Origin: a methanogenic archaeon
Lineage (GTDB): Archaea > Thermoplasmatota > Thermoplasmata > Methanomassiliicoccales > Methanomethylophilaceae
Reading direction: 5' to 3'
Assembly: GCA_902787415.1 (NCBI GenBank)
Contig: CADAGG010000002.1
Span: 1 to 26,902, forward strand
Length of the DNA stretch: 26,902 bases
Shown one piece after another: positions 1 to 26,902 of this stretch. Each line of letters opens with the position of its first letter. The stretch's first letter is position 1. The translations under genes and the position numbers were made by a program. The notes beneath the pieces were generated by a model. The model was not told the origin of the DNA. It saw only the letters and a program-made list of their open reading frames with translations, and made no database searches.

Positions 1-18
1 TGCTCTGGGAAGGCCCAT
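1..18 (-). CDS. Start of an unidentified gene, cut by window edge
   Basis: An ATG at 18-16 lies one base after the stop codon of the ubiquitin-like gene and opens a frame with no stop up to the window edge, encoding only MGLPRA. The tight spacing is typical of a cotranscribed, translationally coupled gene, and a GGCGG stretch lies just upstream as a possible ribosome binding site. In ubiquitin-like operons the third member is often an E2-like enzyme, and some E2 proteins begin with a similar Gly-Leu-Pro-Arg stretch. Six residues cannot establish this, so the identity is left open. Confidence 0.4.
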
Positions 19-19
19 G

Positions 20-253
20 TCATCCGCCCTGGGGGTCGGGAACCAGCTCTACGGTATCTCCTTCGGACACACCGGCCTCGCTGAGCGTGGCGCTCTCCGG
101 GATCAGCCTGCTGCCGACCCTCATGATGAATGCGCTGCGGTCCCTCTTCCAGTACTGGGAGGCGAATACAATAACATCGCCGGCCGAATCCGTCGGATCC
201 ATCTCGGCGGCGATCTCCCCTCCGTCCATCGTGTTCACAATCCTGATTCTCAT
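20..253 (-). CDS. Ubiquitin-like beta-grasp protein with C-terminal Gly-Gly
   Basis: A 77-residue protein with a ubiquitin-like layout. It has a strand-forming start (MRIRIVNTMDGGEI), a central stretch ending in MRVGSRLIPESATL, and a final SEGDTVELVP strand. That latter half aligns by eye with the ubiquitin segment containing GKQLEDGRTL and ESTLHLV. The chain ends exactly at Gly76-Gly77 with no tail, the mature form a ubiquitin-type modifier needs for adenylation. It resembles ubiquitin more than MoaD/ThiS-type sulfur carriers. Its ATG overlaps the E1 stop as ATGA (253-250), so the two are probably translated together. Inference: it is the substrate of the neighbouring E1 and is conjugated to proteins or used as a sulfur carrier. 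The family assignment is by pattern reading only. Confidence 0.78.
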   Translation of the reverse strand: MRIRIVNTMDGGEIAAEMDPTDSAGDVIVFASQYWKRDRSAFIMRVGSRLIPESATLSEAGVSEGDTVELVPDPQGG

Positions 254-1008
254 TGGCTCAACTCTCCTTCGTGATGGGGGCATCCCCTGCGGAACCCAAT
301 CTCCAGCACGTCCGTCCTTCCCGAGATGCCGTCGTAGTAGCTGACCCCCGGGACGCAAAGGTCCGTCCTCCCGCACACGATCTTCAGGACCTCCCTCACG
401 CACATGGCCGCGATGACGGCGGTGGTGGTGATCCCCGACGAGAGGATCACGGGGTCCCGGACCGTCTCCCCGGGGATGCACGAGAAGGTCCTGTGCAGCT
501 CCTCCAGGTGCGTGGAGTTCATGCCGCACTCGAGGCACGGCCCCTTCGGGAACACGGTCTGCATCTTGCCGCGGAAACCGTCCGTGGCCCCGTCCACATA
601 GGGTATGCGGAAGAACCTCGCATGGGCGTTCAGATGCAGTCTGGCACTTATGCTGTCGAGGCATCCTATGAGGATGCCGAAGCGCGACAGGTCGGTCCTC
701 TGAATGGTGTCCGGGACGGCGGTCACGCGGCATTCCGGATCGAGCTCGGAGGCTGCCTCGGCAACGACCTCCGCCTTGTTCCTCCCCACCGATTCCTCCC
801 GGAAGAGTACGCAGCGGCTGAGGTTGCTCCTCTCCACCGTGTCGAAGTCTGCCACGGTGATGTCGCGGAAACCCGCAAGGACCAGATTCTTGATGACCTC
901 GTTGCCGAGGGCACCCGCACCTGCCACGAAGACGGGGGTCCCGTGGATGCGGGACATATCGATCCATCCTGTGCGTTCCATGCGGTCGAACCTGTCGTCT
1001 TTCGGCAA
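250..1008 (-). CDS. E1-like ubiquitin-activating enzyme (ThiF/UBA family)
   Basis: 252 residues with an adenylation-domain layout. RFDR lies near the N-terminus; the nucleotide loop GAGALG is at 30-35; DFD at 54-56 is followed by the conserved SNLSR (61-65) and GRNK (75-78); the acidic D118 of the LDSISAR segment follows. A CLEC pair (C158, C161) and a late CPHH (C243, H246) could bind one zinc. IPYVDGATDGF followed by TFSCIPG (C177) matches the position of the catalytic cysteine in eukaryotic UBA2/UBA3, so this looks more like a thioester-forming E1 than plain MoeB or ThiF. The start chosen is TTG at 1008, because the first ATG (981) would remove the conserved RFDR; GGTG lies five bases before the TTG. 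It overlaps the ubiquitin-like gene by four bases. An alternative role is sulfur-carrier activation. Confidence 0.85.
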   Translation of the reverse strand: MPKDDRFDRMERTGWIDMSRIHGTPVFVAGAGALGNEVIKNLVLAGFRDITVADFDTVERSNLSRCVLFREESVGRNKAEVVAEAASELDPECRVTAVPDTIQRTDLSRFGILIGCLDSISARLHLNAHARFFRIPYVDGATDGFRGKMQTVFPKGPCLECGMNSTHLEELHRTFSCIPGETVRDPVILSSGITTTAVIAAMCVREVLKIVCGRTDLCVPGVSYYDGISGRTDVLEIGFRRGCPHHEGELSQ

Positions 1009-1037
1009 TCGGACACCTACTGAAGACTCGGATAGAT

Positions 1038-1049
1038 GATTTATAAGGG
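1038..1049. promoter_or_regulatory. Bidirectional TATA box for E1 and zinc-ribbon genes
   Basis: The sequence gatttataag reads as a TATA element on both strands. On the plus strand its centre (about 1044) is about 25 bases before the ATG at 1069, giving a leaderless transcript. On the minus strand it places transcription start near 1018, ten bases before the TTG of the E1 gene. Confidence 0.6.
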
Positions 1050-1068
1050 AAGCGCCATGGAATTTTAC

Positions 1069-1266
1069 ATGAGTCCTGAACTGTCAGACCACGACCACTG
1101 CCGCTACTGCGGCGACTGCGTCCCCTCCGACCAGGCCTACTGCTCGGTCGAATGCTACTACAAGGACCAGGAAGTGATCCGCAAGGAGAAGTTCAGGGAC
1201 GTCTTCTGGAGCGCCGCTGCGCTCATCGGCGTTGCTGTCATCCTCGCCTTGGGCATCCTTTTCTGA
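1069..1266 (+). CDS. Small zinc-ribbon protein with C-terminal membrane anchor
   Basis: A 65-residue protein resembling the DUF2116-type archaeal zinc-ribbon family. The N-terminal half holds C11, C14, C17, C25 and C29 in CRYCGDC and YCSVECYY, a likely zinc-binding ribbon. Residues 46-65 form a single hydrophobic helix that ends the protein, so it should be tail-anchored with the ribbon in the cytoplasm. The start is placed at 1069 because the TATA box predicts transcription beginning there; an ATG at 1057 would add four residues. It is transcribed away from the E1 operon. Function is unknown; small treble-clef ribbons of this type often mediate protein or nucleic-acid contacts. Confidence 0.7.
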   Translation: MSPELSDHDHCRYCGDCVPSDQAYCSVECYYKDQEVIRKEKFRDVFWSAAALIGVAVILALGILF

Positions 1267-1280
1267 GCGCGCGTGCGCGC
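1267..1280 (+). terminator. GC palindrome directly after stop codon
   Basis: GCGCGC, two bases, then GCGCGC begins immediately after the TGA of the zinc-ribbon gene. It could form a short hairpin that ends the transcript. It has no following T-run, so it is weak evidence for termination. Confidence 0.35.
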
Positions 1281-1284
1281 AATT

Positions 1285-1320
1285 CTATATAATCACGATT
1301 GGATAACAAATACGTGATTA
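1285..1320 (+). promoter_or_regulatory. TATA box and inverted-repeat operator of the 1324 gene
   Basis: ctatataat (1285-1293) is a TATA box that predicts transcription start near 1314. Perfect 8-base arms TAATCACG (1290-1297) and CGTGATTA (1313-1320) flank a 15-base spacer. The left arm abuts the TATA box and the right arm covers the predicted start site, the usual place for a repressor in archaea. The regulator is unknown. Confidence 0.5.
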
Positions 1321-1323
1321 CCC

Positions 1324-2214
1324 GTGAACGCAGGTAAATTGGTTGCTCAAATTGCCGTCGTCGCGATCGTCGTGTACTTCACGTACACCGCGGTGGTCGC
1401 CGCAGTGCCCACCGACGTGCACAGCATGGACGATATCTTCAGTGTCACCGAGGATTTCTCGGTCAACACCGAATCCATTGACGGCGGTATGAACATGAAA
1501 GTGACGGTCAACGGAGCCGTCGCCACTAAGCTCCCCCAGAACCTCGAGGGCGTTTACATCGACGTACACATGGGAGACATAGGTAAGCGGACGGAGATAG
1601 CCCATGCCGATATCGGTACGATAAAGGCCAAGGATACCACGGTCATCAATGCCTCATCCATCGTCCCGACGTATGCGATCATGGCGTATGCCGTGGAAGG
1701 CGTAGACTCCGAAGGGAACATCACCGTTCCCCTGGTCCTTTCATTCGGATTCAAGTACATGGAATGGTACGGCGTGTACCTCGTCGACCTCGGACTGGAC
1801 ATCAAGCAGAATCTGCAGGTCGCCTCCGGCGTCAGCATGCCCGAGAAGGGTGCCGGAACCGGAGACAGCTCCGCCAAGGTCAAGGTCGTCATCGACGGCT
1901 CCGCAAGCGAGACCATCGACGGAATCGCCAAGAGCCTCGTGGATGCCGGAAAGGATGACTTCACCCTCACCACCTCCAACGGCGCCTCCATCAACGTCAA
2001 GATCACCGACGAGGGAGGTGGAAAGGCCGGTATCGCCATCAACGCGGCGGGTGCCGGAGACAAGTCCGCCGTCGATCTGCTCAAGGATGCCGTCGGAGAG
2101 GACGGACTGACCCTCACCTACGATGGCAACGACTTCACCATCACCAAGGAGAACGCTGCCGCCTTCATCGAGCTCGTGACCGAACTCTACAAGACTGCGG
2201 GGGTCGATCCATGA
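1324..2214 (+). CDS. Membrane-anchored extracytoplasmic protein, unknown function
   Basis: 296 residues that I do not recognise. An N-terminal hydrophobic segment (about residues 5-28) forms a signal anchor; the remaining approximately 265 residues are polar, acidic and rich in Gly, Asp, Thr and Val, consistent with a beta-rich domain outside the membrane. A second half (from about residue 180) has charged, alternating strand/helix character with DGSASETIDG and KSLVDAGKDD. The start is GTG at 1324, because no upstream ATG exists and the TATA box at 1285-1293 predicts a roughly ten-base leader. Its stop overlaps the next gene as ATGA, so the two probably work together. It could be part of an envelope or sensing complex. 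Confidence 0.6.
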   Translation: MNAGKLVAQIAVVAIVVYFTYTAVVAAVPTDVHSMDDIFSVTEDFSVNTESIDGGMNMKVTVNGAVATKLPQNLEGVYIDVHMGDIGKRTEIAHADIGTIKAKDTTVINASSIVPTYAIMAYAVEGVDSEGNITVPLVLSFGFKYMEWYGVYLVDLGLDIKQNLQVASGVSMPEKGAGTGDSSAKVKVVIDGSASETIDGIAKSLVDAGKDDFTLTTSNGASINVKITDEGGGKAGIAINAAGAGDKSAVDLLKDAVGEDGLTLTYDGNDFTITKENAAAFIELVTELYKTAGVDP

Positions 2215-2840
2215 GCCGCAACAAGAACAAGGATTACGACTACGAGGAGGAGAGGATGACCCTCTCCAGGGAGGAGAAGAAATATCTCAACAGCAAGGCC
2301 AGGATGTTCAAGGCCATCGTCTGGGATATCATCGAGTACATCCTCATCTTCGTGGCGCTGATCATCATCATGGGCTACATCGAGTCCGGACAGATCGCCG
2401 ACTTCAACGAGATCGCCAAGAACATCGGTACCTGGCTGAAACCCGGAGGAATCCTCTTCAACGCCCTCGTCGGTTTCCTTCCCATCATCCTCCTGAGCAG
2501 TATCGGAAGGTATTACGGAATCGGGACCTATGGAAGGATGATCTTCGGTATCATCAGGTGCTTCGCCATCATCCTGTGGCTGTACCTGGTCATCACCGGC
2601 GCGTCCAACTCGCTCAACCTCCTGGAGACCATGGGCGAGGTGTCCGTCGGATCCGGAGTATCCATCGAGGGACTCCATGTGGGTCTCGACGGCCTGAAGA
2701 AGTACCTCACCCTCATCATGCTCTGCTGCATCCTCATCCCCATCGGTGAGTTCTGCGGCGCCCGCAAGAAGCACAGAAGGGCGCTCGCCAAGAAGGAGAG
2801 CATCGAGGAAGAGAAGGCCAGGGAAGAGGCCGCAGCCTGA
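2211..2840 (+). CDS. Four-helix integral membrane protein, unknown function
   Basis: 209 residues. A charged N-terminus (1-34, many Glu/Lys/Tyr) precedes hydrophobic helices at about 36-56, 81-98, 110-130 and 165-183, and the protein ends in a cytoplasmic tail rich in Lys, Arg and Glu (185-209) that may be helical or coiled-coil. The loop between helices 3 and 4 is long and Gly/Ser rich. The ATG overlaps the stop of the upstream anchored protein by four bases, indicating a two-gene unit. No family was recognised. It ends at 2840, and the convergent folP stop begins at 2841, so the two stop codons touch with no intergenic base. Confidence 0.6.
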   Translation: MSRNKNKDYDYEEERMTLSREEKKYLNSKARMFKAIVWDIIEYILIFVALIIIMGYIESGQIADFNEIAKNIGTWLKPGGILFNALVGFLPIILLSSIGRYYGIGTYGRMIFGIIRCFAIILWLYLVITGASNSLNLLETMGEVSVGSGVSIEGLHVGLDGLKKYLTLIMLCCILIPIGEFCGARKKHRRALAKKESIEEEKAREEAAA

Positions 2841-3641
2841 TCAAACCTTAAACCTGCTGGCGGTCACGGACACGTCATGGACGCGGAGAATATCCGCGCC
2901 GTGCTCCGCCGCCAGCAGACACACTTCCGCCGTGGCGGAATCCGCATCGAGATGCGGGTACGTTTTTGCGAGGAAGCGTTTCCTGGAAGGTCCGACAAGA
3001 ACGGGATACCTTCCGAACGAGAAATCCGATGTGTGCAGGATCAGCTCCATCGCCTGCTCGGGGGTGGTCCCGAAACCGACCCCGGGATCGATGATGATGT
3101 TTTGCTCCCTGACACCGGCATCGAGCGCTTTTTGGATGAGGGACTGCAGCTTCGCGCGTGTGTACTCGACGGCGTCGCCGGGGATGAAATCTGTCCTGAA
3201 GGTGGCCGGCGTACCGTAGCTGCTCATGATCACCAGGGGCACGTCGAGCTCCGCGGCGGTATCCGCCATAAGAGGATCTGAAAGGCCGCTGACATCGTTG
3301 ATGATCGATGCCCCATGTTCGATGGCCGTACGCGCGACGGAGGCTTTCATGGTATCCACGGAGATCGGCACGGTGCATCCGGAGACCGCCTTCAGAGCGT
3401 TCAGAACACGTTCCCTCTCGATGTCCTCGGGAACGGGTTCGGCGCCGGGACGGGTGGATTCCCCGCCGATGTCGATGATGTCCGCACCCTGCTCGATCAT
3501 ATCGAAGCAATGACGTCTGGCACTAGCGGGATCGACCCACTGTCCCCCGTCCGAAAAAGAATCGGGGGTGACGTTGAGGATGCCCATCAGCGCGGGGCGT
3601 GATGCCCCGCGCCTGAGCAGTTCCGAGGCACGCATGCTCAT
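2841..3641 (-). CDS. folP: Dihydropteroate synthase
   Basis: 266 residues, close to the usual family length. The enzyme joins a pterin diphosphate to p-aminobenzoate or a related arylamine in pterin cofactor synthesis. Diagnostic blocks are MGILNVTPDSFSDGG near the start, DIIDIGGESTRPGA, ISVDTMKA, ASIINDVSGL, DPGVGFGTTPEQ and GPSRKRFLA, with a C-terminal RVHDVSVT. The usual VLMHM block is replaced by LVIMSSYGTP. The ATG at 3641 overlaps the stop of the upstream oxidoreductase gene as ATGA (3641-3638), so it is the third gene of the larA operon. In an archaeal methanogen the product may serve tetrahydromethanopterin-like rather than folate synthesis, which sequence alone cannot decide. Confidence 0.9.
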   Translation of the reverse strand: MSMRASELLRRGASRPALMGILNVTPDSFSDGGQWVDPASARRHCFDMIEQGADIIDIGGESTRPGAEPVPEDIERERVLNALKAVSGCTVPISVDTMKASVARTAIEHGASIINDVSGLSDPLMADTAAELDVPLVIMSSYGTPATFRTDFIPGDAVEYTRAKLQSLIQKALDAGVREQNIIIDPGVGFGTTPEQAMELILHTSDFSFGRYPVLVGPSRKRFLAKTYPHLDADSATAEVCLLAAEHGADILRVHDVSVTASRFKV

Positions 3642-4750
3642 AGGTGTTCGTCGACCAGTTCGGTCAGGTCGACCACCTTGATCTTGCGGTCGCCGACCTG
3701 TGCGGACAGGTTGGTGACGCAGAAGGGACAGGTGGTGATGAGGAGGTCCGCGAAGTCGGCCTCGTCGAGCCTGGTGTTGGCGATGTCCGCCGCTTCCTCG
3801 GGGTAGGCGGCACGGACTCCTCCGCCTCCGCCGCAGCAGTGGCTGGTGGACTTGTTGTACTTCATCTCCTTGAACCTGACCTCGGGGAACTTCCTGATGA
3901 CGTCCCTGGGGGCGTCGAAGACTCCGCAGTGCCTGCCGAGGTGGCAGGGGTCGTGGTAGGTGACGGTGACGTCGCCGAGGGACTTCAGCTTGACGTCCTG
4001 CTTGGCGAGGAACTCGGTCATGTGGAGGACCTCGAAGGGAACCTCCACGTGCTTGGGGTACTCGATCTTGAACATCCTGTAGCATCCGGCGCAGGAGAGG
4101 ACCAGGGTCTTGACCCCGAGCTTGACGATCTCGTCGACGTTCTTCTGGTAGATCTTCACGAGATCCTCCTCGGACCATCCGACACGGCCCATGACGGAGC
4201 CGCAGCAGATCTCGGGGAGCACGGTGAAGTCGACTCCGAGCTTCTTCAGGATGGAGAGCGAGGCGTCGGCGGTCTTGGTGGCCCTGTAGGTGGCGGTGCA
4301 TCCGGCGAAGTAGGCGACGGGTGCGTTGTGGGGCACGTAGCCCTTCTTGGCCATGACCTCGGCCACGGACTCCTTCTCGGCGAAGGGGTTGTTGTAGTTC
4401 AGGATGTTCTCGCACATGGCCTTGTGCTTGGGCAGGATGTGGCCGTTGGCGACCAGGTCGGCGCGGGCGAGCTCGATGATGTCGACAATCTTGACCTTGG
4501 AGGGGCACCTCCTGACGCAGTCCGCGCAGGTGGTGCAGGTGTACATGCTCTGGACGACGGAGGGGTCGGCCTTCAGCTGTCCGGTGGCCAGACCGTAGGT
4601 CATGACGATACGTCCCCTGGAGAGGTCGGTATCCCAGTTGATTGCTTTGAAGGAGGGGCACACGCTCTTGCAGAATCCGCACATGGTGCAGGAAGAGAGG
4701 GCGTCCCTGATGAGGTCGATCTTCTCGGTGGTGAATACTGCGCTGCTCAA
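3638..4750 (-). CDS. Ferredoxin/CCG-domain Fe-S oxidoreductase (HdrB/GlpC/LutA-like)
   Basis: 370 residues. The N-terminus carries two [4Fe-4S] ferredoxin motifs, C21-C24-C27-C31 and C72-C75-C78-C82. Two complete cysteine-rich CCG domains follow: FAGCTATYR with EICCGS and SCAGC, then DPCHLG with SHCCGGGGG and TTCPFC. This is the layout of HdrD, GlpC and glycolate/lactate dehydrogenase iron-sulfur subunits, which pass electrons from a flavoprotein. No FAD subunit is encoded nearby. The start is TTG at 4750: no ATG fits, and GGAGG lies seven bases upstream. It begins two bases after the larA stop and overlaps folP. The pairing with a LarA-type racemase suggests 2-hydroxyacid oxidation, but the partner and substrate are unknown. 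Confidence 0.85.
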   Translation of the reverse strand: MSSAVFTTEKIDLIRDALSSCTMCGFCKSVCPSFKAINWDTDLSRGRIVMTYGLATGQLKADPSVVQSMYTCTTCADCVRRCPSKVKIVDIIELARADLVANGHILPKHKAMCENILNYNNPFAEKESVAEVMAKKGYVPHNAPVAYFAGCTATYRATKTADASLSILKKLGVDFTVLPEICCGSVMGRVGWSEEDLVKIYQKNVDEIVKLGVKTLVLSCAGCYRMFKIEYPKHVEVPFEVLHMTEFLAKQDVKLKSLGDVTVTYHDPCHLGRHCGVFDAPRDVIRKFPEVRFKEMKYNKSTSHCCGGGGGVRAAYPEEAADIANTRLDEADFADLLITTCPFCVTNLSAQVGDRKIKVVDLTELVDEHL

Positions 4751-4752
4751 TT

Positions 4753-6000
4753 TCAGGCCTCCGGGGGCTTGGGGATGGTGACGCTTCCCTCCATGAACAC
4801 CTCGACCCTTGCGTCGGGGTTGGCGGCGAGGGCGTCCTTGAGGGCCTCCTCGACGGTCTTGTAGGGGGTCATGTTGGCGCCGCTGATGATGGTGGGGTCC
4901 AGGTCGGTGACCGCGCAGATCTTGGCCCAGGTGGCGATCTCGGCCATCTTGGCGGCCTTGTGGTATCCGAGCTTGTAACCCTTCTTGATGTTCTCGATGA
5001 CCTCGTTGGGGTCCTTGGAGGACGACAGGAGCTTGAGGAAGTTGTCGCTGCCGGTTCCCTCCCTGCACTTGGATACCATGATGATGGTTCCTCCCTCCTT
5101 GAGGGCCCACTTTCCGTTGTCGAGGGCCTTCTGGGACTGGTACAGGTCGACATCCATGGGGTAGGGCGCGGCGGAGATGACGATGTCTGCCTTCTCGGGG
5201 ACGGGGACGATGAAGACCTCCTCTCCCCACTTGACGGCCTGCTCGAATGCGGGGTTCAGGTCGCCGGCGGCGGACTTGTAGATGTTGTGGTGCCTGTCCA
5301 TGACGATCTGGACGGAGAAGATCTTCTTCCCCTTGACGACCTCGAGGGCGTCCATCATGTCCTCGTGGACGGGGTTGCCCTTGAGGGCGAGGGCCTGGGC
5401 GTCCATGCGGACGGCCATCTTGTGGTTGGCCTCGACGGTCTTGTAGGATGCGACTCCGGGGAGGAAGGACTTCCTTCCGCCGGTCCAGCCCGCGAAGTAG
5501 TGGGGCTCGACGCTGGTGATGACGATGAGCCTGTCGGAGTCGACGGCTATCTTGTTGACCTCCATGGGGGTGCCGTTCTTGGAGGTGCCGAGGTTGACGC
5601 ACTCGGACGTCTTGGCGTCGTGGACGACGATCCTGTCGCGGAGTGCCTCGAGGTGCCTGCCGAAGATGTTGCGGTACTCCTCCTCGGTGGGTGCACGGTG
5701 GGTTCCGGTGGCGATGAGGTACCTCGCCTTGTGGAGGTCCATCCTGCCCTCGAGCGCGTCGAGGACCGCTGCGGTGGGGGTGGGCCTGGTTCCGTCGTTG
5801 ACGATGAAGACGATGTCCTTTCCGCCCTCGAGGAATGCCTCCAGGGACTCGTATCCGAGGGGGTTGTTCAGCGATTCGTTGATGACCTTGTCTGCCGGCT
5901 CGCACACAACATCCTTGGGATAGTACGTTCCGACGTAGTTCTTCTCGGGGATGTCTACCCTCTGGTATCCGTCCTTGCCGTATCTGACGTCCACGATCAT
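4753..6000 (-). CDS. larA: LarA-type nickel-pincer 2-hydroxyacid racemase
   Basis: 415 residues matching the LarA family, which uses a nickel-pincer nucleotide cofactor to racemise lactate or related 2-hydroxyacids by hydride transfer. Key residues in family order are D69 and R72 (NDGTRPTPT), H101 (ATGTHR), H167 (EPHYFAG), K177 (GGRKSFLPG, the cofactor-attaching lysine) and H193 (EANHK). These correspond to D72, R75, H108, H174, K184 and H200 of Lactobacillus plantarum LarA, with constant spacing from H101 onward. The start is the ATG at 6000: the TATA box at 6031-6036 predicts transcription near 6007, after the alternative ATG at 6027. larB, larC and larE, needed for the cofactor, are not in the window. 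True substrate is uncertain because LarA homologues vary. Confidence 0.88.
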   Translation of the reverse strand: MIVDVRYGKDGYQRVDIPEKNYVGTYYPKDVVCEPADKVINESLNNPLGYESLEAFLEGGKDIVFIVNDGTRPTPTAAVLDALEGRMDLHKARYLIATGTHRAPTEEEYRNIFGRHLEALRDRIVVHDAKTSECVNLGTSKNGTPMEVNKIAVDSDRLIVITSVEPHYFAGWTGGRKSFLPGVASYKTVEANHKMAVRMDAQALALKGNPVHEDMMDALEVVKGKKIFSVQIVMDRHHNIYKSAAGDLNPAFEQAVKWGEEVFIVPVPEKADIVISAAPYPMDVDLYQSQKALDNGKWALKEGGTIIMVSKCREGTGSDNFLKLLSSSKDPNEVIENIKKGYKLGYHKAAKMAEIATWAKICAVTDLDPTIISGANMTPYKTVEEALKDALAANPDARVEVFMEGSVTIPKPPEA

Positions 6001-6028
6001 TTGTATCAACGGGTTATCCCCGCTCATC

Positions 6029-6038
6029 GCTTATAAGG
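6029..6038 (-). promoter_or_regulatory. TATA box of the larA operon
   Basis: On the minus strand the sequence reads cccttataagcg, with TTATAA at 6036-6031. It predicts a start near 6007, making the 6000 ATG nearly leaderless and excluding the ATG at 6027 as the main start. Confidence 0.55.
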
Positions 6039-6067
6039 GTATGTCCGCGCGGGAACGGTCGTGACAG

Positions 6068-6126
6068 TCCGAAATCCGACGCGGGGACCGTAAATCGGAC
6101 ACCCGCCTCTCCGACGGGACATCCGA
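6068..6126. promoter_or_regulatory. Cluster of TCCGA boxes between larA and thiL
   Basis: TCCGA occurs at 6068, 6075, 6110 and 6122, and its complement TCGGA at 6095, all inside the 206-base divergent region. The spacing is uneven. It may be a multi-site operator for larA or thiL, or a chance cluster in GC-rich DNA. Confidence 0.3.
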
Positions 6127-6134
6127 TTCGGTTG

Positions 6135-6183
6135 TGCCAGACGGAGATGGACGCCATGGCTGCGTTCTGGCAAATGATTTAAT
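6135..6183 (+). promoter_or_regulatory. thiL promoter with upstream inverted repeat
   Basis: TGCCAGA (6135-6141) and TCTGGCA (6166-6172) are perfect 7-base arms separated by 24 bases. They end just before the TATA-like gatttaatg (6175-6183), which predicts transcription start at about 6206, one base from the thiL ATG. No thiamine riboswitch-like structure was seen. Confidence 0.45.
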
Positions 6184-6206
6184 GGTTGTTTCACGGTATT
6201 GAAAGC

Positions 6207-7157
6207 ATGACATCGCTGAAGGAGGTGGGCGAGAGGCAGCTGGTGGAGACCGTCAAGAGCATCATCAGGCCGCGCTCCAAATCCACCGTCGTGGGCCCGG
6301 GGGACGATGCCGCCGTCATCAGGAACCCGTCCGGCGACATCGTGGTCTCCACCGACGTGGTCACGGAGGAGAGGCATCTCCCCGAGACCATGACCTACGA
6401 GCAGTTCGGCTGGACGGCCGCCGCCGTGAACTTCAGCGACATCGCCAGCATGGGCGCGAGGCCCCTGGGCTTCCTCCCGGCGGTGACAATCCCGGAGGAT
6501 GCCGACGAATCGGTCCTCTACGACATCATGAGCGGCATCGACCAGTGCTGCGAGTTCTGCAAGACGGAGGTCGTCGGCGGCGACACCAAGTTCGGTTCCC
6601 TGGCCGTGGCCGGGACCGCAATCGGCACCATGGAGGGCAGGAAGCCCATGACCCGCCGCGGCGCACAGCCCGGCGACATCGTGGCGGTGACCGGCATGCT
6701 CGGAGGACCCGCCGCAGGATACTATGCTATCAAGAACGGCTTCGAGGCCGAGGACCAGATCTTCTCGCTGATGGTCCCGGTGCCCCACGTGGAGGACGGG
6801 ATCAAGCTGTCTGGCACTGGTGCGGTGCACTCGTGCATGGACCTCTCCGACGGACTCGCCAACGCGGCCACCGAGATCTGCAGGCAGTCCCATGTGGGGA
6901 TGGAGATCGAGTGGGAGTTCCTGCCCGTCGACGACGAGGTCAAGGACATCCTCGAGGCCAGCCACGCCGACCTGAGGGACACCGTCACCAGGTGGGGAGG
7001 GGAGTACGAGCTCCTGTTCACCCTGGACCGCGCCGACCTCCAGAAGCTGTACGACGCGGGCATCGCGTTCTCGATAATCGGCCTGGTGACGAACGGAGAA
7101 GGTCCCGTCCTGAACGACGGGGAAGAGAGGAAGGTGATGGAGAACGGCATTTATTAA
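6207..7157 (+). CDS. thiL: Thiamine-monophosphate kinase
   Basis: 316 residues of the ThiL/PurM-like ATP-binding fold. ThiL phosphorylates thiamine monophosphate to the active cofactor thiamine diphosphate. Motifs are GPGDDAAV (30-37), STDVVTEERHL (48-58), NFSDIASMGARP (75-86), GGDT (124-127), PGDIVAVTG (155-163), CMDLSDGLA and a C-terminal GGEYELLFT. The ATG at 6207 is chosen because the TATA box places transcription there and the family usually begins close to this residue; a TTG at 6186 is upstream of the predicted transcript. The two downstream acetolactate synthases depend on the cofactor it makes. It overlaps or abuts the next gene, depending on that gene's start. Confidence 0.92.
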   Translation: MTSLKEVGERQLVETVKSIIRPRSKSTVVGPGDDAAVIRNPSGDIVVSTDVVTEERHLPETMTYEQFGWTAAAVNFSDIASMGARPLGFLPAVTIPEDADESVLYDIMSGIDQCCEFCKTEVVGGDTKFGSLAVAGTAIGTMEGRKPMTRRGAQPGDIVAVTGMLGGPAAGYYAIKNGFEAEDQIFSLMVPVPHVEDGIKLSGTGAVHSCMDLSDGLANAATEICRQSHVGMEIEWEFLPVDDEVKDILEASHADLRDTVTRWGGEYELLFTLDRADLQKLYDAGIAFSIIGLVTNGEGPVLNDGEERKVMENGIY

Positions 7158-7164
7158 TCCGAAT

Positions 7165-8157
7165 CTGGAAGCAAAGTGCTATCACGCGGACGGCGACAGG
7201 ATCGTCTGCGACCTGTGCCCGCACAGATGCGTCATCCCGGCCGACAGGTTCGGCCTCTGCAAGTCCCGCAAGAACGTGGACGGCAAGCTGGTGGCGTACA
7301 ACTACGGGCGCATCTCGACCATGGCGGTCGACCCCATCGAGAAGAAGCCCCTCTACCACTTCCATCCCGGTTCCAGCATCTTCTCCATCGGCGGCATCGG
7401 GTGCAACATGCACTGCGATTACTGCCAGAACTACTCCATCTCGCAGTCGCCCATCGGCAAGAAGCGCACCACCTACAAGTCCCCCGCCGATCTGGTGGCA
7501 TTCTGCAGGCAGCAGGGATATACCCAGATGGCCTTCACATACAACGAGCCGTCCATCTGGTACGAGTACATCCGCGACACCATGGACCTGGCGCCCGACA
7601 TCGACATGGTGCTGGTCTCCAACGGGATGATCAACGAGGATCCCCTGAAGGACCTCTGCAAGGGTATCAAGGCCATCAACATCGATGTCAAGGCGTTCAG
7701 GGACGAGTTCTACAAGAACCTCTGCGGAGGCGACCTGGAGGCCGTGAAATCGTCATGCGAGATCGCCTACGCCTCGAAGGTCCATCTGGAACTCACCTAT
7801 CTTGTGATTCCGGGTTACAACGACACCGTGGACGAGGTCCTGAAGTTCGTCAAGTGGGCCCACGAGCACCTCAGCCCCGACATACCCATCCACTTCACCC
7901 GCTTCCATCCCGATTACAACATGATGGCGGTGAGGACCACCCCCGTGGACACCCTCCTCAAGCTGCAGAAGGTGGCCGAGGACCACGGCATGCACCACGT
8001 GTACGTGGGCAACGTACTGACCGACGAGGGTTCCAACACCTACTGTCCCGAGTGCGGGGAGATGGTCATCAGGAGGACGGGTTACAGGGTGCACGTCTCC
8101 GGACTCTCCGGCAACCGCTGCAACTACTGCGGCCACAGGCTCAACATAATACGCTGA
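7165..8157 (+). CDS. amrS: AmrS-like radical SAM enzyme
   Basis: About 330 residues of the COG1180 family that includes the AmmeMemoRadiSam radical SAM protein and PflA-like activases. Counting from CTG 7165, an N-terminal cysteine set C15, C18, C22, C32 is followed by the radical SAM motif C80-x3-C84-x2-C87 (GCNMHCDYCQN). A C-terminal zinc-ribbon-like pair of CxxC motifs (YCPEC and CNYCG) follows. The homologous N-terminus (EAKCYHADGDRIVCDLC) is in frame, but no ATG, GTG or TTG precedes it after the in-frame stop at 7135. Candidate starts are CTG 7165 or ATT 7153; GGTGAT (7133-7138) and GGAG (7139-7142) lie upstream. GTG 7276 would delete the conserved cysteines. Its 3' end overlaps the convergent peptidase gene by 17 bases. 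Its substrate is unknown. Confidence 0.85.
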   Translation: MEAKCYHADGDRIVCDLCPHRCVIPADRFGLCKSRKNVDGKLVAYNYGRISTMAVDPIEKKPLYHFHPGSSIFSIGGIGCNMHCDYCQNYSISQSPIGKKRTTYKSPADLVAFCRQQGYTQMAFTYNEPSIWYEYIRDTMDLAPDIDMVLVSNGMINEDPLKDLCKGIKAINIDVKAFRDEFYKNLCGGDLEAVKSSCEIAYASKVHLELTYLVIPGYNDTVDEVLKFVKWAHEHLSPDIPIHFTRFHPDYNMMAVRTTPVDTLLKLQKVAEDHGMHHVYVGNVLTDEGSNTYCPECGEMVIRRTGYRVHVSGLSGNRCNYCGHRLNIIR

Positions 8158-9001
8158 GCAGAGGGTCGCCGACCAGCAGCACCAGTATCAGGGAAACCGC
8201 CATGGGCAGGATGAAGGGCACCATCGGCGTGACGTAGATCTCGTCCTCTCCCGCTTCCTCGAACTTTTGGCAGATTCCTTCCACCTCGTCGTCGTCCGGG
8301 ATCTGACACCTGGTGCGGACCCCGTCGCGGATGTCCTCGGACGGCCATACGAAGGCACCGCGGACGTCCCTCACGGGCATCATGTATCCGTGGGATGACC
8401 CCGGATAGAACGACCCGCGGTTGCGGATGAGGCAGTAGACCATGACCCCCGCGACCGACAGGACGGACGACAGGAACAGCACCGAGACCGACGGGGAGAA
8501 CACCTTCATCAGGATGTCTGGCACATTCCCGTTCGGTTCCATCAGGTACTCCGGCAGGGAGGGTATCGCGACGGACAAAGACATGAGACACTTGGCGTCC
8601 GCGCCGCCGCGCACGATGCCCACCGCGTACAGGAAATGGTAGAACAGGCAGAACAGGACGGAGGCCGCCCCGGCCTCGGTCCCGGGATCGCCCGAACCGT
8701 ACATCATCAGGGCGCCGGCCAGCGAGACCGCCGCACCCTCCAGGAGGTAATACGGGATCCTCGTCTCGCAGAGCACGGAATACATGAACAGCAACTGTGA
8801 AGCGGCCACGGCGAGCGCCTCCCACCAGGGGCTTCCGCCGAGGATGCATACCGCCGCCCCGCCGACTGAACCCGCTATCATGATTGACGCCCAATAAACG
8901 TCCGGGACCTCCCTCGTCCGTATATCCGAACGGGCGGCCAGGAACATACCCAGACACGTGATTCCGACAACTCCGTACTCGATGAGTTCCGCTGCTTCCA
9001 T
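8141..9001 (-). CDS. Archaeal prepilin/preflagellin peptidase (A24 family)
   Basis: 286 residues, mostly hydrophobic, with about eight membrane helices. The two catalytic aspartates of GxGD-type peptidases are visible: D26 in SDIRTREVPD and D135 in GGADAK. The enzyme cleaves class III signal peptides of pilin- or archaellin-like proteins at the cytoplasmic side of the membrane. The protein is longer than typical FlaK/PibD because of a charged cytoplasmic loop near residues 195-255 that separates the last membrane helices. The ATG at 9001 sits where the shared AT-rich promoter predicts the transcript to begin. No pilin or archaellin gene is in the window, so its substrates are elsewhere. Confidence 0.82.
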   Translation of the reverse strand: MEAAELIEYGVVGITCLGMFLAARSDIRTREVPDVYWASIMIAGSVGGAAVCILGGSPWWEALAVAASQLLFMYSVLCETRIPYYLLEGAAVSLAGALMMYGSGDPGTEAGAASVLFCLFYHFLYAVGIVRGGADAKCLMSLSVAIPSLPEYLMEPNGNVPDILMKVFSPSVSVLFLSSVLSVAGVMVYCLIRNRGSFYPGSSHGYMMPVRDVRGAFVWPSEDIRDGVRTRCQIPDDDEVEGICQKFEEAGEDEIYVTPMVPFILPMAVSLILVLLVGDPLLSVLC

Positions 9002-9017
9002 GCGTCTTCTCTCACGA

Positions 9018-9032
9018 TTATATTTTATAAAG
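9018..9032. promoter_or_regulatory. Bidirectional promoter of peptidase and mscS
   Basis: ttatattttataaag offers TATA sequences to both strands. Centred near 9027, it predicts starts near 9001 on the minus strand and 9053 on the plus strand, matching the ATG of the peptidase gene (9001) and the second ATG of the mscS gene (9052). Confidence 0.6.
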
Positions 9033-9051
9033 TCGGGTAATGCAGTTAATC

Positions 9052-10668
9052 ATGTACAGGGGTAAGGGCAAGCTCATCATCAGCCTGTTCGCGGTCTGCA
9101 TGCTGCTCTCGGTGGCGGGCGCCGCCTTCAGCGAGGAGTCGTCGGCTGCTACCGACATGAGCGGTACCAGTCTGAATGTGATCTACGACAGCAACAAGAT
9201 GATCGAACTGGAGGCCAACTCCTCTACCACCCTGTCATTCTTCGTATACAACGCATACACCGAGAACGTCGTCGCATACGTGTCCGCCACCTCCAACAAC
9301 CCCTCGACGAAGGTCAACACCAGTACCGCCCCGATCGAGCTCCCTACCGGCGAGAACACGTCCATCAAGATGACGGTGAGCGCCGACAGGTACGCCCACC
9401 AGGGGGAATACTCCGTCACCCTGTACTTCAAGGTCTACAAGGGAAGCGACCCCAACTTCCTCGAGGAGGGCCACTACGACTTCCCCTTGCATGTGACCTC
9501 CAACCTCACCTCTGACAAGTACAACAAGTTCCTGGGCTACATCCCCAACGATCTCAGCGGTGCCCTCGGCAACGTATGGTTCACCGCCGCCGTCTCGTTC
9601 ATCGGCCTGCTGGCCATCGGATACGCGGTGATGTTCGTCGCGGTACCCGTCTGCTCCAGGATCGTAATGAAGAAGGACGACCCCCAGAGGAAGACCCTCA
9701 AGAAACTCCTGTACCGCCTCTGCCAGGTCATCGTATGGCTGTGGGTCATCGGACAGGTGCTCCGCATCCTGGGTGCCGGGGAGGAGATCATCGACATCAT
9801 CAACAGGCTGTTCTACCTCGCCTACGTCATCGTGGGAATCATCGTCGGCTGGCAGCTTTACAAGCTCATCGTGGACTCCGTCATCAGACGTGCCGTCGTC
9901 AAGGCCGGGGACTACAACCTCAAGGAGGAGGAGGCGGACTTCGACAGCTTCCGCCCCCTGTTCCTCTATCTCGGCGAGATCGTCATCGCCATCGTCGCCA
10001 CCATGCTCATCATGGGCCTGCTCGGATTCAACCTCGCTGCGATCATCACCTCCGCAGGACTCGTGTCCCTGGGAATCTCCATGGGTGCCCAGGACGTCCT
10101 CAAGCAGTTCTTCAGCGGTCTGGAGATCCTCGCCACCCGTCCCTTCAAGAAGGGCGACCTGGTGGCCGTGGGTGCCGACGTACAGGTCTACCGCGTCCGC
10201 AGGGTCAACGTCATGAACACCTTCCTGGAGAACTGGGACAACACCGACGTGTTCATCATGCCCAACAGCCTGCTGACCACCAACAAGATCAGGAACATCA
10301 CCCGCGAGACCCTCATCAGCAAGGTCTACCTCACCGTGGACATCGCCTACGGAAGCGACGTCAACCTCGCCCGCAAGCTCATGCAGGAGGCGGCCACCGA
10401 GAACCCCCACGTCATCTCCGACGGAAGCGTCAAGAGGCCGTACACCCGTCTCGAGGCCTTCGAGGACAGCAACCTCCTCATCAAGATGGGATTCTATGTC
10501 GACGAGTACGGCAGCCAGTGGGCCATCAGCGGACAGATCAGGCAGGGAATCATCTCCAAGTTCGCGGCTCACGGAATCAGCATCGACTACCAGCAGATCG
10601 TCATCCACGAGGCCAAGAAGCCGGAGACCCGCGAGGGCGCTGCGAAAGACGCAGAAGATAAGGAGTAA
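9052..10668 (+). CDS. MscS-family mechanosensitive channel with secreted N-terminal domain
   Basis: 538 residues. A signal peptide (about 1-25, ending AGAAFS) leads to a beta-rich extracytoplasmic domain of roughly 125 residues resembling NEW3/CARDB-type folds. Membrane helices follow at about 175-200, 220-240, 252-275 and 303-325, then the pore helix TM3 (about 325-360, with the Gly/Ala-rich TSAGLVSLGISMGAQDVL). The soluble MscS beta-domain after FKKGDLV contains VMNTFLENWDNTDVFIMPNS. It should open under membrane tension to release osmolytes. The start at 9052 is chosen over 9040 because of the TATA position and because it begins a normal signal peptide. The large N-terminal sensor-like domain is unusual for small MscS channels. 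It is followed by a hairpin. Confidence 0.85.
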   Translation: MYRGKGKLIISLFAVCMLLSVAGAAFSEESSAATDMSGTSLNVIYDSNKMIELEANSSTTLSFFVYNAYTENVVAYVSATSNNPSTKVNTSTAPIELPTGENTSIKMTVSADRYAHQGEYSVTLYFKVYKGSDPNFLEEGHYDFPLHVTSNLTSDKYNKFLGYIPNDLSGALGNVWFTAAVSFIGLLAIGYAVMFVAVPVCSRIVMKKDDPQRKTLKKLLYRLCQVIVWLWVIGQVLRILGAGEEIIDIINRLFYLAYVIVGIIVGWQLYKLIVDSVIRRAVVKAGDYNLKEEEADFDSFRPLFLYLGEIVIAIVATMLIMGLLGFNLAAIITSAGLVSLGISMGAQDVLKQFFSGLEILATRPFKKGDLVAVGADVQVYRVRRVNVMNTFLENWDNTDVFIMPNSLLTTNKIRNITRETLISKVYLTVDIAYGSDVNLARKLMQEAATENPHVISDGSVKRPYTRLEAFEDSNLLIKMGFYVDEYGSQWAISGQIRQGIISKFAAHGISIDYQQIVIHEAKKPETREGAAKDAEDKE

Positions 10669-10687
10669 TCGTAGAATCCTCTACGAT
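10668..10687 (+). terminator. Hairpin at the end of mscS
   Basis: Perfect 8-base arms ATCGTAGA (10668-10675) and TCTACGAT (10680-10687) enclose a four-base loop and begin at the last base of the mscS stop. A T-run at 10705-10709 is close downstream. It may terminate mscS or act as a binding site for the Lrp-family regulator encoded next. Confidence 0.5.
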
Positions 10688-10706
10688 AATCGTAAACAAC
10701 ATACTT

Positions 10707-10741
10707 TTTCCCCGCCCAAACACGGTTTGGGACTGGGGAAA
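10707..10741. promoter_or_regulatory. Long palindrome upstream of the lysine cluster
   Basis: A T-run then TTCCCC (10708-10713) and CCCAAAC (10715-10721) pair with GTTTGGG (10725-10731) and GGGGAA (10735-10740), leaving a three-base loop and a small internal bulge. It ends about 20 bases before the TATA box (10759-10769). It could be a second terminator or an operator for the lysine operon. Confidence 0.45.
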
Positions 10742-10758
10742 TCGTAAGCTGTCCCGCA

Positions 10759-10769
10759 TTTATTATATA
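10759..10769 (+). promoter_or_regulatory. TATA box of the lrp-lysine operon
   Basis: tttattatata predicts transcription start near 10791, giving a leader of about 24 bases that includes GGTG (10806-10809), five bases from the ATG at 10815. Confidence 0.55.
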
Positions 10770-10814
10770 GAAAAGAGAACTACTCCCGCCCGTTAGATAA
10801 GCACGGGTGCAATC

Positions 10815-11237
10815 ATGATTGACAATCTTGACAAGCGTATTCTCGAGATAATGAAGAAGGATTCCAGATGCCCGTACGTCGAGATCGCGGACAAGCTAGG
10901 CGTGTCCGAGGGAACCGTACGCAGCAGGGTCCACAGGATGACCGAGGAAGGTATCATCCGCGGATTCACCATCAAGACCAGCTCCAAGAACGTCAAGGCA
11001 CTGGTGGAGGTCAAGATCGACGTCAACACCGACACCGAGGCCATCGCGAGGGAGCTTTCCACCTACGACGGCGTCACCGAGGTCTTCGAGGTCACCGGAG
11101 ACCAGGACATCATCGCCATCGTCGACGTGGAGTCTTCTCAGAGCTTGAACGAGATCATCGAGAGGGTCCGCAGGTACGACAACGTACTCAGCACCCGTAC
11201 CCGTCTTATCTTAAAGGAACACTTTGGAGAGAACTAA
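10815..11237 (+). CDS. Lrp/AsnC-family transcription regulator
   Basis: 140 residues. An N-terminal winged helix-turn-helix (about 4-55: LDKRILEIMKKDSR, VSEGTVRSRVHRMTEEGII) is followed by a ligand-binding RAM domain (about 60-140, including EVFEVTGDQDIIAIVDVES). Proteins of this kind bind amino acids and control their synthesis or transport. It is the first gene of the cluster, 23 bases before dapA and with no separate TATA box between them, so it probably autoregulates and controls the lysine operon, comparable to LysM of Sulfolobus. Lysine or diaminopimelate as ligand is an inference from position. The palindromes at 10668-10741 are candidate operators. Confidence 0.85.
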   Translation: MIDNLDKRILEIMKKDSRCPYVEIADKLGVSEGTVRSRVHRMTEEGIIRGFTIKTSSKNVKALVEVKIDVNTDTEAIARELSTYDGVTEVFEVTGDQDIIAIVDVESSQSLNEIIERVRRYDNVLSTRTRLILKEHFGEN

Positions 11238-11260
11238 ATCTCATTTGGAGAGAAATATTC

Positions 11261-12130
11261 ATGCTATTTGGAACAGGAACTGCACTCATAACCCCTATGA
11301 ACAGGGACGGCAGCGTCAACGAAGAAGAACTTAGGAGACTCGTCACCTTCCAGGAAGAGAACGGTGTCGACATGCTCCTGCCGTGTGGATCCACCGGCGA
11401 AGCCGCCACTCTCAACACTGAGGAGCACCTCAGGGTGATCGAGATCGTCATCGACCAGGCCAAGTCGGCCAAGGTCGTGGCGGGAGCGGGCAGCAACTGC
11501 ACCCAGGAGGCCATCGAGCTGAGCAGGGCGGCAGAGGATCTCGGTGCAGACGGAATCCTTTCCATCTCCCCTTACTACGTAAAGCCCACCCAGGAAGGCA
11601 TCTTCCGCCACTACGAGGCCATCGCCAAGTCGGTGGAGATCCCCGTGATCGTCTACAACGTCCCCAGCAGGACCAACAGCAACATCACCGCCGAGACCGA
11701 GGCCAGGCTCGCCCAGGTCCCCAACATCGGAGGAGTGAAGGAAGCGAGCGGCAACATCGACCAGATCAGGGAGATCATCGACAGGACCCCCGACGACTTC
11801 GCGGTCCTCTCCGGCGACGACGCCATGACCTACGACGTCATGTGCTCCGGAGGAGTCGGAGTCTTCTCCGTCGTCTCCAACTGCATGCCCAAGGAGGTGT
11901 CCACCATGGTCGACCTCCTCCGCGAGGGCAAGAAGGAGCAGGCGAAGGAGATCCATGACAGGCTCATGCCCCTCTTCAAGGGTGCGTTCGTAGAATCCAA
12001 CCCCATCCCCATCAAGTACATCATGTCCAAGATGGGCTTCGGAGACAACGTGCTGAGGCTCCCCCTCACCCCCATTTCGGCCGGAGCGCAGGAGAAGATC
12101 GAGCAGATCATCTCCCAGTACGGTCTGTGA
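11261..12130 (+). CDS. dapA: 4-hydroxy-tetrahydrodipicolinate synthase
   Basis: 289 residues, normal for the family. It condenses pyruvate with aspartate semialdehyde, the first committed step of the diaminopimelate/lysine branch. Visible residues are GSTGE (43-47, with T45 of the proton relay), Y132 in VYNVPSRT, R137 for substrate carboxylate binding, and the Schiff-base lysine K160 in GGVKEASG. The ATG at 11261 is preceded by GGAG (11247-11250). Four downstream genes continue the same pathway, but asd (substrate supply) and dapB (next step) are not in the window. Confidence 0.93.
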   Translation: MLFGTGTALITPMNRDGSVNEEELRRLVTFQEENGVDMLLPCGSTGEAATLNTEEHLRVIEIVIDQAKSAKVVAGAGSNCTQEAIELSRAAEDLGADGILSISPYYVKPTQEGIFRHYEAIAKSVEIPVIVYNVPSRTNSNITAETEARLAQVPNIGGVKEASGNIDQIREIIDRTPDDFAVLSGDDAMTYDVMCSGGVGVFSVVSNCMPKEVSTMVDLLREGKKEQAKEIHDRLMPLFKGAFVESNPIPIKYIMSKMGFGDNVLRLPLTPISAGAQEKIEQIISQYGL

Positions 12131-12146
12131 AACTTTACAATAACAA

Positions 12147-12166
12147 CGGACGCCGCGAGGCGTCCG
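12147..12166 (+). other. GNRA-loop hairpin between dapA and lysC
   Basis: CGGACGCC (12147-12154), a GCGA tetraloop, and GGCGTCCG (12159-12166) form a perfect 8-bp hairpin in the dapA-lysC gap, nine bases before the lysC Shine-Dalgarno GGAGG (12175-12179). It could be a processing or partial termination signal that sets the ratio of the two products. Confidence 0.45.
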
Positions 12167-12188
12167 CTTCCCAAGGAGGCATTATACA

Positions 12189-13553
12189 ATGTTAACGGTA
12201 ATGAAGTTCGGCGGTACGTCCGTCGGATCCATCGAGGCCCTCGAGAGGGTCGCGAACATCGTGGTAGGAACCGAAGGCAACAAGGTAGTGGTCACCTCGG
12301 CCATGTCCGGCATCACCAATTTCCTGGTGGCATGCTGCGAGGACCTTGTGAACCTTAGGGAGGAGACCCTCGAGGTCTTCGAGAAGAAGCACGTCTGCGT
12401 CGCCAAGGCCATGCTCGACGAGAAGCAGCTCGCCGAGTTCATGAAGGAGTTCACCCCCAGGATGGAGGCATTCAAGGCCCTCCTCTACGACGAGAAGGCC
12501 GCCAAGAGCCCCTACTACCAGGACAATGTCACCTCCCAGGGAGAGAGGTTCAGCTCCCTGCTCCTCAGCCACAAGCTCAGGGCCATGGGATACAAGTCCG
12601 TCGCCCTCACCAGCGAGGACTGCGGAATCGTCGCCGAGGGAAAGCCCCTCAACGGCAACGCCAACCTCAGGATGACGGAGACCCAGATGGGAATCAACGT
12701 CATGCCCTACATCAACAGGGGATACATCCCCATCATCACCGGCTTCTACGGTGTCACCAAGGACGACTGGATCCCCCTCACCTTCGGCAGGGGAGGTTCC
12801 GACTACGCCGCCGCGGTGGTCGCCAACGCCATGAACGCTGACATGCTCGAGATCTGGACCGACGTGGACGGATTCATGTCCGCCGACCCCAGGGTCGTCC
12901 CCAACGCCGTCAAGATCGACGAGATGTCCTATGCGGAGGCCGCCGAGCTCGCCTACTTCGGCGCCAAGGTCCTCCACCCCAGGACCATCGAGCCCGTGAG
13001 GAAGAAGCACATCCCCCTCAAGGTCAGGAACTCCTTCAAGCCCCAGGAGGACGGAACCCTCATCTCCAGGTTCAGGGAGTACCGCAACGAGCTCCTCAGG
13101 AGCGTCGCCACCAAGACCGACCTGTCCATCATCAGCATCAGCTCCCCCGAGATCGCCTACAGGCCCGACATCGTCTCCAAGATCCTCAACAAGATCTCCG
13201 AGAACGACGACGCCATCTACTCGATCTCCACCTCGCTCTCCACCGTGGCGTTCCTCATCCACAACAACGACGTGAAGAACACCCTCATCAAGCTCAACGA
13301 GCTGGACAACGACGACGTCGAGAAGATCGACGTCACCTCCGACGTCGCGCTGATCTGCTGCGTCGGCGACGAGCTCATGAGCGAGACCGGTGCCAGCGGA
13401 GACATCTTCGGAGCGGTCAAGGCCGCCGGCGCCAACATCAACATGATCTCCGAGGGAGCCTCCAACGTGGCCATCAACTTCGTGGTCTCCAACGGCGACG
13501 CCCTCCCCGTCATCAAGATCCTCCACCGCAAGTTCGTGGAAGGTGAGTCCTGA
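12189..13553 (+). CDS. lysC: Aspartate kinase
   Basis: 454 residues. It phosphorylates aspartate, opening the lysine, threonine and methionine pathways. The N-terminal kinase domain contains KFGGTSVGS (6-14), LTSEDCGIV, GFYGVTKDD, the phosphate-binding FGRGGSDYAA and EIWTDVDGFMSADPR, followed by KVLHPRTIEPV. From about residue 305 there are two ACT domains for amino-acid feedback (SIISISS and then VALICCVGDELM with GANINMISEGASNVAINFVV). The ATG at 12189 has a strong GGAGG nine bases upstream. It is placed between dapA and lysA and overlaps lysA by one base as TGATG. Which amino acid inhibits it cannot be read from the sequence; the operon suggests lysine. Confidence 0.93.
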   Translation: MLTVMKFGGTSVGSIEALERVANIVVGTEGNKVVVTSAMSGITNFLVACCEDLVNLREETLEVFEKKHVCVAKAMLDEKQLAEFMKEFTPRMEAFKALLYDEKAAKSPYYQDNVTSQGERFSSLLLSHKLRAMGYKSVALTSEDCGIVAEGKPLNGNANLRMTETQMGINVMPYINRGYIPIITGFYGVTKDDWIPLTFGRGGSDYAAAVVANAMNADMLEIWTDVDGFMSADPRVVPNAVKIDEMSYAEAAELAYFGAKVLHPRTIEPVRKKHIPLKVRNSFKPQEDGTLISRFREYRNELLRSVATKTDLSIISISSPEIAYRPDIVSKILNKISENDDAIYSISTSLSTVAFLIHNNDVKNTLIKLNELDNDDVEKIDVTSDVALICCVGDELMSETGASGDIFGAVKAAGANINMISEGASNVAINFVVSNGDALPVIKILHRKFVEGES

Positions 13554-14815
13554 TGCCCATGAGGGATTTCGACAGCAAGGACGGCCGCATGGTCTTCGCC
13601 GGCATGGACGTCGTCGACCTGGCCGACAGGTTCGGCACCCCCTGCTACGTCACCGACGAGCAGAGGCTCAGGGAGAACTACCGCAACGTCTACAAGGCAT
13701 TCTCCAGGTACATGGAGACCGAGGTCCACTACGCCTGCAAGGCCAACACCAACCTGGCCATCCTCAGGGTCCTCCAGCAGGAGGGAGCGGGCATCGACGC
13801 CGTCTCCATCGGCGAGGTCAAGGCCTGTCTCAAGGCCGGCTTCAGCCCTGACAAGATCATGTACACCGGTGTCTTCGTGAGCACCGAGGAACTCAAGCAG
13901 GTGGCCGAGACCGGGGTCATGATCAACCTCGACTCCGTCTCCGAAATGGAGCGTCTGGCACAGATAAAGCCGGGAGCTCCCGTATCCTTCAGGATCACCC
14001 CCGGCATCGGCTCCGGACACGGCGCCAAGGTCATCACCGGGAACAAGGGTGCCAAGTTCGGCATCCCCAAGGACAAGGTCGTCGAGACCTACCTCAGGGC
14101 ACAGGACCTGGGACTCAACCCCATCGGAATCCACGCCCACATCGGCTCCGGCGGACAGAGCGTCGAGCCCTTCGTCGAGGAGGCGGAAGTGCTCTCCGAA
14201 CTCATCAACCAGATCGGCGAGGCCGGCATCGACCTCGAGTTCGTGGACATCGGAGGAGGAATCGGGGTCCCCTACAAGCCCAACGAGGACGAGATGGACC
14301 TGGGCCAGATGGCCTCCGAGGTCACCGACGTGTTCGAGCAGAACACCAACGTCAGGAAGATCATCCTGGAGCCCGGAAGGTACCTCGTCTGCGACGCCAC
14401 CATCCTGCTCACCAGGTGCACCGACGTGAAGGACGCCGGCACCAAGAAGTACATCGGAGTGGACGCCGGATTCAACACCCTCATCAGGCCCGCCATGTAC
14501 GACTCCTTCCACTACATCCAGAACGGAAGCAAGTTCGGCAAGGCCTGCACCGCCAAGTTCGACATCGCGGGACCCATCTGCGAGACCGGCGACTACCTCG
14601 GTCACGACAGGGTGCTCCCCGAGCCCGACGAGGGCGACGTCATGGTCGTCTACAACGCGGGAGCCTACGGATTCTCCATGAGCAGCAACTACAACTCCAG
14701 GCCCCTCTGCGCCGAGGTCCTCGTCAACAACGGCGAGGCCGAGCTCATCCGCGAGAAGGAGCAGGTCGAGGAGCAGTGGAGGCACCAGATCATCCCCGAG
14801 AGGCTCCTGAGATGA
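13553..14815 (+). CDS. lysA: Diaminopimelate decarboxylase
   Basis: 420 residues of the alanine-racemase-fold PLP enzymes. It decarboxylates meso-diaminopimelate to lysine, the last step. K63 in HYACKANTN binds PLP. GIHAHIGSG, DIGGGIGVPY, EPGRYLV, GPICETGDYLG (the catalytic cysteine from the other subunit) and GAYGFSMSSNYNSRP are the family signatures, including the C-terminal substrate-binding loop. The ATG overlaps the lysC stop by one base; the gene's stop overlaps dapF as ATGA. The N-terminal stretch before residue 20 is longer than in some homologues but in frame and expected from the overlap. Confidence 0.94.
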   Translation: MPMRDFDSKDGRMVFAGMDVVDLADRFGTPCYVTDEQRLRENYRNVYKAFSRYMETEVHYACKANTNLAILRVLQQEGAGIDAVSIGEVKACLKAGFSPDKIMYTGVFVSTEELKQVAETGVMINLDSVSEMERLAQIKPGAPVSFRITPGIGSGHGAKVITGNKGAKFGIPKDKVVETYLRAQDLGLNPIGIHAHIGSGGQSVEPFVEEAEVLSELINQIGEAGIDLEFVDIGGGIGVPYKPNEDEMDLGQMASEVTDVFEQNTNVRKIILEPGRYLVCDATILLTRCTDVKDAGTKKYIGVDAGFNTLIRPAMYDSFHYIQNGSKFGKACTAKFDIAGPICETGDYLGHDRVLPEPDEGDVMVVYNAGAYGFSMSSNYNSRPLCAEVLVNNGEAELIREKEQVEEQWRHQIIPERLLR

Positions 14816-15645
14816 GGTTCTGGAAGTACCAGGGCTGCGGCAACGACTTCGTCCTGGTGGACGGCATCTCCCAGAAGCTGGAGATCGACGTGCCCTGGTG
14901 CGTGAAGGTCTGCGACAGGCACTTCGGCGTGGGCGCCGACGGCGTCCTCTACCTGCTCCCCGGCGAGCAGGGATGCGACGTCACCATGCGCATCATCAAC
15001 GCCGACGGCTCCGAGGCCGAGATGTGCGGCAACGGCATCAGGTGCCTCGCCAAGCACGCCAGCGACTTCGGCTTCGTCAAGAAGGACGAGTTCTCCATCC
15101 ACACCGGCAGGGGCAAGCTCGTCGCCACCGTGTTCAAGGAGAACGGCAGGGTCAGGACCGTCCGCATCGACATGGGCGCCCCCATCCTCGAGGGAAGGGA
15201 GGTGCCGGTCAACTTCGACGGCCGCTTCATCAACCAGCCCTTCGAGATCGAGGGTGTGAAGTTCAGGGCGAACGCCGTCTCCATGGGCAACCCCCATTTC
15301 ATCACATTCGACGACATCGGCGAGGACAACGTCCGCCGCCTCGGCCCCGTGCTCGAGGGCTACCGCGAGTTCTTCCCCCGCAAGACCAACGTGGAGTTCT
15401 GCTCCGTGAAGGACGGGAAGATCTACGTGACGGTCTACGAGAGGGGCGCGGCATGGACCCTCGCCTGCGGAACCGGCGCATGTGCCAGCACCACCGCTGC
15501 GGCACTCAACGGACTGGTCCCGTTCGACACCCCCGTGGACGTCCATCTCCCCGGAGGATGGCTCAAGATCACCGTGGACAAGGACCTCGGCTACGTGCTC
15601 ATGGAAGGGCCCGCCGAGTTCGTGTTCGAAGGAAACACCGACTGA
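14812..15645 (+). CDS. dapF: Diaminopimelate epimerase
   Basis: 277 residues. It converts LL- to meso-diaminopimelate using two cysteines without a cofactor. C72 lies in EMCGNGIRC and C219 in ACGTGACAS, the two catalytic positions, with the substrate loop NADGSEAE in front and the conserved MGNPHFI and FPRKTNVEF further on. The ATG at 14812 overlaps the lysA stop by four bases. It supplies the substrate for lysA, and its own substrate comes from the DapL encoded next, so gene order runs roughly opposite to pathway order. Confidence 0.94.
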   Translation: MRFWKYQGCGNDFVLVDGISQKLEIDVPWCVKVCDRHFGVGADGVLYLLPGEQGCDVTMRIINADGSEAEMCGNGIRCLAKHASDFGFVKKDEFSIHTGRGKLVATVFKENGRVRTVRIDMGAPILEGREVPVNFDGRFINQPFEIEGVKFRANAVSMGNPHFITFDDIGEDNVRRLGPVLEGYREFFPRKTNVEFCSVKDGKIYVTVYERGAAWTLACGTGACASTTAAALNGLVPFDTPVDVHLPGGWLKITVDKDLGYVLMEGPAEFVFEGNTD

Positions 15646-15659
15646 TATAGGAAGATAAT

Positions 15660-16817
15660 ATGGCAAAATACACACAGGCAGAAAGGTTGCAGAAACTCCC
15701 CCCTTACCTCTTCGTGATGCTGGAGGAGCTGGCCGCCCAGAAGAAGGCGGAGGGCGTGAAGATGATCGACTTCGGAATCGGAGACCCCGATCTCCCCTGC
15801 CCCAACGAGGTCCTCGATGCCATGGACCAGGCGGCACGCGTGAACGAGAACCAGAAGTACTCCTCCTCCAAGGGAGAGAGGGACCTCAGGATCGCCGTCG
15901 CCGAGTACTACAAGAAGAGGTTCAACGTCAACGTGGACCCCGACAAGAACGTCTGCATCACCATCGGTTCCAAAGAGGGAATCTACAACATCGCACAGGC
16001 CTTCGTCAACGACGGCCAGAAGATCGTGGCCCCCGCCCCCGGCTACCCCGTGTACTCCGGAGCCGCCACCCTCTTCAACAACGCCGTCTGCGACAAGGTC
16101 AAGCTGAAGGCGGAGAACGACTGGCTCCTGGACCTCGACGAGGTGCCCGAGGACGCCAGGCTGCTCTACCTGAACTACCCCAACAACCCCACCGGCGCCT
16201 GCGCCGACCTGGACTACGTGAAGAAGGCCTACGCCTGGACCCAGAAGCACAACACCATCTTCGCCTACGACAACGCGTACTGCGAGATGACCTTCGACGG
16301 ATTCAGGGCGCCCTCCGTCCTCCAGGCGGGAATGGACGCCATCGAGTTCGGGTCCTTCTCCAAGACCTTCTGCATGACCGGCTTCAGGCTCGGATTCGCA
16401 GTGGGACACGAGGACCTGGTCGGAGGACTCACCAAGTGCAAGGGACAGATCGACTCCGGCGCGCCCATCTTCATCCAGAAGGCCGCCATCACCGCCCTCA
16501 GCCTCTACGACAACTACGGATTCCTCACCGGCACCGCCAAGGAGAACAACGACGAGTTCGGAGAGAGGAGGAAGGTCCTCGTCGAGGGACTCAGGGAGCT
16601 CGGATTCGACGTGAAGATGCCCAGGGGTACCTTCTACGTATGGTTCGACTGCGGAAAGTCCTCCATGGACTTCACCAAGGAAATGATCGACAAGGGAATC
16701 ATCGTCACCCCCGGAACCGGATTCGGCGGAGAGGACGGCTACATCAGGATGGCCGTCACCAGGAACGTCGACTCCATCCAGGAAGCCCTCCGCAGGATGG
16801 GCAAGAGGAACGACTGA
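15660..16817 (+). CDS. dapL: LL-diaminopimelate aminotransferase
   Basis: 385 residues, a class I/II PLP aminotransferase. DapL converts tetrahydrodipicolinate directly to LL-diaminopimelate using glutamate, skipping the acylated intermediates. The start region IDFGIGDPDLPCP, the substrate-loop KYSSSKGERDLR, NNPTG (175-179), YDNAYCEMTFDG, and the PLP lysine K235 in SFSKTFCMTGFRLG support it, and the dap-gene context makes it far more likely than a general aspartate aminotransferase. The ATG at 15660 has AGGAAG five bases upstream and a 14-base gap after dapF. The absence of dapD, dapC and dapE in the cluster fits the DapL route. Confidence 0.9.
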   Translation: MAKYTQAERLQKLPPYLFVMLEELAAQKKAEGVKMIDFGIGDPDLPCPNEVLDAMDQAARVNENQKYSSSKGERDLRIAVAEYYKKRFNVNVDPDKNVCITIGSKEGIYNIAQAFVNDGQKIVAPAPGYPVYSGAATLFNNAVCDKVKLKAENDWLLDLDEVPEDARLLYLNYPNNPTGACADLDYVKKAYAWTQKHNTIFAYDNAYCEMTFDGFRAPSVLQAGMDAIEFGSFSKTFCMTGFRLGFAVGHEDLVGGLTKCKGQIDSGAPIFIQKAAITALSLYDNYGFLTGTAKENNDEFGERRKVLVEGLRELGFDVKMPRGTFYVWFDCGKSSMDFTKEMIDKGIIVTPGTGFGGEDGYIRMAVTRNVDSIQEALRRMGKRND

Positions 16818-16824
16818 GACCCTC

Positions 16825-16842
16825 CGGGGGCAGGCGCCCCCG
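16825..16842 (+). terminator. GC hairpin after dapL
   Basis: CGGGGGC (16825-16831), a four-base loop, and GCCCCCG (16836-16842) follow the dapL stop. There is no T-run, and the next gene's ribosome site GGAGAGGG starts four bases later, so this may reduce rather than stop transcription into the following gene. Confidence 0.45.
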
Positions 16843-16855
16843 AACGGAGAGGGAA

Positions 16856-17734
16856 ATGACCGGCGCAGAGTCCCAGCAGGACGGCATCGCCAGCATCCTG
16901 GCGGAATTCGTCAGCTCGGCGGATTACGGCAACTGCGCCGAACTCCTCTCCGAGGAGAGCCTCTCGGCCCTCGAATCCCGGATCGTAGGGTCCGGGACCT
17001 CCCCCGCGGATTCCGTGAGGAAGGCACTTTCGTGCCTCCGCGGGGATTTTTCACTCGATTACGACGACCTCCTCTTCGGAGGGAACTACGTCGCCCGCAT
17101 CCCCCAGGCCATCGCGCGCAACCACCTCCTCGGGAGGTTCATCGTACTGGGGAACGGACTGGACGGCTGCGGGGAGCGCTTCGGCGACCCCACCATGAAC
17201 TCGGTCGCCGAGGACTACACCAGCCTCATGGACCTGGTGGTCTGCAAGATCGAGAAGTACACCGGGGAGAGGGAGTACTCGCTGAACGAGTCCGACATCC
17301 CCGAGGTGGTCAGGTACCTGAACGCCATACAGCTGCTCCTGAAGTACTGCTGGGACATGCTCGACATGAGCAGCTCCCTCACCCCCACGCTCTTCAAGAA
17401 GAGGTGCTTCCGCATGCGCGGGAAGCTCAACAGCCTGCTCGACATGTCGATGTACGGCAAGGACCTGCCGGCCCTGGCGGAGGCCCTGGGCGAGATCTCC
17501 TCCACGGTGGACGACATCCTGGAGGACCAGAGGCTGAACGACCTCCAGAAGGCCAGGAACGACAGGTACCTGGAGTCCAAGAAGCGCCTTTACAACTACA
17601 CCATCAGGGTCAGCGAGGACCTGAACAACCAGATCGAGGCCTGCGACCCCTACGATTTCACGCACCGCAGCGACCTGAAGAAACAGCTCGACGCCGTGCT
17701 CAGATTCATGCACAGCTTCGAGAAGGATAGATGA
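16856..17734 (+). CDS. Unrecognised mainly helical cytoplasmic protein
   Basis: 292 residues. I do not recognise the family. There is no signal peptide or membrane helix. The sequence is mostly amphipathic helix, with a Cys-containing middle (LLKYCWDMLDMSSS), a segment GNYVARIPQAIARNHLLGRFI that looks like a conserved core, and a charged C-terminal part (about 215-292) rich in Glu, Lys, Arg and Leu that may form a coiled coil. The ATG at 16856 follows a strong GGAGAGGG. It is downstream of the lysine operon, behind a hairpin, and convergent with pgk; the position gives little functional hint. Base composition and codon use match its neighbours. Confidence 0.65.
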   Translation: MTGAESQQDGIASILAEFVSSADYGNCAELLSEESLSALESRIVGSGTSPADSVRKALSCLRGDFSLDYDDLLFGGNYVARIPQAIARNHLLGRFIVLGNGLDGCGERFGDPTMNSVAEDYTSLMDLVVCKIEKYTGEREYSLNESDIPEVVRYLNAIQLLLKYCWDMLDMSSSLTPTLFKKRCFRMRGKLNSLLDMSMYGKDLPALAEALGEISSTVDDILEDQRLNDLQKARNDRYLESKKRLYNYTIRVSEDLNNQIEACDPYDFTHRSDLKKQLDAVLRFMHSFEKDR

Positions 17735-17738
17735 GGAT

Positions 17739-17756
17739 CAGGGGCCGGAGCCCCTG
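17739..17756. terminator. Terminator hairpin between convergent genes
   Basis: CAGGGGC (17739-17745), a four-base loop and GCCCCTG (17750-17756) stand between the helical protein and the pgk stop, with a T-rich stretch (gtggtttta) after it on the plus strand. It probably ends transcription from both sides. Confidence 0.6.
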
Positions 17757-17767
17757 TGATTGTGGTT

Positions 17768-19003
17768 TTACTGTCCGTTGCCGAACTTGGATTTCGAATG
17801 TTCCAGCGCGACGATGACGGGAAGGGGGTCCTTCAGCAGGAAGGTCTCGAGCGCTCCTCCGCCGGTGCTCACGTAGGACATGGAATCCGCGAGGTCGAAC
17901 CTCTCCGCTGCGGCGGAGGTGTGTCCTCCTCCGAGAACGGATAATCCTCCGCTTTCGACCATGGCGGTCATGATGGCCTTGGTTCCGACCTCGAATCCCT
18001 CCTTCTCGAACATTCCGGCGGGGCCGGACATGAAGGAGGTCTTGGAGACCTGCAGGACCTTCCTGAACTTCTCCACGGACTGGTCGCCGATGTCGAGCGC
18101 GGCTCCGGCGTTGGCCATGTCTCCGATGTTGACGCTGAGCCTCTTGCCGTCCTTCTCGACTGCGACGTCGGTGGGGAGGAGGATCCTCTGTCCGTACTTG
18201 GACATGACATCCTGGGCCTTCTTGAAGTTCTCCTCGGTGAGCTCCTCCTGGAGGGGTACCTTGGAGGCCTCGCCGATGTCGACGCCCCTCGCCATGAGGA
18301 AGGCGTTGCCGGCGAGTCCCACGACGATGACGGTGTCGGCGGTGTTGCTGCCGAGGACACGGTCGATCATGTGGGGGACATCCCCGAACTTGGCTCCGCC
18401 GAGGATGAACACGGAGGGCCTGCGGGGGTTGTTGAAGATGGTCTCGAGGGCGTACATCTCCTTGGCCATGAGACGGCCGGATGCGGAGGGGAGCACGTCG
18501 TCGAAGCCGACGAGCGAGCACTGGGACCTGTGGGCGGCTCCGAATGCGTCGCAGACGTAGATGTCGAAGAGGGGTGCGAGGGCGGTGACGAGCTCTCCCT
18601 TGGCGTGTTCCTCCATGGGCAGGCTCTTGCTCTCGGAATCCAGCTCGCGGACGTTGCCGAGCAGGAGCACCTCGCCCTCCTTGACCTCCTTGATGGCCTT
18701 CTGGGCCTCCTCGCCGAGGACGTCGTTGACGTACCTGACGGGGGTGTTGAGGTTCTTGGAGAGGAGCTGGGCGTGCTGGGAAAGGTCGGTGAAATCCCAT
18801 TTTCCCTTCCTGCTCTGGTGGGCGAGGATTACGAGCTTGGCTTTCTTTCCGAGCAGCTCCCTGATGGTGGGGATGACCGCTCTGATCCTGACGTCGTTGA
18901 TGATCTTCAGGGTCTTCTTGTCCATGGGGCAGTTGATGTCCACCCTGAGGAGGACCCTCTTGCCCTTGAAGTTCATGTCGCCGAGGGTGTTGTATGCTCC
19001 CAT
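17768..19003 (-). CDS. pgk: Phosphoglycerate kinase
   Basis: 411 residues, archaeal type. It interconverts 1,3-bisphosphoglycerate and 3-phosphoglycerate. RVDINCP (20-26) and AHQSRKG are the substrate-binding blocks, DAFGAAHRSQ is the DAFG/AHR motif, GGAKFGD is the nucleotide-domain start, and GGLSVLGGGHTSAA is the C-terminal phosphate loop. The ATG at 19003 is preceded by GAGG seven bases upstream, overlapping the gap stop; a second ATG at 18976 is less likely. It begins nine bases after gap, so the two are cotranscribed. In a methanogen it would mainly run towards sugar synthesis. Confidence 0.95.
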   Translation of the reverse strand: MGAYNTLGDMNFKGKRVLLRVDINCPMDKKTLKIINDVRIRAVIPTIRELLGKKAKLVILAHQSRKGKWDFTDLSQHAQLLSKNLNTPVRYVNDVLGEEAQKAIKEVKEGEVLLLGNVRELDSESKSLPMEEHAKGELVTALAPLFDIYVCDAFGAAHRSQCSLVGFDDVLPSASGRLMAKEMYALETIFNNPRRPSVFILGGAKFGDVPHMIDRVLGSNTADTVIVVGLAGNAFLMARGVDIGEASKVPLQEELTEENFKKAQDVMSKYGQRILLPTDVAVEKDGKRLSVNIGDMANAGAALDIGDQSVEKFRKVLQVSKTSFMSGPAGMFEKEGFEVGTKAIMTAMVESGGLSVLGGGHTSAAAERFDLADSMSYVSTGGGALETFLLKDPLPVIVALEHSKSKFGNGQ

Positions 19004-19012
19004 GGTACTGCC

Positions 19013-20026
19013 TCAGTGGTCGATTCCGAGGGCCTTGTTGGTCTTGGCCACGGACTCGGGTCCCTCCATCGACTTGCACATGGACCTGATGCAGTCGATG
19101 TTCTCGGGGATGACGTCGGACTCCTGGTGGACTGCCTGGTAGTAGTAGAGGGTGTCGCCGACGACCTTGATTCCGTCGGACCAGACGCAGATCTCGTACA
19201 TGTCGGACCTGGACCTTCCGAGCTCCCTGGCGAGCTCCATGACCTGGGCGGTGGACTTGATGCCGTCCTTGGAGGAAACGAGCCTCACGCGGGGTGCCTT
19301 CTTGAAGAGGTCGAGGACCTCCTCGGTGGTGACCTCCTTGCCGAGCTTGACGACGACGGCCTGGATGTGCATGAGGGTGGTGGAGCACTTGATGGCCATG
19401 GAGGTGATGTCGAGCCAGGGCATGATGCTCTTGACGTCGAGACCGTGGTGGGTGGGGAGGGACACAGAGGGCTCGAGCGCGTTGACGGGCCCGGTCTTGC
19501 TGTCTCCGGGGTCAGCGGCGCGCCTGACGATGGTGACGTAGGCGTTCTCGATCTTGTACTCCTTGTCGAGCAGGCTCAGGGTCCTCAGCAGACCGGTGGT
19601 GTTGCAGGAGACGACCCTGGAGAACTGGACTCCCCAGCTCTCCTTGTAGTTGGCGGTGGAGTTGAAGGAGACCCCGGTGAGACCGTGCTCCTCTCCTCCC
19701 TGGAAGATTCCCTTGATTCCGGCGGCCTGGTATTTGGCCTTGTACTCCTCTCCGAAGTCTCCGGGGGTGGCGTCGACCATGATGTCGACCTTGCCGATGA
19801 GGTCGTCGATGGTTCCGGCGACCTTGATTCCTGCCTTATCGAACTTCTCCACGTTCTCTGCGGGTACGTAGAGGGCGATACCTGCGGCGACGGCGGTCTT
19901 GGCCTCGAAGGAGGGCCTGGTCTTGGTCACTCCTACGAGCTCCATGTCGTCCTGCATGCTGACTGCGGTTGCCACCCTCTTTCCGATGGTACCGTATCCG
20001 TTTACTCCGACCTTGATTTTAGCCAT
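19013..20026 (-). CDS. gap: Archaeal type II glyceraldehyde-3-phosphate dehydrogenase
   Basis: 337 residues. The N-terminal NAD(P) fold starts at once with VGVNGYGTIGKRVA (6-19), and the catalytic cysteine is C141 in RVVSCNTTGL, the position typical of archaeal enzymes. The PTHHGLDVKS block carries the active-site histidine. It produces or consumes 1,3-bisphosphoglycerate, the substrate of the next gene. The ATG at 20026 is close to the predicted transcript start (about 20041). The order gap-pgk on one transcript, with no other glycolytic genes nearby, is consistent with a compact gluconeogenic operon. Confidence 0.95.
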   Translation of the reverse strand: MAKIKVGVNGYGTIGKRVATAVSMQDDMELVGVTKTRPSFEAKTAVAAGIALYVPAENVEKFDKAGIKVAGTIDDLIGKVDIMVDATPGDFGEEYKAKYQAAGIKGIFQGGEEHGLTGVSFNSTANYKESWGVQFSRVVSCNTTGLLRTLSLLDKEYKIENAYVTIVRRAADPGDSKTGPVNALEPSVSLPTHHGLDVKSIMPWLDITSMAIKCSTTLMHIQAVVVKLGKEVTTEEVLDLFKKAPRVRLVSSKDGIKSTAQVMELARELGRSRSDMYEICVWSDGIKVVGDTLYYYQAVHQESDVIPENIDCIRSMCKSMEGPESVAKTNKALGIDH

Positions 20027-20060
20027 GGGGATTTCACTTGAGCCTCCGTATTCCGTGGTG

Positions 20061-20070
20061 CATTATAATA
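20061..20070 (-). promoter_or_regulatory. TATA box of the gap-pgk operon
   Basis: Read on the minus strand, cttattataatgc (around 20072-20060) predicts a start near 20041 and a leader of about 14 bases before the gap ATG at 20026. Confidence 0.55.
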
Positions 20071-20105
20071 AGTTCGCGGGCGCGCGGGGAAATCGGTTGC
20101 GGAAT

Positions 20106-20148
20106 GTGTCCAGACGGACACGGGCGGGCCCGTGTAACGGATATCCGT
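20106..20148. promoter_or_regulatory. Three adjacent palindromes in the gap/ilvB divergent region
   Basis: GTGTCC-AGAC-GGACAC (20106-20121), overlapping ACACGGG-CGGG-CCCGTGT (20118-20135), then the perfect 12-base ACGGATATCCGT (20137-20148). All lie between the two TATA boxes of divergent genes, about 20 bases before that of ilvB. The first two are mutually exclusive if formed as hairpins. They look like binding sites for a dimeric regulator. Confidence 0.5.
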
Positions 20149-20165
20149 CCTTTTCCACCCACCCC

Positions 20166-20173
20166 TTTTTTAA
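20166..20173 (+). promoter_or_regulatory. Putative TATA box of the first ilvB
   Basis: ttttttaa gives a start near 20196, twelve bases before the ATG at 20208. AGAGG at 20195-20199 could serve as a ribosome binding site if transcription begins slightly earlier. Confidence 0.4.
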
Positions 20174-20207
20174 CTGTTAGAGGTATTCGCATCCAGAGGC
20201 TATTAAA

Positions 20208-21869
20208 ATGAAAGGCTCGAAAGCACTGTTAAAAATGCTTGAGGACAGAGGGGTCAGCAGCGTGTTCGGCTACCCCGGTGCCACCGTCATCCCCATCTAC
20301 GATGAGTTTCTGGAGTCCAACGTAAGGCATATCCTCGTAAGGCACGAGCAGTGCGCCGCCCACATGGCCGACGGTTACGCGAGGGCCACCGGAACCCCCG
20401 GGGTCTGCCTCGCCACCAGCGGACCCGGAACCACCAACCTGGTCACCGGAATCGCCACCGCCTATGCGGATTCCGTCCCCATGATCGCACTCACCGGACA
20501 GGTCGGCACCAACTTCCTCGGCGCCGAGGCCTTCCAGGAAGTCGACTCCTACAGCCTCATGATGCCTGTCACCAAGCACAACTTCAGGGTCCTCGACCCC
20601 GAGCGCCTCCCCCACGCCATCAACGAGGGATGGAAGATCTGCCAGTCGGGAAGGCCCGGACCGGTCCACATCGACATGCCCGTCGACCAGATCAACTCCG
20701 ACATCGACGAGGACCTGCTCACCAAGGAGTGGGGCGTCAAGGAACCCGCCACCGACGTCTCCCGCATCAACGATGCGGCCCTCCTCATCAAGAACTCCGC
20801 CCGCCCCGTCCTCCTCATCGGAGGAGGCGCCATCAACGCCTCCGAGGAGATCGTCAAGCTCGCGGAATTCGCCAACATACCGGTCATCACCACCCTCATG
20901 AGCCTCGGTATCGTGCCCTCCGGACACCCCCTCAACATGGGACCTCTGGGTATGCACGGCAGGATGGGTGCCCTGGACCTCTTCCAGTCGGCCGACCTCA
21001 TCATCGCCATCGGCACCAAGTTCTCCGACAGGACCTACAACCCCCACACCATGCCCGCCGAGAACTGCAAGGTCATCCAGATCGACGTGGACAGCACCCA
21101 GTTCGGAAAGAGCAAGAGGGGCTCCGTCGACATCCTCTGCGATGCCAAGAGGGGAACCAAGCTGCTCCTGGACGCCCTCAGGGGATACAAGGACTGCAAG
21201 TCCGAGTGGAACGAGAGGTACGCCAAGCTCAGGAAGAGATGCCAGTGCAGCTTCGACATCAACACCGACCCCATCGCGCCCCAGAAGGTCATGTGCGAGA
21301 TCAACAAGCTCCTGGACGGAGACGTCATCGTCACCACCGACGTCGGCCAGAACCAGATGTGGTCCATGCACTGCCTCGACATCAGGAGGCCCAGGCAGTT
21401 CATCACCTCGGGTTCCTTCGGAACCATGGGATTCGGACTGCCCTCCGCCATGGGCGCCAAGGTCGCCAAGCCCGACTCCAAGGTGCTCACCATCGTCGGG
21501 GACGGTGGACTGCAGATGGTCTGCCAGGAGCTCGCCACCTCCGTGGCGGAGGACATACCCGTCACCATCGTCCTCCTCAACAACGGATGGCTCGGCATGG
21601 TCAGGCAGTGGCAGAAGCTCTTCTGGGACAAGCGTTTCAGCGGCACCAAGCTCAACGCCGACCCCGACTTCGTGAAGCTCGCCGAGTCCTTCGGCGCCAC
21701 CGGAATCCACGTGGAGAAGTCCTCCGAGGTCGGAGACGCCCTCAAACAGGCCATGGATTCCGATGTCACCTGTCTGGTCGACATCCACACCAACCCCGAA
21801 GAGGATATCTGCCCCATGATCCTCGCGGACCCCAAGGTCCCCATCGTCAAGGGCAGATGCACCTATTGA
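20208..21869 (+). CDS. ilvB: Acetolactate synthase large subunit (copy 1)
   Basis: 553 residues, thiamine-diphosphate enzyme. It joins two pyruvates, or pyruvate and 2-oxobutyrate, in branched-chain amino-acid synthesis. The catalytic Glu is E47 in RHEQCAAH, after GYPGATVIPIYDE. The FAD-binding middle domain contains GGGAINASEE and MGPLGMHG. The C-terminal cofactor motif is GDGGLQM followed about 25 residues later by NNGWLGMV. GSFGTMGFGLPSAMG is the family signature. No small regulatory subunit (ilvN/ilvH) is next to it. A paralogue of identical length lies 2.4 kb downstream in the same orientation. The first 50 residues of the two agree at 36 positions by my count. Confidence 0.93.
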   Translation: MKGSKALLKMLEDRGVSSVFGYPGATVIPIYDEFLESNVRHILVRHEQCAAHMADGYARATGTPGVCLATSGPGTTNLVTGIATAYADSVPMIALTGQVGTNFLGAEAFQEVDSYSLMMPVTKHNFRVLDPERLPHAINEGWKICQSGRPGPVHIDMPVDQINSDIDEDLLTKEWGVKEPATDVSRINDAALLIKNSARPVLLIGGGAINASEEIVKLAEFANIPVITTLMSLGIVPSGHPLNMGPLGMHGRMGALDLFQSADLIIAIGTKFSDRTYNPHTMPAENCKVIQIDVDSTQFGKSKRGSVDILCDAKRGTKLLLDALRGYKDCKSEWNERYAKLRKRCQCSFDINTDPIAPQKVMCEINKLLDGDVIVTTDVGQNQMWSMHCLDIRRPRQFITSGSFGTMGFGLPSAMGAKVAKPDSKVLTIVGDGGLQMVCQELATSVAEDIPVTIVLLNNGWLGMVRQWQKLFWDKRFSGTKLNADPDFVKLAESFGATGIHVEKSSEVGDALKQAMDSDVTCLVDIHTNPEEDICPMILADPKVPIVKGRCTY

Positions 21870-21875
21870 AACATT

Positions 21876-21907
21876 CAGGGGGCAAGTCCCCTGTTCCTTT
21901 TCCTCTT
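21876..21907 (+). terminator. Terminator after first ilvB
   Basis: CAGGGG (21876-21881), a six-base loop and CCCCTG (21888-21893) are followed by the pyrimidine run ttccttttcctctt. The same layout, G-run hairpin then gttccttt, recurs after the second ilvB. Confidence 0.65.
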
Positions 21908-21917
21908 CGCAATTGGA

Positions 21918-21924
21918 TTTATTT
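21918..21924 (+). promoter_or_regulatory. Likely TATA box of the CsoR-type gene
   Basis: tttattt within ggatttatttg predicts a start near 21947, just before the ATG at 21953. No CsoR-like operator is seen here, in contrast to the ATPase promoter. Confidence 0.35.
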
Positions 21925-21952
21925 GTGATGACCTAACGATAAAATCATAATA

Positions 21953-22246
21953 ATGAAAATGGATGTATTCACCATGAAACAGTGTATGGACTCCGAAAAC
22001 CTGCATAAACGTCTGAACAGGATCTCCGGTCAAATCGCCGCCCTCGACCGTATGATAGACGAGGATATACCTTGCGAGGATATCCTCATCCAGATCAACG
22101 CGGTGAAGAGTGCCATACACAAGGTCGGTCAGATCGTCTTGGTCGGCCACGTGAACCATTGCGTCAAGGACGGCATTTCCCACGGCGATGCCGATAAAAC
22201 CATAGAGGCATTCACGAAAGTGCTCGATCAGTTTTCGAAAATCTGA
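21953..22246 (+). CDS. CsoR/RcnR-family metal-sensing repressor
   Basis: 97 residues of the all-helical DUF156 family. RLNRISGQIAALDRMID forms the DNA-binding and core helix. The copper-type ligand set C41, H66, C70 follows, spaced C-x24-H-x3-C exactly as in CsoR (C36, H61, C65), within IPCEDIL and LVGHVNHC. Such proteins release their operator on binding Cu(I) or another metal. The next gene is a P1B metal-transporting ATPase whose promoter carries two likely CsoR sites, 69 bases on. ATGs at 21959 and 21974 are alternative starts. Copper is the best guess; nickel, cobalt or sulfide sensing is possible in this family, though RcnR-like nickel sites use an extra N-terminal histidine that is not evident here. 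Confidence 0.85.
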   Translation: MKMDVFTMKQCMDSENLHKRLNRISGQIAALDRMIDEDIPCEDILIQINAVKSAIHKVGQIVLVGHVNHCVKDGISHGDADKTIEAFTKVLDQFSKI

Positions 22247-22264
22247 GTCAGCGGACTGTTTCAT

Positions 22265-22306
22265 ATACCCCCGTATGGTATTATATACGATACCCCCCAT
22301 AGGTAT
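22265..22306. promoter_or_regulatory. Two CsoR-like operators flanking the ATPase TATA box
   Basis: ATACCCCCGTATGGTAT (22265-22281) and ATACCCCCCATAGGTAT (22290-22306) are 17-base near-repeats centred 25 bases apart, each a C-run framed by ATAC and GTAT as in RcnR/FrmR-type operators. The TATA sequence attatata (22280-22287) lies between and partly under them, predicting a start near 22309. Binding would block the promoter of the ATPase gene (ATG 22316). Confidence 0.7.
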
Positions 22307-22315
22307 ATTGATACC

Positions 22316-24208
22316 ATGGGGATCGTCAAAGAGGCAATCATCGGACAAAAGTCGGAGTTCACGCTAATTGTCATCGGTGCGATATGCATTTTCATCTCAC
22401 TGTTGACAGACTCATTCGGTTGGCTGCTGTTCATTCCCATCGCAATCTGCGGTATCCCCATCATCTGGGGAGCGATCATCGGGGTCGTGTTCGAACGCGA
22501 CATCACCGCTGACGTACTAGTCTCCGTGGCGATTGTCGCCAGTGTCATCATAGGGGAATACGAGGCCGCGGCCGAGGTCGCGGTCATCATGCAGATCGGA
22601 GGTTTCCTCGAAGAAGCTACGGTCAGTCATGCCAACAGCTGTATTGCGCACCTCCAGGGAATGAATCCCACCGAAGCAAGGGTCATCCGCGACGGGAAGG
22701 AGGAGATGGTGGACCCTGAATCCCTGCATGTCAGAGACATCGTAAGGATCCTTCCCGGTGAGACCGTTCCCGCTGACGGAAGGGTATCCGAAGGCACCTC
22801 CTCCATCGACGTATCCATCATCACCGGCGAATCCACCCCCGTGGATGTGACGGCGGGGGACAGGGTTTCCGCGGGAACCGTCAACATGTACGGTTCGGTG
22901 GATGTGGAGGTGGACAGGGTCGGAAAGGATTCGACCCTCGCGCGCATGGCAAGACTCATCGAGGAGGCCGATGCGAACAAATCCCGTATCGTCCGCACCG
23001 CTGACAGGTGGGCAGTATACATCGTCGTAACCGCATTCGCCGTATCGGTAGTGACCTACCTCTTGACGCAGGACATCTACAGGTCGGTCACGGTACTGGT
23101 CGTCTTCTGTCCCTGCGCACTGATCCTGGCAACCCCGACCGCAATCATGGCCGCGGCCGGTAACCTCAGCAAGCACGGCATCCTGGTGAAGGACGGCGGG
23201 GCATTGGAGAACCTATCCTCCGTGGACACTGTAATGATGGATAAGACCGGTACTCTCACCGCCGGCAAGGTGCAATGCGTTGCGGTCAGATCCATGGATC
23301 CGACCTTGACCGACGGGGAACTTGCAGGACTCGTCGCATCCGTGGAATCGAGATCCGAACACCCGCTCGGAAAGGCCATCACCGAATTCACCGGCAGCTG
23401 GGATGCACCCGAGGATTTCATCTACGTCCCTGGACTCGGTGTTAACGGCACCGTCGGGGGAAGGGAGGTATTCGCAGGCAACAGGTCGTTCCTCCGTGAC
23501 AGCTGTCCTGAATGCTTCGATGCCGTCGAGGAGGAGGTTTCCCGTCAGGAAGAGGACGGGTTCACTGTGGTGCTCATAGGTATAGACGGCAGGACCGTCG
23601 GTTATGCGGCATTGTCCGACACCCTCCGCCCCTCTTCCAGATTCGCCATCAGTCAGATGAAGACCCAGAACATAAAAAGCATACTTATCACCGGGGATTC
23701 GAGACAGGCCGCTCAGCGCACCTCCGGACTCCTCGGGATGGATGACGTCATTTGGGAATGCCTGCCCTCCGACAAGCTCAGGATCGTATCCAAGATCGAC
23801 TGCAACAACAACGGCTGTATGATCGGGGACGGCGTTAACGACGCCCCTTCCCTGAAGAAAGCGACCGTGGGCATCGCCATATGCAATGCCAACAACGATC
23901 TGGCGATGGAATCCTCGGACATCGTATTCATGAACGACGATCTGTCCAGACTCCCCGGGCTCATCCGCATGGCGAAACGTACCCTGTTGACCATCAGGAT
24001 AGGTATCGCGTTCTCACTGATTCTGAACACCGTGGCGATGGCCCTTGCGGTTCTGGGCATCATCGGACCTATCGTCGGCGCCCTGGTGCATAACATCGGT
24101 TCGGTGATTGTCATCATCGCCTCCGCGATGCTCCTCAGATACGATCCGTGGGAGGTCACGGACGGTTCTGAAAGCACTCCTGCCGACACACCCTATAGGT
24201 GTGAATAA
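22316..24208 (+). CDS. P1B-type heavy-metal ATPase
   Basis: 630 residues. An ion-pumping ATPase of the plasma membrane: actuator TGES (170-173), metal-site CPC (265-267) in VFCPCALILATP, phosphorylated D309 in DKTGTLT, the P1B-specific H349-P350 in SRSEHPLG, and GDGVNDAPS in the hinge region. It starts directly with membrane helices and has no N-terminal metal-binding domain or CxxC. The last membrane helix carries HNIGS rather than the MxxSS expected for copper pumps, so copper specificity is uncertain although the operator and neighbouring CsoR suggest it; zinc, cadmium or another metal is possible. Codon choice is looser than in the flanking genes, with more ATA, GTA and TCG codons by eye, which hints at transfer. 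Confidence 0.9.
   Translation: MGIVKEAIIGQKSEFTLIVIGAICIFISLLTDSFGWLLFIPIAICGIPIIWGAIIGVVFERDITADVLVSVAIVASVIIGEYEAAAEVAVIMQIGGFLEEATVSHANSCIAHLQGMNPTEARVIRDGKEEMVDPESLHVRDIVRILPGETVPADGRVSEGTSSIDVSIITGESTPVDVTAGDRVSAGTVNMYGSVDVEVDRVGKDSTLARMARLIEEADANKSRIVRTADRWAVYIVVTAFAVSVVTYLLTQDIYRSVTVLVVFCPCALILATPTAIMAAAGNLSKHGILVKDGGALENLSSVDTVMMDKTGTLTAGKVQCVAVRSMDPTLTDGELAGLVASVESRSEHPLGKAITEFTGSWDAPEDFIYVPGLGVNGTVGGREVFAGNRSFLRDSCPECFDAVEEEVSRQEEDGFTVVLIGIDGRTVGYAALSDTLRPSSRFAISQMKTQNIKSILITGDSRQAAQRTSGLLGMDDVIWECLPSDKLRIVSKIDCNNNGCMIGDGVNDAPSLKKATVGIAICNANNDLAMESSDIVFMNDDLSRLPGLIRMAKRTLLTIRIGIAFSLILNTVAMALAVLGIIGPIVGALVHNIGSVIVIIASAMLLRYDPWEVTDGSESTPADTPYRCE
24187..24203. repeat. Inverted repeat at end of ATPase gene
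   Basis: CACACC, five bases, GGTGTG overlaps the last codons of the ATPase gene, about 35 bases before the TATA box of the second ilvB. It could be a hairpin at the 3' end or an operator; nothing else supports either reading. Confidence 0.3.
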
Positions 24209-24236
24209 GCCAGATGTAATGTCGACGAGCCCTATG

Positions 24237-24246
24237 TTTTATATTA
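24237..24246 (+). promoter_or_regulatory. TATA box of second ilvB
   Basis: ttttatatta predicts transcription start near 24267, six bases before the ATG at 24273. The gene thus has its own promoter and is not driven only from the metal cassette. Confidence 0.6.
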
Positions 24247-24272
24247 GGGGGACCGATAACACACTGATTCAT

Positions 24273-25934
24273 ATGAAGGGCTCAAGAGCACTGCTCCAAA
24301 TGCTTGAGGACAGAGACGTCGAAACAATGTTCGGATATCCCGGAGGGGCCGTCATCCCCATCTACGATGAGATCAGGGATTCCTCCATCAGGCACGTTCT
24401 CGTAAGGCACGAGCAGTGCGCCGCCCACGCTGCCGACGGTTACGCACGTGCCAGCGGCAAGACCGGCGTCTGCCTTTCCACCAGCGGACCCGGTGCCACC
24501 AACATGGTCACCGGAATCGCCACCGCATATGCGGACTCCATCCCCATGCTGGCACTTACGGGACAGGTCGGTTCCAAGGTGCTCGGATCGGAGGCCTTCC
24601 AGGAGGTCGACGCCTACAGCCTGATGATGTCCGTCACCAAGCACAACTTCCGCGTCACCGACGTCAAGAGGCTCCCCCACGCCATCAACGAGGCATGGAA
24701 GATCGCCCAGTCCGGCAGGCCCGGACCCGTCCACGTCGACCTTCCCGTCGACCAGATAAACGCACAGATCGACGAGGATCTGCTCTACCAGGAATTCGGA
24801 ATCAAAGAGCCCACCGAGGACGTTTCCGGTCTTGCAGATGCCGTGGCACTCATCAAAAGTTCCGTGAAACCCGTCATCATGGCCGGAGGAGGAGTCATCT
24901 CCGCCGAGGCCTCCGAGGAGCTGGTCCGCTTCGCAGAGCTGATCTCAGCTCCCGTGGTCACTCCCATGATGGGTATCGGATCCATCCCCACCCAGCACCC
25001 GCTCAACATGGGTCCCCTCGGAATGCACGGGAGGATCTGCGCCAAGGAGGCGTTCACCGAGGCCGACCTGGTCATCGCCGTGGGAACCAAGTTCTCCGAC
25101 AGGACCTACAGCCCCCACACCGCCCCCGGCATGAAGTGCGGCGTCATCCAGATTGACATCGACGGAACCCAGTTCGGAAAGAGCAACAGGAACTCCGTCA
25201 ACCTCAAATGCGACGCCAAGAAGGCACTGCAGATGCTCATCGACGCCCTCGGCAACACCGCCGCCCACGACTCGTGGGCCAGGACCGCCAAGGGATACAA
25301 GGAGCGCAGGAACGTCGACTTCAACTACTTCACCCACCCCATCATCCCCCAGAAGGTCATGTGGGAGCTGAACAAGTTCATCGACAACACCATCGTCACC
25401 ACCGACGTCGGCCAGAACCAGATGTGGGCCATGCACTTCCTCGACATCAAGAGGCCCAGGCAGTTCCTCTCGTCCGGTTCCTTCGGAACCATGGGATTCG
25501 GTCTGCCGGCAGCCATCGGAGCCAAGGCCGCCCGCCCCGACTGCAGGGTCGCCACCGTCGTGGGAGACGGAGGACTGCAGATGGTCATACAGGAGCTCGC
25601 GACCTCCGTCGCCGAGGACCTGCCCGTGGTCATCGTCCTGCTCAACAACGGCTGGCTCGGCATGGTCAAGCAGTGGCAGAAACTGTTCTGGGACAAGCGC
25701 TACTCCGAGACCCTCCTCGAGGACGATCCCGACTTCGTGCAGATCGCCAAGGCATACAGGGCCGAGGGAATCACCGTCGAGAGGGCGGGAGAGGTCGAGG
25801 ACGCGCTGAAGTTCGCCTTCGACTGCGGCAAGACCTGCATCGTCGACATCCACGTCGACCCCGAGGAGGACATCCTGCCGATGCTGCCTCCCGACCCCAG
25901 CATCCCTCCCATCGAAGGACGCTGCGCCTACTGA
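24273..25934 (+). CDS. ilvB: Acetolactate synthase large subunit (copy 2)
   Basis: 553 residues, same length and motifs as copy 1: GYPGGAVIPIYDE, catalytic E47 in RHEQCAAH, GGGVISAEAS in the FAD domain, GSFGTMGFGLPAAIG, and GDGGLQM with NNGWLGMV for the thiamine diphosphate. Differences cluster in the middle domain and the C-terminus. The ATG at 24273 is chosen because the TATA box and the homology with copy 1 both begin here; an upstream extension would overlap the ATPase gene. Two copies might differ in substrate preference (2-oxobutyrate or pyruvate) or in feedback control. No ilvN/ilvH is near this copy either. Confidence 0.93.
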   Translation: MKGSRALLQMLEDRDVETMFGYPGGAVIPIYDEIRDSSIRHVLVRHEQCAAHAADGYARASGKTGVCLSTSGPGATNMVTGIATAYADSIPMLALTGQVGSKVLGSEAFQEVDAYSLMMSVTKHNFRVTDVKRLPHAINEAWKIAQSGRPGPVHVDLPVDQINAQIDEDLLYQEFGIKEPTEDVSGLADAVALIKSSVKPVIMAGGGVISAEASEELVRFAELISAPVVTPMMGIGSIPTQHPLNMGPLGMHGRICAKEAFTEADLVIAVGTKFSDRTYSPHTAPGMKCGVIQIDIDGTQFGKSNRNSVNLKCDAKKALQMLIDALGNTAAHDSWARTAKGYKERRNVDFNYFTHPIIPQKVMWELNKFIDNTIVTTDVGQNQMWAMHFLDIKRPRQFLSSGSFGTMGFGLPAAIGAKAARPDCRVATVVGDGGLQMVIQELATSVAEDLPVVIVLLNNGWLGMVKQWQKLFWDKRYSETLLEDDPDFVQIAKAYRAEGITVERAGEVEDALKFAFDCGKTCIVDIHVDPEEDILPMLPPDPSIPPIEGRCAY

Positions 25935-25943
25935 AACTCCATT

Positions 25944-25970
25944 CCGGGGGATCCGCCCCCGGTTCCTTTC
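25944..25970 (+). terminator. Terminator after second ilvB
   Basis: CCGGGGG (25944-25950), loop atccg, CCCCCGG (25956-25962), then ttcctttc. It is a strong GC stem with a T-rich tail. Confidence 0.7.
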
Positions 25971-26025
25971 TGTTTGTCGGGTACATGGTAACGTCCCCCG
26001 AACAATTGACAACTCGCGGTTTCCG

Positions 26026-26035
26026 AATTATTAAA
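26026..26035 (+). promoter_or_regulatory. TATA box of the BspA-type gene
   Basis: aattattaaa, centred near 26031, predicts transcription start near 26057, three bases before the ATG at 26060. The transcript is expected to be leaderless. Confidence 0.55.
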
Positions 26036-26059
26036 AGTGTATGAGCCGATTCATTCTGC

Positions 26060-26902
26060 ATGTCCGTCCGCTGGACCTTGATGGCAGTCTCCGCAGTGCT
26101 GGCAGTGGTATGCGTGTTCATGATCTGCGACGCGGACGGCTCGGACGCGGATCCCGCTTCTGGCCAATGCGGTAACAACCTGTACTGGAGCATGTCTGGA
26201 GGATGCGCCACATTCACGGGATCCGGCCACATGTGGGATTATACCTACGCCGATGAACGCGGATGGGAGGATTGTACCTCGGTCATTCTACAAAACGGAG
26301 TTACCAGTATCGGGAATTATGCTTTCTGCGGTTGTTCATCGCTCGCATCCGTGGCCATCCCCGACTTGGTCACATCCATCGGGGATAGCGCGTTCAATGG
26401 TTGTTCATCGCTCGCATCCGTGGCCATCCCCGACTCGGTCACCTCTATGGGGGATAATTCGTTCGGCGGTTGTACATCGCTCGCATCCGTGACCATCGGC
26501 AATTCGGTCACATCCATCGGGACTGAGGCGTTCGGCGGTTGTACATCGCTCGCATCTGTGACCATCCCCGACTCGGTCACATCCATCGGGCATCGTGCGT
26601 TCGAAGAGTGTACATCTCTTGTTTCCATAGCCGTAGACGAAGGAAACGAGAATTATTCGTCCGAAGATGGAGTTCTTTTCAATAAGAACAAGACAATGTT
26701 GGTACAATGCCCCGGAGGAAAGGAAGGTGGATATTCGATTCCAGCATCGGTCACCTCCATCGGGGCTGAGGCGTTCTACGGTTGTTCATCGCTCGCATCC
26801 GTGACCATCCCCGACTCGGTCACATCCATCGGGACTGAGGCGTTCGGCGGTTGTACATCGCTCGCATCTGTGACCATCCCCGACTCGGTCACATCCATCG
26901 GG
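26060..26902 (+). CDS. BspA-type leucine-rich-repeat surface protein (partial, 3' cut)
   Basis: The first 281 codons of a longer gene; no stop occurs before the window end. A signal sequence with a hydrophobic core (about residues 6-23, VSAVLAVVCVFMICDA) is followed by a 60-residue non-repeat region with GNNLYWSMSGGCATFTGSG. From about residue 88 there are 23-residue LRR_5 repeats such as TSIGTEAFGGCTSLASVTIP. The stretch at about 195-232 (DGVLFNKNKTMLVQCPGG) is the spacer commonly seen between repeats in BspA proteins. It should be secreted and either attached to the cell surface or released; in host-associated microbes such proteins often mediate adhesion. The C-terminal anchor is outside the window. 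Confidence 0.85.
   Translation, partial: MSVRWTLMAVSAVLAVVCVFMICDADGSDADPASGQCGNNLYWSMSGGCATFTGSGHMWDYTYADERGWEDCTSVILQNGVTSIGNYAFCGCSSLASVAIPDLVTSIGDSAFNGCSSLASVAIPDSVTSMGDNSFGGCTSLASVTIGNSVTSIGTEAFGGCTSLASVTIPDSVTSIGHRAFEECTSLVSIAVDEGNENYSSEDGVLFNKNKTMLVQCPGGKEGGYSIPASVTSIGAEAFYGCSSLASVTIPDSVTSIGTEAFGGCTSLASVTIPDSVTSIG
26321..26902 (+). repeat. Tandem 69-bp coding repeats
   Basis: Units begin at 26321, 26390, 26459, 26528 and 26597, then after a spacer at 26771 and 26840, each 69 bases apart within a block. The two segments 26504-26590 and 26816-26902 are identical over 87 bases, up to the window edge. The identity at third codon positions indicates recent duplication or gene conversion. 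Confidence 0.9.

Follow-up and report, generated by a model that had tools for sequence, protein, structure and literature searches.

Reports on Aigarchaeota and Asgard archaea describe ubiquitin-type protein conjugation that involves an E2 and a RING protein (PMC5654768, PMC6043591). The Caldiarchaeum/Asgard operon comprises a modifier, an E1, an E2, a RING E3, and an Rpn11-like JAMM protease, i.e., the same kinds of parts as those considered here. The Caldiarchaeum modifier is a precursor with residues past its Gly-Gly, as are some modifiers described below, and its tail is trimmed by Rpn11 (PMC5654768). Fuchs et al. noted JAMM proteins whose operons also encode homologues of Ub, E1, and E2 (PMC6043591), and the 2014 survey by Grau-Bove et al. 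added Crenarchaeota and one marine group II euryarchaeote, each with partial sets of parts (PMC4327156). James et al. searched the archaeal genome assemblies available in February 2017 for clusters of this type (PMC5654768), and cassettes of the kind reported here may already appear in a supplementary figure of that 2017 study. Term searches in the available portions of PMC5654768, PMC6043591, and PMC4327156 showed no mention of Thermoplasmata or methanogens, and a search of open-licence literature by title or abstract start found no description of such a system in Methanomassiliicoccales.

Two further groups of systems share parts with this locus. The SAMP/UbaA/HvJAMM1 system of Haloferax and the MoaD–MoeB and ThiS–ThiF pairs have in common with it the E1 superfamily fold, a small Gly-Gly protein, and a JAMM protein. 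The bacterial Bil/Bub and CBASS E1-E2-JAB cassettes combine the same kinds of parts in one operon (PMC11354881). Here, an E1-like gene and a ubiquitin-like gene at the edge of a methanogen contig are compared with these systems.

Results

Organization of the Locus

The window, i.e., the whole stretch of DNA analysed, is the complete contig C2 (26,902 bases) of a genome (G000) estimated to be 82.6% complete. The features of the locus, in window coordinates, are as follows:

250–1008, minus strand: E1-like activating enzyme ORF (252 aa, TTG start; Pfam ThiF, 1.1e-46; model pLDDT 83.7)
478–480, minus strand: codon of C177, the presumed thioester Cys (read from the sequence; C in 97 of 100 aligned rows)
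20–253, minus strand: ubiquitin-like modifier ORF (77 aa, Gly-Gly C-terminus; beta-grasp model, pLDDT 93.5)
23–28, minus strand: terminal Gly-Gly codons of the modifier (read from the sequence; PDPxGG in aligned modifiers)
1–18, minus strand: first six codons of an E2 gene (MGLPRA; start identical to that of the G037 E2)

The sequence-only reading had described a 77-residue protein ending exactly in Gly-Gly, coupled through ATGA to an E1 carrying the segments TFSCIPG (with C177) and IPYVDGATDGF. All of these elements are present on the minus strand, with the E1 stop codon and the modifier start codon overlapping at 250–253. A relative of the E1 with 89% identity (P0008) starts with Met at the position of the TTG start.

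The operon is truncated by the contig end 19 bases beyond the modifier stop codon. The MGLPRA reading frame begins one base past that stop on the minus strand; G037, whose E2 shares this start, is the nearest relative. The rest of the E2 of this genome, a C-terminal part with HPN and the catalytic Cys, lies on contig C86, where it is followed by a JAMM-like gene and then by two genes that resemble those of G037 when compared by eye. The E2 fragment on C86 (L195, approximately 6709–7906) is fused upstream to a sequence unlike E2; the gap between C2 and C86 may therefore stem from misassembly, and C86 may be a chimeric contig.

Other parts of the window were noted in passing. An ORF at 1071–1266 on the plus strand, divergent from the E1 gene, encodes a small protein that contains Cys pairs and has a hydrophobic segment at its C-terminus; G037 and other relatives carry a similar ORF upstream of their E1. 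Two similar large plus-strand ORFs (20208–21869 and 24108–25934), which resemble acetolactate synthase subunits, flank a P-type-ATPase-like ORF. A repetitive plus-strand ORF at 26060–26902, with a TSIG.AF..C.SL motif and presumably leucine-rich-repeat-like, continues beyond the window end.

The Modifier

The predicted structure of the modifier is a beta-grasp fold, with strands and helix in the beta-grasp order, in agreement with the ubiquitin fold that had been read from the sequence. The terminal PDPxGG is invariant, position x excepted, in 36 of 36 aligned modifiers. The last Lys or Arg of the window modifier is R49, so trypsin-based proteomics for Gly-Gly remnants would miss this modifier, whose tryptic remnant would span 28 residues (L50–G77).

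The same reading had placed the modifier closer to ubiquitin than to SAMP/MoaD proteins. Among the 60 of 92 solved chains listed, the modifier profile matched ubiquitin and neither MoaD nor ThiS; its strong scores were sums over ubiquitin chains, and single ubiquitins gave E values of 0.003 to 0.04. Pfam, on the other side, returned YukD about as often as ubiquitin: at E 0.1, YukD matched 24, ubiquitin 21, and ThiS 2 of the 36 family members. The window modifier scored 16.7 bits against the Pfam ubiquitin model PF00240 (E 0.006; curated cutoff 25.4), a cutoff reached by one of the ten relatives scanned (L256, 33.9 bits).

The E1-like Enzyme

The motifs GAGALG, N62/R65, K78, D118, and C177 are all intact in the window E1. 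C177 is absent from the decayed G039 and G044 and from one half of a split gene. In the E1 model, C177 lies in a low-confidence loop (residues 171–191). Proteins of the MoeB/ThiF kind likewise carry a Cys near this position, and C177 by itself is thus weak evidence. At 252 aa, the enzyme is compact and lacks the separate Cys domain of the E1s of 414–422 aa.

The claim that the E1 is eukaryote-like is borne out by profile similarity and by phylogeny. The family profile favoured UBA3 (130 bits) and UBA2 (123 bits) over MoeB (93 bits) and ThiF (83 bits), with lower scores for UBA5 (56 bits) and Uba4 (47 bits); the score for UBA1 was 137 bits summed over two domains, the better of which gave 85. 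The single window sequence searched against NCBIfam pointed the other way, since its top match was ThiF (107 bits of a 275-bit cutoff), compared with 72 bits for Ube1. It was below the cutoff for the ThiF and MoeB models, as well as for the UbaA model NF047750 (83.4 of 450 bits). In databases, the proteins are entered as ThiF family, and the NCBI name of the Methanoplasma termitum protein is SAMP-activating enzyme.

The phylogeny agrees with the profile. In a tree of 58 rows, rooted on an outgroup of our choice within which long branches may meet, the E1 family, UBA1, UBA3, and the long Thermoplasmatota E1s share a branch with 100/99 support. Escherichia coli MoeB and ThiF and the archaeal homologues lie outside this branch, so that the E1 is not placed within MoeB/ThiF. 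The labels MoeB-like, TcdA-like, and ThiF2-like for archaeal rows are our own and follow motifs of these groups; the end branches of L213 and L201 are also long, and the two eukaryotic rows are fragments.

Long E1s were observed in L207 (G163, 422 aa) and L208 (G152, 414 aa). They align to UBA3 well past residue 170 and are adjoined by E2 and JAMM genes. By sequence, they appear to be a second, more eukaryote-like type within the phylum.

Gene Order and Distribution of the Cassette

Of 147 genomes of the order Methanomassiliicoccales, 99 encode an E1 of this family (E 1e-30 or better), and these represent 28 of 30 genera. In relatives, it heads a single-strand cassette of E1, modifier, E2 (UQ_con), and JAMM protease (JAB). 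Of 100 E1 rows from the 99 genomes (window included, one E1 gene being split), 96 are followed by a modifier, 92 by an E2, and 94 by a JAMM gene, in every case downstream on the strand of the E1. Contig ends truncate or split three of the four rows that lack a modifier; the fourth is G044. More generally, missing cassette genes are explained by contig ends or the split gene, except in G039, G042, and G044, in which the E2 search found no E2 anywhere in the genome; G044 also has no modifier.

UQ_con was above cutoff in all three E2s scanned and JAB in all three intact JAMM proteins. In G037 and G038, where the JAMM-like protein is altered, it gave no Pfam family above cutoff. An HPN-x10-C motif is present in 91 of 92 E2 rows, the remaining row being masked. 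The nearest solved structures are UBE2T and Rad6-type E2s for the E2 profile, and Rpn11 and CSN5 for the intact JAMM (PDB). An E2 was found in 96 of the 147 genomes of the order versus none of 14 control genomes, and in 82 of 389 genomes sampled across the phylum. These data support the proposal that a Thermoplasmatota methanogen has a system for protein conjugation, because E2 and JAMM genes complete the cassette in relatives and E2 and JAMM-like sequence is present in the window's own genome.

An E1-only scan of the contigs of named genomes found no relative. A scan with the E2 alignment yielded 81 loci, of which the best 80 were kept, and all 80 are titled Thermoplasmatota, Euryarchaeota, a group therein, or archaeon; Candidatus Methanoplasma termitum is a named carrier of the cassette. 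In 65 of these best 80, all four genes occur on one strand in the order E1-modifier-E2-JAMM, and in the other 15, one or two genes are missing on short contigs or the order differs. Separately, a modifier-like domain fused to E2 was observed in L205, L206, and L214, the latter two adjoining JAMM and E1 genes.

Modifier Tails and the JAMM Protease

The modifiers of many genera carry 1 to 10 residues beyond the Gly-Gly. Among 88 rows in which modifier and JAMM were both readable, 55 combine a tail with an intact JAMM motif, 27 an exact Gly-Gly end with an intact motif, and six an exact end with a broken motif; a tail with a broken motif occurs in none of the 88, such that the motif is intact in 55 of 55 tailed rows. 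The count excludes five of 93 rows, namely G109, in which frames are shifted, G011 and G048, in which the JAMM frame is masked or open, and G039 and G042 (modifier without Gly-Gly), and it includes G052 as intact with HTH in place of HSH. The named loci (best 80 of 81), which are largely the same genomes, gave 37 tail/intact, 34 exact/intact, four exact/broken, and no tail/broken cases. The window's genome, in which the JAMM-like gene has lost its catalytic motif, and G041 (L296) are further cases of an exact end with a broken motif. A broken JAMM is thus found in the window's genome and seven others, all with a modifier ending exactly in Gly-Gly.

In the E1 + E2 tree, the JAMM motif breaks twice, in the window's genus and in G066. 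The relatives of G066 in that part of the tree carry tails, and its placement among them is weak (SH-aLRT 7, 85, and 16 on the three nearest branches); in the smaller E1 tree, its placement is starred, with 98/92 support for a grouping with a g14 row. A sign test of JAMM loss versus tail loss has two independent pairs and gives p 0.5, and the link between JAMM and tail therefore rests on the 55/55 pattern and on both losses having the same direction. As read from the genes, the pattern is what a tail-trimming protease would predict, and two events are too few for a test.

Decay within the Window's Genus

In three genomes of the window's genus, G039, G042, and G044, the E2 has been lost, the E1 is without catalytic residues, the JAMM-like motif is broken, and the modifier either lacks Gly-Gly or is absent. 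Their cassettes (L156, L153, and L138 for G042, G039, and G044, respectively) were still observed with open frames. In four others of the genus (G034, G035, G036, and G040), searches found no E1 at 1e-30 and no E2, and G034 retains an E1-like fragment. The E1, the modifier Gly-Gly, the E2 Cys, and the RING motifs are intact in G000 and G037.

A RING Protein as Candidate E3

Matches to the Pfam RING model stayed below threshold in all 13 genomes of the order that were searched, and sub-threshold matches also occurred in five of 14 control genomes. Ten of the matches from the 13 genomes form a single family, which is characterized by zinc ribbons and a RING-like motif of the C4HC3 type. The RING is preceded by a strong hydrophobic segment in eight of the ten and by a weak one in another, and none was seen in the last.

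A model of this family, built from ten cassette-bearing genomes only, was used to score all 147 genomes of the order. A genome was counted as positive at E ≤ 1e-14 with a match starting within the first 18 model positions, a criterion set after viewing the matches; the weaker matches listed all start from position 37 onward, so that they miss most of the RING. Among the matches listed, 90 genomes have both RING and E2, six E2 only, three RING only, and 48 neither, corresponding to a phi of 0.868, versus −0.041 for a ThiS control. When the genus g9, which has neither RING nor E2, was removed, the values were 0.746 and −0.003, respectively. All six E2-only genomes are less than 90% complete. Among the three genomes with a RING match only, G011 carries the E1, modifier, and JAMM genes and its E2 is masked, and G067 is 68% complete; G122 (91% complete), in which no E1 (at 1e-30) or E2 was found, is an exception.

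Within the order, the RING gene is unlinked to the cassette, and in three other Thermoplasmatota (G151, G162, and G167) a homologous RING gene adjoins it. The G167 locus encodes, on one strand, a RING protein followed by the E1, the modifier, the E2, and a JAMM that was matched in part. In G151 and G162, a giant protein with a terminal RING lies between E1 and modifier, and G151 has an additional membrane RING protein before the E1. The giant frames span 1664–11128 of L337 (3155 residues) and 1574–11167 of L338 (3198 residues), and that of L337 matched no Pfam family at E 0.001. Given the co-occurrence with E2 and the presence of RING proteins in loci of other Thermoplasmatota, the RING family is taken as the probable E3 of the system.

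Discussion

The E1 and modifier of the window very probably constitute half of a ubiquitin-like protein-conjugation system. As in Caldiarchaeum, the E1, modifier, E2, and Rpn11-like JAMM genes are found together; in the genome of the window, they are divided between two contigs. The best reading is nevertheless a variant of the Caldiarchaeum/Asgard kind rather than that type itself, because the E1 of about 252 aa has no catalytic Cys domain. Compared with the Caldiarchaeum/Asgard systems as described in the literature, the long insert of the E1 is lacking, the gene order is E1-modifier-E2-JAMM, the RING gene is unlinked within the order and its product usually has a hydrophobic segment, and the JAMM is broken in the window's genus. 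The eukaryotic UBA3/UBA2, E2s, and Rpn11/CSN5 are the nearest solved relatives of the E1, E2, and JAMM, respectively, whereas, in contrast to eukaryotic E1 subunits, the E1 has neither a Cys domain nor a C-terminal ubiquitin-fold domain. Several observations count against a conjugation system: the match of the modifier to Pfam ubiquitin is below cutoff and YukD is as frequent among relatives, the E1 lacks the Cys domain, the JAMM of this genome is broken, the sign test on JAMM and tail loss gives p 0.5, the RING is unlinked and below the Pfam cutoff, sub-threshold RING matches occur in control genomes too, and a RING protein but no E1 or E2 was found in G122.

A sulfur-carrier pair of the SAMP/Urm1, MoaD, or ThiS type, in which the modifier would bear a thiocarboxylate for tRNA or cofactor thiolation and protein modification would be secondary at most, shares the E1 superfamily and the Gly-Gly end with this locus. 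It would also suit the name SAMP-activating enzyme, the sub-cutoff ThiF match as the best NCBIfam score, and the result that no ThiS was found in the window's own, 82.6% complete genome. Yet E2 and JAMM genes follow the modifier in nearly all relatives and a RING partner is present, the UbaA and desampylase models remain far below cutoff, and the E1 occupies the 100/99 branch from which MoeB and ThiF are separate. Moreover, ThiS genes score above cutoff elsewhere in ten of 13 genomes, several of them adjoining a ThiF-like gene (e.g., G037 and G071). Because of the E2 and of these separate ThiS and ThiF-like genes, a sulfur-carrier function was set aside as highly improbable. A bacterial-type defence system (Bil/Bub or type II CBASS), tagging phage or signalling proteins, would have the same kinds of parts (modifier, E1, E2, and JAMM), and PADLOC does return weak and partial matches for the E1 (E1-E2 models, at best 48 bits over about 80 residues; BilD, 25 bits) and for the JAMM. 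PADLOC gives no match for the modifier or the E2, however, the solved structures closest to E1 and JAMM come from eukaryotes, and a RING partner accompanies the system. Defence islands are sporadic in distribution, unlike this order-wide cassette, which keeps a fixed gene order and occurs in 28 of 30 genera. A defence role is accordingly rated as quite improbable.

It might also be argued that the system functions in the order and is a decaying relic in the window's genus. The broken JAMM of this genome is in line with this, as are the losses of E2 and E1 catalytic residues in three genomes of the genus and the missing E1 and E2 in four more. Against it stand the intact E1, Gly-Gly, E2 Cys, and RING motifs of G000 and G037, and an exact Gly-Gly end is what a working system free of a protease would require; a relic is thus considered unlikely.

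In the conjugation system envisaged, the E1 would adenylate the Gly-Gly end of the modifier and hold the modifier as a thioester on C177. The modifier would then be transferred to the E2, whose gene comes next, at its catalytic Cys, and from there to substrate lysines, probably guided by the RING E3, which is mostly predicted to be membrane-anchored and whose gene lies at another site in the genome. The JAMM of most relatives would expose the Gly-Gly of tailed modifiers and might also remove the tag. In the window's genus, where the JAMM site is lost and the modifier already ends in Gly-Gly, tagging may be one-way or reversed by another enzyme. Gene content, order, and conservation, the intact catalytic motifs of E1 and E2, and co-occurrence can be read directly from the genomes and the fold is a prediction, whereas each chemical step, the role of the E3, and the substrates are inferred. 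A broader proposal, to which we give about even chances, is that Thermoplasmatota have a complete branch of their own, inherited outside the Caldiarchaeum/Asgard lines and working at the membrane, and that one genus became protease-free and one-way and then underwent stepwise loss, of the JAMM site, then the E2, and then the modifier Gly-Gly and the E1 active site.

Ubiquitin-like tagging systems are best known from eukaryotes, and a probable one is found here in most of the genera examined of a methanogen order, where current database names mask it. The candidate RING protein suggests a membrane-located role. With its cassette in 28 of 30 genera, the order offers a small, naturally occurring form of the system on a further archaeal branch, and its natural variants (modifiers with or without a tail, a working or broken protease, and loss of the E2) make the roles of Gly-Gly processing and of the protease testable.
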